DNA of 64,000 nt from Desulfitibacter sp. BRH_c19 (GTDB lineage: Bacteria > Bacillota > DSM-16504 > Desulfitibacterales > Desulfitibacteraceae): contig LOER01000033.1 in NCBI GenBank assembly GCA_001515945.1, positions 124,001-188,000 of the forward strand, in the 5' to 3' direction. Made by a program: the position numbers and the translations under genes. Below the pieces are notes generated by a model. That model ran no database searches. It saw nothing but the letters and a program-made list of their open reading frames with translations, and was not told the origin of the DNA. The number at the start of each line of letters is the position of its first letter. Position 1 is the first letter of the stretch. Positions 1 to 64,000 of the stretch are shown one piece after another.

Positions 1-496
1 CATCATTATCAGGATTATATTTTACTTTTTCACCTAAAACTTCTGAAATAAACCTTAAAGGTACGAAAACTCTGTTGTTAATCTTACCAGGTGGTACATC
101 AATTTCCACTTCTTTACCATTTACAAAGACTTCACCAGATTCCAAGTCAAACTCTATTTCAATATCTCCCCTGGTAACGGTAACAATTTTATTTTTTTCA
201 TCCCAGTCCACTTCAGCTCCTAATCCCTGGGTGATAGCTCTTACTGGTATTAGTGTACGCCCTTCTTTTATTACTGGAGGTACATCAAAATTAATATGCT
301 TATTTCTAACCTTAATCTTATTCTGAGCCATTTCTAAATACTCAGTTATGGTTTGCTCATATTTGGCTTTCTCGGCTTTCTTTAACAGACCCTTGCCTAC
401 ACCCTGCCCATTGTTACCTGCTAGGACAGGTAAGGAACAAATCATGACGAACACCAATGTAATAAGTAATGCTATTAACCTTCTACTTTTTCTCAT
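1..496 (-). CDS. Secreted protein with copper amine oxidase N-terminal-like (stalk) domain, partial
   Basis: Reading leftward from an ATG at 496 the frame stays open to the window edge, so the C-terminus is missing. The ATG is preceded by an AAGGAGAG ribosome binding site. Residues 1-26 form a signal peptide (basic MRKSRR, hydrophobic core, then PVLAG). A charged linker follows, then the two half-motifs of the copper amine oxidase N-domain family: VPPVIKEGRTLIPVRAI and, about 50 residues later, VPPGKINNRVFVPLRFISE. In Firmicutes this domain is a cell-surface module, often joined to hydrolases or repeats; it binds no copper by itself. The effector part, if any, lies outside the window. It is divergent from the kinase gene that starts at 730. 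Confidence 0.85.
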   Translation of the reverse strand, partial: MRKSRRLIALLITLVFVMICSLPVLAGNNGQGVGKGLLKKAEKAKYEQTITEYLEMAQNKIKVRNKHINFDVPPVIKEGRTLIPVRAITQGLGAEVDWDEKNKIVTVTRGDIEIEFDLESGEVFVNGKEVEIDVPPGKINNRVFVPLRFISEVLGEKVKYNPDND

Positions 497-729
497 ATCA
501 ATCTCTCCTTTTATTTTTTTGTATTGTCTAATAGATAATTCGCACCCCTTGGTTAATTTTAGTAGGTACTATAAAATTATATTTACAAATTTCCTATTTA
601 TGTCATGTAACTCGTTGATTGAAAGAGGTTCAGATTAAGTAAGGGACTTATACACAAAAATAGTTTATAATTAATTGTAAATTTATAATAAGCAGCATCA
701 TTGAAAGAATACCTAAGGGGAGGAAAAAA

Positions 730-2142
730 ATGGGGATATTTAGTGATAAAATGATATTAACATATTCTCTTTATGGTCTCGCTTTTTTTACAATGGCCGT
801 TGTAATTGCATCTCAAGTCAGAAAAGATAGCAGCTTCATTTTAGCTAAACCTCTGTGGTTTTTATCAGTATTTGGCTTAATTCAAGCTCTTGCAGAATGG
901 AGTAAAGTTGCTAAGTTACTTCATATGTATGAGATTGCTTTGTTAGATATTTTTACACTTCATGTGATTGATGTCCTAACAGTTGGAATATCCTCTACAT
1001 TCCTATTTTTATTTGGAATCCATTTAGTAATTGCCTCTAAGGGTAAATATACTCAATTAAGATATTTACCCTTGATTCTAGCAGTAATATGGGCTACTAA
1101 GTTCATAATAATTGACTTAATTATTCTACCCACAGATGATCTTCGAACTTGGAATGCTAACAGCATAGCCTGGTCAAGATATGTACTAGCCCTTCCAGGA
1201 TCTATTTTAGTAAGTGTAGGATTAATTCTTCAGCTTCCAGTATTAAAAAGACTGCGCTTAAAATCTGCCTATTACCATTGCTTAGGCTCAGCTGCTATAT
1301 TTGGCGCTTATGGCTTTTTTTCAGGATTAATAACTTTTCCCATAAATTTTTGGCCTGGAACTGTGTTGAATACTTCAACCTTTACTCAACTGACCGGTAT
1401 GCCCGTACAGCACTTCAGAACTGCCTTAGGCTTATTAATGGCTTATACAATTATTCGTACAATAACCATTTTCAATGTGGAGCAACAGAGGCGTGTGGAA
1501 GAGGCTGAGAGACTGAGTGTTCTTATGAAGGAGAGGAAGCGCTTCTCAATAGATTTACATGATGGGGTTATTCAATCCATTTATGCAGCAGGTCTAGTAA
1601 TAGAAACAAGCCAAGACATGCTTAAAAATGGAGAGCAAGTAAAAGCAAACGAACATTTAGAAACTGTTAAGAAAAGGCTTAATAATGCACTAATTGAACT
1701 TAGAAGTTATATTGTAGATTTAGGCAAAGAAACTGAGGGCAGTCTACAGCATATGCTAACAAATCTAATTCATGAGTTTCGTAGTATATCCATGGTCAAT
1801 ATTGACATGATAGATAAATCAAAAGGTAAACTATATTTACAACAAGCACAAGAGAACAATGTATTTCATATAGTCCAAGAGGCCTTGTTTAATATTATAA
1901 AACATGCCAACGCTTCAAAAGTAAAGATTTTCATTGAAGAAGGGCTTCATAATGATATTACTATTAGAATAATTGATAATGGTATAGGCTATAACCCCAA
2001 AGGATACTCAAGAAGCGATGCTTCTAAAGGTAAGGGTCTAACAAATATGCATTATAGGGCCCAACGTTTAGGTGGCACTTTGACTATGGATACTAAGGAA
2101 GGTAAGGGGACTGAGGTAGTGCTTTGTTTTAAGAAGGGTTGA
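730..2142 (+). CDS. Orphan membrane sensor histidine kinase, HisKA_3 (NarL-partner) type
   Basis: This 470-aa protein has an N-terminal block of about seven or eight hydrophobic segments (residues 8-245), then a short coiled linker. The HisKA_3 dimerisation box has its phosphoacceptor His in FSIDLHDGVIQSIYAAG (about residue 277). A C-terminal HATPase domain carries the N box (EALFNIIKHANASK), G1 (DNGIGYN) and G2 (KGKGLTNMHYRAQ). Kinases of this class normally phosphorylate NarL/LuxR-type response regulators, but none is adjacent, so the partner is elsewhere. The start ATG follows a GGGGAGG site. The membrane module resembles no ligand-binding domain I can name, so the signal is unknown. Confidence 0.88.
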   Translation: MGIFSDKMILTYSLYGLAFFTMAVVIASQVRKDSSFILAKPLWFLSVFGLIQALAEWSKVAKLLHMYEIALLDIFTLHVIDVLTVGISSTFLFLFGIHLVIASKGKYTQLRYLPLILAVIWATKFIIIDLIILPTDDLRTWNANSIAWSRYVLALPGSILVSVGLILQLPVLKRLRLKSAYYHCLGSAAIFGAYGFFSGLITFPINFWPGTVLNTSTFTQLTGMPVQHFRTALGLLMAYTIIRTITIFNVEQQRRVEEAERLSVLMKERKRFSIDLHDGVIQSIYAAGLVIETSQDMLKNGEQVKANEHLETVKKRLNNALIELRSYIVDLGKETEGSLQHMLTNLIHEFRSISMVNIDMIDKSKGKLYLQQAQENNVFHIVQEALFNIIKHANASKVKIFIEEGLHNDITIRIIDNGIGYNPKGYSRSDASKGKGLTNMHYRAQRLGGTLTMDTKEGKGTEVVLCFKKG

Positions 2143-2166
2143 TGGATAGATAAGATTCCTATTCGG

Positions 2167-2211
2167 GCCTTAATTGTTCACTCCGTCCCTTCACCGGTTA
2201 GCCGTTAGATA
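2167..2211 (-). pseudogene. Decayed duplicate of the DUF3810 gene 3' end
   Basis: By eye, 38 of 45 bases match positions 2420-2464 inside the neighbouring DUF3810 gene, in the same orientation. The frame corresponding to LMANRQKDGVNSYG now reads with two stop codons, so the copy is dead. It lies in the 220-bp gap after the kinase gene, about 250 bp downstream of the parent sequence. Nothing else in this gap is recognisable. Confidence 0.6.
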
Positions 2212-2365
2212 AAGCAAAATTGTCAACTTGTCTGCAACAAGACTTTCTTGATCTTACCTAGTTTTTTTAATTCATTACAAAAATAGACCAGTATCTGGTT
2301 TATTGATAGCTTCCATTAAAGTGACAGGTTAAATATATATCTGATTTATTTTTCAAATTTATACG

Positions 2366-3469
2366 CTAATCTTCTATAGATGCACCCCGAAACTCAGCCA
2401 ACATTAGGTCAACCATTCTGCCATAACTGTTCACTCCGTCCTTTTGCCGGTTAGCCATGAGATAGGTGTTGTTTATGTTGGTGGATATCTGATCAATAGG
2501 GCCTTGATAATGAGTCCAATATTTTTTCATGTCCTCAATATCACGATTAACCCCTTCACTATACTCATTTCTAACCTCGATCCAGGTTTCTGGGTTGTAT
2601 CTATATAGTGTATTCATTGTGTAGGTCAGGGCCAGCATTACTCCAGAATACTGAAAGTCAGGATCCGGATGTAATGTACTGGTCAGGTAGGCTATATAAT
2701 TTGCCTCATCTTCTCTGGCAAAGCCACGCTGGTGAGCCATCTCATGGGTAGTAGTGGAGGCAAGCATGAAGTGAGGCATATTGGTATTTATATTAGCCTC
2801 GGCTGTAAAAGGAAAGAATACTCCACCAATACCAGTATAAGACCAATAGGGTGAAAGCATTACTCCCTTAGGTCTGCCGTATTGACCCCCCAGTTCCGGA
2901 TAGATTTCCGCTGCCCTCTCGTATCCTAGATTTGCCCGGCCAAACATATCCCGAATCCCATTTGGTAGGGTCATTACACCTCGTTCGTCCTCGGCTACTT
3001 GCTCTCGCAAGTCGTTGGCCCAATGTGTCAAATGTATAGCTAATTCAGCAAGCTCTTCCACGGAGGCAGATTCTACTGGTAAACCGGATATTTCAGCGAA
3101 GGTCATTCGATTGTAGTTAAATCCCCACATCAGGTTAAAAGCCAGATATAAAACAGCCAAGGTAAGGAGTAGCCTAACAGCTTTTTTCGGTAATTCTTTG
3201 ATAAAACACTTTGGATTCCTGTTCAAGATGACAATTGTTCTGACTACTTTATACATTATAAAACCTACTATTGATACAACTATCAGCTCACTTACTGAAA
3301 ACGGGAAAAGGCCCGTCAATAGAGAATAAGGCCTTATAGTCCAATAGTATAATTTTGTGGAATAACCGGACTCAATTAGCGCGGAAAACCGTGATGCAAA
3401 CAGGGAAAAAACAATCCCAAAAACAAACAATGCATAAAAAACCAACCTAGTTATTTGTCTGAGTTTCAT
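2366..3469 (-). CDS. DUF3810 family membrane protein, putative zinc metallopeptidase
   Basis: This 367-aa protein has three N-terminal transmembrane segments (about residues 8-28, 60-80 and 98-118), followed by a long extracytoplasmic domain. A gluzincin-like HEMAH motif lies at residues 242-246, followed by Glu residues in GFAREDEAN. These features match the DUF3810 family. HExxH suggests zinc-dependent proteolysis at the outer membrane face, but the activity of the family is, to my knowledge, not established. It is a single-gene unit; the upstream GGGGA site precedes the ATG by about 9 nt. A mutated copy of its 3' end lies just downstream at 2167-2211. Confidence 0.8.
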   Translation of the reverse strand: MKLRQITRLVFYALFVFGIVFSLFASRFSALIESGYSTKLYYWTIRPYSLLTGLFPFSVSELIVVSIVGFIMYKVVRTIVILNRNPKCFIKELPKKAVRLLLTLAVLYLAFNLMWGFNYNRMTFAEISGLPVESASVEELAELAIHLTHWANDLREQVAEDERGVMTLPNGIRDMFGRANLGYERAAEIYPELGGQYGRPKGVMLSPYWSYTGIGGVFFPFTAEANINTNMPHFMLASTTTHEMAHQRGFAREDEANYIAYLTSTLHPDPDFQYSGVMLALTYTMNTLYRYNPETWIEVRNEYSEGVNRDIEDMKKYWTHYQGPIDQISTNINNTYLMANRQKDGVNSYGRMVDLMLAEFRGASIED

Positions 3470-3542
3470 TGTCTCTCATTCCCCTTGTGTGATATTTATA
3501 CAAGAGGATTATACCATATATGCTACTAAATTTTTATAAAAC

Positions 3543-3621
3543 CTAACATTAGAATTATCTTATAATGTTTAGATTTGCAATTGATGACAAGCCAAAATGT
3601 CAATTTGTCAAGCCTGACCCC
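3543..3621 (-). repeat. Dispersed about 80-nt repeat, copy A (overlaps the degV stop)
   Basis: This copy is related over its whole length to 10331-10413. The last 28 bases (3594-3621 and 10386-10413) are identical, and the rest aligns with small gaps. The terminal GGGGTCAGGCTTGAC core is followed by a partial tandem repeat at 3627-3637. Read on the minus strand, the core supplies the last residues GQA and the TGA stop of the DegV frame. The same happens to the GGDEF gene at copy B. Confidence 0.75.
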
Positions 3622-4477
3622 GTGTAAAGCCTGACCCCGTGTAATATGCAATAGCTATGGCACCAGGACCAACGTGTAATCCGATTACCGGACCTATAGC
3701 TTGGATACTAATGTCTACATCTAAAATCTGCTTCATATCATTCGCTAGTTCTCTTGCTTCATCTATGCAGTCTATATGATGAACTATAATTTCTCCTAAT
3801 CCTAGAGTTCTAATATCCTCTAACACTTGCTCTACCATGGTTAATACAGCCTTTTTCTTTGTTCTAACCTTTTTAAATATTGTAGTTACACCATTTTCTA
3901 CAGTTAGTATGGGAATGATTTTTAAGAAGTTCCCGATTATAGCATTTGCCCTCCCAATCCTTCCGCCCTTTTCCAAGTATTCTAGACTGTCTGGTATAAA
4001 TAAAAACCGACTTTTTTTCATATTTTCTTCAGCTACTTTTTTTACTTGGTCTAGGGTTTTACCTTCCATAGCAGCTCTTGCTGCTACTATGACTGCAAAT
4101 CCTAGCTGCATACAATTTGACCGAGAATCTATAATCTCTAGCTTGGCATTAGGGTAATTCTCTAAAATCATATCTCTGGCCGTATTGGCTGTTGAGTATG
4201 TGCCACTCATTTCTGAAGATAAAAAAATAGCTAGCAGACTATGACCTACTTTTACTATGCCTTCCATCTCATTATATAAATCGCCTATAGAGGGCTGTGA
4301 AGATTTGGGAATACCCTTTTTCTTCATCATTTCATAAAAGCTTTTATTATCTATTTCCGTTTCCTTAAAAGCATTATCTCCAAAATCTACACTAAGTGGC
4401 ACAACGGCTATATCTAATGACTCTCTCACCGCTTCATTAATATAGCTTGTACTGTCAGTCAATATCTTAATACCCAT
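3608..4477 (-). CDS. DegV family fatty-acid-binding protein
   Basis: The typical DegV start is seen (MGIKILTDSTSYI), with VVPLSVDFGD and the lipid-contacting segment SSQPSIGDLYNEM in the N-terminal domain. GRANAIIGNFLKIIPIL and the C-terminal GPVIGLHVGPGAIAIAYY follow. The family binds a fatty acid in a deep cleft; in Firmicutes, related FakB proteins present fatty acids to the kinase FakA, which is not in this window. I chose the ATG at 4477 because GGGAGG lies 11 nt upstream; the in-frame ATG at 4489 abuts that site. The last residues (TGSGFTRGQA) come from the dispersed repeat, so the native C-terminus has probably been replaced. Confidence 0.9.
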   Translation of the reverse strand: MGIKILTDSTSYINEAVRESLDIAVVPLSVDFGDNAFKETEIDNKSFYEMMKKKGIPKSSQPSIGDLYNEMEGIVKVGHSLLAIFLSSEMSGTYSTANTARDMILENYPNAKLEIIDSRSNCMQLGFAVIVAARAAMEGKTLDQVKKVAEENMKKSRFLFIPDSLEYLEKGGRIGRANAIIGNFLKIIPILTVENGVTTIFKKVRTKKKAVLTMVEQVLEDIRTLGLGEIIVHHIDCIDEARELANDMKQILDVDISIQAIGPVIGLHVGPGAIAIAYYTGSGFTRGQA

Positions 4478-4498
4478 GCAATCAATCATCCTCCCCCA

Positions 4499-4597
4499 TC
4501 AAAACCCGTAAAGTAGTAACCTATGAAGAACTCTAGAAACATTATAGACTAATACAATATCAAACTCCAACCCCTTATTAAATAATACTAATAATTG
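4499..4597 (-). pseudogene. Remnant of a HelD-like helicase C-terminus
   Basis: On the minus strand the frame reads KGLEFDIVLVYNVS, then RVLHRLLLYGF and a stop. The intact HelD gene 2 kb upstream has KGLEFDVVLVYDVS and, 17 residues later, RALHRLVLYY. The remnant therefore keeps two blocks of the C-terminus with the intervening residues deleted, and the DNA similarity extends slightly further upstream. It has no start and no remaining domain structure. It indicates a former second helD-like gene or a partial duplication here. Confidence 0.7.
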
Positions 4598-4599
4598 CT

Positions 4600-4906
4600 T
4601 TACATAACTACAGATCTAAGGCAATGGTCCTTTAGCCCTTTTTTTAGTTTGGGTAGCATAATGTGAAAGAAGGCCCATTGGGCTTTAATTTTTTTGTAAA
4701 AGATATTTGGAAAATTATTGAGTAAAATATGACTCGCAGAAATATCTTGGGAAGGAAGTACCTTTTTTGGAGAACAAAGAGTATGAATGATAGAAGGACC
4801 TCCATAAATTAATACCGGAGATCCTTCTAGTGGAAACCATGTTTACTTTTTATTGCTACATTTTAGAACATTACCAGAGACAGCGGATTATGTCTTAGGC
4901 CTGGTT
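4600..4906. other. Intergenic stretch without a supported gene
   Basis: No gene is supported here. Two hairpins are visible: AGAAGGACCTCC pairing with GGAGATCCTTCT (about 4792-4828), without a clear U-tract, which may mark the end of the gene transcribed from 6406; and a short GCCC/GGGC stem near 4673-4683 followed by a T-rich run. A 22-codon open stretch near 4725-4790 (plus strand) ends GKEVPFLENKEYE and could be a gene tail, but I cannot assign it. Confidence 0.4.
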
Positions 4907-6406
4907 TTAATAAAGCTCTACTTCAAAAGTGCCAAAAACATCTTCTTCATAAACTGCCCAGAGTCCAAAAGATCCTTCCTCAGCTTCGTCGGTTACGGTT
5001 AATTTTCCATTATCCAGTTCTACACCAATTAGTTCTGTAATTTCTTCCCCATCTTCATCGGTCAAATACCACTCTACTGCTATTCCTTGCATTTCATAAT
5101 CAAACTGGTCCAGAACAGAAGCCTTATATTCCTTTTCAATCTCTCCTTCAGACGGTATAGCTACTTCTTCGTCCCCAGCTATAAAGACTTCGGCAACATA
5201 AGGATAGTATACAGTAACTTCCAGTTCATCATCCAGTACTTCATCATCAACAACATATACTGCCTTCAGAGTAAATACAAGCTTTTCCTCCGGAAGTTCA
5301 CTCAAAGTTACTTCTCCATTATCTATCTTAATATATTCATAGTCATCCTCCGCAAGAAGCCAGCTAACTGTTTTTTCCATGTCTCTGCCTTCCTGGTCTT
5401 TAACTGCTGCAGAATACTCTAAAACAAGTGGGACTTCGTCATCTTCTGTCAACGCCACATATTTAGGTCCTGAAATTTCCACTGAATTAACTTCCGGAGA
5501 ATACACTATAACCTCCAGCGTTTCACTTACCTCACCGTTCTCTGCCGTAACGGTGAATTCCCCTTCTTCCGCCGGAACTTCTAATCTCACCCTATTATCC
5601 TCTTCACTTGTAATATCAAGCTCAGAACTTATGCTCCATTCCACAGTCTCATTCTCTATTACTGATCCTTTTTGATCTAAAACCAATGCAGTATAATCTA
5701 CATTAATGAAATCTTCTTGGCCTTCCATGAAGGTGATATACTCCGGACCTTCTATTTTGATTTCACTAATTTCCTGCTTGTAAAGTTCTACCTTAAGGGT
5801 CTTAGAAAATTCTTCGTCCCCAGTTGTATAAAGAGCAGATATAGTTATAGTGCCACTTTCTGCATCGAGGCTTACTTCTAAAGTACCATCTTCAAAACTT
5901 ATTCCGGCAATCTCATCATCATTTTCAATGCTCCAGTCTACAGTTACACTTGTTTTCTCCCCATTCTCATCTACAAATACCGCATTATAATCTGATGTTA
6001 GCGTTTCATCGTCAGGTATAACAATGAACCTGTCACCCGATATTACTAATCCGGGCTCAACTGGTTTTTCCTGTAAAACTTCTGCAAACCTCATTTGAAT
6101 ACCAGGTGGAAGTACATCTCTACCCTGCATTCCGGGCGGTAAACCACCTTTATTTTGCAAACCAGGCGGGGTACCTTTCCCCTGTAAACCCTGAGGTGTT
6201 TCCTTTTCCTGTTTTTTCTCCTGCTCAGATTTTTCTTTAGTATTACGTTCGTCATCGTCAAAAAATAGATCATCCTCATAGTCAAGGCTGTCTATTGACG
6301 CATTTGGCCCACCCGCATGCTCAGGGGGAGCTGCTACAGCCAGCCCTCCAAGACTAAGTAGAAACGTCAACAGCAATGCAAGAATTATTAGCACATTCCT
6401 TTTCAT
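4907..6406 (-). CDS. Secreted acidic protein with four bacterial Ig-like repeats
   Basis: This 499-aa protein starts with a signal peptide (MKRNVLIILALLLTFLLSLGG) and a charged, low-complexity region. PPG-containing repeats follow (TPPGLQ, LPPGMQ, LPPGIQ; residues 75-102). Four tandem modules of about 90-100 residues come next, beginning near 117, 210, 304 and 401 with ISGDRFIVIPDDE, IEGPEYITFMEGQ, ISGPKYVALTEDD and IAGDEEVAIPSEG. Each module contains a W(S/L/Y) core and ends in a VELY or VTVYYP-like strand, as in Big2-like domains. There is no LPXTG, transmembrane tail or catalytic domain, so it is probably secreted or loosely surface-bound. It is strongly acidic. The GGAGGG site 6 nt before the ATG supports the start. 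Confidence 0.8.
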   Translation of the reverse strand: MKRNVLIILALLLTFLLSLGGLAVAAPPEHAGGPNASIDSLDYEDDLFFDDDERNTKEKSEQEKKQEKETPQGLQGKGTPPGLQNKGGLPPGMQGRDVLPPGIQMRFAEVLQEKPVEPGLVISGDRFIVIPDDETLTSDYNAVFVDENGEKTSVTVDWSIENDDEIAGISFEDGTLEVSLDAESGTITISALYTTGDEEFSKTLKVELYKQEISEIKIEGPEYITFMEGQEDFINVDYTALVLDQKGSVIENETVEWSISSELDITSEEDNRVRLEVPAEEGEFTVTAENGEVSETLEVIVYSPEVNSVEISGPKYVALTEDDEVPLVLEYSAAVKDQEGRDMEKTVSWLLAEDDYEYIKIDNGEVTLSELPEEKLVFTLKAVYVVDDEVLDDELEVTVYYPYVAEVFIAGDEEVAIPSEGEIEKEYKASVLDQFDYEMQGIAVEWYLTDEDGEEITELIGVELDNGKLTVTDEAEEGSFGLWAVYEEDVFGTFEVELY

Positions 6407-6516
6407 GAAATCCCTCCATATATGCTTTATTGGTTGAATATTAACATATCTGGCTGCATCCTTATATAGGCCAAACTTCCTAATTATGGTTAGGACGTAT
6501 CACAAACCAAGCGAGA

Positions 6517-8760
6517 TTAGCTAGGTATATAACTACTTTTATTTCCAGTATAGTAAAGCACTAATCTATGTAGTGCTCTTGTGCAAGATATATATAGCAG
6601 ATTTTTGTCACGCTCATTCCAATAATTTTCACTAGAAACATCATAAACCAATACAACATCAAATTCTAACCCCTTTGCTAAATATCCTGGAATAATCATT
6701 ACTCCAGATAGAACTTCTTTATCGGTAGAATTTATTAGGTTTATAGGAATAAAATCCTTTAGTCTATTATGGAGTGCTTTTGATTGAACCGTGCTTTTAC
6801 AAATAATAGCTATTGTTTCATAACCTTGTTTAATGTAGTCCTTAACCTTACTGACTACAGCATCATCCATGCTTTGTGTACTATGCTTATGAATAATTTC
6901 TGGGTGAGCTTCATGCCGTTCAATGCTTTCATAATCCTGATTAAGGTTCAATATTCGTTGTGTAAAGGAGCTAATTTCATAGGAAGATCTGTAGCCCTTA
7001 TTTAAGGATAGATGTGTTGTTGTTCTTTTAGATAATATGTCGCTAATTTTATCATAGATGGATAAGTTGGTATCTCCATTCACTGCTTGATGAACATCCC
7101 CTAGGACAGTATATCTTGCATCCCTAAAGAGAGTATTAAATACTTGATAATGTAATGGAAGATAGTCTTGAGCTTCATCAATCACTACATGTTTAATTCC
7201 TTTGACTCCTGAAAAAGCATCACTACCTTCAACCTTTAATTTTAGATATAGTAATGGAGCACAATCTTCGTAACGCAAAACGTTACCTTCTATGTCTTCT
7301 CTAGTCAATTCTACAATGTGTTCTATATCGTTTGGCAGCTTCAAATCTCCAGCCAGCCTGAATAGGAGCTCCTTGTCTGCAAAAAGCATGTGATATATTT
7401 GTACATAGTCAATCTCCGTAAATCTTCTAATTATCTTTAATAATCTTTTCGCTTCTTTAATAGAAAGTAATCTGCTAAAAGCTTTAATTTCCAGATCACG
7501 ACCTTCAACGTTTTGAACAAGGTCTTCAATCTTCTTCAGTCTTTCTCTTCTCAAAGGATGAATTCTTTTAAAAATATTCTCTTCAATTGCTTTTAATCTT
7601 TTAGCCAAAGGTCTTCCCGTTTTATCATTAATAAGTCGTGCTTTCAGTAGTTGTTTCGTAATAATAATCTGATTCTGGAAGTAAATATCCTCAAAGCTTA
7701 TCAAATTTCTTTCATAATACTGAAGCATTCTATTAAGGATTTGAACAAATATCTTTGATCCTTTAAAATTTATGGATTTTTGGCGTCTTTCCAAATCTTC
7801 CTGATTTTTGTAACTCACTAGAGCTTCAAGCTGTTCAACGCTTTTTTCTGTCATCAATCTATCTTGCAAAAGTATGGAGACAATATCATCAAATGTCATT
7901 TGTTGAACGTTTTCTTCTCCTAGTTCAGGGAGAACTCCAGATATATATCTCCCAAATACTTTGTTTGGAGAAATAATTAACATGTTCTTTGCCTTTAGGT
8001 TTTGATTCATGCCCTGATATAGTAAATAAGCTATTCTATGCAAAGCAATGGAGGTTTTTCCGCTTCCTGCAACTCCTTGAACAATTAGTAACTCATTTTC
8101 TAAATCTCGAATAATACTGTTCTGCTCCTTCTGAATGGTATTTACTATATTTCTCATTTTGGGAGAGGCATTTCCAGATAGTACCTGCTGTAACATTTCA
8201 TCATCGATTTTTAAACTACAATCAAAAAAGTACTTCAATTCACTATCATATATTTTATATTGACGCTTCAATTTTACTTTTCCAGCTATAATTTTACTTG
8301 GTGCTTGATAGCTAGCATTTCCTAATTCATGCTCATAGAATATACTTGAAATAGCTGCTCGCCAATCATAAACAAGAATATTAAAGGAGGATAAATCCAT
8401 TACATTGTACATGCCAACATATACTTCTTCTTTTTCCTTTGTACCTTCCTCAATAAAATCAAATCGTCCAAAATATGGGCATGAAAGCATTTTTTGATAT
8501 TTATCAATTTCCTTGACAGTATTTTGACAGCTTACCACCTGGTTATTTTCAATAGCAAGATATTGATTCATCTCGGTAAGCTTTGTAAAGTCATTTGAAG
8601 AGTGTGCTGTATTCTCCCACATATCCGTTCTAATGGTTAAAAGCTCCTCTTTTCTCCTAGCTAGTGTTTTATTTAACTCAGCCATTTCCACTTCTATGAA
8701 TTTTAAAGTAGATTTTAAACGAACTTTTTCTTCTTCCTCGTTCTGTTTATATAGATCCAT
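6517..8760 (-). CDS. helD: HelD-like RNA polymerase recycling/rescue helicase
   Basis: This UvrD/Rep-type superfamily 1 protein has the HelD signature. There is a long N-terminal coiled coil (residues 10-50), then YDWRAAISSIFYEHELG, then Walker A GVAGSGKT (about 235-242). Walker B is VIDEAQDY, and the C-terminal helicase motifs are KGLEFDVVLVYD and SCTRALHRLVL. HelD proteins use ATP to remove stalled RNA polymerase from DNA; some relatives protect against rifamycins. The ATG at 8760 is preferred because GAAGGAG lies 9 nt upstream; upstream in-frame TTG (8778) and ATG (8766) codons overlap or crowd that site. It follows the TetR gene by 34 nt and is probably co-transcribed and TetR-controlled. 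Confidence 0.88.
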   Translation of the reverse strand: MDLYKQNEEEEKVRLKSTLKFIEVEMAELNKTLARRKEELLTIRTDMWENTAHSSNDFTKLTEMNQYLAIENNQVVSCQNTVKEIDKYQKMLSCPYFGRFDFIEEGTKEKEEVYVGMYNVMDLSSFNILVYDWRAAISSIFYEHELGNASYQAPSKIIAGKVKLKRQYKIYDSELKYFFDCSLKIDDEMLQQVLSGNASPKMRNIVNTIQKEQNSIIRDLENELLIVQGVAGSGKTSIALHRIAYLLYQGMNQNLKAKNMLIISPNKVFGRYISGVLPELGEENVQQMTFDDIVSILLQDRLMTEKSVEQLEALVSYKNQEDLERRQKSINFKGSKIFVQILNRMLQYYERNLISFEDIYFQNQIIITKQLLKARLINDKTGRPLAKRLKAIEENIFKRIHPLRRERLKKIEDLVQNVEGRDLEIKAFSRLLSIKEAKRLLKIIRRFTEIDYVQIYHMLFADKELLFRLAGDLKLPNDIEHIVELTREDIEGNVLRYEDCAPLLYLKLKVEGSDAFSGVKGIKHVVIDEAQDYLPLHYQVFNTLFRDARYTVLGDVHQAVNGDTNLSIYDKISDILSKRTTTHLSLNKGYRSSYEISSFTQRILNLNQDYESIERHEAHPEIIHKHSTQSMDDAVVSKVKDYIKQGYETIAIICKSTVQSKALHNRLKDFIPINLINSTDKEVLSGVMIIPGYLAKGLEFDVVLVYDVSSENYWNERDKNLLYISCTRALHRLVLYYTGNKSSYIPS

Positions 8761-8794
8761 AAACATCAACTCCTTCAAATGTCACTATTATTTG

Positions 8795-9406
8795 CTAATG
8801 CTTTTGTCTAAACAAGCTCATTATTCCAAATAAGTGATATGAATTAACAATATTTAAATACTCTCGTACTTCATTAAGATCTTTTGTTAGTTCTAAAATA
8901 TTAAGTATTGTATTAATAAGATTTTCATAGATAATTACTATTACTAAATCCGATTTACTTGTACTTAAAATATTACTTTCTGCTACAGTATAATTATCTT
9001 TAATGAAACCCAAAAGAAAACCAATCAAATCTTTTTTAGCATGTTCATATTTTGTGCCTTGGTTTTTCTTGAGAAGGATTAAAATACGCTCACGATTCCC
9101 AACCATAAACTCAATAACTTCATTATTTATTAACCAAAATTGATCCAAATGTAGATTATTTTTTACTTTGAGTGCTGATATTTTATCCATTAATAGGGAT
9201 TTAAAGGTATCCAATAAATCCTCTGGCATAATGGAGTAAAAAATTTCCTCTTTACCCTTGTAATATGTATATATATTTCCTACAGAAACACCAGCAGTTT
9301 CTCCTATGTCGGATATTTTAGTACCTCTATAACCCTTTTCAGCAAATACAATTAATGCAGCGGTGTCAATTCTTTGTTTGATTTCATCCTTCTTGTACTG
9401 AACCAT
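8795..9406 (-). CDS. TetR/AcrR family transcriptional repressor
   Basis: This 203-aa protein has an N-terminal HTH of the TetR family: AALIVFAEKGYRGTKISDIG, then AGVSVGNIYTYYKGKEEIF (residues 17-60). The C-terminal ligand domain is divergent. It is the first gene of a two-gene unit with helD. A palindrome and a sigma-A promoter lie immediately upstream, so autorepression and control of helD by a small effector, such as a drug or lipid, is the natural reading. The effector is not predictable from sequence. Confidence 0.9.
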   Translation of the reverse strand: MVQYKKDEIKQRIDTAALIVFAEKGYRGTKISDIGETAGVSVGNIYTYYKGKEEIFYSIMPEDLLDTFKSLLMDKISALKVKNNLHLDQFWLINNEVIEFMVGNRERILILLKKNQGTKYEHAKKDLIGFLLGFIKDNYTVAESNILSTSKSDLVIVIIYENLINTILNILELTKDLNEVREYLNIVNSYHLFGIMSLFRQKH

Positions 9407-9420
9407 AATCCCCCCATAAA

Positions 9421-9470
9421 AATGAATATAGTATTCGTTTTTATTATATGCTTATTTTAGCATTTGTAAA
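9421..9470 (-). promoter_or_regulatory. Promoter and TetR operator of the tetR-helD operon
   Basis: On the minus strand TTTACA (9465-9470) and TATAAT (9443-9448) are separated by 16 bp, a good sigma-A promoter. A near-perfect inverted repeat, AAYGAATA-N3-TATTCRTT (9421-9439), covers the expected transcription start just downstream of the -10. This is where a TetR-type repressor would block initiation. The operator role is inferred from position and symmetry. Confidence 0.7.
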
Positions 9471-9542
9471 CACAATATACCAGCTAATAAACAGGATTCT
9501 TTATTCAGGTGGAGTTTTGACTCCATCTGAATATTAGAAACC

Positions 9543-9675
9543 GTTATCCAGGGGCTTAGTACCACTTATCTCCCACTACGCCAGTAGTTCTAGCATTGTG
9601 ATTTTTGCAATGCGTAGAAATACCAGTGCAGAGCAAGAGGCGGGGAGTCTTAGTGGTAGTTAGCCATCGGATAAA
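9543..9675. mobile_element. MITE-like inverted-repeat element
   Basis: The ends are imperfect inverted repeats of about 32 bp running from GTTATCC on the left to GGATAAA on the right. The right arm contains GGGAGTCTTAGTGGTAGTT. The interior also folds back, ending in a GCATTG/CAATGC hairpin, so the whole 133-bp unit could form one long stem. It encodes nothing. The right arm recurs, inverted, at 16608-16642. Size and form fit a non-autonomous miniature element; the family is not known to me. Confidence 0.6.
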
Positions 9676-9766
9676 GTATCCAATTCCTACTCTTAAAAAA
9701 GTTTAAACCCCAGACAAAATATAAATTGCTGTTCCCGACATTACATCAGGAGCAGTAATTCATTGA

Positions 9767-10147
9767 ATTCGACAAGGGGATCGGGGACCTGATGTCGGTA
9801 GGCTTCAGATACTTCTTAATGTTGCAGGATTTAACCCAGGACCTATAGATGGAATATATGGTCCAAGGACTCAAGCTGCAGTTTTGGCATTCCAACGTAG
9901 TGTCCGGGAAATTGAAGTTACAGGTATCGTAGATTTTGAAACATGGACGGCTTTAGGGGCTGAATGTGAACCTGGTCCTACTGTAGCGCCAGGAATAGTC
10001 AGATATACAGTAAGGCCAGGAGAGTCACTTTTTATTATAGCTGCCCGCTTCAATGTATCCGTACAAGAAATCTTGCAAGTCAATCCACAAATTACTAATC
10101 TTAATTCCATTCTTGCTGGTCAGGTTATTAATGTTCCTGTTAGATAA
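9767..10147 (+). pseudogene. Peptidoglycan-binding plus LysM domain gene lacking a normal start
   Basis: The frame 9767-10147 encodes a PG_binding_1 domain (GPDVGRLQILLNVAGFNPG, then DGIYGPRTQAAVLAFQ) followed by a LysM domain (YTVRPGESLFIIAARFNVS, then QVNPQITNLNSILAGQ). The frame begins directly after a TGA at 9764 and contains no ATG, GTG or TTG before the TTG at 9884, which lies inside the first domain. Either a rare ATT start is used (AGGAG lies about 14-18 nt upstream) or the 5' end has been lost. Intact relatives are small cell-wall or spore-coat binding proteins. I favour a 5'-truncated gene, possibly cut by the MITE-like element just upstream. Confidence 0.65.
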
Positions 10148-10198
10148 CTTCCAAAAATAATAGTTTTGTAGGTTAATGAAATATGTCTACTACAAGTG

Positions 10199-10240
10199 AA
10201 GGACCGGGAATTTTTATAAAACGCCCGGTCCTTTATTTAT
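10199..10240 (+). terminator. Rho-independent terminator after the PG-binding/LysM frame
   Basis: A perfect 10-bp stem, AAGGACCGGG pairing with CCCGGTCCTT (10199-10208 with 10224-10233), is followed by TATTTATT. It lies 50 nt after the stop codon. Confidence 0.85.
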
Positions 10241-10330
10241 TGTGTACGAAGGTTAAGTATTATTTTAGGAAAAAAATACCTTTTGATATAAACAGACCTA
10301 ATTGATCGGTTTAGCTGTTTTATGTGAAAT

Positions 10331-10413
10331 GCTGACATTCTAATTATCTTATAATAATATCTAGGCCTGCTATTGATAACAACGCAAAATGTCAATTTGT
10401 CAAGCCTGACCCC
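10331..10413 (-). repeat. Dispersed about 80-nt repeat, copy B (overlaps a GGDEF gene stop)
   Basis: This is the partner of copy A at 3543-3621. It shares an identical 28-bp end and similar flanks, including a conserved AATTATCTTATAAT block. As at copy A, the GGGGTCAGGCTTGA core provides the residues GQA and the TGA stop of the resident gene. Confidence 0.75.
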
Positions 10414-13111
10414 ATTCCAATATTTCTATTAACAGTTTTACCAAATCAGGGTCAAATTGACTCCCAGCGCAGTTTTTGAATTCATCAATGATTTCTTTTT
10501 GCGATAATGGTGCCTTGTACGGTCTTCCATTGCACATAACTTCATAAGCATCCGCAATAGCTATTATCCTTGCCAATAAAGGTATTTCTGTTTTCTTAAT
10601 TCCTCTAGGATATCCTGACCCATCCCATTTTTCGTGATGACATAAAATATCACCTGCAACATGAGCAAACTCTTCCGTTGAGCGCGTAATGCGGCATCCT
10701 ATTTCGGGGTGCTTCTTTATAATCTCCCATTCTTCTTGCGTTAAGTTACCCTTTTTCCTTAATATATCCTCAGGAATATTTATTTTTCCTATATCATGCA
10801 TACTGATTAAGAGATATAACCTAGACATCTCTGATTCAGGAAGTCCTAGTTTCTCACCAATTTTCATACCAATAAATTGCATTTGCCGTACATGACTCTC
10901 TGTTTCATGGCTTTTTTCTTCCAAAGTCTTTAAGATGGCTTTAAATAATACACTTTTTGCACTTTTACTTTCGGTGAGTTTATTCTTATACATAATGTAT
11001 TCTGCTTCTTTCAATAACTCTGGAATATCTTTCTCTCCACTATTTTTGGTTGCAACACCTAAAGCCATGGAACAGGGGATATCTTCCACATATGTTTCGT
11101 TACACTTTTTAATAATTCTTTTGCATATTGCACCTACTTGGTTTGCAGATGTCTGGGGTAGAAGGATTACAAACTCATCCCCACCCCAGCGGGCAACAAT
11201 ATCTTCTTCCCGGCAAGACTTTTTTAAAACTTCAGCACTTTTTACCAGCATTTCATCCCCCACACTATGCCCATAAGTATCGTTTACAAGCTTGAGGCCG
11301 TTTAAGTCTGCCACAATGATGCTGAATGGCAACTGTCTATCAGTATCTAACCTACGAATCTCTTCCTCAAAAAAATTGCGGTTGTATAAACCAGTAACCT
11401 GATCGTAAAATGTTAGCTGAGTTAATTCACTTTCTAACCTTCCCCTTTTAATAGCACTTGAAATAATGCCTCCAACTATCTGCAGTATTAAAACATCGTT
11501 TTCATTCCATCGGCTCTCTGAGCAAACGGCATCAACACCAATAAAGCCTGTAACCCTATCCTCTACAATAGTTGGTACACAAATAAGAGACTGTATAGAA
11601 TGCCGTTGAAACTCCTGCCTTTCTACATTTGCTTCAAAAGGTAGATCATCTGCTTTATTGATATGAACAGTTTTTTTGTTCATAATCTGCTCATACAACC
11701 ACGGTAAGGGTTCCATAGGCTGATTCTGAGTTGCATCGGTTTTAGGTTTAACGCCCTCAGAACACCATTCGTATGTATTAGACATAATCTTATTATTAGC
11801 CGAGAATTCTAAAAGATAACATCGATTGGCATACATAACATTGCCAATCACCATAAGGACATCTTCAATGTCTTTGTGAATATGATTTAGACTTTTATTT
11901 AAAAAGCTGGTAGCCAATTGAGCTGCCAATTCCTGCCTTTGGGCCTGTTCAAACAAGGCCCTTTCCGCCTGCTTGCGGTCAGTTATATCAATAATCAACC
12001 CCTCTAGTGCTTCTATTTCACCTTCTTCATTATAAACGGGAACTCCCTGCTCCCAAACCCATTTTTCTTCAAGGTTAGCTGAACGAATCCGATATTCTAC
12101 GCCAACTGGTTCACAGGAAGAAACCCCTTTTTCCCATGCTTTCCGTACTTGTTCATGATATTCTGGTAAAATTATGTCATTAAATGAAATGGACCGATTA
12201 TAGAGAAGTTCTTCCTGCTTGTATCCAGTCAGTTCATGGCATCCTTGCGATACAAATTCCATAGTCCAATTACAGTCATAATGGCATCTGTATGACATGC
12301 CTGGTATATTTGACAGTAGTACTGATTTGCTACGTTCGCTCTCCTGTAATGCCTCCTCCGCCTGTTTGCGGTCAGTTACATTCTCAAAAGATACACCAAC
12401 ACAGTTTTTCGGTAAAGGAAAAGCCTTTATGGAAAAATGAACTTGAACATTTTTATGATCACTATAATATAGATTATCTAATTCTATTGAGTTACCAGTT
12501 CGAACAACATCAGCATATTTTTTTGCAACACCCATAGCACGCAATTTTGGATAAACTTCATCTATAGTTTTGCCAAGAACATTCTCCTTCTTTAAACCAG
12601 TATGCAAACTTGCAGAAGGATTCGTAAGAATCATCCTAAGAGATCTATCATCTTCAAGATTCTCTAAATGATAAACATGTAGACCAACTTGCATATTCTC
12701 GACGATATCCTGATATTGTGTAAGTTTATCCTCCGCTAGCGTTCGCTCAGTAACATCATGAAAAACCACAGCAAAATAACCTGGCTCATCACTAAAAGAT
12801 GTAGCAGTATACCATTTATCTAGACACTCAGAATACTGCTGAAAACTAATGCTTTTACCTGTTACTGCTTCTTTACCGTAGGTAGTAATCCAGTCAAAGT
12901 TGGAATATTTGATCCCAGGTAATACGTTGGTAACTCTTTTGCCAATAATATTGACTTTTTTAAGTCCCATCATCTCTTGAAAAGCTAGATTTACATCTAA
13001 AATTACATAATCTATAGGCTGATCTTTCTTATCTAAAATAATCCTATGATAGGCAAAAGGGTTTGGAAGGCGTTCTAGCAATAAACGATATTTATCTTGA
13101 TTGAGTTTCAT
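10400..13111 (-). CDS. PAS-PAS-PAS-GAF-GGDEF-HD-GYP c-di-GMP turnover protein
   Basis: This soluble protein of about 900 aa has three PAS domains (roughly residues 10-120, 140-255 and 265-390), then GAF (400-555), GGDEF (575-725) and HD-GYP (735-900). The cyclase site is intact (RWGGDEFVILLP), with an inhibitory RxxD site (REED) five residues upstream. The HD-GYP phosphodiesterase motifs HDIGK and HHEKWDGSGYP are also intact, so both synthesis and hydrolysis of c-di-GMP are possible. No transmembrane segment is seen; sensing is cytoplasmic via PAS/GAF. I prefer the ATG at 13111, with GGAGG 7-8 nt upstream, over a TTG at 13132 that overlaps that site. The last residues (WGQA) come from the dispersed repeat. 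Confidence 0.9.
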   Translation of the reverse strand: MKLNQDKYRLLLERLPNPFAYHRIILDKKDQPIDYVILDVNLAFQEMMGLKKVNIIGKRVTNVLPGIKYSNFDWITTYGKEAVTGKSISFQQYSECLDKWYTATSFSDEPGYFAVVFHDVTERTLAEDKLTQYQDIVENMQVGLHVYHLENLEDDRSLRMILTNPSASLHTGLKKENVLGKTIDEVYPKLRAMGVAKKYADVVRTGNSIELDNLYYSDHKNVQVHFSIKAFPLPKNCVGVSFENVTDRKQAEEALQESERSKSVLLSNIPGMSYRCHYDCNWTMEFVSQGCHELTGYKQEELLYNRSISFNDIILPEYHEQVRKAWEKGVSSCEPVGVEYRIRSANLEEKWVWEQGVPVYNEEGEIEALEGLIIDITDRKQAERALFEQAQRQELAAQLATSFLNKSLNHIHKDIEDVLMVIGNVMYANRCYLLEFSANNKIMSNTYEWCSEGVKPKTDATQNQPMEPLPWLYEQIMNKKTVHINKADDLPFEANVERQEFQRHSIQSLICVPTIVEDRVTGFIGVDAVCSESRWNENDVLILQIVGGIISSAIKRGRLESELTQLTFYDQVTGLYNRNFFEEEIRRLDTDRQLPFSIIVADLNGLKLVNDTYGHSVGDEMLVKSAEVLKKSCREEDIVARWGGDEFVILLPQTSANQVGAICKRIIKKCNETYVEDIPCSMALGVATKNSGEKDIPELLKEAEYIMYKNKLTESKSAKSVLFKAILKTLEEKSHETESHVRQMQFIGMKIGEKLGLPESEMSRLYLLISMHDIGKINIPEDILRKKGNLTQEEWEIIKKHPEIGCRITRSTEEFAHVAGDILCHHEKWDGSGYPRGIKKTEIPLLARIIAIADAYEVMCNGRPYKAPLSQKEIIDEFKNCAGSQFDPDLVKLLIEILEWGQA

Positions 13112-13384
13112 ATAGTTACCTCCAAATCTCAATTGTTATCTAGTCCCTGTTAGTTTTGTCAACCAATATTCAACATTAATTGTCATAGTTCCTTTATATT
13201 TCTTTCAAAATTATCAGATATTTTCATTTTCATTGCAAGATTAAAACAAAAATCAGCGAAAAAGCTGATGTTTGTGCCAAAAACCTCACTATTAAATAAT
13301 AGCAGAGTTTTATAAATGGATATATTATCGTATGAGATACTTTTTAGTGGAATCTTAGATTTGCTGCAATTACACATTGTAAAT

Positions 13385-13695
13385 TTGTCAGGGCATTAGT
13401 GAGGATTTTAAGGCAACAAGGATGTACTGTATGGATAGGTGACAGCTCCGGTGGCGAGATAGCTGGGATAGCACCTACTGCACTAAGCATGAAGGTGGCA
13501 GGATATGAAAAAGTAGCAAAAAGAAGTGCTATAATTAAGAACTTTGATAGTGAAGGTGTTGTCCCTGTATACCCTGAAAATATGTATTGATTGTATGTGC
13601 TGTCATGAATTATGTATGCACAAAGCTATAGATTTAAAAAAGAGAATTTCTTAGCTAGTATAGCAACAAGTCTTTACCGAGGAAGAGATAAATAG
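13385..13695 (+). pseudogene. Remnant of a DUF362 / 4Fe-4S protein
   Basis: The frame from about 13387 reads ALVRILRQQGCTVWIGDSSG and then GVVPVYPENM, which matches DUF362-family proteins. After a frameshift near 13575 the next frame gives a ferredoxin-type motif, CIDCMCCHELCMHKAIDLKK. A further shift gives FLASIATSLYRGRDK and a stop at 13695. The middle of the protein is deleted and no start or ribosome binding site is present. The 63-codon ORF from 13399 is therefore part of a dead gene. Confidence 0.75.
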
Positions 13696-13724
13696 CAACG
13701 AATCCCAAAGGACAAAACACTTTA

Positions 13725-15260
13725 TTAATATATATCAGAAAATTCAATATTAATTTTGTCGATGTTCGGAGTAAATTCATTACCTGGAATTTCTTGTTTA
13801 TCTACCAGATCTGGTATTGTCTTGTCAGGAATTTCTATAATAAATTCGCTGCCCTTTCCTTGTTCGCATATAACCCTAATACTCCCATCATGCATTTCTA
13901 CCAAAGATTTTACAATAGAAAGACCAATGCCACTACCTTCCCTACTTCTTGTTGTTGTCTTATCAACCTGTACAAACATTTCAAATATCCAGTCCTTCTT
14001 TTCCATGGGTATACCTATACCCGTATCCTTGACAATAATAAGTACTTTATTCTCTTTTTCATGAAGATTCACATATATGCTACCGCCCACAGGTGTAAAC
14101 TTAACAGCATTTGAAAGTAAATTAAGCATTATTCTTTCAATTTTATCCGCATCACATGCAACTATCTTTTCTTCCACATCTGTGTCGAAAATCAATTCTA
14201 TATCTCTATCTTGAATATATTTTGCTACGCCTAAGCAAATATCCTCTACAACTCTTACTATGTCCCAATTTTTCAGATTAACAGTAAAGCATTCTGCATC
14301 CAATTTAGTTATATCTAGAAGATTATTTATAATGCGTACCAATCTGTTAGAATTCTGCTTTATCACATTCATATAGTGGTTAACTTCTTCCTTTTTACTA
14401 TTACCTGCAATGTCTTCAAGCTTAACCCTTATCATTTGTTCGGCTGAGAGTATTACATTAAGAGGTGTCCTAATCTCATGGGAAATATTAGCAAAAAAAG
14501 CTGTTCTCAATTTTTCATATTCTATAGCCTCATTTAGCTCAAGCGAACGATCCTTCAAAGCATCCTCAGTATCCTTATACATACTATTTAATTGTTCATT
14601 CATTTTCAGGATAGTTTTATTATCAAGATAGCCATTGACATATGAATTATAATTAATACTTGATACAAAAATTGCCAATGCTGTTAGTAGTGTTGAGAAA
14701 AAAATAACCTCTATCAAATAGTTCTGGTCATTTAAAGCTATTGAGGCTTTGCCGATGTAAATAACATATGGAAAAAGAAATATAAGATATCTCTCCCAAG
14801 GCGAAAGTATAACTATAGGGGCAATACAAAACATTGCAATGATATATGCAAATGGCTGCTGATTTATCAGTATATTATGATGTCCTATTACAGAACATAC
14901 AACTAAAACTACAATACAAATGTATATATGCAACAACCTTGAGAATATTTGCTTATCAAAATACTTGCCTTTTATTCTGTAGAAAATTAAAAATACCATC
15001 GGTAGTAACAGCAATAATAAATGTAGTTTTGAAAAAGGCAGAAAAACATACTTATCCAAGTTCAATACCCTAAGAACAATAGTATTCAGGATTAGTAAGC
15101 TCAATACTACTATGATCAGGATATAACCAAGGGTCTTTTCCCGATTTAAATTTATTTCCAGAAGTTCTTGGGTTAACTCCTCTTTATACTCCTTCGGGAT
15201 TAATATTGATCTTTTCATAAAAAAAGCATTTTTCAGGGATTTTGGCTGATTATTAAACAT
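13725..15260 (-). CDS. Orphan membrane sensor histidine kinase (HisKA/HATPase)
   Basis: This 511-aa protein has about six hydrophobic segments in residues 45-215, then a coiled-coil linker (residues 220-250). The H box is FFANISHEIRTPLNVILSAE (His about 261), and the C-terminal HATPase motifs are NLLSNAVKFTP, DTGIGIP and GSGIGLSIVKSL. The start ATG is preceded by AAAGGTGAT. No response regulator is adjacent. The H-box style and six-TM sensor resemble Spo0A-phosphorelay kinases of spore-forming Clostridia, but that role is only a possibility. A hydrophobic sensor without an extracellular loop suggests a membrane-linked cue. Confidence 0.88.
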   Translation of the reverse strand: MFNNQPKSLKNAFFMKRSILIPKEYKEELTQELLEINLNREKTLGYILIIVVLSLLILNTIVLRVLNLDKYVFLPFSKLHLLLLLLPMVFLIFYRIKGKYFDKQIFSRLLHIYICIVVLVVCSVIGHHNILINQQPFAYIIAMFCIAPIVILSPWERYLIFLFPYVIYIGKASIALNDQNYLIEVIFFSTLLTALAIFVSSINYNSYVNGYLDNKTILKMNEQLNSMYKDTEDALKDRSLELNEAIEYEKLRTAFFANISHEIRTPLNVILSAEQMIRVKLEDIAGNSKKEEVNHYMNVIKQNSNRLVRIINNLLDITKLDAECFTVNLKNWDIVRVVEDICLGVAKYIQDRDIELIFDTDVEEKIVACDADKIERIMLNLLSNAVKFTPVGGSIYVNLHEKENKVLIIVKDTGIGIPMEKKDWIFEMFVQVDKTTTRSREGSGIGLSIVKSLVEMHDGSIRVICEQGKGSEFIIEIPDKTIPDLVDKQEIPGNEFTPNIDKINIEFSDIY

Positions 15261-15517
15261 ATATCACCTTTTAGTATAAAAATTTGAGAATTTACCTTTC
15301 TTGCTAGTCACTATTTGGAAAACACCAGCAAGGACATTTATGTGGCATAATTCTGCAAAATATTGTAATATTCCTCTATTATTGTAGGTGATTTTAGATA
15401 TATTTTCCATATTTTTGAGTCCCGTTCAGATTATCAATGGGAGAACTTTAATAATTAAGGAAACCACCACTAATACTGAGGATCGGTATGGTTAACCAGT
15501 ATGCTATTTCTTGATTT

Positions 15518-16411
15518 TTACCCATTAATTCTTCTCTCAACAGTTAACCCTTCATTGTATTTGATGACTAAATATAGACTGTGATAGTCTTTTCCAGGAT
15601 TTACATCTATATGCAGGACTTTTACTTCTCTATCCGATAAATCAGCATCGTCAAAAAACCAGCGTTCCTGTGAAACATTGCCAGCATTTCTGGCCTCCAA
15701 GTATACTTCCTGCACTTTATAATAGCTGTCATCTGAAGCTGCCCAATGAAACATACCGCGAATATTGCCATTCTGCAATATGGTGATATCAGCATTGATT
15801 GGACTAAATATTCCATAGGTTATTTCCCACAGGTTTAGGCTAAGCACATCACTATTACGTATGCTCCCCTGTGTTTGCGAGGAAATGTAATATTCATATG
15901 ATAACTCAGGCTCATCTAGTACTTTTTCTTCTACTTGTACCGAGTGTCCGTTGGAGGCCACACTACTTTCCTGACTAAACTGGAGATTTACAATGGGCTC
16001 TTTGGGAGGATCGATGGGTAATCTAACTGTAAAATAGCCGTTTGACTTTTTATCAGCCTCAATCTCTGTAAACTCACCTATATTTCCATCTCTGTAGTTG
16101 AAGGTAATCCTGCTATCTTCTTGATAATCTCTTAGCTGCCATTTGACCCTTACTACTGCTTCGTCTTTCGATAAATCCTCAACCTGAACTTGGGCAGGTG
16201 TCCACCATCTTTCCTGCTCTCTCATATCAGCAACGATTCCCCTAATCCCTGACACTTCATTTGATACCTGCATACTGATATTACTTATCTCACTCTGCAA
16301 GTAATTGATTCGGTTTTGCATTTCTTTCATCTTTGCTGAATTTGACATGCTAAGAAAGATAATAATTGCTAGACATACAAAAATTATTCTTCTGTCTCTT
16401 TTTTCAAACAT
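15518..16411 (-). CDS. Membrane-anchored protein of unknown function
   Basis: This 297-aa protein is not recognised. Residues 8-24 form a single hydrophobic anchor (IIFVCLAIIIFLSMS). A heptad-like coiled coil follows (residues 27-66, KMKEMQNRINYLQSEISNIS), and then an extracytoplasmic, beta-rich region of about 230 residues with no known motif. It contains phrases typical of beta-sandwich domains (VRVKWQLRDY, FTVRLPIDPPKEP). It stands alone between a sensor kinase gene and the ada region. A surface structural or sensing role is conceivable, but nothing specific supports one. Confidence 0.65.
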   Translation of the reverse strand: MFEKRDRRIIFVCLAIIIFLSMSNSAKMKEMQNRINYLQSEISNISMQVSNEVSGIRGIVADMREQERWWTPAQVQVEDLSKDEAVVRVKWQLRDYQEDSRITFNYRDGNIGEFTEIEADKKSNGYFTVRLPIDPPKEPIVNLQFSQESSVASNGHSVQVEEKVLDEPELSYEYYISSQTQGSIRNSDVLSLNLWEITYGIFSPINADITILQNGNIRGMFHWAASDDSYYKVQEVYLEARNAGNVSQERWFFDDADLSDREVKVLHIDVNPGKDYHSLYLVIKYNEGLTVERRING

Positions 16412-16607
16412 TGAGCTACCCCCATTTTATGATCATAGAGCTTTATGGTTCTATAATAGTATAGACGAACAATCAAATGGAAAGTTGCATTAAAAAACTT
16501 TACAGTCATTTTAGTAGGGTGCGGCATCATCGCCTTTTAAGGCACCAGAAGCGGAACAGATGATTCAATATTATAAGTTGGAAAAGAAAATTACAGTTGG
16601 AGCACAA

Positions 16608-16642
16608 TTTATCCGATGGCTAACTACCACTAAGACTCCCAC
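16608..16642. repeat. Solo end of the MITE-like element
   Basis: This is the inverted copy of the right arm at 9642-9675 (TTTATCC, then GATGGCTAACTACCACTAAG), almost identical over 33 bp. No opposite arm is found nearby. It lies directly downstream of the truncated ogt frame, so it may mark the event that removed the ogt 3' end. Confidence 0.6.
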
Positions 16643-16646
16643 CTCT

Positions 16647-17008
16647 TTACTGTAGCTTTGGCTGAACGAGTTCACTAGCTAGCCCTATAGCTCGAGCAGC
16701 ATTTGGCACACCTATTTTTACAGCTATCTCTTTGTAAGCTACCGTCTTACCATAGGGTATTTTACAAAGACTTTCCCAAACTTGCTTCATAAAAGCCGTA
16801 CCTTCAGGTGCAAGGGGCAGAAAAAATCCTTAATTTCACCTGAAAGATAGACCTTAAGCTGCCTAGCTGCTTCCTTCAAAATAGGTGTTTCGCATATGTT
16901 GAGAACTTGTGGTAAAGGCTCATTTGCAAAATGTAAATGAGTGATTTTTCCATCTTTTTCTGCTATACCAATTTCACCAACGACAGTATCATAGTAATAA
17001 ATAGGCAC
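16647..17008 (-). pseudogene. ogt: Frameshifted and truncated O6-alkylguanine-DNA alkyltransferase
   Basis: The gene starts at the GTG at 17008, overlapping the adaA stop (TAGTG). It encodes MPIYYYDTVVGEIGIAEKDG and continues to GEIKDFF. Loss of one T in a T-run near 16827-16832 shifts the frame; the correct frame resumes as LPLAPEGTAFMKQVWESL, then IPYGKTVAYKEIA and NAARAIGLASE. It then stops at 16647 before the catalytic PCHR motif, so the active-site Cys is missing. Even if the frameshift were a sequencing error, the product would be inactive. The intact enzyme would transfer alkyl groups from O6-alkylguanine to itself. Confidence 0.8.
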
Positions 17009-17589
17009 TACCTTTCACCTCTGCCTTTTCTGTAATGGTTAGGGGTATAGCCAGTCTGCTCTTTAAAGCATTTATAGAAATTAGATAGGCTATTAAAACC
17101 TGTCATGTAGGCAATATCAAGAATTTTTACTTCTGTTTTTTCCATCAATTCTACCCCCTTAGTTATTCTTAATTTAGTAATATATTGTGAAATGGTAAGA
17201 CTAGTATGATATTTAAACAATCTTGTCAAATGATTTCTGCTAATTCCCAGCTGTTTTGAAATATATTTTAAGTCTATTTGCTTATTATAATTTGCATTAA
17301 ATATGCCTTTAGCTTTTTTAACTAGATCTAAATCCGGCTGAAAAGTTATTTGATCAGGACAGCACTTTTTGCATGGTCTAAATCCTTCTTCCATAGCCTT
17401 TATTGCGTGATCAAAGAATACCACGTTTTCACGAACAGGGGTTTTTGCTCTACATGAAGGACGACAGAAGATCCTTGTAGTTTTTACACCATAGAAAAAC
17501 AGACCGTCATAGCTTGCATCACAACTTACAAGAGCTTGCCACTTCTCATTATTAGAAATTTGATTAGAAATTTGCAATAGTCTTTTCAT
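17008..17589 (-). CDS. adaA: AdaA-type methylphosphotriester sensor / AraC-family regulator
   Basis: The N-terminal Ada zinc domain is complete: SCDASYDGLFFYGVKTTRIF, then CRPSC, and later RPCKKC, giving the four Zn-binding Cys including the methyl-acceptor. A C-terminal AraC HTH pair follows (LGISRNHLTRLFKYHTSLT, then KILDIAYMTGFNSLSNFYKC). Methylation of the acceptor Cys turns such proteins into activators of alkylation repair genes. I chose the ATG at 17589, with AAGG 8 nt upstream, over the ATG at 17598, which abuts the site. It is translationally coupled to ogt, which is broken here, so the regulon may have lost its repair enzyme at this locus. Confidence 0.88.
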   Translation of the reverse strand: MKRLLQISNQISNNEKWQALVSCDASYDGLFFYGVKTTRIFCRPSCRAKTPVRENVVFFDHAIKAMEEGFRPCKKCCPDQITFQPDLDLVKKAKGIFNANYNKQIDLKYISKQLGISRNHLTRLFKYHTSLTISQYITKLRITKGVELMEKTEVKILDIAYMTGFNSLSNFYKCFKEQTGYTPNHYRKGRGER

Positions 17590-17603
17590 TGCTCTCATCC
17601 TTA

Positions 17604-18278
17604 TTAGTGGGCGTCTATGAAGCCTTGCAATTCATTATGCCATGCGTCAGGTTCAATAGTGCCAAGCGAAGTATTTTCATCAAACAAAAGATCAATTATA
17701 TACCGTGGTTTTTTACCACCGATATGCATTGATTTTATACAAGAAACACAGTAAACTACTACATTATCACAAGGCATTTCTTTTGCACGTTTTTTCATCT
17801 GTCCTTTTGCCTTATCTATCTGATCCTTTGTCTGTTCTTTAGGTAATGCTCTGTAAAAGCTGTCCCCGCAACATACCGATTTGGTTCGAGTATTTGTGGG
17901 TTCAACAACTTTTATATTCATTCTTTCAAGGAGTTTTCTAATTGTTAAATGTACCCTTTCCTCTGTACGTGTAGGGCACGCATCATGTATAGTCATTTCT
18001 ATACCATTATAATTAGGAAATGAAAAGGTTTTACTTTGGGCTAATATTTCCCAGAGTGATATGGTGGAAAATCCTTCATAAAGTTCTCTGTATCTTCTGT
18101 CACAGCCTGGACAGATATTGATGACCTGTGTTTTACTTTCAAGATTTGGTTCATGTCTGCAACATGTTAAGTGTTCATGTAGCTCTCCTAACTCTTTTTT
18201 CAAAAAATCTAATATTTTTTCAGCAAGCTCCGGCTTATAGATCATAAGTGCACAACCTGGTGCATAAACTTGTCTCAA
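17604..18278 (-). CDS. CCG-domain (heterodisulfide reductase subunit B-like) Fe-S protein
   Basis: This protein of about 224 aa has two cysteine-rich blocks of the CCG family: GCALMIYKPELAEK with LTCCRHEPN and CPGCDRRY; then HDACPTRTEE, SVCCGDSFY and YCVSCIKSM. In HdrB-type proteins such motifs bind unusual Fe-S clusters and act in disulfide or electron-transfer chemistry; stand-alone versions are common in anaerobes. The TTG at 18278 is the likely start, since AGAGGAG lies about 8 nt upstream; in-frame codons further upstream overlap that site. It lies 14 nt upstream of adaA, which may be chance co-transcription. The partner protein is not visible. Confidence 0.8.
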   Translation of the reverse strand: MRQVYAPGCALMIYKPELAEKILDFLKKELGELHEHLTCCRHEPNLESKTQVINICPGCDRRYRELYEGFSTISLWEILAQSKTFSFPNYNGIEMTIHDACPTRTEERVHLTIRKLLERMNIKVVEPTNTRTKSVCCGDSFYRALPKEQTKDQIDKAKGQMKKRAKEMPCDNVVVYCVSCIKSMHIGGKKPRYIIDLLFDENTSLGTIEPDAWHNELQGFIDAH

Positions 18279-18425
18279 GATTACCACTCCTCTAGTTACT
18301 ATCACAATCCTATTTTACATGAAATACAACACTAATTCTTCCTACATTTCACCAAGTAATTTTTCCATTAAGAACAACCAGCAAAAATCAACCAACAAAA
18401 CCTTCGCCAGTCAAAATACTCTCAA

Positions 18426-18554
18426 TCACGATGACAATTTTCCTATGGCCTCTTCTGCACTTTCCAAGGGTACGTAGGTTTTATTTTTACCAGAATGAAA
18501 GTAGTTCTCCCCATGTGCTTTTTTCAAGCGGCATTTTGCAGAGAATGTTCTCAT
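18426..18554 (-). pseudogene. Unassigned 42-codon frame, probably a gene remnant
   Basis: The minus-strand frame reads MRTFSAKCRLKKAHGENYF, and later KTYVPLESAEEAI. It looks protein-like in composition but has no ribosome binding site, and I do not recognise it. The rest of the 18306-18593 gap shows no gene. Confidence 0.25.
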
Positions 18555-18593
18555 CTTTAAAAAAGCGATTCCCGCGTCGAACCCCTTATCTAT

Positions 18594-18652
18594 ACATAAA
18601 CAAAAAAACCAGCCCCATAAGCTGATTTTGCGAACTCCTATCCGAGTTCATC
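18594..18652 (-). repeat. Degenerate third copy of the ssrA 3' end and terminator
   Basis: The segment starts like the two other copies (an ATAAACAAAAAAACCAGCC block and an AGCTG stem). It then carries CGAACTCCTATCCGA, matching the tmRNA T-arm region CGAACTCCTGTCCGA with one change. The part between is deleted relative to the tmRNA end. It lies about 75 bp before the DUF421 gene and may be an old attachment-site scar. Confidence 0.45.
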
Positions 18653-18726
18653 CAACTATAACTATGTGTAACCTTTCAAGTATAGGAGAAACTAAAATAT
18701 AGTGACACATTAGGAGGGCAATAACT

Positions 18727-19482
18727 ATGATTATATTTTTTAAAGTACTGACTTTATATCTAATAGGCATTGCTACTATGAGAATATTAGGCAAGTCCAC
18801 AATAGTACAAATGACACCTTATGATTTACTTGCTATTATAATTATTGGCACAGTTGTTTCAGAACCCTTAATTAGTACAGAATATGTGCCAACATTAATT
18901 TCTTTAGGAATTCTCACAGTATTACATATAGCTTTTGCACGGCTAACACTAACTTCTATGGGTAAAAAGCTATTCTTAGGCGAGCCTACTCTACTAATTA
19001 AAAGCGGTCAAATCGTAGAAGATAATTTAGAAAAGACAACAATATCCCTTGCCCAATTATTATCAATTTTAAGGAGCAAAGGATACCCCAAAGTGTCGGA
19101 TATTGATTATGCAATACTTGAACCAATTGGAGAACTTAGTATTCTTCCCAAAGTGGAAAACACACCTATCACCGTTGGGCATATGGGTATTTCTATTATA
19201 GATAAAGGTTTACCAATTGCGGTAATTATTGACGGCAAAATCCAAGAACGAAATTTAGAATTGTTAAATCAATCCGAAAAATGGCTTCTTAGGCAGTTGA
19301 AGAAAAAGAGTGTTAAAATTGAAGATATTATATATGCCTTTGTGCCCGAAAGAACAAAAGAGCTAGAAATTAGTCTCCGTCAAGAAGCATCTCATGAAAA
19401 TGCTAAGCCTAAAACTAAAACATCAATCATCAGTCTGATGAAAGTTGTATATTCAATTCTTAAAACAATTCGGAAGACATAA
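18727..19482 (+). CDS. DUF421 (YetF/YcaP) family membrane protein
   Basis: This 251-aa protein has three N-terminal transmembrane segments (about residues 2-20, 33-50 and 57-74). The family signature MRILGKSTIVQMTPYDLL is present, then a soluble C-terminal domain with EPTLLIKSGQIVEDNL, ISLAQLLSILRSKGY and DIDYAILEPIGELSIL. The family is widespread in spore formers, where relatives are spore-membrane proteins; the biochemical role is not established. AGGAGGG is placed 8 nt before the ATG. The gene is bracketed by tmRNA 3'-end copies at 18594-18652 and 19588-19670, so it may have arrived as an ssrA-integrated islet. Confidence 0.88.
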   Translation: MIIFFKVLTLYLIGIATMRILGKSTIVQMTPYDLLAIIIIGTVVSEPLISTEYVPTLISLGILTVLHIAFARLTLTSMGKKLFLGEPTLLIKSGQIVEDNLEKTTISLAQLLSILRSKGYPKVSDIDYAILEPIGELSILPKVENTPITVGHMGISIIDKGLPIAVIIDGKIQERNLELLNQSEKWLLRQLKKKSVKIEDIIYAFVPERTKELEISLRQEASHENAKPKTKTSIISLMKVVYSILKTIRKT

Positions 19483-19587
19483 TAGAGATATAACCAACAT
19501 TTTTAAATGACCTAGCAATACCCTCTCAAATAGTAGTTTGTGGAGCTGGAATACTGTGTGGCACAATCCCATCGAAACCCTCTTTTG

Positions 19588-19670
19588 CACAAACAAAAAA
19601 ACAGCTTATTTCAGCTGATTTTGTTTACATATTTGGTGGAGACGAGGAGAATCGAACTCCTGTCCGAAAG
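19588..19670 (-). repeat. Second copy of the ssrA 3' end (putative attachment site)
   Basis: Positions 19634-19670 reproduce the last 37 bases of the tmRNA gene (21488-21524) with one mismatch, ending in CCA. The downstream AACAGC/GCTG terminator hairpin (19596-19616) is duplicated too. With the true tmRNA end it brackets a 1.8-kb segment holding only the amino-acid permease and a small frame. tmRNA 3' ends are standard integrase targets, so this is read as an att duplication; no integrase is present. Confidence 0.75.
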
Positions 19671-19691
19671 CCTTCAAACCAGTCCCAATTA

Positions 19692-21158
19692 TTATTTCTG
19701 TTCTCTATCTTTTTCTGGTCGCTCAGGTAGGAATTCTTCTGAAAACTCCATATATGTTTGTGGCGTAAGAGTTTTTAAAGGAGTAATAGGTACCTCTTCA
19801 AGGGTCTTCCCTTTACCGTCAACATATCTTTTAGACAATATCTTCTTGCCAAGGAATATTCCTAAATAAAAGATAGTTAAAATCATTCCTGCCAGTAAAC
19901 CGTATCCTTGTCCGGGAACTAGAGGCATGCTGAATATAATGCCAACTAGACTGATGATTGCTATCCACGAAGTAAATGGATAACCTGGTAGTTGACATTT
20001 CCCCTTAGGTGGGCAACCATTTTTCTTTCGAAATTTATGATGGGTCGCTAAAATAACCACATACGTAAAAAGAAGAGAAAATCCACCTGAACTAACTAGA
20101 AAAATATATACCTTTTCTGGCAAGACAAATCCAAAGAATAACCCTGCAAGCATCGCAGCACCAGAAAAAAGAATTCCTCTGTAAGGAATCTCACCTTTAT
20201 CTTTTAGCCAATGTGGCGCATGTCCCTCGTCAGCAAGAGATCGTATCATCCGCCCTAGGCCAAACATAGCTGCAAGCATAGTAGAAAGGATTGCCGTTAT
20301 AAGAACGATATTCATTACCCTTCCCGCCCAGCTTAAATTCCATGTGGTTAATGCCAATACCATTGGGCTTTTTTCTTCTGTAAGTTGATTAGTAGGGATC
20401 AGCGGCAAAAGGACGACTATGACTGCTATGTAAAGACCAACGAGACTGATTACAGTATAGTTTATAGCTCTTGGAACAATTCTATTTGGATCGTTTGTCT
20501 CAGAAGCAGCCAATCCAATGATCTCAAAACCAGCGTACGTAAACATAACTATAAGCATACTCCCAGCTATTCCTCCAATCCCACCGGGAAACAAATCGCT
20601 TTGTCGTAAAGCCCCCATTCCAACTTTTGGTACATCCAGAGCAATCCCCAAAATCAGGAAGGCACCTAAAATAATAAATCCAACAATGGCTAGAAGTTTA
20701 ATCGCAGCCAAACCACTCTCCAGTTTAGTTAGCTTTTCAGCCCCCAGTAAATTTAGCAACGTAACCGCAACAATTATAATCGAGCCTATCAGTAGTAAAG
20801 AAACACCCGGTAACCATGCCCGAAGAAAAATCGATACTGCTGTTGCTTCACTAGACATTGCAAGTGCAATCCCTGTCCAATAAACCCACCCTACCACAAA
20901 TCCCAACCCTGGCCCGTATGCTCTTTCTGCAAAGGTTCGAAAAGACCCTGGCGCTGCATCGGCTACTGTCATTTCTGATAAGGCAAAAAGTATAAAATAT
21001 ACTAAAACACCTCCAAGCATGTAGGAAATGACAACACCCGGGCCTGCTGCGCCGATTGCTACCGAAGATCCAAGAAAAAAAGAACCCCCAACCACCGTTC
21101 CCAATGCCATCATGGCAAGTTGTCCTGCTGATAATCCTTTTTGATGTTTTTTCATCAT
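19692..21158 (-). CDS. APC-superfamily amino acid permease
   Basis: This 488-aa protein has about 12 hydrophobic helices. The first-helix signature is GTVVGGSFFLGSSVAIGAAG, followed by ALSEMTVADAAPGSFRTFAE and a helix-6 GFEIIGLAASET. These identify an APC-type amino-acid/cation symporter or exchanger in the cytoplasmic membrane; the substrate cannot be told. The start ATG at 21158 (or 21155) follows TGAGGTG. The stop lies 22 bp from the duplicated tmRNA end, and the gene is the only full-length one between the two copies, so it is likely the cargo of an islet. Confidence 0.9.
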   Translation of the reverse strand: MMKKHQKGLSAGQLAMMALGTVVGGSFFLGSSVAIGAAGPGVVISYMLGGVLVYFILFALSEMTVADAAPGSFRTFAERAYGPGLGFVVGWVYWTGIALAMSSEATAVSIFLRAWLPGVSLLLIGSIIIVAVTLLNLLGAEKLTKLESGLAAIKLLAIVGFIILGAFLILGIALDVPKVGMGALRQSDLFPGGIGGIAGSMLIVMFTYAGFEIIGLAASETNDPNRIVPRAINYTVISLVGLYIAVIVVLLPLIPTNQLTEEKSPMVLALTTWNLSWAGRVMNIVLITAILSTMLAAMFGLGRMIRSLADEGHAPHWLKDKGEIPYRGILFSGAAMLAGLFFGFVLPEKVYIFLVSSGGFSLLFTYVVILATHHKFRKKNGCPPKGKCQLPGYPFTSWIAIISLVGIIFSMPLVPGQGYGLLAGMILTIFYLGIFLGKKILSKRYVDGKGKTLEEVPITPLKTLTPQTYMEFSEEFLPERPEKDREQK

Positions 21159-21294
21159 TACACCTCAATCTTATCTTTCCAAATAGTATCTGCAACTCGG
21201 GGTCTGACTACTCAACAATCAACATTTCTTTAAATATATCCCCACTTTAAGGGCATCCCTTTATTGAGGAAATTAGTATTCATGTGTCTCTGAA

Positions 21295-21417
21295 ATGAAA
21301 AAACACCAAATTAATAAAATTCTAAATGGAAGAAATAAGGGATTTAAAGAGTTGGAGGAAGAAATACTGAAGCTAGAGAAAAATAGAATACAGGACGTGA
21401 TTGTAGCAATTTTATAA
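21295..21417 (+). CDS. Small hypothetical protein (40 aa) in the ssrA islet
   Basis: The plus-strand frame MKKHQINKILNGRNKGFKEL continues as an amphipathic Glu/Lys/Leu-rich helix and ends QDVIVAIL. No good ribosome binding site is visible. It could be the tail of a decayed gene of the integrated segment. I do not recognise it. The rest of 21159-21446 holds nothing else that I can support. Confidence 0.25.
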   Translation: MKKHQINKILNGRNKGFKELEEEILKLEKNRIQDVIVAIL

Positions 21418-21446
21418 TGGACATCGAATCCCTCATTTTACACAAA

Positions 21447-21472
21447 CAAAAAACAGCCCTATTTCAGCTGTT
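21447..21472 (-). terminator. tmRNA terminator
   Basis: On the minus strand, 15 nt after the tmRNA CCA end, AACAGC pairs with GCTGTT around an 8-9 nt loop and is followed by TTTTTGTTTG. Its duplicate accompanies the copy at 19588-19670. Confidence 0.8.
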
Positions 21473-21487
21473 CCCATTTACATATTT

Positions 21488-21843
21488 TGGTGGAGGCGAG
21501 GAGAATCGAACTCCTGTCCGAAAGAGTACCCACAAGAGCTTCTACGAGTGTAGACTATAATTTGGTGTTTCGCCTCTCGCTGCGCCTATAGACAGGCTCA
21601 GCAGTCAGCTATCCCGATTTATTTCCCCAATTGACTATCAGGAGGTGGTCATTGGGTAGCCCGTTCATTTGACACCCAGGTCTTTCCCCACGGACTTAGG
21701 AAAGTTGGATGAGCTGCTATTAAGCAGCTAAAGCGTAATTATCTTTGCCAGTTAATTGGCTTTTCCACTGTTTAACGAGATCAAGTGGAATCTCGACTCG
21801 CTACTCATGCTCATACATCCCCCGTCGAAACCAGTACGCCCCC
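21488..21843 (-). ncRNA. ssrA: Transfer-messenger RNA (tmRNA)
   Basis: The 356-nt minus-strand gene has both conserved ends of the tRNA-like domain: 5' GGGGGCGTACTGGTTTCGAC and 3' GGACAGGAGTTCGATTCTCC, then GCCTCCACCA with encoded CCA. The internal tag frame ends GKDNYALAA-stop, with GGC as the inferred resume codon, giving the tag A-GKDNYALAA once the tRNA-borne Ala is added. Together with SmpB it rescues ribosomes stalled on broken mRNA. smpB lies 87 bp upstream in the same orientation. Confidence 0.97.
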
Positions 21844-21875
21844 ATGAATGAAATATTTACTATTTTATATACCCT

Positions 21876-21904
21876 ATTATATCATAAAATCAACAATACT
21901 TCAA
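21876..21904 (-). promoter_or_regulatory. Promoter of ssrA
   Basis: TTGAAG (21899-21904) and a perfect TATAAT (21876-21881) are separated by 17 bp on the minus strand. Transcription would begin about 25 nt before the mature 5' end, leaving a leader for RNase P to remove. It allows ssrA expression independent of smpB. Confidence 0.75.
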
Positions 21905-21930
21905 TTTTCCTACCTAGTAATTGTCAAAAA

Positions 21931-22395
21931 TTACATTTTTTGTCTTTCTCTTAGTGCTTTGGCAACTTGTCGCTCAGCATCTTTTTTAGCTAAGTCATCC
22001 CTCTTATCATATAGTTTTTTACCTTTTGCCAGGCCTATTTCTACCTTAACTCTATTCTTCTCATTAAAGTATAGTTTTATTGGAACAAGGGTTAATCCCT
22101 TTTCTCTAGTTTTACCCCATAAGCGCATTATTTCTTTCTTATGCATTAGTAGTTTTCTATCACGTACTGGGTCATGATTAAAATGGCTAGCCTTATCATA
22201 TGGGCTAACGTGCATGTTAGACAGGATAAGCTCTCCATTTTGAATGTGAGCATAGCTATCCTTAAGATTGACTCTACCAAGCCGCATTGATTTTACCTCT
22301 GTACCCTGCAAGGCAATACCTGCCTCGAAGGATTCTTCAATGAAAAAATCATGGCGAGCTTTTCTATTATCTGTAATTACTTTTCCAAATGCCAT
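21931..22395 (-). CDS. smpB: SsrA-binding protein
   Basis: This 154-aa protein is full length for SmpB. It has the N-terminal NRKARHDFFIEESFEAGIAL, then GTEVKSMRLGRVNLKDSYA, the oligonucleotide-binding barrel residues HVSPYDKASHFNHDP, and a basic C-terminal tail (KGKKLYDKRDDLAKKDAER) that enters the mRNA channel. It binds tmRNA and delivers it to stalled ribosomes. A GGGGTG site precedes the ATG. In many Firmicutes smpB follows rnr; here rnr is 13 kb away, on the far side of the pyrimidine operon. Confidence 0.96.
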   Translation of the reverse strand: MAFGKVITDNRKARHDFFIEESFEAGIALQGTEVKSMRLGRVNLKDSYAHIQNGELILSNMHVSPYDKASHFNHDPVRDRKLLMHKKEIMRLWGKTREKGLTLVPIKLYFNEKNRVKVEIGLAKGKKLYDKRDDLAKKDAERQVAKALRERQKM

Positions 22396-22737
22396 TTAAA
22401 CACCCCATTGTGAGTACTATCTCTACTTAATTACCCCTCCATAAGTTAGCCCTGTCAATGGATTTTTCCAAACCAGGGTCAAATGTAGGTAACATTTATT
22501 ATATAATTATTTAATCAAAAATGTCAAGTTCTATTTCTTCCTTTCCTTGTAGCCGCACAGGAAAATTCCTTTAGCTATATAAACCTCGTAAGATGACTAG
22601 ACAATTATTAAATGCAACAAATTATGTTGTAACTTTTTTCTTTCTTAAGAAAACTGTAAGAATTATGATAGTAGAATCTTAGAAAATATATGATATTATG
22701 CTAATGAGATATCTCAAAAGGGTTTAGGAGTGAAAAC
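22396..22737. other. Intergenic region between smpB and the response regulator
   Basis: No gene is supported. A short dispersed-repeat-like piece (AACCAGGGTCAAATG, about 22472-22486) is present; it resembles other GGTC-containing gene-end repeats in the window. The promoters of the two divergent genes must lie here, but I see no unambiguous -35/-10 pair. Confidence 0.4.
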
Positions 22738-23436
22738 ATGTACAATATTCTTGTGGTTGATGATGAAAAAGAAATAACAGATGCAATGGAGGTATATTTA
22801 AGGAACCAAAATTACAATGTTTTTAAAGCATATGATGGGCAAGGGGCACTTAGCATTTTTGAAAAAGAAGAAATTCACCTGATACTGATGGATATTATGA
22901 TGCCAGTATTAGATGGTATCAAGACTACCATTAAAATAAGGGAAAAAAGTACAGTACCCATTATTATGCTCTCTGCAAAGTCAGAGGATATGGATAAGAT
23001 TTCTGGTTTAAATATTGGAGCCGATGATTACATTACCAAGCCATTTAACCCATTAGAGCTATTAGCAAGAGTTAATTCAAATCTTAGAAGATACACAAAT
23101 TACTCAAAAATTTTAACTAATGGCGCGACAGATGAGGAAAATATCATAAAGATAGGCGGAATCGATTTAAATGATGCAAATAAAGAAGTGCTTGTAGACG
23201 GCAAAGCTGTCAAAATAACCCCAATAGAATATAAAATTCTATATTTGCTGATGAGGAATCCCAATAGAGTATTTTCCATAGAAGAGATATATGAAAAGGT
23301 CTGGAATGAACCAGCATACAATCCAGATACAGTAACAGTTCATATTAGAAGGATTCGCGAAAAAATAGAGATTAATCCGAAGGAACCAAAATATTTGAAG
23401 GTGGTGTGGGGCATTGGATACAAATTCGAACAATAG
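22738..23436 (+). CDS. OmpR/PhoB-family response regulator
   Basis: This 232-aa protein has a receiver domain with the acidic pocket VVDDE, phospho-acceptor Asp52 in LILMDIMMPVLDG, and the conserved Lys in DDYITKPFNPLEL. A C-terminal winged helix follows, with TPIEYKILYLLMRNPNRVFS and DTVTVHIRRIREKIE. It overlaps the following kinase gene by 23 nt, so the pair forms a two-component system. The pairing and kinase style resemble VanR/VanS-like systems of Clostridia responding to envelope stress. TAGGAGTG precedes the ATG by about 6 nt. Confidence 0.93.
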   Translation: MYNILVVDDEKEITDAMEVYLRNQNYNVFKAYDGQGALSIFEKEEIHLILMDIMMPVLDGIKTTIKIREKSTVPIIMLSAKSEDMDKISGLNIGADDYITKPFNPLELLARVNSNLRRYTNYSKILTNGATDEENIIKIGGIDLNDANKEVLVDGKAVKITPIEYKILYLLMRNPNRVFSIEEIYEKVWNEPAYNPDTVTVHIRRIREKIEINPKEPKYLKVVWGIGYKFEQ

Positions 23437-25459
23437 GTTAACAGCTACTACATGGGGAACATTGCTAATCATCTTAATACTAACAGTTATCTCTGTAGGT
23501 ATTTATGCACCTATAAAGGACTATGCTTTTAAGGATGATACGCAGCAATATCTAGAAAGTGACAATTTTGTCCTTACATTAACAGATTTAACAAGATACT
23601 TAAACCAACCAGAAGATCAGTCTTATTATCATAGATTTGAAAACTTAAAAAATATTAAGTACTATATTGGTCATGTGGATGCGGATGAAAATAAAACCAA
23701 AGTTATAAGTAATATATCACTTATATCAGATGATACTAACAGCAAGCTGCGGCAAGAGATAAACAACAGCCAGTTTTACTTGCAGGTAAAATTTGATGAA
23801 AAGGGTAATTCCACAATAGAAAGCTCACAAGGAAATGGATTTAATAAAGATTTTTTTATAAATAGATTATTAAGCCGAAGTGAAAATGGATTGGAAGAAT
23901 ATGCAAACTTAGAAATCGCTTATACAATACCGAAAAATATAGGTCAATATGATGATATTTTTACCTATGAGGTTAAATCATACAATTTAGTCCAATATAT
24001 GATTTTGATTTTAACAATAGGTGCAATAAGCATTCTTCTGTTAACTGTTATAGCGTTTGCCATACCTTATTCTTCACAAAAAAGGGTTTCTATCATTAGG
24101 GTTTTTAATAAAATGTTTTTGGAACTTAAATTGTTAGCTTGGTTTCCTGGTCTCTTTTTAACATTCGGTATACTTCCAACCGGCTACAATCCTAATCGTG
24201 CTACTGACTATGTGCATATAATTTATGATGCTAATCAATATTTTTATTTAATTGGAATACCTGTGACATTTGCATTGAGTTTACTAATCTATTTAAGCAT
24301 TTGCTATATCAAATATGTCTATAATGAAGGAATTAAAGAAGGACTGATTAAGAATAGTTTCATCGGTAAAGCATTCTTCTATGCAGTTGACAATATAAAG
24401 AAACTATCTGAACAGGTCATCGAGATCGATATGGCCAAGGAATATCATAAAAAATTCATGATGCTGTTGGGAATTAATTTGCTCACATTATGGATTATTG
24501 CCTCAGCTGGTGCTCTAGGTCTAATTCTGGCTATAGTTTATACCATCTTCTTATTTAAATATTTTATAAAAATGCTTGATAAGGTTAGGACCTTAAACTT
24601 TGCTACCAAACAACTGGCACAAGGAAACTTTGACATTGTCCTTGAGGAAGATTTCGGCATCCTAAACCCAATCTCCAAAAACTTAAGTAATATTAAAGAT
24701 GGATTTAAAGTAGCAGTTGACAAAGAAGTAAAAAGTCAAAATTTAAAAAATGAGCTTATTTCAAATGTGTCACATGATCTTAAGACTCCTCTAACATCTA
24801 TTATTACCTATGTAGATTTATTAAAAAATGAGGATACCACTAATGAGACTCAAAGGGAATATATCGATGTACTTGATAAAAAGTCTCATAGATTAAAGGT
24901 GCTCATAGAGGATTTATTCGAGGCAAGCAAGGCAAGCAGCGGCAATGTTGAACTCTATTTAGAAGAATTAGATATAGTAGCCTTGCTTAGGCAAACCCTA
25001 GGAGAACTAGAAGAAACGATAAATAATAGTTCCCTGGATATTAAAGTTAACGCGCCAGAAACCAAGATTATCTGCAAATTAGATGGCAAAAGAACATATA
25101 GAGTATTTGAAAATATTATGAGTAACATCTTAAAATATTCTATGCCAAATTCAAGGGTATATATCGATGTTTTAGAAAACGAAAAAGAAGTAAGCTTTAT
25201 ATTTAAAAACATTTCTGCCTATGAGATGAATTTTGATGCGTCTGAAATAACAGAGCGTTTCACAAGAGGAGATGAGTCCAGAACTACCGAAGGCTCAGGA
25301 CTTGGGCTGGCAATAGCAAAAAGCTTGGTAGAACTACAAAACGGCAGTATAACCATAACTATCGATGGTGATTTGTTCAAGTTGATACTCAGCTTTAATA
25401 AGTCACCAGGAAAACCAGAAGGAATCGATGAAGCAGATAACAGTATTGCAGAAGCTTAA
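23414..25459 (+). CDS. Membrane sensor histidine kinase, partner of the upstream regulator
   Basis: This 681-aa protein has a transmembrane segment at residues 12-31 and an extracytoplasmic sensor of about 160 residues. Further membrane helices lie between about 195 and 390, and a HAMP-like linker contains LAQGNFDIVLEED. The H box is ISNVSHDLKTPLTSIITYVD (His about 453). The HATPase has an N box of MSNILKYSMPNS and a G2 box of GSGLGLAIAKSL; a classical G1 DxGxG is not obvious. The start is uncertain: a TTG at 23414 overlapping the regulator is the longest choice and has only a weak site (AAGGTGG). No target gene adjoins the pair. Confidence 0.9.
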   Translation: MDTNSNNRLTATTWGTLLIILILTVISVGIYAPIKDYAFKDDTQQYLESDNFVLTLTDLTRYLNQPEDQSYYHRFENLKNIKYYIGHVDADENKTKVISNISLISDDTNSKLRQEINNSQFYLQVKFDEKGNSTIESSQGNGFNKDFFINRLLSRSENGLEEYANLEIAYTIPKNIGQYDDIFTYEVKSYNLVQYMILILTIGAISILLLTVIAFAIPYSSQKRVSIIRVFNKMFLELKLLAWFPGLFLTFGILPTGYNPNRATDYVHIIYDANQYFYLIGIPVTFALSLLIYLSICYIKYVYNEGIKEGLIKNSFIGKAFFYAVDNIKKLSEQVIEIDMAKEYHKKFMMLLGINLLTLWIIASAGALGLILAIVYTIFLFKYFIKMLDKVRTLNFATKQLAQGNFDIVLEEDFGILNPISKNLSNIKDGFKVAVDKEVKSQNLKNELISNVSHDLKTPLTSIITYVDLLKNEDTTNETQREYIDVLDKKSHRLKVLIEDLFEASKASSGNVELYLEELDIVALLRQTLGELEETINNSSLDIKVNAPETKIICKLDGKRTYRVFENIMSNILKYSMPNSRVYIDVLENEKEVSFIFKNISAYEMNFDASEITERFTRGDESRTTEGSGLGLAIAKSLVELQNGSITITIDGDLFKLILSFNKSPGKPEGIDEADNSIAEA

Positions 25460-25492
25460 TATATTCTCTCTCTTTTCAATCTTTACAGATTA

Positions 25493-25517
25493 AAAGCCAG
25501 GTTCATCACCTGGCTTT
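25493..25517. terminator. Bidirectional terminator between the kinase gene and pyrE
   Basis: AAAGCCAGG pairs perfectly with CCTGGCTTT around a 7-nt loop (25493-25501 with 25509-25517). A/T-rich runs lie on both sides. It ends both the rightward two-component operon and the leftward pyr operon. Confidence 0.85.
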
Positions 25518-25532
25518 ACTATTTAATTATAA

Positions 25533-26105
25533 TTACTTTCTACTTCCCGGTTTTTCAGCAGTTGATCCGTCCTTACACATTGGACAATCTTCAGGCTTAT
25601 AGGTTGGAATATCCAGTTCAAGAAGTGCTTTAAATGGTACTCCAAAGTCAGCCTTTCCACCACTTCTATCAATTAAGGAGGAAACTGCAACAACATCTCC
25701 ACCCATTTCTTTAATAAGCTTGATTGCTTCCTTAGCTGAACCACCAGTTGTTACAACGTCTTCTACAACTAACACCTTTTGTCCAGGTTTTATTTCAAAA
25801 CCCCTTCTAAATGCCATTTCTCCATCTGTTCTCTCTGCAAATATGCCAGGCACATTTAAGGCTCTTGCTAATTCATAGGCTATCACAATACCTCCAAGGG
25901 CTGGTCCAACAACTATTTCTATATCAATATCAGCTAGTTTTTCTGCTAATGCTTTACAAAGATTTTCAGCTTCCCATGGATAGCTTAAGACTAAAGCACA
26001 TTGAACATATTTATCACTATGTAATCCTGAACTTAAAAGAAAATGGCCAGTTTTTAATGAATTAGTTTTTTTTAGAATTTCAATTATTTCTTCTCTTGTT
26101 AACAT
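25533..26105 (-). CDS. pyrE: Orotate phosphoribosyltransferase
   Basis: This 190-aa enzyme converts orotate and PRPP to orotidine monophosphate. Motifs are GHFLLSSGLHSDKYVQCALV near the N-terminus and the PRPP-binding loop VLVVEDVVTTGGSAKEAI. An unusual C-terminal tail (PEDCPMCKDGSTAEKPGSRK) carries a CxxC pair, seen in the longer PyrE subgroup. It is the last gene of the pyr operon; its ATG overlaps the pyrF stop (ATGTTAA), so the two are translationally coupled. Confidence 0.96.
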   Translation of the reverse strand: MLTREEIIEILKKTNSLKTGHFLLSSGLHSDKYVQCALVLSYPWEAENLCKALAEKLADIDIEIVVGPALGGIVIAYELARALNVPGIFAERTDGEMAFRRGFEIKPGQKVLVVEDVVTTGGSAKEAIKLIKEMGGDVVAVSSLIDRSGGKADFGVPFKALLELDIPTYKPEDCPMCKDGSTAEKPGSRK

Positions 26106-26821
26106 TTAAAACCCTCCTCCATTTCTTCAAGAACCTTTCTAGCAGCCTCTGCAGGATCATCTGCCCCAGTAATTGGTCTGCCAACTACTAAGTAGCTTGC
26201 TCCCTGGTTAATTGCATCTTTAGGAGTCATGATTCTTTTTTGATCTCCTGTAGCCGCCCAAGTGGGTCTTATTCCTGGACATACTGAAATAAATTCTTTG
26301 CCGCATGCATTCTTAATTTCTGAAGCTTCCTTTGGTGATGCCACCACACCGTCTAATCCAGCTTCCTTAGCAAGCTTTGCCCGAGCTATGACTAAATCCT
26401 TGACATCCTGTGTAATGCCAAGCTGCGATAAGTCATTTTGGTCTAGGCTGGTAAGAACAGTAACGCCAATTAGTAAAGGCTTTGGTTGTCCACCTACTGC
26501 TACCTGTTCTACAGCTTCTCTGGCACTTATCATCATTTGTTTTCCACCAGGAACATGCACGTTAAACATGAATACTCCCATTTTTGTTGCTTCTCTTGCT
26601 GCACCTGCTGCAGTATTAGGAATATCCATAAACTTTAAATCTAGAAATACCTTCCTGCCTTTTTCATGTAAGTATTCAACTACCTTACCTTTAGAGGCTA
26701 AGTATAGTTCTAATCCTACTTTAAATATTTCTACATCAGTCTCTAGCTTTTGGATCATGTCAATTGCCTTTTCCTTGGTGTCAAAGTCAAGGGCTACTAT
26801 CAGCTTATCTTTTGCCTTCAT
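26099..26821 (-). CDS. pyrF: Orotidine 5'-phosphate decarboxylase
   Basis: The catalytic DxKxxD motif is seen in FLDLKFMDIPNT. KLIVALDFDTKEKAIDMI lies near the N-terminus, and a phosphate-binding YLVVGRPITGADDP near the C-terminus. It forms UMP from OMP. I placed the start at the ATG at 26821 (MKAKDKL), because AAAGGAGAG lies 6-7 nt upstream; the upstream in-frame codon at 26851 would place that site inside the gene. It overlaps pyrE by 7 nt. Confidence 0.96.
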   Translation of the reverse strand: MKAKDKLIVALDFDTKEKAIDMIQKLETDVEIFKVGLELYLASKGKVVEYLHEKGRKVFLDLKFMDIPNTAAGAAREATKMGVFMFNVHVPGGKQMMISAREAVEQVAVGGQPKPLLIGVTVLTSLDQNDLSQLGITQDVKDLVIARAKLAKEAGLDGVVASPKEASEIKNACGKEFISVCPGIRPTWAATGDQKRIMTPKDAINQGASYLVVGRPITGADDPAEAARKVLEEMEEGFKC

Positions 26822-26841
26822 AATATTCTCTCCTTTCACTA

Positions 26842-27753
26842 TCACTTCCATGCCCTATCTGTAAGTTCACTAGCATTATTAATATTTCTTTCAACACAAT
26901 ACCTTTTTATTCCTTCAATTACCTCTACGGCAATCATTGGATTTGCAAAATTACCAGTTCCAATACAAACTACATCGGCGCCTGCCAACATAAACTCTAT
27001 AGCATCCTGCCACGAACTAATGCCACCCATACCTATTATCGGTATATCTACTGCCTGGCTAACCTGCCACACCATGCGCACCGCAACAGGCTTAACTGCA
27101 GGTCCTGATAGACCACCCATTACATTTCCAAGTGCAGGTTTGCCAGTTCTAATATCAATTGCCATACCAAGTAGTGTATTGATTAATGATAGGGCATCGG
27201 CTCCTTGTTCTTCAACAGCCTTGGCAACCGATACTATATCTGTGACATTAGGACTTAGTTTTACTATTAAAGGTAAATCAGTTACTTTTCTGACTTCCTT
27301 TACCACATTAGATGCCACATTGGGGCAACTACCAAATGCCATGCCACCTTCTTTAACATTTGGACAGGAGATATTAATTTCTAAAGCTGCTATTCCTTCT
27401 TGTCCATCTAAGGAAGATGCAACCATGCAATATTCTTCCACAGTACTACCAGAAATATTAGGTATGATTGCTGTTGTTAAATCTTTTATTTTAGGTAGAT
27501 ATTCCTTGATGAATACCTCTACTCCTGGATTTTCTAAACCAATAGAATTTAGTATTCCAGAGGGTGTCTCCCAAAGCCTTGGAGGTGGATTACCTTCCCG
27601 TGGCTTATATGTAATACCCTTTGTAAAAATTGCCCCTAGTTTTTCTGGGTCATAAAATTCAGCATATTCAAGTCCAAAGCCGTATGTACCTGATGCTACA
27701 GTTACAGGGTTATCAATTTCCAATTTGCCTAGCTTCACTTTTAAGTTTACCAT
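26842..27753 (-). CDS. pyrD: Dihydroorotate dehydrogenase, class 1B catalytic subunit
   Basis: This 303-aa FMN enzyme has VTVASGTYGFGLEYAEFYD, the catalytic-Cys region LEINISCPNVKEGGMAFG, and phosphate-site motifs IIGMGGISSWQDAIEFMLAG and CIGTGNF. Class 1B is indicated by the active-site Cys and by the adjacent electron-transfer partner PyrK, through which electrons pass to NAD+. It starts right after pyrK at an ATG preceded by AGGTGA. Confidence 0.96.
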   Translation of the reverse strand: MVNLKVKLGKLEIDNPVTVASGTYGFGLEYAEFYDPEKLGAIFTKGITYKPREGNPPPRLWETPSGILNSIGLENPGVEVFIKEYLPKIKDLTTAIIPNISGSTVEEYCMVASSLDGQEGIAALEINISCPNVKEGGMAFGSCPNVASNVVKEVRKVTDLPLIVKLSPNVTDIVSVAKAVEEQGADALSLINTLLGMAIDIRTGKPALGNVMGGLSGPAVKPVAVRMVWQVSQAVDIPIIGMGGISSWQDAIEFMLAGADVVCIGTGNFANPMIAVEVIEGIKRYCVERNINNASELTDRAWK

Positions 27754-28527
27754 TTAAAGCTTCACCTCACTAGACCAAAATACCGGGCCATCTTTACACA
27801 CCTTTGGATATCCCCCATGAACTCCCTTGACACAGGTACACCCTAGACATGCTCCCACTCCACATGCCATAGCTGCTTCAAGTGATATCTGACATGGCAC
27901 ATCCACTTCGGAAGCTGCTTTAACCACAGCCTTTAGCATGCCTTCTGGGCCACATGTATAAATTATTGTATTGTTCTTATCTATCAGGGGCTGGAGATAC
28001 TCAGTAACAAGTCCCTTTTCACCTAGGCTTCCATCCTCTGTTATCTCTACAATATCACCGTAGGCTGCAAATTCCTTTGCTCTAACTAAACCCTCAGCTC
28101 CTGCTGCTCCTAGTAATGATACTACTTCTTTTCCATTAGCTTTTAATTCCTCTGCCAAAGCAAGCAGGGGGGCAATGCCTATGCCACCACCAACTAAAAC
28201 AGTTCTTTTCTCTGGTACATTTAATTCAAAACCCCTTCCGAGAGGCCCCATAAGTGATATTGTGCTGCCTACTATCTTAGCAGACAATAAGGTAGTTCCT
28301 TTTCCTACAACTAGGTAATATAATTCTATAGTATTTTTTTCTTTGTTTATCCTGTGGATACTAATAGGTCTTCTTAGTAATGGATTTGCGCTTTCTGCTC
28401 CACAGGATATATGTACAAATTGCCCAGGTACTGCATCAGCAGATACCTGGGGACATGAAATTTCCATTAGGTATTGGCCATTTCCTAGACTTTCATGAGA
28501 AATGATCTTTCCATCTTCTAAAAACAT
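27754..28527 (-). CDS. pyrK: Dihydroorotate dehydrogenase electron-transfer subunit
   Basis: This 257-aa protein has an FAD-binding ferredoxin-reductase fold (NPLLRRPISIHRINKEKN), an NAD region (VLVGGGIGIAPLLALAEELK) and a C-terminal 2Fe-2S site with four Cys (MACGVGACLGCTC, then PKVCKDGPVF). It forms the PyrD2K2 complex that channels electrons from dihydroorotate to NAD+. GAGGTG precedes its ATG; its stop abuts the pyrD start. Confidence 0.96.
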   Translation of the reverse strand: MFLEDGKIISHESLGNGQYLMEISCPQVSADAVPGQFVHISCGAESANPLLRRPISIHRINKEKNTIELYYLVVGKGTTLLSAKIVGSTISLMGPLGRGFELNVPEKRTVLVGGGIGIAPLLALAEELKANGKEVVSLLGAAGAEGLVRAKEFAAYGDIVEITEDGSLGEKGLVTEYLQPLIDKNNTIIYTCGPEGMLKAVVKAASEVDVPCQISLEAAMACGVGACLGCTCVKGVHGGYPKVCKDGPVFWSSEVKL

Positions 28528-28669
28528 TATTTCACCTCATTCGGAGTCGTGGAACATATCTCAAAGCCCTGTTTAAGGTCATTCTATAACTGGCTAATAA
28601 TATGACCATGAGATATGCCTAACTTATATTTAAACGTCCATTTATTACCATCCCTGATAGAAACCAGCC

Positions 28670-28692
28670 AGGAGAACCGTCCCCATGGTTGT
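28670..28692. repeat. GGGGAC-family dispersed repeat after carB
   Basis: AGGAGAACCGTCCCC ends a few bases beyond the carB stop codon. It belongs to the GGGGAC group of short gene-end repeats found at several places in this window. Confidence 0.5.
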
Positions 28693-31600
28693 TCACCCGG
28701 CGATGTAGTCTTGAAGGGCTTTGACGCGGACCATGGATTCCATAATCTTTAAGATGGCAATTGCTGTATCAAGAGAGGTTGTGCAGGCTACTCCGTATTC
28801 AACTGCTGCTCTTCTTATCTTAAATCCGTCTCTTTCAGGCTCTTTACCCCTTGTTAGGGTATTGATTATAAGGTCAGCCTTGCCCTTTCTAATATATTCT
28901 ACGACATTGTGGTTCCCTTCTTTAAGCTTGTTAACAACGTCTACAGGAATACCTTCCTTTTCTAGCATTTGTGCTGTCCCTGGAGTTGCTGCAATGTTAT
29001 ATCCTAGCAGATGATACCTTTTTAACATTGGAAGTGCTTCGGTTTTATCTTTATCAGCTATGGTAGCAAGTATTGTACCCTGTTGTGGTATATCATATCC
29101 AGCAGCCAGGAGTGCTTTATACATTGCTTTTGTGGGATCTGCATCAAGTCCTAGAACTTCACCTGTGGATTTCATTTCTGGTCCAAGAGAGGTTTCAACT
29201 TCAGTTAGCTTAGCAAAGGAAAAAACGGGCATCTTTACAGCTGTTAGATTTTTTGGCTCTATAAAGATGGTTTGTGCGTTATAGTTTGGTTTAAAACCCT
29301 GGTCTGCTAAACTTTTTCCCATCATAATCTTAGTAGCTACTTTTATTAAAGGTATATTTATCACCTTTGATATAAAGGGTACTGTTCTGCTTGAACGTGG
29401 ATTAGCTTCTATCACATATACTTGATCATCTTGAACAACATACTGGATGTTTAACATACCTATCACTTGAAGTCCCTTAGTAAGTTTAGTTGTATAATCA
29501 ATTATTTTATCAACTACCTTGGGCGCTAAAGATCGTGAAGGATATACTGCACTACTATCTCCAGAATGAACTCCCGCCCTTTCCACGTGCTCCATTATTC
29601 CAGGTATCAACACATTGATACCATCACTAATTGCATCTACTTCTACTTCTCTTCCTAGTATATATCGATCAACAAGTATTGGTTGGTTTTTTGATATTTT
29701 AACAGCCTGTTCTAAATACTGATTTAATTCTTCCCTATTATATACAATTTCCATGGCCCTTCCACCTAAAACATATGAGGGTCGCACCAAAACTGGAAAT
29801 CCTAATTGGACTGCTATGCTTTCTACCTCAACTGCAGAAAAAGCAATTCTACCTTCAGGATGGAGAATATCTAGCTCCTTTAAAACTTCATGAAACTTTT
29901 CCCTATCCTCTGCTACATCCATATTCTCTACACTTGTACCTAACAACTTAACTCCAGCTGCTGCAAGAGGCTTTGCTAGGTTTATAGCAGTTTGACCTCC
30001 AAACTGTGTAATGACACCCATTGGTTTTTCCTGTTCTATAACATTTAAGACTTCCTCTTCACTTAATGGCTCAAAAAACAGAATATCGCTTGTATCAAAA
30101 TCAGTACTTACCGTCTCAGGGTTATTGTTTATTACAATGGATTCTACCCCTATTTCCTGTAAAGCCCACGATGAGTGTACTGAACAATAATCAAATTCTA
30201 TCCCCTGTCCTATACGAATAGGTCCCGACCCAAGAACAAGAACTTTTTCATGATGATTATCCTCTAATTCATTTGCTTCTCCATATGTGGAGTAATAATA
30301 GGGAGTTGCAGCAGGGAATTCCCCAGCACATGTATCCACCATTTTATAGCTTACATTGATACCTAATTCCATTCGCATTTCTCTAACTTGTCCTTCTGAC
30401 ATTTCCCATATAGAACCTATTTGTTTATCACTAAAGCCAAGAATTTTTGATTCTTTTAATAGCTCTTTATCTGGTCCTGTTGCAAGTTTACTCTCCCAAT
30501 CTACTAAACCCTTTATCTTGAATAGAAAAAAACTATTAATTGATGTAATATCCTCAATCTCTTCAACTGTAAATCCTCTTCTAAAGCCTTCAGCTACTAC
30601 CCATAGTCTTCTGTCATCAGCATTTTTAAGTCCATTAATTATATCTTCTGTAGATAACGCTTTTAATGAGTCCATAATCAGAGTGTCTGTATCCAACTCT
30701 AAAGAACGTATCCCCTTCAACAGGGCAGATTCAAAGTTTCTTCCAAGAGCCATTATTTCCCCTGTGGCTTTCATCTGTGAACCTAACTTTCGGTGAGCAC
30801 TTTCAAATTTATCAAAGGGCCATCTGGGAATTTTCACAACCACATAGTCCAGTGCAGGTTCAAAGCAAGCTGATGTACTACCAGTTACGACATTTGTAAT
30901 TTCATCAAGACTATAACCTATGGCAATCTTTGTTGCCACCCTAGCTATTGGATAGCCTGTTGCTTTTGAAGCCAGGGCACTAGAACGGCTTACTCTTGGA
31001 TTAACCTCAATTACATAGTATTTTAACTCTGTAGGATGGAGGGCATATTGAATATTACAACCGCCTTCTATTTCTAAAGCCCTAATGATTTTTAAAGAAG
31101 CCGAACGTAGTGTCTGATGCTCAACATCAGATAAGGTTTGTGTGGGTGCCACAACTATACTGTCCCCAGTATGGATGCCAACAGGATCAATATTTTCCAT
31201 ACTGCAGATTGTAATACAATTATCTTTTCCATCTCTAATAACTTCATATTCAATCTCTTTCCAACCTGCAACTGATTGTTCTATTAAGAGCTGACTAATG
31301 GGACTAAGTTTTATTCCCTTAGATGCAATTATTTCCAGTTCTTGTGCATTGTTGGCTACGCCGCCGCCTGTTCCTCCTAAGGTATAGGCAGGTCTCACAA
31401 TAACCGGGAATGATTGCTTTTTAGTAAATTCAAGTGCTTCTTCAACTGAGTTAACTATGGCACTTTTGGGAACAGGCTCATTTAGTTCTTCCATCATATT
31501 CTTAAAAAGCTTTCTATCTTCAGCCTTTTTAATGGCATCTGCCGAGGTCCCTAAAAGCTTAAGATTATACTGTTCTAACATTCCCAATTCCCAAAGCTTT

Positions 31601-31899
31601 TCAGCCATGTTTAGCCCGACTTGTCCCCCCAGGGTGGGTAATAAACCATCTGGCCTCTCCATTTTTATAACCTCTTCAACAAAATCCAGAGTCAAAGGCT
31701 CAAGATATACCCTGTCAGCTATTTCAGTATCTGTCATGATAGTAGCTGGGTTACTGTTAATCAGTACAACCTTTATGCCTTCTTCTTTTAATGTCCTACA
31801 AGCTTGTGTCCCAGCGTAGTCAAATTCTGCAGCCTGACCTATAATAATTGGCCCTGAGCCAATAACTAAAACCTTCTTAATAGATGTATTCTTAGGCAC
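28693..31899 (-). CDS. carB: Carbamoyl-phosphate synthase large subunit
   Basis: This protein of about 1068 aa has two homologous ATP-grasp halves. The N half has [20 protein letters not shown] and [15 protein letters not shown]; the C half has [20 protein letters not shown] and [18 protein letters not shown]-terminal MGS-like allosteric domain follows ([19 protein letters not shown]). It makes carbamoyl phosphate from glutamine-derived ammonia, bicarbonate and 2 ATP. The GTG at 31899 (MPKNTSIKK) fits the family start and lies 8 nt after AGGGAGG; the GTG at 31908 overlaps that site. It overlaps carA by 8 nt. Confidence 0.97.
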
Positions 31900-32980
31900 A
31901 GCTGCCACCTCCCTGAAGTGATATCATATTCATGAATTCCTTAAATAAGTAAGCTGTATCCTTTGGCCCTGGGGCCCCTTCAGGGTGAAACTGTATTGAA
32001 AATACAGGCAAATGCTTATGCTTGATGCCTTCAACTGAACCGTCATTTAGATTCAGATGAGTGATAACCACATCACTAGGCAAGCCCTCTTTGCTTACGC
32101 AAAAACCATGGTTTTGTGAAGTTATGAATACCCTATCCTTTTCTAAGTCTTTAACTGGCTGATTGCCACCCCTGTGGCCGAACTTCATTTTATAGGTACT
32201 CCCACCTAAGGCAGCTCCAAGAACTTGATGACCTAAGCATATTCCCATGATTGGCATGGACTCCAGCAAATCTTTAACAGTATCTATTACATCCGATATC
32301 ATGCTAGGATTTCCTGGCCCATTTGATAAAACTAATCCATCGGGCTCCACAGATTTTATTTCATCTAGCGTAGAATTAGCTGGTAACACTACTACTGTAC
32401 ATCCTAGCTTGTTTAAGGACCTGATAATATTGCTCTTCACTCCAAAATCAAGTACAGCTACTGTGGGCCAACCACCAGGAATAGTATATTTTTTTGTAGT
32501 AGAAACCTCTTCCACAAGTTTCTGCTCTGTAATTAAAGGCAACTCATTAGCTTTTTGCACTAATTCTTCAACCGAAGTTTCTTCGCTGCTAATAATACCT
32601 CTCATTGATCCATGAGTTCTTAAATGTTTGGTTAATGTTCTTGTGTCTACTCCCTTTATTCCTACAAGTCGGTTTTCTTCTAAAAATTGCTGTACAGTTT
32701 TACCCTTAAAGCCTTTTTGGCAGGTAGTTGTCTCTTCCTTAACTATGATACCCTTTGCGGCTGTGCGAGCTGACTCTTGATAACAGCTAGCAATACCATA
32801 GTTTCCAATCAATGGATAGGTTAATGTGATGATTTGTCCAGCAAAGGAGGAGTCCGTAATTATTTCCTGATATCCTGTCATCGCCGTACTAAAAACAACT
32901 TCCCCACCGACCTCTCCTGCTATGCCACATGAAATTCCGTCAAATACAGTTCCGTCCTCTAAAACCAAAACCGCCTTCAT
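31892..32980 (-). CDS. carA: Carbamoyl-phosphate synthase small (glutaminase) subunit
   Basis: This 362-aa class I amidotransferase has the nucleophile Cys in [16 protein letters not shown] and the catalytic His/Glu in [16 protein letters not shown]. The N-terminal domain is typical ([28 protein letters not shown]). It supplies ammonia to CarB. Located after pyrC in the pyr operon, it serves pyrimidine synthesis here. Confidence 0.97.
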
Positions 32981-33037
32981 AGGAGCCCCCCTTATAGTAA
33001 ACCTTAACTATTTGTGTCTAATGTTTCAGTATTCGAA

Positions 33038-33068
33038 AAAGGTGACAAGCGAAACGTCCCCTTGACAC
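33038..33068. repeat. GGGGAC-family palindromic repeat after pyrC
   Basis: GGTGACAAGCGAAACGTCCC followed by CTTGACACC forms an imperfect palindrome directly after the pyrC stop. The same core (GAAACGTCCCCTTG-like) recurs between gap and pgk at 46675-46712. Confidence 0.6.
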
Positions 33069-34337
33069 CTATTTGATGACTTGTCCTTTATATATTGTCA
33101 TAACTGGCCAGCCCTTTAGTTCTTTTCCATGATAAGGACTGTTTTTCCCCATGGAAACAAAACTATTTACATCTACCTTTTTAACCATGTCTATGTCTAG
33201 TATTGTAAGATTAGCTACCGCTCCTGGCACTAAGCCTTGATACTCAAGGCCTAAAATAGATGCTGGTCCTGTTGTAAACTTATGAAGCAATTCCATTAAA
33301 GGCATCTGCTTTTCATAGTATAAATGGTGCAATGATACTGCAACAGATGTTTCTATTCCTGATATACCAAAAGCTGCATAATCATATTCCACATTTTTAT
33401 CCTCGCTTGTATGGGGAGCATGGTCAGATGCTATTGCATCAATTGTTCCATCCATTAGACCAGCAATAACTGCTTCAAGATGTTCCTCAGAACGAAGAGG
33501 AGGATTGACCTTTGTAGCAGTATTATACCCTACCACATCTGCATCAGTAAGTGAGAAATGATGGGGAGCTGCTTCAGATGTTACCCTTAGACCTTTTTGT
33601 TTAGCAATTCTAACCATGTCTACTGCGCCAGCGGTACTTATATGTTGTATATGGAGCTTAGCACCTGTATATTGTGCAAGGGCAATGTCTCTTGCTACTG
33701 CCACATCTTCTGCCACACTTGCTATACCCTTAAGACCAAGAATTGTGCTGAAATAGCCTTCATGCATGGAACCAATGCTCAAATTTTTATCTTCACTATG
33801 GGAAAGAATTGGCATGTCAAAGAGTATCGAGTATTCCATTGCTCTTCTCATTACTTCCGGATTTGTAACTGAATCTCCATCATCTGATATGGCAACTGCA
33901 CCCGCTTTTTTCAGGATACCATATTCAGAGATTTCTTCTCCCTTGCGTCCCTTTGTAATAGCTGCACAAGGAAGAACTTCAATAACACCTTCTTTTTCAG
34001 TCTTACACTTCACATATTCAACTGTTGTTTCATTGTCTATTGCAGGCTTTGTGTTTGGCATGGCAACGACAGTAGTAAAGCCTCCTACTGCTGCTGCCTT
34101 TGTGCCTGTTGCAATAGTTTCTTTTGCTTCATAACCTGGTTCTCTCAGATGAACATGCATATCTATAAAGCCGGGGGAAACCACCTTGCCATCTAAATCT
34201 ATAACCTTTGTATCTGGTCCAGGCTTTAATCCTTGGGCAATTGTACGAATTTTATCATTAATAATTAAGATATCTCCCGTGCTTTCAGTATTTGCAACTG
34301 GGTCTATTAAACGACAATTTCTAAGCAGTAACTGCAT
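33069..34337 (-). CDS. pyrC: Dihydroorotase
   Basis: This 422-aa class I dihydroorotase has the metal-binding [15 protein letters not shown] at about residue 61, the region of later metal ligands ([20 protein letters not shown]), and the catalytic Asp in [16 protein letters not shown]. It closes carbamoyl aspartate to dihydroorotate. Its ATG overlaps the end of pyrB by 17 nt and has GGAGGAG upstream within pyrB, so translation is coupled. Confidence 0.97.
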
Positions 34338-35259
34338 CAGTAGCTCCTCCTCCCATTAAGTACAGTAATGCCATTCTAACTGCAACACCGTTTGTAACCT
34401 GTTCTTCTATAACTGACTGTATTCCATCAGCAACGTCAGAAGCAATTTCTACTCCCCTATTCATTGGTCCTGGGTGCATCACAAGGGCATCTGGCTTTGC
34501 AAGCTTCAATCTTTCTTTATTTAAACCATAAAACTCTGCATACTCTCTAATTGAAGGAAAAAGACCCTTTTGCTGTCTTTCTAGCTGAACCCTCAGCATC
34601 ATCACAACATCTGCATCTTTTACGGCTTCATCCATATTAGTTACTATCTTTGCTCCTGCCTTTTGAAAATCTCTTGGAATAAGAGTAGTAGGCCCACAAA
34701 ATACCACATCTGCTCCCATTTTAGTAAGTCCCCAGAAGTTAGACCTTGCCACACGACTATGGGCTAAGTCACCAATAATCGCTACTCTTAAGCCCTCTAT
34801 TTTACCCTTATATTGTTTAATAGTCAGCATATCAAGAAGTGCCTGTGTTGGATGCTCATGATAGCCATCTCCTGCATTAATGATCCTTGCCTTCATAGCC
34901 TTACCAAGAAGAGCAGGTGCCCCGGCGGCACTATGACGAATTACTACAATATCAGTTGCCATGGCATCTAAAGATTTTCCTGTATCTATCAGGGTTTCAC
35001 CTTTTACAACACTACTAGTTGCCACATTTAAGTTTGACATATCTGCACTCATATACTTACCTGCTAATTCGAAGGATGTTCTTGTTCGGGTACTTGGTTC
35101 ATAAAAAAGGTTTATAACAACCCTTCCCCTCAAGGTAGGGACCTTCTTTATGTCTCTATTCATAATATCTTTTAGTGAATCTGCAGTATTTAGAACCAGT
35201 TCTATTTCTTCCTTGGACACATTTTGTAAACCTAATAAATCCTTTGATTTAATACCCAC
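34321..35259 (-). CDS. pyrB: Aspartate carbamoyltransferase catalytic subunit
   Basis: This 312-aa enzyme has the carbamoyl-phosphate loop [19 protein letters not shown], then [17 protein letters not shown], the [12 protein letters not shown] block and [16 protein letters not shown]. It is the first gene of the operon. The start is a GTG at 35259 preceded by AAGGGGG. No pyrI regulatory subunit is present, as usual in Firmicutes. Expression should be governed by the PyrR attenuators in the 400-nt leader. Confidence 0.97.
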
Positions 35260-35407
35260 AAATTTACCCCCTTCTTATTTTATCCTATCCCAACGGCGTT
35301 ACTAGACTCCCACTTTAGAACGATTAGGAGTAATTGCCGCCAAGTTTCGAAATAAGTGTGTAAAGATTCCATCTGTACTAACTCTTATTTATTATTCCAC
35401 TTTGTGG

Positions 35408-35518
35408 CGTAAAAAAACTCCTTACTTTCCCGGTAAGGAGCCTGTCTTTTTTAAAAAACCCTCTGGTTTGCCTGCCACCAGATTCCTTTTTAGCCTCACC
35501 GGACTAAATTAAAGGTTG
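35408..35518 (-). promoter_or_regulatory. Second PyrR attenuator of the pyr leader
   Basis: On the minus strand the PyrR binding-loop consensus is present as AGTCCGGTGAGGCT (about 35490-35505). It is followed by two terminator hairpins: TCTGGT/ACCAGA with a T-run (35453-35482), and the strong CTCCTTAC/GTAAGGAG followed by seven T (35411-35440). UMP-loaded PyrR would stabilise the anti-antiterminator and stop transcription before pyrB. The extra hairpin at 35411-35440 may add a second stop or be the main attenuator. Confidence 0.75.
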
Positions 35519-35537
35519 CGTATTTAATTTTTGTACC

Positions 35538-35625
35538 AAAAAAGCCACCAACTGTGTGACACACAGCAAGTGGCTCTACTTACACCAATACAACCTTGCC
35601 AGCCTCACGGGACTCACTTAAAGGT
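35538..35625 (-). promoter_or_regulatory. First PyrR attenuator of the pyr leader
   Basis: The PyrR-binding consensus AGTCCCGTGAGGCT followed by GGCAAGG (about 35588-35613) begins close to the predicted transcription start. The terminator GAGCCAC...GTGGCTTTTTTG follows (35538-35576), with an inner CTGTGTG/CACACAG stem. This is the first of two tandem units. Confidence 0.8.
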
Positions 35626-35635
35626 ACTTTATAAG

Positions 35636-35664
35636 ATTGTAGTCTATAAACTTACCTTAGTCAA
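35636..35664 (-). promoter_or_regulatory. Promoter of the pyr operon
   Basis: TTGACT (35659-35664) and TACAAT (35636-35641) lie 17 bp apart on the minus strand, a sigma-A type promoter. Transcription would start near 35628, just before the first PyrR site. The remaining 35665-35797, up to the rnr stop, shows no gene. Confidence 0.75.
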
Positions 35665-35797
35665 GTAAAAACGACAAAAAATCAGTAATTTTCTTAATCG
35701 TAGTTTAATCTAACTTTTGTACTTTTTCAAAGGTGTAACCATTGCGTTCAATAACGATCTTATTGATCCCGTATCTTTAGCGATACAGGCAAATATT

Positions 35798-37918
35798 TTA
35801 CTTAATCAGTTCGAAGTCTATGTTCCTATCTTCTACATTGACTTTAGCAACTAGGACTTTCACACTATCTCCAATTTTAAAGGTTTCACCTGTGTGCTTT
35901 CCAGATAACATAATATGTTTATCGTCAAAATAATAATAGTCATCTGTGAGGGTAGATACATGCACTAAACCTTCAACAGAGTTATCTAGCTCCACAAAGA
36001 AGCCAAAGTTTGTAACACTACTTATAATGCCTGTGAATTCTTCACCAAGATGCCTTAGCATAAATTCAACTTTTTTAAGATCTACAGACTCTCTTTCCGC
36101 TTCTTCAGCAACCCGCTCTCTAGCAGAAGACTCTGCAGCTGCCTTGTGTACAAATTTAGCAAGTTTTTTCTTGCGTTTTTCTGTTGGTGTACCATCTAAC
36201 AGGTTCTCTCTAATTATCCTATGAATAACAAGATCTGGATATCTACGGATAGGAGAAGTAAAATGTGAATAAAACTCAGAAGCAAGCCCAAAATGTCCAA
36301 TAGGTTCATCAGAATAGGCAGCATGCTTCATTGAACGTAAGATAACAGTATTTACAGACTTTTCTTCTGGTCTTCCTTTAACCTTTTCTACGATTTCTTG
36401 CAAACTCTTGGGAGTGACTTTATCCAAACTTGTCCTAACATGGTAGCCAAAAGCATGAAGAAATTCATTGAGGCTTAGCAGTTTCTCTTCATTTGGTTCT
36501 TCATGAACTCTGTATATAAATGGTATTTCTAGCCAATACATATGTTGTGCAACAGTTTCATTTGCTACGATCATAAACTCCTCAATTATCTTTTCAGAAA
36601 CTCCCCTGTCTAGTTTAATTATTTTATCGGCCTTTCCATTTTTATCTAAAATCACCTTGCTTTCAGGAAACTCAAAATCAATGCTTCCTCTGTTAGTCCT
36701 CTTGGATTTTAATATCTCAGAAAGTTGCTTCATTGCAAGGAATGTATCTACAAATCCCTGATATTCTGCTTTAGCCCCTTGGTCTCCAGCTAAAATCTCA
36801 TTCACTTTATCATAGGTCATTCTATGATCAATATTAATTATAGAAGGTTTAATCTCATAGTTTTTAACATGACCCTTTTTACTTATTTCCATAAAAACAG
36901 TCATTGCCAGCCTATCCACTCTAGGATTTAGAGAGCAAATATTATTACTTAGTTCCTGAGGAAGCATGGGAATTACCCTATCAACCAAGTATACGCTTGT
37001 GCCTCTCTCTTGCGCTTCTTTATCTAGTATACTTCCTTCTTTAACATAAAACCCAACATCAGCAATATGTACACCAAGATAATAGCTGCCATCATCTAGT
37101 ATTTCTAAGGACACAGCATCATCTAAATCCTTCGCATCTGCTCCATCTATTGTTACCATTGGATACTTTCTTAAATCTAGCCTATTAGGCGCTTCTTCAT
37201 CTATCGGCAATTGGGATACCTTTTGTGCTTCATCTATAATCTTTCTCGGAAACTCCTCAGGCAGCTTATATTTTCTAACAATACTAAGAATATCTATTCC
37301 TGGATCATTCTTTTTGCCTAAGATTTCGATTATTTCACCTTCTGGGTTTCTTCTTGGCTCCGGCCAACGAGTAATTTTTACAACTACCTTATCTTTATCC
37401 TGAGCTCCCTTCATTTTTTCAAATGGAATAAAGATGTCCTGCGCAATTCTTTTATCATCAGCTACTACAAATCCAAAATTAGGACTCTTTTCAACAGTAC
37501 CTACACACAACTCATTTTCTCTTTTAAGTACCCTAATTACTTCACCTTCTGGTTTACCCTGCATGTCAATGTGGGATATTAGCCTCACTATTACCTTATC
37601 CTTGTGCATAGCACCATTGAGATCTTTAGCAGAAACAAATATATCTCCACCTTTGTGAAAGTCTGGTGACCTTTCCGGGACCAAAAAACCAAATCCCTTT
37701 GCATGAGCATCTATTCTACCTACATAAAGTCCCATACCTTCTGTTATACCATACCTATTTTTACGAGTTAGAATAATTTCCCCTTCACTTTCAAGTTCAT
37801 TTAACATTTCAAGAAATTCTTTAACATTTTCTATATTTAGTGTTCCTACTAAATCCTCTGCACTAAGTGGTTTATAAGTACTTATGCGCATATAATTAAG
37901 TATTTCTTCTCTATTCAA
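35798..37918 (-). CDS. rnr: Ribonuclease R
   Basis: A 3'-5' exoribonuclease with an N-terminal HTH, two cold-shock domains (LYVGRIDAHAKGFGFLVPE, CVGTVEKSPNFGFVV), the RNB catalytic domain and an S1 domain near residues 655-735. The RNB active-site Asp cluster is in VTIDGADAKDLDDAVSLEI, and the S1 domain contains FTGIISSVTNFGFFVELDN. It degrades structured RNA, including mRNA released by the tmRNA system. I chose the TTG at 37918 (MNREEILNYM), which follows GGAGG by 7-8 nt; the open frame extends 99 nt further upstream to 38017 but without a site. Confidence 0.95.
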   Translation of the reverse strand: MNREEILNYMRISTYKPLSAEDLVGTLNIENVKEFLEMLNELESEGEIILTRKNRYGITEGMGLYVGRIDAHAKGFGFLVPERSPDFHKGGDIFVSAKDLNGAMHKDKVIVRLISHIDMQGKPEGEVIRVLKRENELCVGTVEKSPNFGFVVADDKRIAQDIFIPFEKMKGAQDKDKVVVKITRWPEPRRNPEGEIIEILGKKNDPGIDILSIVRKYKLPEEFPRKIIDEAQKVSQLPIDEEAPNRLDLRKYPMVTIDGADAKDLDDAVSLEILDDGSYYLGVHIADVGFYVKEGSILDKEAQERGTSVYLVDRVIPMLPQELSNNICSLNPRVDRLAMTVFMEISKKGHVKNYEIKPSIINIDHRMTYDKVNEILAGDQGAKAEYQGFVDTFLAMKQLSEILKSKRTNRGSIDFEFPESKVILDKNGKADKIIKLDRGVSEKIIEEFMIVANETVAQHMYWLEIPFIYRVHEEPNEEKLLSLNEFLHAFGYHVRTSLDKVTPKSLQEIVEKVKGRPEEKSVNTVILRSMKHAAYSDEPIGHFGLASEFYSHFTSPIRRYPDLVIHRIIRENLLDGTPTEKRKKKLAKFVHKAAAESSARERVAEEAERESVDLKKVEFMLRHLGEEFTGIISSVTNFGFFVELDNSVEGLVHVSTLTDDYYYFDDKHIMLSGKHTGETFKIGDSVKVLVAKVNVEDRNIDFELIK

Positions 37919-38107
37919 ATCATTTCCTCCATATCTGTTATTTTTAGACTCTTTATTTTTATTTATTTTTGCTTGATTTTCAAATCTTATGTATCTGCTT
38001 ATCTTATGATTCTTCATGTATGTATATTATTTTAGTTTTTTCCATTAATTCATCTTCTTAGTACTACCTTTTAAAGATATTCTTTATTTTTGTGCAGTTA
38101 AAGTAAT

Positions 38108-38132
38108 AAGCCGGTCAAGACTGCTCCGGCTT
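38108..38132. terminator. Stem-loop between the esterase gene and rnr
   Basis: AAGCCGG pairs with CCGGCTT around an 11-nt loop and is flanked by A/T-rich sequence. It probably terminates transcription of the esterase gene before rnr. Confidence 0.6.
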
Positions 38133-38223
38133 AATTTAATAATAAGGATAATTAAATTTTCCTCTTCTTATAGAAACAATACTATATTCTGGCAGTTTTT
38201 GTCAAGTCAGACCCTTTAGTGGC

Positions 38224-38961
38224 TTACTTTACTCCATTGATGAAATAATTAATTTGTGCAAACATTTCTTCTCTTTCAGCTCCCATGGTTATAACATGGC
38301 CTGAATTTGCAAGCCATTTCAATATCTTAAGTGGAGACTTTATCTTATTGTGTAAATACTGAGCTCCCGTAGGCAATGACACCTTGTCATCCTTTGATTG
38401 AATAATTAATACTGGTTTTTTTATCTTAGATAAGCCCCGCTTAACCTTTCCCCTTAATTTAAGCAGTTCATGAATTCCATGGGTAATCTGTTCATTATAG
38501 GTTACCCTATAGTTACCATTAATGGTACTAGGGTTTCTATCCTTCTTAACACTCTTTCTGAAAAATTTAAGTAGTGGTGCTGTATAGGAAAGACGGTTGC
38601 CCATATGTATGGGTGGCGCCATTGTAACAACCCCTGAAATAGGCAATCTATTTACTGCACCATGTAAGGCAAGGAGTCCACCTAAAGATAAACCTATAAG
38701 ATATATTTTTGTACATCTCCCTTTTATTTGGGAAAGAGCCTTAGCAACCTCCTGATACCAATCCTGCCAGGAGAAATTTCTGATATCCTCAGGCTTGGTG
38801 CCGTGGCCAGGCAACAAAGGAGCAGTAACTGTATAGCCTTTACTATGTAAATACTCACCTAAGAGCCTCATCTCTGATGGGCTACCTGATAGTCCATGTA
38901 TTAACACACAGCCTATATGATTCCCTTCTAAGAAGAAAGGTTCTGCACCTTTTATTATCAT
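38224..38961 (-). CDS. Alpha/beta hydrolase, carboxylesterase (Est30/YvaK type)
   Basis: This 245-aa serine hydrolase has the oxyanion region CVLIHGLSGSPSEMRLLGEY, the nucleophile elbow GLSLGG (about residue 94), the catalytic Asp in IIQSKDDKVSLPTGA and the catalytic His in ANSGHVITM. It matches the small carboxylesterase that in Bacillus lies between secG and rnr. The natural substrate is unknown; such enzymes cleave short acyl esters. The same position relative to rnr is kept here, but with hppA between it and secG. Confidence 0.9.
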   Translation of the reverse strand: MIIKGAEPFFLEGNHIGCVLIHGLSGSPSEMRLLGEYLHSKGYTVTAPLLPGHGTKPEDIRNFSWQDWYQEVAKALSQIKGRCTKIYLIGLSLGGLLALHGAVNRLPISGVVTMAPPIHMGNRLSYTAPLLKFFRKSVKKDRNPSTINGNYRVTYNEQITHGIHELLKLRGKVKRGLSKIKKPVLIIQSKDDKVSLPTGAQYLHNKIKSPLKILKWLANSGHVITMGAEREEMFAQINYFINGVK

Positions 38962-39050
38962 AACCTAATACCCCCGTGACATATGGATGCTAATGCATAA
39001 CAGGAACATTTTACCACAAATAAGCAAACCTTGGCTAGTTAGCTTGAAAT

Positions 39051-39087
39051 AAAAAAAGAGTATTGCAGCTTAATGTGCAATACTCTT
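39051..39087 (-). terminator. Terminator of hppA
   Basis: GAGTATTGC pairs perfectly with GCAATACTC on the minus strand and is followed by a run of seven T. It lies about 25 nt after the hppA stop. Confidence 0.9.
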
Positions 39088-39110
39088 ATCTATACCTTGA
39101 AGTTTGTGTC

Positions 39111-41111
39111 TTACATAAATAATGGAGCAAACACAAGTGACACAATTGTCATAAGCTTAATTAAAATGTTAATTGATGGACCTGAAGTATCCTTAAATGG
39201 ATCACCTACAGTATCACCATTTACTGCAGCAGCATGTGCTGGGGAACCTTTTCCACCAAATTCACCTGTTTCGATGAACTTCTTAGCATTATCCCAAGCT
39301 CCACCTGCATTTGCCATCATAATAGCAAGCAAGAAACCTGTAACTAAAGCACCTGCTAACATTCCACCTAATGCTTCCTTGCCAAGACCCGGAAACAGTC
39401 CAACGGCTATGGGAGCAGATACAGCTATAATCCCAGGTATAATCATTTCTCTTAACGCAGCTTTAGTACTAATACTAACACAGTTAGCATAATCTGGTTT
39501 TGTAGTTCCTTCCATAATGCCAGGAATTTCTTTAAACTGTCTACGAACTTCCTCAATCATATCGAAGGCAGCACGACCAACTGCTTGCATGGTCATGGCA
39601 GAGAATAGGAATGGTAACATACCACCTATAAATAAACCAGCTATAACATTTGGAGATGTAATATCGATTGATGTGATTCCCGCCGCTTGAGTATAAGCAG
39701 CGAATAAAGCAAGAGCAGTTAATGCTGCAGAACCAATGGCAAAACCTTTACCAATAGCTGCAGTTGTATTTCCAACAGAGTCTAAAGCATCTGTGATTTT
39801 TCTTACTTTTGGATCAAGGTGAGCCATCTCAGCAATACCACCAGCATTATCTGCTATAGGTCCATAAGCATCAACAGCTACTGTCATACCAGTTGTAGAC
39901 AACATTCCTACTGCCGCAAGAGCTATTCCATATAATCCAGCAAATTGATAGGCTACAAGAATTGCTATTACAATTACAAAGATAGGAATCATGGTACTCA
40001 TCATACCTGTGCTTATACCTTGAATAATATTTGTAGCAGTACCAGTTTGTGAAGCCCTGGCAATCTCTTGAGTAGGCTTAAAGTCAGCAGAAGTATAGTA
40101 TTCTGTAATTTTACCAATGGCACCACCTGCTAATAGACCAGAAACAGTTGCAATGAACACTCCTAAGGCTAGATCTGCAGATAATAAACCTCTAGTAAGG
40201 AAGAATATTGCTGCTACGGATAAAGCGTATGAAACCATGGAACCTGTATTTAAAGCCTTCTGGGCATTTGCACCTTCATTAGTTCTAACAAAGAAAGTCC
40301 CAATTATGGAAGCAACTATACCCGCAGCTGCAACCATTAATGGAAGTAGTATACCACCTTGTATGCCAAGGGCAGCCGCTAAAGCGATTGCCGCAATTAT
40401 TGAACCAACATATGATTCAAACAAGTCTGCACCCATACCAGCCACGTCACCAACATTATCACCAACATTATCTGCAATAACAGCTGGGTTTCTTGGATCA
40501 TCTTCAGGAATTCCTGCTTCTACTTTTCCAACTAGGTCAGCACCAACATCAGCAGCCTTTGTATAGATACCGCCACCAACCCTTGCAAATAATGCAATTG
40601 AACTGGCACCTAAGGCAAATCCGTTAACTATCTGAGGATTATCAAATATTATGTGAACTATCCCTAATCCAAGTAAGCCTAAACCAACAACAGACATGCC
40701 CATAACGGCTCCACCTGAAAAAGCGATACCTAATGCACTATTAGCACTAGTTTGAGCTGCATTAGCTGTTCTAACGTTAGCTCGTGTAGCAACACTCATA
40801 CCTATATATCCAGCAACACCGGAACATAGAGCTCCAATAATAAAAGCTAAAGCTGTAGCAGGTTGCAAACTACCTGAACCTGGTGTCATATATCCTGCAA
40901 CTACTATGATTACCGCTAAAATTAAAACGAATACGATTAGTGTAGTATATTGCCTTTTTAGAAAGGCCATAGCACCTTCCTGAATCGCTGCTGCAATCTC
41001 CTGCATATTTTCTGTGCCAGGATCCGCACTATTAACCCTATTAATAAGTACAAAAGCAAAAGCTAAAGCTAACACCCCTGCAATTGGGGCCAAGTATTCT
41101 AATGGAAACAA
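39111..41111 (-). CDS. hppA: Membrane-bound ion-translocating pyrophosphatase, K+-dependent type
   Basis: This 666-aa protein has about 16 hydrophobic helices. The pyrophosphate-binding motif is present ([20 protein letters not shown], then [20 protein letters not shown]). [19 protein letters not shown] has Ala rather than Lys at the residue that separates K+-dependent from K+-independent enzymes. It couples PPi hydrolysis to H+ and/or Na+ export and conserves energy, which suits an anaerobe. The ion cannot be fixed from sequence alone. The start is a TTG at 41111, 9 nt after GGGAGG. It sits between secG and the esterase gene, where other Firmicutes have none. Confidence 0.96.
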
Positions 41112-41171
41112 ATTTTATTCCTCCCTTTAACCACAACAGTATTTTATTTTTTAATTATTATTTTTATAAAT

Positions 41172-41393
41172 TTAAATAATAGATAATAGTAGAGTTAATA
41201 GCAAAAAACCCACCGCAAGGCCTGCTGCAACCTTGCCGAGTAATTGATCCATGCCCTTCTTTTTACCAAAAAAGGTTTCTGCGCCACCTGCAATGGCACC
41301 TGAAATTCCCGCACTTTTTCCTGATTGCAGTAATACTGAGGCTATGAGTCCCAATGAAACAAAAATTTGAATAAATACTAAAACAGTCTTCAC
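41172..41393 (-). CDS. secG: Preprotein translocase subunit SecG
   Basis: This 73-aa protein has two transmembrane helices and the typical KTVLVFIQIFVSLGLIASVL, QSGKSAGISGAIAGGAETFF and GKVAAGLAVGFLLL. It stabilises the SecYEG channel. I prefer the GTG at 41393; the GTG at 41405 lies inside the GAGGAGG site. Its position after eno is conserved in many Firmicutes. Confidence 0.93.
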   Translation of the reverse strand: MKTVLVFIQIFVSLGLIASVLLQSGKSAGISGAIAGGAETFFGKKKGMDQLLGKVAAGLAVGFLLLTLLLSII

Positions 41394-41594
41394 TAAATGG
41401 TTCACCTCCTCATCATTTTCCTTATAGCAAACAAATATATTTTAGCATAACCCTTGGCAAATTACAACAAATTACAATTACATACCTTTATGGGTATTTT
41501 TGTTTATTTTTCAAATTTTTATACTAATATTCTCTAAACTTTCATAGCTAGAACAATAGTATATCACAATACAGAATTCAGGAAGCCACGCCCC

Positions 41595-42959
<1,365 letters not shown>

Positions 42960-43002
42960 TTAATTGAAGGTGAGCAAGCACACAACACTTTCAGTATGCT
43001 TT

Positions 43003-44541
43003 TTAAGTTAATAAACTTTGTCCTGTCATTTCTTTTGGTTTTTCTATTTCTAATAGTTCCAATATTGTAGGAGCTAAATCTCTCAAGCTACCCCTACAGC
43101 TTAACCCTTTATCTGCAGGTAACCCAAGAACAATAAGTGGTACTGGACTTGTTGTATGAGACGTGCATGGACTACCCTTAGCTTCTAGCATCTCTTCAGC
43201 ATTTCCATGATCAGAAGTAATAAGCATTACTCCCTTTTTTTCAAATACTGTATCAACTACTTTACCAAGGCATTTATCAACTACTTCTATTGCTTTTACT
43301 GCAGCATGAAAATTGCCGGTATGGCCAATCATATCAGGATTTGCATAATTAATGATGATTACATCGTATTTGTCATCATTTATCTGCTCAACAACAGCAT
43401 CAGTAACCTCGTAAGCTTTCATTTCAGGTTTCAAATCGTAAGTGGCTACCTTAGATGATGGTATTACTATTCTTTCTTCTCCTGGGTTTGCTAATTCTTC
43501 ACCCCCATTAAAGAAGAATGTAACATGAGCATATTTTTCCGTTTCTGCAATTCTAAGCTGTTTTAAATTATTTTTTGCAAGAACTTGCCCTAATGTATTA
43601 CTAAGCTTTTCAGGTGGAAAAGCTACTGGCGCATCAATTGTATTATCATATTCAGTAAAACAAAGGTAATCTAAATCCAGCCAGCCTGTTGGTCTTTCAA
43701 AGCTATCAAAATCAATATCAACAAAAGCCCTTGTTATCTCTCTTGCTCTGTCAGCTCTAAAGTTGAAAAAAATTAAAGAATCACCTTTCTTTACTGTTGC
43801 TACTGGTTCCTGATCTTTTAAAATAACTGTAGGCATAACAAATTCATCATTCTTCTCTTCTTCATAAGAATTGGCTATAGCTTCCATTGCAGTAGAAGCT
43901 TTATACCCTTGTGCAGTAACCATTGCTCTGTAGGCAGTTTCTACCCTTTCCCATCTTTTATCTCTGTCCATTGCATAATATCGACCAGAGATAGTGGCAA
44001 TTTCACCAATACCAGCTTCCTTTAATTTATCCTCAAGTCTTCTAACATATTCTAGAGCACTTTTTGGGAGAACATCTCTTCCATCTAAAAAACAATGTAT
44101 GTATAGACTTTCAACATTCATTTTCTTTGCCAAGTCTATAAGTGCAAAAACATGTTCAATGTGACTATGTACTCCTCCGTCAGATAATAGACCCATTAAA
44201 TGAAGAGACTTCCCAGTTCCTTTGACACAATTAGCATAGACCTTTTGTAATGCAGGATTTTCAAAAAAATCTCCTTCTTTAATTGATTTACTTATTCTGG
44301 TTAAATCCTGATAAACAATTCTACCTGCACCAATGTTTAGATGACCCACTTCACTATTGCCCATTTGTCCAGCAGGTAGACCAACTATCTCCCCAGATGT
44401 CTCAAGAATGGTGTTTGGATATTGATTAAGATAACTATCCATATTAGTGGTCTTAGCGCTTAAAATAGCATTGCCCTGTTCATTGCTCGAAATTCCCCAT
44501 CCATCTAAAATTGTTAATACAATTGGTTTATATTTTGCCAT
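43003..44541 (-). CDS. gpmI: 2,3-bisphosphoglycerate-independent phosphoglycerate mutase
   Basis: This 512-aa alkaline-phosphatase-fold enzyme has TILDGWGISSNEQGNAI, the catalytic Ser in GQMGNSEVGHLNIGAGR, HCFLDGRDVLPKSA, and metal ligands in NYANPDMIGHTGNF and ITSDHGNAEEM. It is Mn2+-dependent in spore formers. The start is the ATG at 44541 (MAKYKPIVL) with AGGTGA upstream; the extra 31 codons of open frame before it are translated repeat sequence. It interconverts 3- and 2-phosphoglycerate. Confidence 0.97.
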   Translation of the reverse strand: MAKYKPIVLTILDGWGISSNEQGNAILSAKTTNMDSYLNQYPNTILETSGEIVGLPAGQMGNSEVGHLNIGAGRIVYQDLTRISKSIKEGDFFENPALQKVYANCVKGTGKSLHLMGLLSDGGVHSHIEHVFALIDLAKKMNVESLYIHCFLDGRDVLPKSALEYVRRLEDKLKEAGIGEIATISGRYYAMDRDKRWERVETAYRAMVTAQGYKASTAMEAIANSYEEEKNDEFVMPTVILKDQEPVATVKKGDSLIFFNFRADRAREITRAFVDIDFDSFERPTGWLDLDYLCFTEYDNTIDAPVAFPPEKLSNTLGQVLAKNNLKQLRIAETEKYAHVTFFFNGGEELANPGEERIVIPSSKVATYDLKPEMKAYEVTDAVVEQINDDKYDVIIINYANPDMIGHTGNFHAAVKAIEVVDKCLGKVVDTVFEKKGVMLITSDHGNAEEMLEAKGSPCTSHTTSPVPLIVLGLPADKGLSCRGSLRDLAPTILELLEIEKPKEMTGQSLLT

Positions 44542-44569
44542 AAACATCACCTTTATCCTCGATCTCAGA

Positions 44570-44652
44570 ATTTCGGTTAGGAGATGGTTTCCTTCTGAAT
44601 TCTGTGTTCTCTTCTGTATTCTGACTGTATTCAAACTTCTGACTTCTGTATT
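44570..44652 (-). repeat. GAATTC/AGAA-type short repeats between tpiA and gpmI
   Basis: Degenerate units of ACAGAATTCAGAAG (minus strand: CAGAAGTTTGAATACAGTCA, ACAGAATTCAGAAGG) fill the gap from the tpiA stop to the gpmI ribosome binding site. Similar clusters follow aspC, the PAS kinase gene and whiA. Confidence 0.65.
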
Positions 44653-45402
44653 TTAGTAGTTGATGAGCTTTAAGAAACTGCCTACTTCTAAGCTAGCACC
44701 ACCAACTAGAGCTCCATCAATATCCCTTTGCTCCATAAGTCCTTTAATGTTATCAGGCTTTACGCTTCCTCCGTACTGTATCCTTACCTTAGCTGCGCTT
44801 TCATTACCAAAATCATTTGCAACAAACTCTCTCAGCTTTGCTATAACCTCCTGAGCATCGTTAGCTGATGCTGTTTTTCCTGTACCAATGGCCCAAACAG
44901 GCTCATATGCAATGATTAGTTTGTCCACTTGAAATTGACTTAAACCTTGCATAGCAACCTTAATCTGTCTCTCAATTATATTAAAAGTATTGCCATTTTC
45001 TCTTTCTTCAAGGGTTTCACCTACGCATAGAATAGGCATGATTCCATTAGCAAAGGTAGCTTTAAGTTTTTTATTAACAGTTTCATCAGTTTCTGCGAAG
45101 TACTGTCTTCTCTCAGAGTGTCCTACTATACAGTAACTAACACCTAGATCCTTCAACATACCTGGGGATATTTCTCCTGTAAAGGCACCCTTGTTTTCCC
45201 AATGCATGTTTTGAGCAGCTATTTTAACCTGACTACCTTGCGATGCCCTAACTGCCACATCCAAACAAGTAAAAGAAGGGCAAATAATGACATCAACTGC
45301 ATCTGTTCCTTTCACTTCGGATGCTAGCTTCTCTACAAATTCATAGGTTTCTTGTGTTGTCTTATGCATCTTCCAGTTACCCGCTATAACCGGTTTTCTC
45401 AT
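44653..45402 (-). CDS. tpiA: Triosephosphate isomerase
   Basis: This 249-aa TIM barrel starts GNWKMHKT (catalytic Lys). It has the electrophile His in YCIVGHSERRQYF, the catalytic Glu in AYEPVWAIGTGK (loop 6), and the phosphate-binding YGGSVKPDN and GALVGGASL. It interconverts dihydroxyacetone phosphate and glyceraldehyde 3-phosphate. AAGGAG precedes its ATG. Confidence 0.98.
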   Translation of the reverse strand: MRKPVIAGNWKMHKTTQETYEFVEKLASEVKGTDAVDVIICPSFTCLDVAVRASQGSQVKIAAQNMHWENKGAFTGEISPGMLKDLGVSYCIVGHSERRQYFAETDETVNKKLKATFANGIMPILCVGETLEERENGNTFNIIERQIKVAMQGLSQFQVDKLIIAYEPVWAIGTGKTASANDAQEVIAKLREFVANDFGNESAAKVRIQYGGSVKPDNIKGLMEQRDIDGALVGGASLEVGSFLKLINY

Positions 45403-45427
45403 TCAACCACAACTCCTTAAATAAGAT

Positions 45428-45450
45428 AAGGGGGCCGAGGGATGTCCCCA
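45428..45450. repeat. GGGGAC-family repeat between pgk and tpiA
   Basis: AGGGGGCCGAGGGATGTCCC is the same type as the sequence at 49540-49562 (CCCGAGGAATGTCCCC). It is followed by a CTTCTTGAAT-like word also seen at other gene ends. Confidence 0.5.
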
Positions 45451-45474
45451 ATTAACTCTTGCTTCTTGAATCAA

Positions 45475-46656
45475 TTATGCATCTTGAAGGGCCGCGACTC
45501 CAGGTAGATCCTTTCCTTCTAGGAATTCCAAAGAAGCTCCTCCACCAGTAGATATATGGTAGATTTCACCCGTAACTCCGACCTTTTCTACAGCGGCTAC
45601 AGAATCCCCACCGCCTACAATGGTTTTACCATTACATTCTGCCATGGCTTTCGCGATTGTTTCAGTACCTTTTGCAAAAATATCCATTTCAAAAACCCCC
45701 ATAGGTCCGTTCCACAATACCAAGGCAGATTTCTCTACAACCTTGGCAAAAGCTTCAGCTGAAGCTGGCCCTATATCTAAAGCTTTAAACCCTTTTGGTA
45801 CTTGTGTGTTAATGACCTGGGTTTTTGCATCTTCTTTCATTTCCTGCGCAACTATTAAGTCTTCAGGTAAAAATAAATTAACCCCTAATGCTTTTGCATT
45901 TCTTTCAATGATCTTTGCTAATTCTAGTTTATCTTCTTCGACTAGGGAGTCCCCCATGTCTAATCCTCTAGCCCTCAAAAAGGTGTTAGCCATACCACCA
46001 CCAATAATCAGGTTATCTACCTTTTTTACCAAGTTCTCCAAGACAGCAATTTTGTCTGACACTTTAGCTCCACCAATAATAGCGGTAAAAGGCCTAGCTG
46101 GATTATCTAAAGCCTCTGTTAGTACAGCTAACTCCTTCTCAAGAAGAAAACCTGCTACAGCAGGTAAATACTCTGAAACACCTGCAGTAGATGCATGGGC
46201 GCGATGAGCCGCTCCAAAGGCATCATTCACAAAGACTTCCGCCAAAGAAGCTAGCTCTTTAGCGAAACCTTCTTCATTCTTTGTTTCACCTGGATAAAAG
46301 CGTGTGTTTTCCAGCAAGAGGACTTCTCCTGGCTGTAATCCTTTAGCTAATTCTTTTGTTTCATTTGAAATACAGTCATTTGCTCTTTTTACATCTTTCT
46401 TTAAAAGCTGCGAAAGTGTCTCCACAACTGGTTTCATGCTATATTTTGCATCAAATTCACCCTTGGGTCTTCCAAGGTGGGACATGAGAATTACTTTACA
46501 TCCTTGATCTATAAGGTAATTTATTGTAGGTAAAGCTGCTTTAATACGTGTAGCATCTGTAACATTTCTTTGTGAGTCTAACGGAACATTAAAGTCAACT
46601 CTTACAAGTACCGTTTTTCCATTTACATCAATATCCTTAATGGTCGCCTTATTCAT
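45475..46656 (-). CDS. pgk: Phosphoglycerate kinase
   Basis: This 393-aa enzyme has VLVRVDFNVPLDSQRNVTD, LMSHLGRPKGEFD, NDAFGAAHRAHASTAG and the nucleotide-binding IIGGAKVSDKI and GPMGVFEMDIFAKGT. It makes ATP from 1,3-bisphosphoglycerate. AGGAGG lies 7 nt before the ATG. It is the second gene of the glycolytic operon. Confidence 0.98.
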   Translation of the reverse strand: MNKATIKDIDVNGKTVLVRVDFNVPLDSQRNVTDATRIKAALPTINYLIDQGCKVILMSHLGRPKGEFDAKYSMKPVVETLSQLLKKDVKRANDCISNETKELAKGLQPGEVLLLENTRFYPGETKNEEGFAKELASLAEVFVNDAFGAAHRAHASTAGVSEYLPAVAGFLLEKELAVLTEALDNPARPFTAIIGGAKVSDKIAVLENLVKKVDNLIIGGGMANTFLRARGLDMGDSLVEEDKLELAKIIERNAKALGVNLFLPEDLIVAQEMKEDAKTQVINTQVPKGFKALDIGPASAEAFAKVVEKSALVLWNGPMGVFEMDIFAKGTETIAKAMAECNGKTIVGGGDSVAAVEKVGVTGEIYHISTGGGASLEFLEGKDLPGVAALQDA

Positions 46657-46674
46657 TATTTTACCTCCTAAAAA

Positions 46675-46712
46675 CCTGACAAGGGAAACGTCCCCTTGTC
46701 TTTCCCTTGTCT
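46675..46712. repeat. GGGGAC-family palindrome between gap and pgk
   Basis: GACAAGGG pairs with CCCTTGTC around AAACGTC, with a partial tandem copy (CCCTTGTC again) beside it. It fills the 58-bp gap directly after the gap stop codon. Like its relative at 33038-33068, it could fold into a hairpin in the transcript. Confidence 0.6.
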
Positions 46713-46714
46713 TT

Positions 46715-47734
<1,020 letters not shown>

Positions 47735-47892
47735 TTATATAGTGTATATTATTCTTCATTTTGCCTTAGTCTATGAACAAATACAACAAATTTGCAGGAA
47801 AATCCTTCAAATCTTAAAAATTGTATAGTTAAAAAATTACTTTGAAATATAACAATATTGCATATATGCATAGTTGTTAATTTATTTACATA

Positions 47893-47921
47893 ATTTTATA
47901 CCTATATGAAATACTTGTCAA
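47893..47921 (-). promoter_or_regulatory. Promoter of the glycolytic operon
   Basis: A perfect TTGACA (47916-47921) and TAAAAT (47893-47898) are separated by 17 bp on the minus strand. The 180-nt leader before gap contains no obvious terminator or riboswitch. The rest of 47714-48074 is AT-rich without a gene, except for the repeats at 47997-48074. Confidence 0.75.
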
Positions 47922-47996
47922 AAGTATTTTCTACAAAAAAATTACAGAATTCAAAACTGAACTCTGTAAGTATCATTGTAGATATAATACAGTAAC

Positions 47997-48074
47997 CAGG
48001 AGTCAGGAGTCAGAATGAAATATCAAAAACTAGATTTTCTTCTGAATTCTGTCTTCTGAATTCTGTCTTCAGCC
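47997..48074 (-). repeat. Short tandem repeats after aspC
   Basis: Two tandem units of CTTCTGAATTCTGT (48035-48062) lie directly after the aspC stop. About 20 nt further downstream is a tandem AGGAGTCAGGAGTCAG (48000-48015). The first type is shared with 44570-44652, 51370-51420 and 57829-57867. Confidence 0.7.
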
Positions 48075-49268
48075 TTATATTCTTCCTGAAACTAAATCAT
48101 TAATTCTATCAATACCCTTTTTCATATACTCAATGGAGTTTGTGTATGAAAGTCGAAGGTTCCCAGGTGACCCAAAGGGTGAACCAGGTACCACTGCCAC
48201 ATAAACCTTTTCTAGTAGGAGTTTTGCAAACCCATTATCATCTTTAACTGTTACACCAGCTATAGTTTTTCCATAGAGACCAGTCATATCTGGGAAAGCA
48301 TAGAAGGCTCCTTTGGGAAGTTGGCAGGTAATTCCTGGTATCTTATTTAACTCATCCACCATAAACTTCCGTCGTTTATCAAATTCTTTTCTCATATCTT
48401 CTACTGCGTCCTGATTACCTGCTATTGCTTCATAACTGGCCTTTTGAGATATGGATGCTGCGCCAGAAGTGGCGTGACTTTGGAATGCATCCATTGCATT
48501 AATAATTTCCTTTTCAGCAACAGCATAACCAATTCTCCATCCAGTCATTGCATATGCTTTAGACACTCCATTAATTGTAACTGTAAGTTTTTTAATGTCT
48601 TCATTAAAAGATGCAATACTCACATGTTTTTCATTGTCATAAATTAATTTTTCATAAATTTCGTCTGAAATAACATAAATGTTGTTTTCCACGCATACTT
48701 GTGCAATTTCTTTCAATTCTTTCTCTGTATAAACTGCACCTGTAGGATTATTTGGACTGTTGATAAATAGTACTTTTGTTTTCGATGTCACAGCATCTTT
48801 GAGTTGCTCGGCTGTCATCTTATATCCAGTTTCGCTGGTAGTTGCAATTACAACTGGAACACCGTCTGCTATCTTAACCATTTCAGGATAGCTTACCCAA
48901 TAGGGACTTGGAATTATTACTTCGTCCCCCACATCACATAATGCCATGATTGTATTGAATACACTATGCTTTGCTCCAGAAGACACAATTACCTGCTCTG
49001 GAGTATATATAAGGCTATTTTCTTTCTCTAATTTTTCACAAATTGCATCTCTAAGTTCCTTGATCCCGAGGTTAGGTGTATAGTGTGTACAATTATCCCC
49101 TATAGCCTGGATACCTGCAGCCTTAATATTATCAGGGGTATTAAAATCAGGTTCACCTGCTCCAAACCCTATAACGTCATGTCCTTGTGCTTTGAGATTT
49201 TTGGCAACTGCTACAAGTCCCAATGTTGGTGAAGGTTCAATTTTTTTTACTCTTTTAGACAACGACAC
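48075..49268 (-). CDS. Pyridoxal-phosphate aspartate aminotransferase (class Ib)
   Basis: This protein of about 397 aa is a fold-type I aminotransferase: GFGAGEPDFNTPDNI, INSPNNPTGAVYTEKEL, and the PLP Lys in GVSKAYAMTGWRIGY, with the conserved Arg in NLRLSYTNS. The short AspB-like form transfers amino groups between aspartate and oxaloacetate; prephenate or other activities are possible. The GTG at 49268 (MSLSKRVKKIEPS) fits the family start and has AAGGGA 9 nt upstream; an ATG at 49277 is the alternative. It follows the SCIFF gene but is separated from it by a terminator. Confidence 0.93.
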   Translation of the reverse strand: MSLSKRVKKIEPSPTLGLVAVAKNLKAQGHDVIGFGAGEPDFNTPDNIKAAGIQAIGDNCTHYTPNLGIKELRDAICEKLEKENSLIYTPEQVIVSSGAKHSVFNTIMALCDVGDEVIIPSPYWVSYPEMVKIADGVPVVIATTSETGYKMTAEQLKDAVTSKTKVLFINSPNNPTGAVYTEKELKEIAQVCVENNIYVISDEIYEKLIYDNEKHVSIASFNEDIKKLTVTINGVSKAYAMTGWRIGYAVAEKEIINAMDAFQSHATSGAASISQKASYEAIAGNQDAVEDMRKEFDKRRKFMVDELNKIPGITCQLPKGAFYAFPDMTGLYGKTIAGVTVKDDNGFAKLLLEKVYVAVVPGSPFGSPGNLRLSYTNSIEYMKKGIDRINDLVSGRI

Positions 49269-49301
49269 ATTGATCATTCCCTTCTTTTCTTATAATTTAC
49301 C

Positions 49302-49325
49302 AAAAAACCCAGGATTACCCCGGGC
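49302..49325 (-). terminator. Terminator of the SCIFF gene
   Basis: On the minus strand CCCGGG pairs with CCTGGG (one G-T pair) around a 5-nt loop, followed by six T. It lies 13 nt after the SCIFF stop codon. Confidence 0.8.
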
Positions 49326-49337
49326 TTATTTCGCTCA

Positions 49338-49490
49338 TCAGTTCTTTTCACATATCTGATTTCCGACAGTACAGGAAGTCTTACAAGCTGACTGACATGA
49401 AACCTGGCATTTTCCACACCCTCCAGTTTCTTGGGTTTTCTGAAGTTGTGATTTTAGTATGGTTTTAATATGTTTTAGTTCTCTTGCCAT
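49338..49490 (-). CDS. scfA: SCIFF ribosomal peptide precursor (six cysteines in forty-five residues)
   Basis: This is a 50-aa frame with a strong GGAGGAGG site 8 nt before its ATG. It reads MARELKHIKTILKSQLQ, then GGCGKCQVSCQSACKTSC and TVGNQICEKN. The six Cys (residues 25, 28, 32, 36, 40, 47) and the CQSACKTSCTVGNQ core match the SCIFF family, nearly universal in Clostridia. SCIFF is a RiPP precursor: a radical SAM enzyme joins Cys to other residues by thioether bonds. The maturase gene usually sits next to it, but none is in this window. Its own terminator follows, so it is a single-gene unit. The biological role of SCIFF is unknown. Confidence 0.93.
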   Translation of the reverse strand: MARELKHIKTILKSQLQKTQETGGCGKCQVSCQSACKTSCTVGNQICEKN

Positions 49491-49539
49491 GTTTGTTACC
49501 TCCTCCTTTTAATGAAACACACCCTATTGAAGCTATACT

Positions 49540-49562
49540 CTGTTCCCGAGGAATGTCCCCAA
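49540..49562. repeat. GGGGAC-family repeat upstream of SCIFF
   Basis: CTGTTCCCGAGGAATGTCCC, like 45428-45450. The adjacent 49563-49709 holds CTTGAAT-type words common in other gene gaps here, and no gene. Confidence 0.5.
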
Positions 49563-49709
49563 CTTGCTCGAAAGACGCAATGCAAGATGTTGCCTCTTGA
49601 ATATTATAGCACTATTGAATTATAAGGTAAACATTGTCAACGGTAAGTATTCAGTATACGTTCAGGATGCATGAGGCAGAAGCTTTTTGCTGATATCCTA
49701 CTTCTTGAA

Positions 49710-51107
49710 TTAGTACCGCTTTCTCTTACTTGTTGATACTATGCCCAGCTCACTTCTGTATTTTGCTACTGTTCTTCTTGATATATTTATGCCCTGAGCC
49801 TTTAAAATATTTGTTAATTGCTGGTCTGTATAAGGTTTATTGGAGTTTTCATTTATGACATAATCTTTCAGCATCTTTTTTATGCTTTCAGAAGACACGC
49901 CATTACCAGCATAGTTGTCAACACCACTTGCAAAAAAGAATTTTAGTGGAAATACTCCCTGTGGTGTTTGGATATATTTATTGTTGGTTGCCCTACTAAC
50001 AGTTGACTCATGTATGTCTAACTGGTCAGCAATTTGCTTTAAATTTAGAGGTTTTAAACACTTTACCCCGTCATCAAGAAAAGCTTTCTGAAAATCTACG
50101 ATGCAGTTCACAACCCTATATAATGTTAGTCTTCTTTGTTCAATACTCCTAATAATCCATGCTGCTGAATTTAATTTACCTTCAATAAACTTTTTAGCAT
50201 TAATGTCCACAGTATCTGCTGATAATAATCTTCTGTAAACAGGATTAATCCCCAATCTCGGGGTGGAAACATCATTAACTATTACAATAAATTCACCTTC
50301 AACCTTCTCCACAGCTACATCCGGCACAATATATGTTGTCTGATCGGAATCTGCAAACCACCGGCCTGGTTTTGGATCAAGTGTTTTTATATAATCAACT
50401 AATTGCTGGACTTCTTCGGGAGTAATATCTAAGCTTTTAGATATCTTCAATAATTTGCCTGCCGCAATATCTTCTAAATGATATTTTATTATTGATGTTA
50501 ATAAAGAGTTTAGCTCAAGCTCCTGATGACTTATTTGTAATAATAAACATTCTGCTAGATCTCTTGCAGCTATACCAGGTGGGTCGAAGGACTGAACCAA
50601 TTTTAATGCAGCTTCTGCTTTATCGAGATTCACAGAGTACATATCACAAATTTCTTTCAATGTAGTGCACAAATATCCATTTTTATCTATATTTCCAATA
50701 ATAAAACTAGCAATGTTTTTCTCGTTAGTACTACAACAAGACATTTCTAGTTGAGTTAATAAGAAATCTTCTAAAGATGGAGCCTTAGTTAAAAAATTAT
50801 CATAATTAATCTCTTTATATTCTTCACGAGGTGCTTTTATATATCCAATGTCGCGATCCTGAAAGTATTCGTGCCAGTCAACGTCAAACTTTTCCTTTTC
50901 ATCCTTTGCAGTTTCAGTTGCAGCAACCTCTTCAGAGTTTTCCTCAGCAACTTCTATTTCTAAAGCTGGATTTTCCATGATTTGTTCCTGCACAAACTCA
51001 GCCAATTCGAGAGATGATAACTGTAGGACAGCTATAGCCTGACGCAGTTCTGGAGTCATTATTAATTTTTGGGTTTGCTGTAAGTTAAGTTCGAAGCCCA
51101 TTTGCAT
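49710..51107 (-). CDS. rpoN: RNA polymerase sigma-54 factor
   Basis: This 465-aa protein has all three regions: the Gln/Leu-rich activator-interacting region I (QMGFELNLQQTQKLIMTPEL), an acidic linker, a core-binding domain (SFDPPGIAARDLAECLLLQI), the HTH (LKQIADQLDIHESTVSRATN) and the RpoN box (ISRRTVAKYRSELGI). It directs transcription from -24/-12 promoters and needs an AAA+ activator; none is in this window. The ATG at 51107 has AAGGAG about 10 nt upstream. It lies 250 bp downstream of the PAS histidine kinase gene in the same orientation. Confidence 0.97.
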   Translation of the reverse strand: MQMGFELNLQQTQKLIMTPELRQAIAVLQLSSLELAEFVQEQIMENPALEIEVAEENSEEVAATETAKDEKEKFDVDWHEYFQDRDIGYIKAPREEYKEINYDNFLTKAPSLEDFLLTQLEMSCCSTNEKNIASFIIGNIDKNGYLCTTLKEICDMYSVNLDKAEAALKLVQSFDPPGIAARDLAECLLLQISHQELELNSLLTSIIKYHLEDIAAGKLLKISKSLDITPEEVQQLVDYIKTLDPKPGRWFADSDQTTYIVPDVAVEKVEGEFIVIVNDVSTPRLGINPVYRRLLSADTVDINAKKFIEGKLNSAAWIIRSIEQRRLTLYRVVNCIVDFQKAFLDDGVKCLKPLNLKQIADQLDIHESTVSRATNNKYIQTPQGVFPLKFFFASGVDNYAGNGVSSESIKKMLKDYVINENSNKPYTDQQLTNILKAQGINISRRTVAKYRSELGIVSTSKRKRY

Positions 51108-51360
51108 AAAACCCACACTCCTTAAAAGACATTTTAAAAGAACAATGTCAATGTCTTACTCCATATATTCTATATAAGTATCAATATTTCCTTCTCATTG
51201 CCCCTTGGTTATATTTATTCGCCACATTTTGTTTAATTCTAGATGGACATGACAAATCATTTTGGTTATTATTGTAATAATTTTCAGTTAAATCCACCTG
51301 AACGAAATCCATCTCAAAAAGATCCACAAAAAACTTCCTGTCTTAATATAAAATATGAGG

Positions 51361-53358
51361 CTAAGAGTCTGATTTGCCTTCTCTTCTGTCTTTTGAATTC
51401 TGAATTCTGTCTTCTGCAGTTAGATTAGGTTTTATAGGTAGCTTAATTATAAATATAGTTCCAACACCTTTTTTGCTTTCTATGGATATCTTACCCTTAT
51501 GATTTTCAATGATTCTATAACAAATACTAAGACCCAGTCCCGTTCCTTCATGATTAGTGGTATAGAAAGGATTAAATATATCATTTAGTATTTCATCTTC
51601 AATTCCTACACCGTTATCCTTAAAGTCGATATTAACTGACTCACCCTTAATGGTAATTGAAATCTCCAGCTTTTTAAATAATGTACCTTCCATTGCCTTT
51701 AAAGAATTCAATGCTAGATTCAGAAAAACTTGCATCAGTTGTTTATTATCCCAGTTCACTATTGGATTATCATTTTGCTTGTATACAAGGGCCACTTCAG
51801 TATCTTTTAACTGACAGTGCGGCTTAATCAAACTATATATTTTTTCAAAAACTTCCTGCAAAGGCTTTTCAGTAAACTCAGGTTCTGAAGGTCTTGCGAA
51901 GGTTAAAAATTCGTTCAACATTGAATTAGCTCTATTAGCTTCTTCAATTATTAGTGCGAAGGTGTCTGCTAAGCTATCATTTTCGACTTTTCTTTGCTTT
52001 AATTGTGCCATACCCTTGATTATAGTTAATGGATTCCTAATTTCATGGGCTATTCCGGCGGCCATTTCTCCTATAGCTGCTAGTTTATCAGCTTGCATAA
52101 TTTGCCTATCTCTCTTCTTTAATTCTGTAACATCATTTATTAAAAAAGAAACACCCTCTACTCTTTCCTGAATGTTTTTTATAACCCCTACAGATATTAA
52201 CAGTTCTTTATGTTTTTGAGTTTCACCTCTCAATTTCAGCTCTCGATTCAAAAAATTCCTCGGTGACTGGAGCACTTTTTCTATATAATCGCTAAGTTCA
52301 TTAGAAAAAAGCTCACGATAACTTCTAAATAACGCTGTATTATGATCCAAGTAAAAAAAGCTACTGGCCTCTTTATTGAAAAATATCAAATCACCTTTTT
52401 CACTAAACGTGAGCAGAGGCATTTCTATTGAGTTAGTTATAAAATGCACCTTTTGTTCAAGGCTATATAGAACATTGGTCTGAGTAAGGTCTTTAATTAT
52501 AAAAACCTTTCCAAGATAAGTTCCATCATCACTTGCAACTTTAGAACAACTCAAAAGATAATTGTTGTCGCTTATAAAAACACCCTCATCACTAGGCAAT
52601 TCTGTTTCTGTATTTTGAGCTATCTCAACTAGAGATGACGTTTCTGACATACCACTAATATTAGATATACTTTTTTCTAAAACTAGGTTTTTATCTAATT
52701 TTAATATTTCTTCAGCTGACGAATTGAAAATTCTTACTATATCGTTGTTATCAATATACACAATACCACAGTCATTATTCTCCAAGATATATTTGTCCCT
52801 TTGGGCAAATTCTATTATGCTGGACCTCATCTGCTCTTCTGTTTCCAAGAGGCTACCAAGTAACCAGATTAAAAGAACGGAGATTACTGTAAAAATAAAC
52901 ATTTCTTCGAAGTTAAGATCACTTGCATTTGCTAAAAGGTCTAAAATTAAAAAAGCTATAATAGTTATGCCGGTAATAATAAGACCTATCTGCTTACCAT
53001 ACTTAATGATAACAAGAATCATGGGAATGAAAAATAAACTTTTTGTCACAAAGGAATCAGTTAAATAAGCCAATAAAAATACTGTAAATATATAACCAGC
53101 TAATATCAGTATTTCATAAATCAGCGCTTTTTTAGTGTTATATGGTTTTATTTTTCCAAGGAAAGCCAGGGTGATTATTCCTAGAAAGCTTATCATAAGT
53201 AGTGCATAAAATGATTCCATACTGGCATAGCTAGCTGCTTCAAACTGCAAGTACCATATAATAATGACAAAATGAAATACCATTTGAAATATAACAAGGT
53301 ATCTGTTTATTTTTTCTTTTCTCTCGTTTTCAAACATAGAAATATTCATTAAACACAC
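51361..53358 (-). CDS. Membrane PAS sensor histidine kinase (NtrB/AtoS-like) of the agr-like locus
   Basis: This 665-aa protein has six or seven transmembrane helices (residues 20-180), PAS-like regions (about 190-300 and 310-420), the H box GIAHEIRNPLTIIKGMAQLK and HATPase motifs (NLALNSLKAM, DNGVGIED, GTGLGLSICYRI). Such kinases typically phosphorylate NtrC-type sigma-54 activators, which fits rpoN next door. The membrane domain is homologous by eye to that of the GGDEF/HD-GYP protein at 53895 (KINRYLVIFQMVFHF against EINKYIFTFQIAFHF; IKYGKQI against IKYGKRI). The last 20 residues are encoded by GAATTC-type repeats. The start may be GTG 53358 or ATG 53349. Confidence 0.9.
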   Translation of the reverse strand: MCLMNISMFENERKEKINRYLVIFQMVFHFVIIIWYLQFEAASYASMESFYALLMISFLGIITLAFLGKIKPYNTKKALIYEILILAGYIFTVFLLAYLTDSFVTKSLFFIPMILVIIKYGKQIGLIITGITIIAFLILDLLANASDLNFEEMFIFTVISVLLIWLLGSLLETEEQMRSSIIEFAQRDKYILENNDCGIVYIDNNDIVRIFNSSAEEILKLDKNLVLEKSISNISGMSETSSLVEIAQNTETELPSDEGVFISDNNYLLSCSKVASDDGTYLGKVFIIKDLTQTNVLYSLEQKVHFITNSIEMPLLTFSEKGDLIFFNKEASSFFYLDHNTALFRSYRELFSNELSDYIEKVLQSPRNFLNRELKLRGETQKHKELLISVGVIKNIQERVEGVSFLINDVTELKKRDRQIMQADKLAAIGEMAAGIAHEIRNPLTIIKGMAQLKQRKVENDSLADTFALIIEEANRANSMLNEFLTFARPSEPEFTEKPLQEVFEKIYSLIKPHCQLKDTEVALVYKQNDNPIVNWDNKQLMQVFLNLALNSLKAMEGTLFKKLEISITIKGESVNIDFKDNGVGIEDEILNDIFNPFYTTNHEGTGLGLSICYRIIENHKGKISIESKKGVGTIFIIKLPIKPNLTAEDRIQNSKDRREGKSDS
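51370..51420 (-). repeat. GAATTC-type repeats inside the kinase gene 3' end
   Basis: On the minus strand CTGCAGAAGACAGAATTCAG, then AATTCAAAAGACAGAAGAG, are units of the same family as at 48035-48062. Here they are translated, giving the kinase a repeat-derived tail (AEDRIQNSKDRREGK). Confidence 0.65.
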
Positions 53359-53370
53359 ATTCCTAAAACA

Positions 53371-53826
53371 TTATTTTGTTTTATGTCTCCTCATGAAAAG
53401 AATTATGAATCCTGTTAAAAAAAGTAAAATAGTCTGTGGAGTAGCAATAGCTATTCTTAATATGGGGCTTTCGATTACTGTTTCAAGGCTTATATTAAAT
53501 TGATACATTAAAAATTTAAAGGCTATAAACTCATAGACTATAAGAAATATACCAGAACCAAGAGCAGCAGGAATTACCTTGATCATATCATATTTAATAG
53601 CATAGGAAATAATAAAAGATAAGAATAACATTAATAGTACAGTATGTACTCCAAAGGCAAATGGCAACAGCCTAATAAATAATGCTCCCGTAGTTTGGAT
53701 TATTCCCAGCAATAATACCGTTTTCCAATTAAATTTAGCCTTTAGTAATACCATAGATAAAAATACTAGAGCAGTTGATTCAGGTATTCCTTGCAGTACT
53801 GCAGATATAATGGGCAATTTATACAT
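53371..53826 (-). CDS. Small integral membrane protein of the agr-like locus
   Basis: This 151-aa protein has about five hydrophobic helices and almost no loops (start MYKLPIISAVLQGIPESTAL, then LLGIIQTTGALFIRLLPFAF). It ends in a basic FMRRHKTK. From memory, similar stand-alone or kinase-fused membrane domains with an LQGIPES-like start occur near AgrB genes in Clostridia, but I cannot verify this. It lies 13 bp before the kinase gene and 68 bp after the GGDEF/HD-GYP gene, all in one direction. It could be a receptor part, a pheromone exporter component or an accessory membrane protein. Confidence 0.7.
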   Translation of the reverse strand: MYKLPIISAVLQGIPESTALVFLSMVLLKAKFNWKTVLLLGIIQTTGALFIRLLPFAFGVHTVLLMLFLSFIISYAIKYDMIKVIPAALGSGIFLIVYEFIAFKFLMYQFNISLETVIESPILRIAIATPQTILLFLTGFIILFMRRHKTK

Positions 53827-53894
53827 TTAAAGGAACCTCCTTAGTTTGTGTCACCTATATATTTCGACAATTTTTGCAGTATTCCTGCTAAATA

Positions 53895-55550
53895 TTACCT
53901 GGCTTTTAATAAAGCTTGTTCCCTTTTAATAACTTTGCACATAATATCTACAATATACTTATCGTACAAGGTTCCTGCTCCGTTATTTAACTCTGCTAAA
54001 ACCTGCTGAGTTGACATCTCAGGTTTGTAAGATCTTTTAGTTATCATGGCATCATAGCTGTCAACAACCCTTAGAATCCTTGCTTCTATTGGAATATTAA
54101 TATTTTTTATTTTAGATGGATATCCAGTTCCATCAAAGTTTTCATGATGAAATTTTATAATATTTGCTACTTCATGAAAATAATGGTTAGCACAAATAAT
54201 GTCAGCTCCCCATCCTGGATGCATCATCATCATTTCCCATTCTTTTTTGGTTAGTTTCCCCTGTTTATTTAATACTTCTCTTGGGATTTCTATCTTGCCA
54301 ATGTCATGGAATAAGGCTGCCCATTTCAAGTTTCGGATCTGTAAATTAGAAAGTTTCATTTCCTTAGCTACTTTTAAAGCTGACTCCATTACTCTTTCTG
54401 AATGTCCAAAGGTATAACGATCCTTTGCATTTAATACTCGCAACAGTACTTTTACAGAATCAACAAATCCCTTTTCATTTTCATCTAAATCAGTATCTAC
54501 AACATCAAATATGGACTGGTATACACTAATCTTTTCTTTGCTTACAAATTTAGCTTTATAAAGGGCATCGTCTGCTGCTTGAATCAAGTCATCCTTTGTC
54601 TTTGAGGTAGTAGGATATGCAGCTATGCCCTGCGAAAGAGTAATTTTCCCAATGGGTATTTTTTTTGCTCCATAAAACTCTGCTTTTTCTACAACTTCCT
54701 TTACCATTTCAGCTGTCTTTTTTGCATTTATTAAATCATAACCTGGTAGGATTAAAGCAAACTCATCCCCACCAAATCTTGCAGCAATTCCTTCACTATT
54801 TATTGTTCTTTTAAGTATATCCGCAACTTCTCTTAACACTTCATCTCCCTTTTGGTGACCATAGGAGTCATTATATATTTTAAAATGATCTAAATCCATC
54901 ATAACTAAAGATACCGGACTTTGCTCATTACTTATAAAAACGCATTTCTCAAGGATATCATGAAACGTTCTGTGGTTTATTAAATCCGTTAATCCATCCT
55001 TTTCAGCTAGTTCAGTAATTCTTTCCCGAGCGGTTTTTTCAATTTCCATGAGGTTGCCTATTAACCAGGATATAAGTATTAATAATCCACCTATAATCAA
55101 ACTGGTTTCTAAGCTAATAATTTCATAAAAATAATAATAGAATATATCATTAATAAACATAATGCCTGCAATCAGTCCTGCAATCATTATACTTATTCTT
55201 TTTCCATATTTTATTGTAATTATAATTACTGGTACAAATAATAATATACGAGCTCCAATAAAATCAACACTATAAATAAGATAACCTATTAAAAAAAGGT
55301 AAATTAATAAAACAAGAACTTCATAAGTTAAACCATTTCCATCTTTTTTGTAATTTAACTTTCCCAACATTGTAATGGCAAAGATACCAAAAAGTAATAT
55401 TATTAAAAATGACATAAAGCTATCTACTGAGGTAATATTATAATAGTCAGCTAAAGTTATCAATAAAATCATCAGCAAAAAATGAAATGCTATTTGAAAG
55501 GTAAATATATATTTGTTAATTTCCTTTTGTCTTTGTTCTTCATATTTCAT
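53895..55550 (-). CDS. Membrane GGDEF/HD-GYP c-di-GMP protein of the agr-like locus
   Basis: This 551-aa protein has six or seven transmembrane helices (residues 15-170), a GGDEF domain (about 185-345) with intact RFGGDEFALILPGY but no RxxD inhibitory site five residues upstream, and an HD-GYP domain (about 360-545) with HDIGK and HHENFDGTGYP. It could both make and degrade c-di-GMP. Its membrane part is homologous to that of the histidine kinase two genes downstream. It starts at an ATG after GAGGAG and follows agrD by 51 nt, with a hairpin between them. This suggests a c-di-GMP output linked to the peptide signal. Confidence 0.92.
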   Translation of the reverse strand: MKYEEQRQKEINKYIFTFQIAFHFLLMILLITLADYYNITSVDSFMSFLIILLFGIFAITMLGKLNYKKDGNGLTYEVLVLLIYLFLIGYLIYSVDFIGARILLFVPVIIITIKYGKRISIMIAGLIAGIMFINDIFYYYFYEIISLETSLIIGGLLILISWLIGNLMEIEKTARERITELAEKDGLTDLINHRTFHDILEKCVFISNEQSPVSLVMMDLDHFKIYNDSYGHQKGDEVLREVADILKRTINSEGIAARFGGDEFALILPGYDLINAKKTAEMVKEVVEKAEFYGAKKIPIGKITLSQGIAAYPTTSKTKDDLIQAADDALYKAKFVSKEKISVYQSIFDVVDTDLDENEKGFVDSVKVLLRVLNAKDRYTFGHSERVMESALKVAKEMKLSNLQIRNLKWAALFHDIGKIEIPREVLNKQGKLTKKEWEMMMMHPGWGADIICANHYFHEVANIIKFHHENFDGTGYPSKIKNINIPIEARILRVVDSYDAMITKRSYKPEMSTQQVLAELNNGAGTLYDKYIVDIMCKVIKREQALLKAR

Positions 55551-55570
55551 CTAAAATATATCTCCTCACT

Positions 55571-55598
55571 ATAAAGAGGTGGTCTCCCACCTCTTTAT
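55571..55598 (-). promoter_or_regulatory. Perfect 12-bp hairpin between agrD and the GGDEF gene
   Basis: ATAAAGAGGTGG pairs perfectly with CCACCTCTTTAT around a 4-nt GAGA loop. There is no U-tract; the ribosome binding site of the next gene follows directly. It is more likely an mRNA stabiliser, processing site or partial attenuator than a full terminator. It would let agrBD be expressed more highly than the downstream genes. Confidence 0.6.
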
Positions 55599-55601
55599 AT
55601 A

Positions 55602-55733
55602 CTATCTTCTTAAGCTTTTTGGAAGTTCAGGTTGATATGCCCAAGCAAAGCAAGCTCCTGCGGCACTAACTAAAGCAAGTATTGTCAACAAGTATGTAGC
55701 AGTTGTTAAAACTAAAAGTCTAAGTTTTTTCAT
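55602..55733 (-). CDS. agrD: AgrD-like cyclic lactone autoinducer peptide precursor
   Basis: This 43-aa frame has the AgrD layout: a basic, amphipathic N-terminal leader (MKKLRLLVLTTATYLLTILA), a central Cys (residue 28) in GACFAWAYQPELPKSL, and a charged Pro-containing C-terminal recognition tail. The signal is expected to be a thiolactone ring closed on Cys28, but its exact ends are unknown. The ATG lies inside the agrB 3' end, giving a 14-nt overlap, with a GGGGGGAG site also inside agrB. This is the classic agrB-agrD arrangement. Confidence 0.88.
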   Translation of the reverse strand: MKKLRLLVLTTATYLLTILALVSAAGACFAWAYQPELPKSLRR

Positions 55734-56346
55734 GTATCTCCCCCCCTTTCAGTATCAGTTTTAATAAATCATCAATATATGCGATGACTTTGATGCCTAA
55801 TGGAGTAATGGTAAAACTTTGCCATAAAAACCCAGTAGTGATATATAAAATAGTTCGCATATCAAAAACAAAATATGATAAAATGACAACTGCTCCAATG
55901 ACTGCACTAAACCCCAGAGCACCCTTTTTCAATTTCCTTCTGTGGGGCTCTGATATAGGCTTTTCCTTTACTTGTACAGGTGCATATACTGCGATAAAAA
56001 TCACCGCTACTATAAAACAGACACTAATTAAACCAAATGAGAGTGTTAATATATTAGAAGTTAAATATGCAAGAAACGTGAAGACAATTATAGTTACAAC
56101 AGTACACCGTCCCATTGAACTGCAGTGAGCTCCCCCTGTAAAAACTCTGGTTACCAATGCAGTCAAAGAAATAATTAATGCAGCCCCCAACAATCCAAAT
56201 AGATAACCAAACACTACTATCCCTAAAAACCCTAAAAAAATCGCGATAAAAGTCTCCATTCCATAGGCTAAGACTTCTCTTTTTTCTTCTGACAAATTAA
56301 GTTCTTGTTTGACATAGCAGCTAGCTCTTTCTGTATATCTAGACAT
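55720..56346 (-). CDS. agrB: AgrB-like membrane peptidase, pheromone processing
   Basis: This 208-aa protein has about five to six transmembrane segments. The catalytic His and Cys are seen in FTGGAHCSSMGRCTVV, spaced seven residues apart as in Staphylococcus aureus AgrB (His77, Cys84). The family cleaves the AgrD C-terminal tail and forms the thiolactone. The final codons overlap agrD. No AgrC (GHKL kinase) or AgrA (LytTR regulator) gene is nearby; the downstream genes encode a c-di-GMP protein and a different kinase type. A GAGG site precedes the ATG. Confidence 0.93.
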   Translation of the reverse strand: MSRYTERASCYVKQELNLSEEKREVLAYGMETFIAIFLGFLGIVVFGYLFGLLGAALIISLTALVTRVFTGGAHCSSMGRCTVVTIIVFTFLAYLTSNILTLSFGLISVCFIVAVIFIAVYAPVQVKEKPISEPHRRKLKKGALGFSAVIGAVVILSYFVFDMRTILYITTGFLWQSFTITPLGIKVIAYIDDLLKLILKGGEIHEKT

Positions 56347-56422
56347 AGTTAAACCTCATTTATGTTTAGTTACTATAATGCTATAATTCTACATTTATTC
56401 AATTTTTCCTGCATAAAATAGC

Positions 56423-57760
56423 TTAAACCTCTATTTTTTTCCATTTTGCCTGGTTAAATCTCCACAGAGCAATGGTGGCTATTAATAGCCATTGAAATGC
56501 AGTAATCCACCAAACAGCCTCCAATCCCATATTAAAAATACGCAAGGCTACATAGAAAAGTGGTAAGCGGATAAACCAATTACCTAATAAAGAAAGATAT
56601 AATGGAAATCTAGTATCTCCTGCCCCTCTAAGGGCTCCCGCCATGGTCATTTCAGTTGCTACGGCAGTCTGAGCAAAAGCAGCAATTTGCACTACAGAGG
56701 CTGCAATGGGAATAATATTTTCATCAGTAGTAAAAATACGGACAACGGGTTCACTAAGAAAGAAAAATATAAATGCAGCTGTGGTCATTGTGGCCATAGC
56801 AAGATACATTGTCTTAAAAGCCAATCTTTGTGCTTTATCAGGGTTCAGGGAACCAAGGTTTTGTCCGACCAAGGTAGCACCAGCAATAGCAAAACCGTAT
56901 CCAGGCATAAAGGACATGGATTCAATAGCAAGTGCCACTTGATGTGCAGCATATGGTACTGAACCTAAGCCAATGATTAAATATACACCAGCTATTTGAC
57001 TACCTGCTCGTACTAGTTCTTCTCCCCCAGCAGGTACTGTCAGTCTTACAATCCTTTTAAAATCTATTTTTCGTATTTTCAAAAGGTGACCTTTTGTAAT
57101 TTTAATGGGTATTTTCCCACTAGCAAGCACAAAGAGAATAATGCAACAAGAAGTGGTAAAACTCACAAATGTACCTATTGCTGCTCCTTTTACACCTAAA
57201 GTAGGAAAACCTAATTTTCCAAAAATTAGTACATAATTTAAAACTATATTTACTGTATTACCCACCATTGCTACTTTTAATGGGATTTTAGTGAAACCAG
57301 CACTACGACAAGCTGATTCTCCCACAAGTAATACTAATAAAAAAATACTGGACAATGATAAAATACGCAGATACTCTATACCAAGTTCCTTAACCACAAT
57401 ATTAGGAGCAAATATATTAAAAATGGCAGGAGCAAAATACCATGTAAGACCTCCCACAAGAACTCCTATGAGCGCTGCTAAGGTAAGCGCTTGTCCAGTT
57501 ATTCTGCTCGCTTCCTCCATATTTTGAGCTCCTATTGCCCTTGCAACAATTGCTCCCGCACCTATTCCAACTGCCGCAAATAAAAAAATAGTAGTATAAA
57601 TAAAATTGCCTCCTAAACTTACAGCTGTTAAGGAGTCAGCACCTAATCTTCCTACCATTGCAATATCAACAAGGCCCACCATCATATGTAATATCATTTC
57701 AAATATAGCTGGCAAAGCAAGTCTCATTATGAATTTATATTCCTGCATTTTCATCCCCAC
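56423..57760 (-). CDS. MATE-family multidrug/cation exporter
   Basis: This 445-aa protein has 12 predicted transmembrane helices in two homologous halves. It has the N-terminal LALPAIFEMILHMMVGLVDI and AMVGRLGADSLTAVSLGG, and GYGFAIAGATLVGQNLGSLN in the second half. It is a DinF/NorM-type Na+- or H+-driven exporter in the cytoplasmic membrane; the substrate is unknown. The start is a GTG at 57760 or an ATG at 57754, with only a weak site. It lies 76 bp upstream of agrB in the same direction, so cotranscription with the agr-like locus is possible but unproven. Confidence 0.93.
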   Translation of the reverse strand: MGMKMQEYKFIMRLALPAIFEMILHMMVGLVDIAMVGRLGADSLTAVSLGGNFIYTTIFLFAAVGIGAGAIVARAIGAQNMEEASRITGQALTLAALIGVLVGGLTWYFAPAIFNIFAPNIVVKELGIEYLRILSLSSIFLLVLLVGESACRSAGFTKIPLKVAMVGNTVNIVLNYVLIFGKLGFPTLGVKGAAIGTFVSFTTSCCIILFVLASGKIPIKITKGHLLKIRKIDFKRIVRLTVPAGGEELVRAGSQIAGVYLIIGLGSVPYAAHQVALAIESMSFMPGYGFAIAGATLVGQNLGSLNPDKAQRLAFKTMYLAMATMTTAAFIFFFLSEPVVRIFTTDENIIPIAASVVQIAAFAQTAVATEMTMAGALRGAGDTRFPLYLSLLGNWFIRLPLFYVALRIFNMGLEAVWWITAFQWLLIATIALWRFNQAKWKKIEV

Positions 57761-57828
57761 TTAGTTAAATTCTAAAGAAAACCACACAAAAAATAATCTA
57801 TAGCAGAGCTATAGAAATAACCACCTGT

Positions 57829-57867
57829 TTTCTGGCTTCTGAATTCTGAATTCTGACTTCCGTATTC
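57829..57867 (-). repeat. GAATTC-type repeats after whiA
   Basis: TTCTGGCTTCTGAATTCTGA followed by ATTCTGACTTCCG starts directly at the whiA stop codon. It has the same family words as 44570-44652, 48035-48062 and 51370-51420. Confidence 0.7.
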
Positions 57868-58812
57868 CTATTGATTCTTCCCAATTCTATCTGCTATCTT
57901 TTGTAATCTACGCATTCTATGATTAACACCTGACTTACTTACAACTGGTGTCATTAATTCTCCTAGCTCCTTTAAGCTTAAATCTGGATTACCCAACCGC
58001 AGGTTAGCAATCTTTTCAAGTCCAGAAGGAAGTTTATGAAGACCAATGTTTCTTTCTAAGAATTTAATAGTTTCTACTTGTTTAATGGCTGCGTCCACAG
58101 TTTTCGTTAGGTTAGCTGTTTCACAGTTTACAATTCTGTTAACCCTGTTCCTAACCTCTTTTTTAACACGAATTCCTTCAAAGGATAAAAGAGCAGCATG
58201 TGCCCCGATAATATTTAAGAAATCTACTATCTGTTCACTTTCCTTTAAATATATCATATGTTTATTTCTTTTCATAAGGGTTTTTGGATTAAGCCCGAAA
58301 TTTCTCATTAATTCACATATTATTTTATAGTGAGTTGTATCTTTAACAACAATTTCTAAGTGATATGTCTTTTGCTCAGGATCACTTACCGAACCACTTC
58401 CTAAAAATACCCCTCTTAAATATGATCTATGGCAGCATCTGTTTTTAAAAATATCAGAATCCCATTTAATATCGTAACCCTTTGGAGTGAAAACGATTCC
58501 AAGGGCTTCAAAGGCTTTCTTGGTACCTATTTGAGGCAACAACCTTATAACATAAAGATTACTCTTTTTTAATCTAGCCCGTCTTCTAACAGATACTTCC
58601 TTTTGGAGGTTAAAAAGATTTTTAGCTAACCTATAAGCTCTTCTAGCAATTGCTGGATTTTCAGTTTCTAGAGTTAGGGATAAGTGATAATCCGCATCAA
58701 TATGAACATTGCCAGCCATCATAATCAAGCTTTTTAGTTCAGCAAGCTGACAGCATCTATCCCCATCATCTATTCGCGCCATTTCATTTTTAACCTTTTG
58801 TGTGAAAGACAT
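57868..58812 (-). CDS. whiA: WhiA-type DNA-binding regulator
   Basis: This 314-aa protein has an N-terminal LAGLIDADG-like fold without nuclease residues (CCHRSYLRGVFLGSGSVSDP in its centre) and a C-terminal HTH (NPDLSLKELGELMTPVVSKS, then GVNHRMRRLQKIA). In Actinobacteria it controls sporulation septation; in Bacillus it affects division and chromosome segregation. It is the third gene of the conserved rapZ-yvcK-whiA cluster, 34 bp after yvcK. AGGGGGAG precedes its ATG. Confidence 0.96.
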   Translation of the reverse strand: MSFTQKVKNEMARIDDGDRCCQLAELKSLIMMAGNVHIDADYHLSLTLETENPAIARRAYRLAKNLFNLQKEVSVRRRARLKKSNLYVIRLLPQIGTKKAFEALGIVFTPKGYDIKWDSDIFKNRCCHRSYLRGVFLGSGSVSDPEQKTYHLEIVVKDTTHYKIICELMRNFGLNPKTLMKRNKHMIYLKESEQIVDFLNIIGAHAALLSFEGIRVKKEVRNRVNRIVNCETANLTKTVDAAIKQVETIKFLERNIGLHKLPSGLEKIANLRLGNPDLSLKELGELMTPVVSKSGVNHRMRRLQKIADRIGKNQ

Positions 58813-58846
58813 TGTCCATCTCCCCCTTTAAGCAGTAGTTATCAGG

Positions 58847-60202
58847 TTAACCCACTAAGTCTTTATACCTTTCACCAAAAAAGAGATCGAGTATCTTCAA
58901 CCTTTCAGTAGCTGGTATACCCTTGATGATTTCCTTCATCAAAACTTTTGCAAGTTTATCAGAATCATGCCTCACCACATCTGAAAGATTTACAAAATCA
59001 GCCTTGTGTATTTTAGTCCTCAATTGTTTAACTGCTTTTTCGTCAAAAATTACTGGATGTGCACCTTTTTCTCTATATTTCTCTGAATAACTCCTTGGTA
59101 TTTGTCCAGTATTAACTATTACCCTATCAATTTGCACTTGGGAAGCATTATCTTTTATAGCTTTGATATGATCAGCAACTGTATAGAAATCTGTTTCCCC
59201 TGGCTGAGTCATGACGTTACAAACATAATATACCTGAGAGCTACTTCTATTAATGGCATGCGATATTTTTTTTATTAACAAATTAGGAATTATACTAGTA
59301 TATAGACTGCCTGGACCTATAACAATAGCATCCGCCTCTTTTATTGCCTTAAGAGCATCTTCTACAGGTTCACAATCCCCTGGAACAAGATTCATACGTT
59401 TAATCCTACCTGGATGCTTTACAATCTCTGTTTCCCCATAAACTTCCGTACCATCATTCATCTCTGCCTTTAAAATAACATTACTTAAAGTAGCTGGTAA
59501 TACCGTTCCTCTTACTGCTAGCACTTTGCTTAGTTCTTTAATTGACTTATTCATATCCCCAGTAATATTTGTCATCGCAACAAGGAGTAGATTGCCAAGA
59601 TTTCGATCTGCTAGCTCTGTCCCTTTTGGAAAGCGATAGTCTAACAAATCCTCAAGAAGACTTTCTCCATCAGCCAAGGCCATAAGGTTATTCCTTAAAT
59701 CTCCAGGGGGTATAACCCCAAACTCCCCTCTAAGTTTTCCTGAACAACCTCCATCATCTGTCACTGTAACAAGGGCTGTAATGTTACTTGTGTAATGCTT
59801 TAATCCTCTAAGAAGGACTGCCAAGCCCGTTCCACCACCTATAACAACGACTTTAGGTCCCCTTTTCAATTGTCTCTTTTGATAGATAATTTCTACTAGT
59901 CTAGACTCATTATATGGAATAATTACGTTTAATATTGATATGGCACCTTTCTTAAGAGAAAAAGCAATTACTGCTAATCCGGTAATAATAAAGAATACAC
60001 CCGCTATATTTACAGCACTATAGGTAATATATTGTTCTTCAATAAGAGTTCCTATAAAGAATAAAAAAGTCCACCATCTAGCCTCAAGGATTAACGCTAA
60101 ACCCCAAGAAGCAATTATCACCCCTAACAATGCAAGCAGTAGCCATCTCTTAACCTTTAACCCGGGATATAGCCATTTAAAGTTTTTATTGATCCAGTTC
60201 AT
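58847..60202 (-). CDS. yvcK: YvcK/CofD-like gluconeogenesis and cell-shape factor
   Basis: This 451-aa protein has two N-terminal transmembrane helices (about residues 18-38 and 66-85), longer than the soluble Bacillus form. The CofD-like nucleotide-binding domain follows: KVVVIGGGTGLAVLLRGLKH, TVTDDGGCSGKLRGEFG, PPGDLRNNLMALAD, and IVIGPGSLYTSIIPNLL. The family binds UDP-sugars and is needed for growth on gluconeogenic carbon and for cell-wall synthesis. It starts at the last base of rapZ, so the two genes are coupled. The membrane anchor suggests action at the envelope. Confidence 0.94.
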   Translation of the reverse strand: MNWINKNFKWLYPGLKVKRWLLLALLGVIIASWGLALILEARWWTFLFFIGTLIEEQYITYSAVNIAGVFFIITGLAVIAFSLKKGAISILNVIIPYNESRLVEIIYQKRQLKRGPKVVVIGGGTGLAVLLRGLKHYTSNITALVTVTDDGGCSGKLRGEFGVIPPGDLRNNLMALADGESLLEDLLDYRFPKGTELADRNLGNLLLVAMTNITGDMNKSIKELSKVLAVRGTVLPATLSNVILKAEMNDGTEVYGETEIVKHPGRIKRMNLVPGDCEPVEDALKAIKEADAIVIGPGSLYTSIIPNLLIKKISHAINRSSSQVYYVCNVMTQPGETDFYTVADHIKAIKDNASQVQIDRVIVNTGQIPRSYSEKYREKGAHPVIFDEKAVKQLRTKIHKADFVNLSDVVRHDSDKLAKVLMKEIIKGIPATERLKILDLFFGERYKDLVG

Positions 60203-61074
60203 TAAATACCTCCTATACCCCTATCAATATCTCTATGTTTAGTTATGACTTTACAATCAAATTCATTTATACGCATCTCTAGATGATTTGCAATTGCAAC
60301 TGAGCGATGTCGACCTCCTGTACAACCAATTGCTATAACAAGCTGGCTTTTCCCTTCCTTTTTGTAGTGAGGTATCAGGTAATGAAGCAGATCACAGTAT
60401 TTTTTGAGAAATTCCTGGCTAACATCATTTTTCAAAACATATTCCTTTACTTCTTCATCATGTCCTGATAAGGGCCGTAATCCCATATCATAATATGGAT
60501 TTGGAATAAATCTAACATCCACCACTAGGTCAGCATCCATTGGTATCCCATATTTAAAACCAAAGGATATTACTGTTACTGGTAGCTCATCCTTTTCAGC
60601 ACTAAATATGTTTGTTATCTGTCCTTTTAACTGGCTTGTGGACATGTCCGAAGTATCTAAAATAACCTCAGCCCTATCCTTAAGCTGGGCAAGAATTTTC
60701 CTCTCTTTAATAATCCCTTCCATTAAATCTACCGGTGATAATGGATGGCTTCTCCTAGTTTCTTTGAATCTTCTTATCAATACTTCATCTGAAGCATCAA
60801 GAAAAAGAGTTCTATATTTCAATCCTTTTTGGTCCAAGCAGGTCAATGCTTTATTTAAACCATCAAAGAATTTCCCGCCCCTAATATCCATAACCAAGGC
60901 CACTTTATCTATGTTGTCCGCCTTTTCTATTTCCTCTAAAAGCGTTGGGACTAAAGATGGAGGCAAATTATCAATACAAAAAAAACTGAGATCTTCCAAA
61001 CAACGAATGGCTTGAGTTTTCCCAGCACCAGATAGTCCAGTAACAATTATCAGTTGTAGTTTACTTAAATTCAT
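60202..61074 (-). CDS. rapZ: RapZ/YvcJ nucleotide-binding protein
   Basis: This 290-aa protein has the Walker A IVTGLSGAGKTQAIRCLEDL, then FCIDNLPPSLVPTLLEEIEK, and the C-terminal SFGFKYGIPMDADLVVDVRF and IAIGCTGGRHRSVAIANHL. The family hydrolyses ATP/GTP; in E. coli RapZ controls glucosamine-6-phosphate synthase through small RNAs, and in Bacillus YvcJ affects competence. Here it lies upstream of yvcK and whiA, the standard order. Confidence 0.96.
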   Translation of the reverse strand: MNLSKLQLIIVTGLSGAGKTQAIRCLEDLSFFCIDNLPPSLVPTLLEEIEKADNIDKVALVMDIRGGKFFDGLNKALTCLDQKGLKYRTLFLDASDEVLIRRFKETRRSHPLSPVDLMEGIIKERKILAQLKDRAEVILDTSDMSTSQLKGQITNIFSAEKDELPVTVISFGFKYGIPMDADLVVDVRFIPNPYYDMGLRPLSGHDEEVKEYVLKNDVSQEFLKKYCDLLHYLIPHYKKEGKSQLVIAIGCTGGRHRSVAIANHLEMRINEFDCKVITKHRDIDRGIGGI

Positions 61075-61084
61075 TTCAACTCAC

Positions 61085-61819
61085 CTAATTCAAAAGATTT
61101 TTAATTTGCCTAGCACTAATACCGGCTTCCATTGCCAGCTTAAAACCAGGTTCTAGATTGCCCACAGTTTCAGTATAATGAGCATCACTATTAATTACAA
61201 ATATAGGGCCTTCTTTGGCTGCAACCTTGAGTTCCTCAGGAGTTTGATGTAAATGACCGCAGTTTATTTCATATAGAACACCATATTTTGCACAGGCCTT
61301 TGCTACCTTTTGAATATTAATCGGCAATCCTAGGCCTGGATGACTAATGGCAAAAGGTTTATGCTTAGCGCAAACCTCAATCAGCGCTTTAGTATTATAA
61401 TCCATAACCTGTCTATGAGCTATCTTTAAATACTTGCTTGCTTGATTTTTTACAATAAGGTTCCAGTAGCCTGCTAAGGTGCTGGCAAAAACATAAGGGT
61501 GAAGCCCTATAATTAGAATATCTAACTGTTGATAGATTTGGACTGGAACATCTATTTCACCCTTTGGACCAATTACATTTGCTTCTACTCCACTTAGAAC
61601 TTTAAAGTCTTTTAGTGTCTGATTTATATCGCTTACTTTTCGAGCTACTTCCAGTAGTTTCTCAGGACTCCTTAGACCACCTGCTATGTTTTTTGGTCCA
61701 TGGTCAGTTATTGCAATTTCTTGCAGTCCCATGTTTTGTCCTGCAACTATCATCTCTTCAATGCTAGCCCTACCATCACTATAATTAGAATGGGTATGGT
61801 AATCACCAATGAATTCCAA
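61085..61819 (-). CDS. PHP-domain phosphoesterase (first of two)
   Basis: This 244-aa protein has the four PHP metal motifs: DYHTHSNYSDGRAS, ITDHGPKN with GVEANVIGPKGEID, ISHPGLG, and INSDAHYTETVGNLE. It resembles YcdX/HisK-like phosphatases; the substrate is unknown. A TTG start at 61819 fits a GGGAG site upstream. It lies 10 bp upstream of rapZ and probably belongs to the same operon. It is a paralogue of the next PHP gene (61887-62609). Confidence 0.9.
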   Translation of the reverse strand: MEFIGDYHTHSNYSDGRASIEEMIVAGQNMGLQEIAITDHGPKNIAGGLRSPEKLLEVARKVSDINQTLKDFKVLSGVEANVIGPKGEIDVPVQIYQQLDILIIGLHPYVFASTLAGYWNLIVKNQASKYLKIAHRQVMDYNTKALIEVCAKHKPFAISHPGLGLPINIQKVAKACAKYGVLYEINCGHLHQTPEELKVAAKEGPIFVINSDAHYTETVGNLEPGFKLAMEAGISARQIKNLLN

Positions 61820-61886
61820 AATTTTAGTCTCCCTTCATCATGAAACATGAGGCAGGAAACATTAATGCAAGATTGCGCGCGCCCTT

Positions 61887-62609
61887 TTAAGAATGCCTCT
61901 GCCTTCTTCCTTGTAGATATGAGTGTATTTTATCGCCTGATCTATTGATAATCTGTTCCTCCCCAATTCCCACCTTTTTCAGAAGCTCTATGGCTGAAAT
62001 GAAATCTCCTACACGGTCTGCCCAATGTGCATCGCTTCCTACTGCAACCTGTATTTTATGCTCAGCAGCTTTTTCAGCAATTGCCATACAGTTACAGTAG
62101 CTTCCCGCACGGGATAAGCCAAGCGAACTATTATTAATTTCTAGAAGTATTCCATTTTCTTTAGCCGCTAATATTATTTCTGTTGGGTCAACCTTAAACT
62201 CAGGATTTCCAGGGTGAACAATCACGTCCACCAGAGGATTACTCATTACTTTTATCATTGTCTTTGTATTTTGAGCAACAGTACCCGTTGGTGAACAATA
62301 GGTATGAAACCCAGCTAGTATAATATCTAGCATCTTAAGATACACTTCGGGAACATCAACATTCCCTTCTTTATCTATAATATTAGCTTCTACACCTTTT
62401 AATATTTCAACACCTTGATAATGTTTAGGTACTGCCCTTAGGTTTCCGAAATGATACAAATTAGGCCCTCCTGGCATGTCAGGACCATGATCAGTTATTG
62501 CAATTAACTTTAAACCTTTTTTAGCAGCGGCCTGAACATTTTCTGCTATGGTACTATATGCATGGCCACTAGCTACAGAATGTACGTGCAAGTCTGCTTC
62601 AAGCTTCAT
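61887..62609 (-). CDS. PHP-domain phosphoesterase (second of two)
   Basis: This 240-aa paralogue of the preceding entry has LHVHSVASGHAYSTIAENVQ, AITDHGPDMPGGPNLYHFGN, GVEANIIDKEGNVDVPE, VHPGNPEF and VGSDAHWADRVGDF. The HxH, DHG, E and DAH metal ligands are all present. This version resembles the YcdX group with three zinc ions. The gap to its paralogue (61820-61886) carries short repeat-like words. Tandem duplication then divergence is likely. Confidence 0.9.
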   Translation of the reverse strand: MKLEADLHVHSVASGHAYSTIAENVQAAAKKGLKLIAITDHGPDMPGGPNLYHFGNLRAVPKHYQGVEILKGVEANIIDKEGNVDVPEVYLKMLDIILAGFHTYCSPTGTVAQNTKTMIKVMSNPLVDVIVHPGNPEFKVDPTEIILAAKENGILLEINNSSLGLSRAGSYCNCMAIAEKAAEHKIQVAVGSDAHWADRVGDFISAIELLKKVGIGEEQIINRSGDKIHSYLQGRRQRHS

Positions 62610-62673
62610 ATTTAAGCACCTCTTTATTAATAGCGCAAGATTTTTTCAAATTGAGACTTGTGCAGAACACAAG

Positions 62674-63462
62674 TCAGGCGAGAATTAACTTTTCTATTGC
62701 CTCAGCTACTCCATCATCATTATTATTGTTGGTAACATAATCAGCATGGACTTTTACATTATCATCTGCATTAGCCATTGCCACGGAAAAACCTGCATAT
62801 TTAAACATTTCAATGTCATTGTCATTGTCACCGATTGCCATAACATTTTTTCTATCAATTGCAAGTTTTTTAACTACTGCCTCTATTCCTTTTCCTTTAG
62901 TAGCCTCTACATTTAAAATCTCCAAGAAATGTGGTTGGGAACGGGTAATATACACCATCCTATCGGAAAGTTTTTCTCTAATCATATGTAAAATATCTTC
63001 TTCGCCCATAGCTAACAACTTAATAGGAGATGTCTTTAAAAATTTCAGCAAATCATTAACCTTATATAATGGAACGTTTACTCTGTCTGCATATTTCTGT
63101 GCCCAATAATCGTTTCTTTCAACATATAATTTATCCTCAAAATATACATTTAGCTGGCAATCACATTCTCTACAAATCTCTATCACACGCTTTGCGTCTT
63201 CTAAGGGTAAATTTCTTTTGTATAATATCTCATCATCAGCGGAGTTTTTTACTAGAGCTCCATTATAGGTAATTAACGGTATATTTATTCCTAGCTCCTG
63301 GGCATATGGATATGCAGATGCATACATTCTCCCAGTACAAAGGGTTACTTTCACTCCCCTGTTTTCCGCCTCTTTTATTGCCCTTACTGCTCTTGGTGAT
63401 ATCACCAAGTCATTATTTAATAGGGTGCCATCTAAATCAATTGCTATTAATTTAATATCCAT
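62674..63462 (-). CDS. Cof-type HAD hydrolase
   Basis: This protein of about 262 aa has the HAD motifs: IAIDLDGTLLNNDLVIS (motif I), TLCTGR (motif II), and VMAIGDNDNDIEMFKYAGFS followed by VAMANAD (motifs III-IV), with a type IIB cap in the middle. Such enzymes dephosphorylate sugar phosphates or flavin nucleotides; the exact substrate is unknown. I chose the ATG at 63462 (MDIKLIA), with AAGGAGG upstream; the open frame extends to 63513 without support. Confidence 0.94.
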   Translation of the reverse strand: MDIKLIAIDLDGTLLNNDLVISPRAVRAIKEAENRGVKVTLCTGRMYASAYPYAQELGINIPLITYNGALVKNSADDEILYKRNLPLEDAKRVIEICRECDCQLNVYFEDKLYVERNDYWAQKYADRVNVPLYKVNDLLKFLKTSPIKLLAMGEEDILHMIREKLSDRMVYITRSQPHFLEILNVEATKGKGIEAVVKKLAIDRKNVMAIGDNDNDIEMFKYAGFSVAMANADDNVKVHADYVTNNNNDDGVAEAIEKLILA

Positions 63463-63666
63463 GATGGACTTCAACCTCCTTAAAAAACATTGAGATATAA
63501 CGTGAGTGAACATACATGGTTTATCTTCTATGTATCATAGTTACTTTCCTTCAGGGTATGTTGGATAATTTTTCTGACAGTACCAGAAGAGGACGCTTCT
63601 TGCTTCTTGAATAAAAGAGGAATTATGTGGTAAAATAATTTAAAATACAAGAAGGAGGTTCTCTAA

Positions 63667-63951
63667 GTGTACTATAAAAATCTTTTAGAACAGTCCCTAA
63701 AGGAATTAAATATCTCATATAAAGAAAATAAACTAACTTATACCTTTGAAAAACCTCTGGCAATTACTATTGCTACACCCCAGACTTATTTTTCTTTTAA
63801 ATCCCAAAGTCTTAAGCTTGTTAGTGATGATGATTTCTTATACATGGACTTTGATAATGACTTCATCTTTAAGACTCAAGCACCCTTTGTAAGCTTTGCA
63901 CCCGCCAAGAATAACAGTATGTTAATCCGCCTAAGCCATAACAAGTTCTAA
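63667..63951 (+). CDS. Small hypothetical protein
   Basis: This 94-aa protein starts at a GTG (63667) with a strong AAGGAGG site 8 nt upstream, so it is very probably translated. It has no signal peptide or membrane segment; it looks like a small alternating beta-strand protein (ITIATPQTYFSFKSQSLKL, then DDFLYMDFDNDFIFK). I do not recognise it. It is divergent from the HAD gene, and a GGGGACAC repeat follows its stop. Confidence 0.65.
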   Translation: MYYKNLLEQSLKELNISYKENKLTYTFEKPLAITIATPQTYFSFKSQSLKLVSDDDFLYMDFDNDFIFKTQAPFVSFAPAKNNSMLIRLSHNKF

Positions 63952-63954
63952 GGA

Positions 63955-63990
63955 AAGGGGACACACCAGTTAAGGTATGGGGACACACCT
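63955..63990. repeat. GGGGACACACC direct repeat at the window end
   Basis: Two copies of GGGGACACACC, 17 bp apart, lie directly after the preceding gene's stop codon. They fit the GGGGAC family of gene-end repeats. Confidence 0.55.
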
Positions 63991-64000
63991 GCGGACAGGA

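Follow-up and report, generated by a model that had tools for sequence, protein, structure and literature searches.

Gene content of the locus

The window, a stretch of 64,000 nucleotides, carries an agr locus on its minus strand, with genes transcribed in the order agrB, agrD, a membrane GGDEF/HD-GYP gene, the gene for a small membrane protein (SMP), a PAS histidine kinase gene and rpoN. AgrB and AgrD produce a cyclic peptide that is usually read by the AgrC/AgrA pair. The gene order, strand and motifs given in the original prediction agree with the open reading frame coordinates and profile matches, as does its statement that no GHKL kinase or LytTR gene lies within the locus. The features are the following:

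55720..56346, minus strand: agrB, membrane peptidase for processing and export of the precursor (PF04647, 122.5 bits, cut-off 23)
55602..55733, minus strand: agrD, 43-aa pheromone precursor (TIGR04223, 34.8 bits, cut-off 19)
55638..55652, minus strand: predicted five-residue thiolactone ring Cys-Phe-Ala-Trp-Ala, followed by YQPELP (putative ring boundary)
55570..55599, minus strand: hairpin of 13 bp with a GAGA loop, 3' of agrD and 5' of the GGDEF/HD-GYP gene (z -6.5 for the fold relative to shuffled sequences)
53895..55550, minus strand: membrane GGDEF/HD-GYP protein, predicted diguanylate cyclase and c-di-GMP phosphodiesterase (GGDEF, PF00990, 141 bits; HD_5, PF13487, 133 bits)
54993..55550, minus strand: six-helix membrane domain (NTD) of this protein, homologous to the kinase NTD
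54522..55013, minus strand: GGDEF domain (profile match), RxxD inhibitory site absent
53925..54464, minus strand: HD-GYP domain (profile match)
53371..53826, minus strand: SMP, 151 aa, proposed peptide receptor subunit as a free-standing AgrC-type sensor domain
51361..53358, minus strand: membrane PAS-PAS-HisKA-HATPase_c histidine kinase, carrying an NTD and closest to AtoS/NtrB-type kinases
52789..53358, minus strand: NTD of the histidine kinase, homologous to that of the GGDEF/HD-GYP protein
49710..51116, minus strand: rpoN, sigma-54 (TIGR02395, 450 bits), 3' neighbour of the kinase gene, outside the wider module

AgrB carries the catalytic His and Cys of this peptidase family in the predicted His-x6-Cys motif (H74-x6-C81), and both residues are invariant in 32 aligned AgrB proteins. 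Beside it, and overlapping it by 14 nt as originally described, agrD encodes a precursor with a ring residue and a conserved C-terminal tail (core ACFAWAYQPELP), in a frame, Cys-x4-[Y/H]-x-P-[E/K]-x-P, that is common to nearly all AgrD of the module type. The Listeria AIP A[CFMFV] provides a precedent for the predicted ring (PMC12312760). The hairpin that follows agrD has no T-run on its 3' side and is possibly an mRNA processing or stability element. A search of the window for riboswitches found none.

Conservation of the module across the phylum

In a survey of 109 agr loci across the phylum, the arrangement SMP-AgrB-AgrD-[NTD]-GGDEF-HD-GYP was found in 32, in near-fixed order, from which the window departs by having SMP 3' of the enzyme gene. 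All 32 NTD-GGDEF-HD-GYP loci contain SMP and none contains a GHKL or LytTR gene, LytTR being present in 28 of the 54 GHKL-type loci. A wider scan of genome contigs, carried out with a narrow AgrB alignment, assigned 48 of 80 related loci to the module type. Named carriers include Moorella mulderi, M. stamsii, Desulfovirgula thermocuniculi, Desulforamulus putei, Clostridium tertium, C. sartagoforme and Acetobacterium bakii, as well as the genus Desulfofundulus. Judged from gene order and sequence, the association is not due to chance. The original prediction had proposed that Agr pheromone genes are coupled to c-di-GMP turnover, to be abandoned if related genomes did not conserve the gene association; this objection falls away because the association is conserved over many families, and the coupling is strongly supported. 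We found no account of the module in the literature covered (C. botulinum agrBD neighbourhoods apart).

The AgrD ring residue differs sharply between locus types, with 72 Cys and 1 Ser in NTD-type loci and 9 Cys and 36 Ser/Thr in GHKL-type loci (p 1e-20). Ring chemistry was nevertheless rejected as a correlate of output in its own right, since output type changes only twice on the tree; with one independent pair, it is inseparable from common descent.

The GGDEF/HD-GYP enzyme

The catalytic motifs of the window enzyme (RFGGDEF, HDIGK and HHENFDGTGYP) are intact, in agreement with the original prediction, and both enzyme activities are predicted from them. Among relatives, the HD-GYP motifs are intact in all 77 complete proteins, whereas GG[DE]EF is kept in 62 of 78 and is degenerate in about a fifth, so synthesis of c-di-GMP may not be the general output. 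These counts, together with a locus (L123) that encodes AgrB, SMP and a 307-aa HD-GYP protein lacking GGDEF, favour a version of our main model, compatible with it, in which hydrolysis by HD-GYP dominates the output, with the peptide lowering c-di-GMP and GGDEF in a regulatory or minor role. Set against this, the GGDEF motif of the window enzyme is intact and the inhibitory site absent, and the window protein may therefore synthesise c-di-GMP too. We consider hydrolysis as the main output a serious possibility, though at somewhat less than even odds.

SMP as a separated AgrC-type sensor domain

SMP has five hydrophobic segments in a Kyte-Doolittle scan and a confidently predicted fold (AF2 pLDDT 93.9); it had no match in a Pfam search, only chance-level matches in a profile comparison with the PDB, and no hits in a fold search. 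Homologues occur in 98 of the 109 agr loci, and in most agr loci they adjoin a GHKL kinase or are fused to one. In 12 loci the homologue and a SpoOB-type/GHKL kinase make up a single chain with the homologue at its N-terminal end, and elsewhere it is a separate gene of the agr locus. SMP can thus be assigned to the AgrC-type sensor domains, a term used here by homology to the fused GHKL kinases and not to S. aureus AgrC. A candidate tie between the SMP-GHKL fusion and a named AgrC, sought through phage records, was discarded, as the kinase part alone matched.

The locus had been described as one without classical receptors. This description is not supported: SMP corresponds to the sensing portion of an AgrC-type receptor, detached from the kinase, and the receptor appears to be split rather than missing because SMP homologues are found in 98 of the 109 loci and are GHKL-fused in 12. 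The AgrC kinase and the AgrA LytTR regulator are both absent from the locus, which retains the sensor domain alone, as SMP.

A shared six-helix membrane domain

The two window NTDs are 36% identical across 118 residues (E 5e-22), and on the tree they are sisters (support 98/93) even though their outputs differ, GGDEF-HD-GYP in one and HisKA in the other. At least four output exchanges on the NTD are forced by the starred branches of this tree. In terms of sequence relationships, the NTD, which we propose to be a swappable receiver, has had its output domains exchanged repeatedly. For the NTD of the GGDEF/HD-GYP protein, AF2 predicts six long helices (pLDDT 88). The PilS family profile PF25323 (6TM_PilS) is matched, weakly, by 13 of 51 NTDs, the best fold match is to ImcA, a diguanylate cyclase, in its membrane domain (8wcn, probability 0.93, TM 0.49), and profile comparison of the NTD with the PDB gave chance-level matches only. 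A grouping of SMP and NTD as one family was rejected (hhalign probability 1%).

AgrB lies within 2.5 kb of 99 of 108 NTD proteins and SMP within 2 kb of 98 of 108; several of the NTD proteins without a nearby AgrB or SMP sit at contig ends. Across 64 loci, the partial correlation of distances was highest for SMP-NTD (0.45), followed by AgrB-NTD (0.34) and SMP-AgrB (0.20), although neighbouring co-inherited genes correlate in any case. The case for contact between SMP and NTD is built on synteny and this correlation, because no SMP-NTD fusion was seen among the 108 NTD proteins.

The peptide might alternatively be sensed directly by the NTDs of the enzyme and the kinase, leaving SMP an accessory such as a peptide chaperone or transporter. 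The NTD, a multi-helix domain of sensor type with its best fold match in ImcA, would suit such a role, and the AgrB-NTD correlation is also in line with it. However, it is SMP and not the NTD that is common to all agr types and occupies the sensor position in GHKL fusions. Moreover, some HisKA kinases adjoining SMP-AgrBD lack an NTD, and two loci (L054, L063) keep SMP next to NTD kinases with no AgrB nearby. Direct sensing by the NTD is therefore unlikely in our view.

The histidine kinase and sigma-54

The kinase has PAS, HisKA and HATPase_c domains above the Pfam cut-offs, and its scores against the AtoS model (302.9 bits, cut-off 646) and the NtrB model (122 bits, cut-off 240) both fall below threshold. 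It is conserved in two genomes of the same genus (L037, L038), which are also the only ones apart from the window in which rpoN is adjacent. The original prediction had routed the signal through this kinase to a sigma-54 activator. The adjacency of rpoN was seen in this genus alone, and no response regulator or sigma-54 activator adjoins the locus. The genome contains about 20 strong Sigma54_activat matches, among which the partner of the kinase cannot be picked, and we regard this link as weak.

A second agr system and a c-di-GMP riboswitch

The same genome holds a second, complete agr locus on another contig (C11), with the order SMP-GHKL-agrB-agrD-LytTR. Its small membrane protein is homologous to the window SMP (30%, E 3e-14), and its AgrD is chemically different, with a Ser-type ring (Ser-Phe-Val-Thr-Trp). 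The view that c-di-GMP and kinase proteins stand here instead of AgrC/AgrA is thus right for the locus but not for the genome, where a full set with its own AgrD is present. This set could in principle read the window peptide, with the GGDEF/HD-GYP and kinase genes answering another cue. Yet the set has an AgrD of its own with a different ring, and the GGDEF/HD-GYP association recurs in near-fixed order in the 32 examined agr loci and many named genomes, so we hold this explanation to be quite improbable.

Directly upstream of the C11 agr operon lies a c-di-GMP-I riboswitch aptamer. Aptamers upstream of agr recur in the genus Desulfitibacter, in its order and in one further family, and this recurrence suggests a relay between the two peptide systems via c-di-GMP. 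Against such a relay, a scan of about 63 GHKL-type agr loci placed the riboswitch upstream of only 5. Folding of the C11 riboswitch RNA did not decide its polarity.

Proposed mechanism and implications

Taken together, the original interpretation is partly supported: strongly in its coupling of agr to c-di-GMP, not in its denial of a classical receptor, and weakly in its sigma-54 part. We propose, with a probability of roughly 0.6, that the locus represents a distinct agr type: SMP, a protein of its own, takes the part of the AgrC sensor half and acts through the NTD on c-di-GMP enzymes and histidine kinases, which serve as outputs. AgrB would cut and cyclise AgrD to the putative five-residue thiolactone and release the peptide, which SMP, as the presumed binding subunit, would bind in the membrane. 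SMP would then switch the NTD proteins through contact between transmembrane helices, upon which the GGDEF/HD-GYP enzyme would change c-di-GMP and the PAS kinase would phosphorylate a regulator. The arrangement suggests that the peptide signal is converted at once to a second messenger and does not pass through AgrC/AgrA; we infer the directness of this step. The change in c-di-GMP could also reach the second agr system via the riboswitch upstream of its operon. The entire chain, from a Cys-ring peptide through a split AgrC-type sensor, c-di-GMP and the riboswitch to a Ser-ring (lactone) agr system, with the NTD as the plug for exchanged outputs, is put forward tentatively.

If this model is correct, peptide quorum sensing in many clostridia, including thermophilic acetogens, sulfate reducers and Clostridium species, changes c-di-GMP directly, beyond transcription alone, and the two main regulators of group behaviour are joined in one membrane module. 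It would also explain agrBD loci that seemingly lack receptors. The AgrC sensor would exist in a minimal, separable form of about 150 residues, whose fold is predicted with confidence and has no solved relative, providing a modular sensor testable in isolation, and the riboswitch 5' of the C11 agr operon allows a specific regulatory chain to be tested within one strain.

Comparison with known systems

Like agrBDCA of S. aureus and Listeria and agrBD/agrCA of C. acetobutylicum, the window locus combines an AgrB peptidase, an AgrD with a Cys-x4 ring followed by an acidic or proline-rich tail, and an AgrC-type membrane sensor domain. It differs from them in that the sensor is a separate 151-aa protein, GHKL and LytTR are missing from the locus, and a six-helix GGDEF/HD-GYP enzyme and a PAS-HisKA kinase would serve as outputs. 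Clostridial agrBD genes without adjacent AgrC/AgrA are known, for example C. difficile agr1 (PMC8534292), but in the window locus agrBD are accompanied by genes for a sensor subunit and for two putative outputs. In C. difficile, agr is reported to influence the expression of c-di-GMP enzymes (PMC10534356), a transcriptional link unlike that of the window module. Cell-to-cell signals are also passed to c-di-GMP by the DSF systems RpfC-RpfG, with an HD-GYP output, and RpfR, with PAS-GGDEF-EAL (PMC13220807); these Gram-negative systems use fatty-acid signals and unrelated receptors, whereas the window signal would be a ribosomal cyclic peptide. In PilS-PilR, the six-helix domain of the PAS-HisKA kinase PilS senses a small membrane partner, PilA, in a sigma-54 context (PMC6058289). 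The window kinase shares this architecture and context, and PilS provides a precedent for intramembrane sensing, but the partner would be SMP instead of a pilin, no PilR is adjacent, and the NTD of the window module would also drive a c-di-GMP enzyme.

Gene content of the window locus

The six genes of the window locus, transcribed in the order agrB, agrD, a membrane GGDEF/HD-GYP gene, a gene for a 151-aa small membrane protein (SMP, window 53371-53826), a PAS histidine kinase gene and rpoN, are all encoded on the minus strand, in the positions originally predicted. Profile searches bore out the identities of AgrB, AgrD, the GGDEF and HD-GYP domains, the PAS-PAS-HisKA-HATPase kinase and RpoN; the predicted 14-nt agrB/agrD overlap is correct, and the c-di-GMP enzyme indeed has intact catalytic motifs. 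A Pfam profile search with SMP returned no match; SMP is homologous to a protein of a second agr locus on another contig (C11) of the same genome. The GGDEF/HD-GYP protein and the kinase begin with homologous regions of ~180 residues (36% over 118 residues, E 5e-22), hereafter the N-terminal membrane domain (NTD). As a neighbour, rpoN is kept in the window's genus only. Between agrD and the GGDEF/HD-GYP gene lies a perfect 13-bp hairpin with a GAGA loop and no T-run (window 55570-55599).

Conservation of the gene association

Using the NTD of the GGDEF/HD-GYP protein as query, matches were obtained in 31 of 200 relatives, mostly in neighbourhoods containing SMP, agrB, agrD and NTD-GGDEF-HD-GYP in that order on a single strand. 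An AgrB survey across the phylum was positive in 119 of 300 genomes; 80 more neighbourhoods were added from it, and all loci were annotated with profiles built in this analysis. Among 109 agr loci, the output was a GHKL kinase in 54 (with LytTR alongside in 28), NTD-GGDEF-HD-GYP in 32 and a HisKA kinase in 13 (five with the NTD), while 10 lacked a recognised output; NTD types were fetched first and are enriched in this set, and a safer minimum estimate is 32 of the ~150 AgrB places listed. Profile annotation detected neither LytTR nor GHKL genes in the 32 NTD-GGDEF-HD-GYP loci. This type accounted for 48 of 80 loci in a separate scan of named genomes, some of which are common to both sets.

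Seven agr loci (L092, L095, L117, L119, L115, L133 and L149) combine SMP with a HisKA kinase in which no NTD was recognised; in some, the sensor is laid out as a two-helix extracytoplasmic type. A 40% identical match over most of the window's GGDEF/HD-GYP protein was also found in NZ_CP061968.1 (15584-16936), a 27-kb record labelled as a Klebsiella pneumoniae plasmid, possibly a mislabelled or contaminating contig.

SMP and NTD as a candidate receptor pair

SMP is present in 98 of the 109 agr loci. In 12 of these it forms the N-terminal part of a single protein that ends in a SpoOB-type/GHKL kinase (Pfam-checked), and most remaining GHKL loci encode it separately, next to the kinase gene; given this distribution, SMP is best interpreted as the sensor half of the phylum's AgrC-type receptors. 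Structure prediction for SMP was confident (pLDDT 93.9), a fold search yielded no solved relative, and at least 90% of 74 sequences retain residues E16, R52, G59, H61, E99 and P130. Several SMP copies surround agrB and an NTD kinase in L131 (2437-6944), and L067, L179, L180 and L204 have two or three SMP genes each.

The NTD was modelled as six long helices, the last directed toward the output domain (pLDDT 88). Its best fold match, weak by E-value, is the membrane diguanylate cyclase ImcA, and 13 of 51 NTD relatives matched 6TM_PilS at E <=0.1 (best 2e-6). The two window copies group as sisters in the NTD tree despite their different outputs, and the GGDEF/HD-GYP protein from same-genus genomes is placed elsewhere. 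The tree requires eight output changes, four of them forced by well-supported branches; output domains have therefore been swapped while the receiving domain stayed the same. Among the pairs tested, SMP-NTD gave the highest partial distance correlation, which is in line with, though not proof of, a physical pair.

AgrD ring chemistry

Among loci with NTD-bearing outputs, 72 of 73 distinct AgrD have Cys as the ring residue; among GHKL-type loci, 36 of 45 AgrD have Ser or Thr there. The predicted rings of the window (Cys-Phe-Ala-Trp-Ala) and of C11 (Ser-Phe-Val-Thr-Trp) both fit this trend. On the tree, the output type switches no more than two times; the link between ring chemistry and output is thus confounded with descent, and the split may represent one ancestral difference.

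Second agr system and c-di-GMP-I riboswitches

The C11 locus is ordered SMP, GHKL kinase, agrB, agrD and LytTR regulator. Ten c-di-GMP-I aptamers score above the gathering threshold in this 3.85 Mb genome, one of them at this locus.

c-di-GMP-I riboswitches directly upstream of complete SMP-GHKL-agrB-LytTR operons
C11 7476-7559 (L074 5477-5560): own genome
L110 2634-2717: same-genus genome
L112 6359-6442: same-genus genome
L081 2591-2675: another family, same order
L109 2706-2792: more distant genome

The C11 aptamer ends ~190 bases upstream of the operon (SMP start at L074 5749) and is followed by a terminator-like hairpin and then a T-run. Such riboswitches precede 5 of ~63 GHKL-type loci scanned; a scan of 22 window-type loci gave no hit. 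Since the probability that one of the ten aptamers would by chance lie no more than 400 bases upstream of a given operon, in the correct orientation, is ~5e-4 (10 x 400 / 7.7 million), the second agr system is probably under c-di-GMP control. In other genomes, a c-di-GMP-I-GGC riboswitch separates an agrA-type gene from a small HD-GYP gene (L142 3104-3187), and OLE RNA occurs ~2.8 kb from an agrB-SMP-HD-GYP locus (the two at L123 854-1469 and 4227-6469).

Proposed mechanism and comparison with known systems

From the observed gene content, conservation, homologies and motifs of the window module, we propose that the pheromone peptide would be bound by SMP, which would contact the NTD; the activity of the c-di-GMP enzyme and the kinase would change in response, and the signal could be relayed to the C11 agr system. 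Across relatives, conservation is stronger for the hydrolase motif than for the cyclase motif. In a search of open-licence literature, no paper was found to describe agrBD together with SMP and GGDEF/HD-GYP. A 2025 primer gives AgrC/AgrA as the agr outputs, absent from some clostridial loci (PMC12312760); c-di-GMP outputs are described for signals of the DSF type in a 2026 review (PMC13220807). On comparative genomic grounds, we rate the agrBD-SMP-GGDEF/HD-GYP module as a probable agr variant of wide distribution. PilS, which contacts pilin directly through six transmembrane segments and whose regulator PilR acts together with sigma-54 (PMC6058289), offers a precedent for the proposed mechanism.
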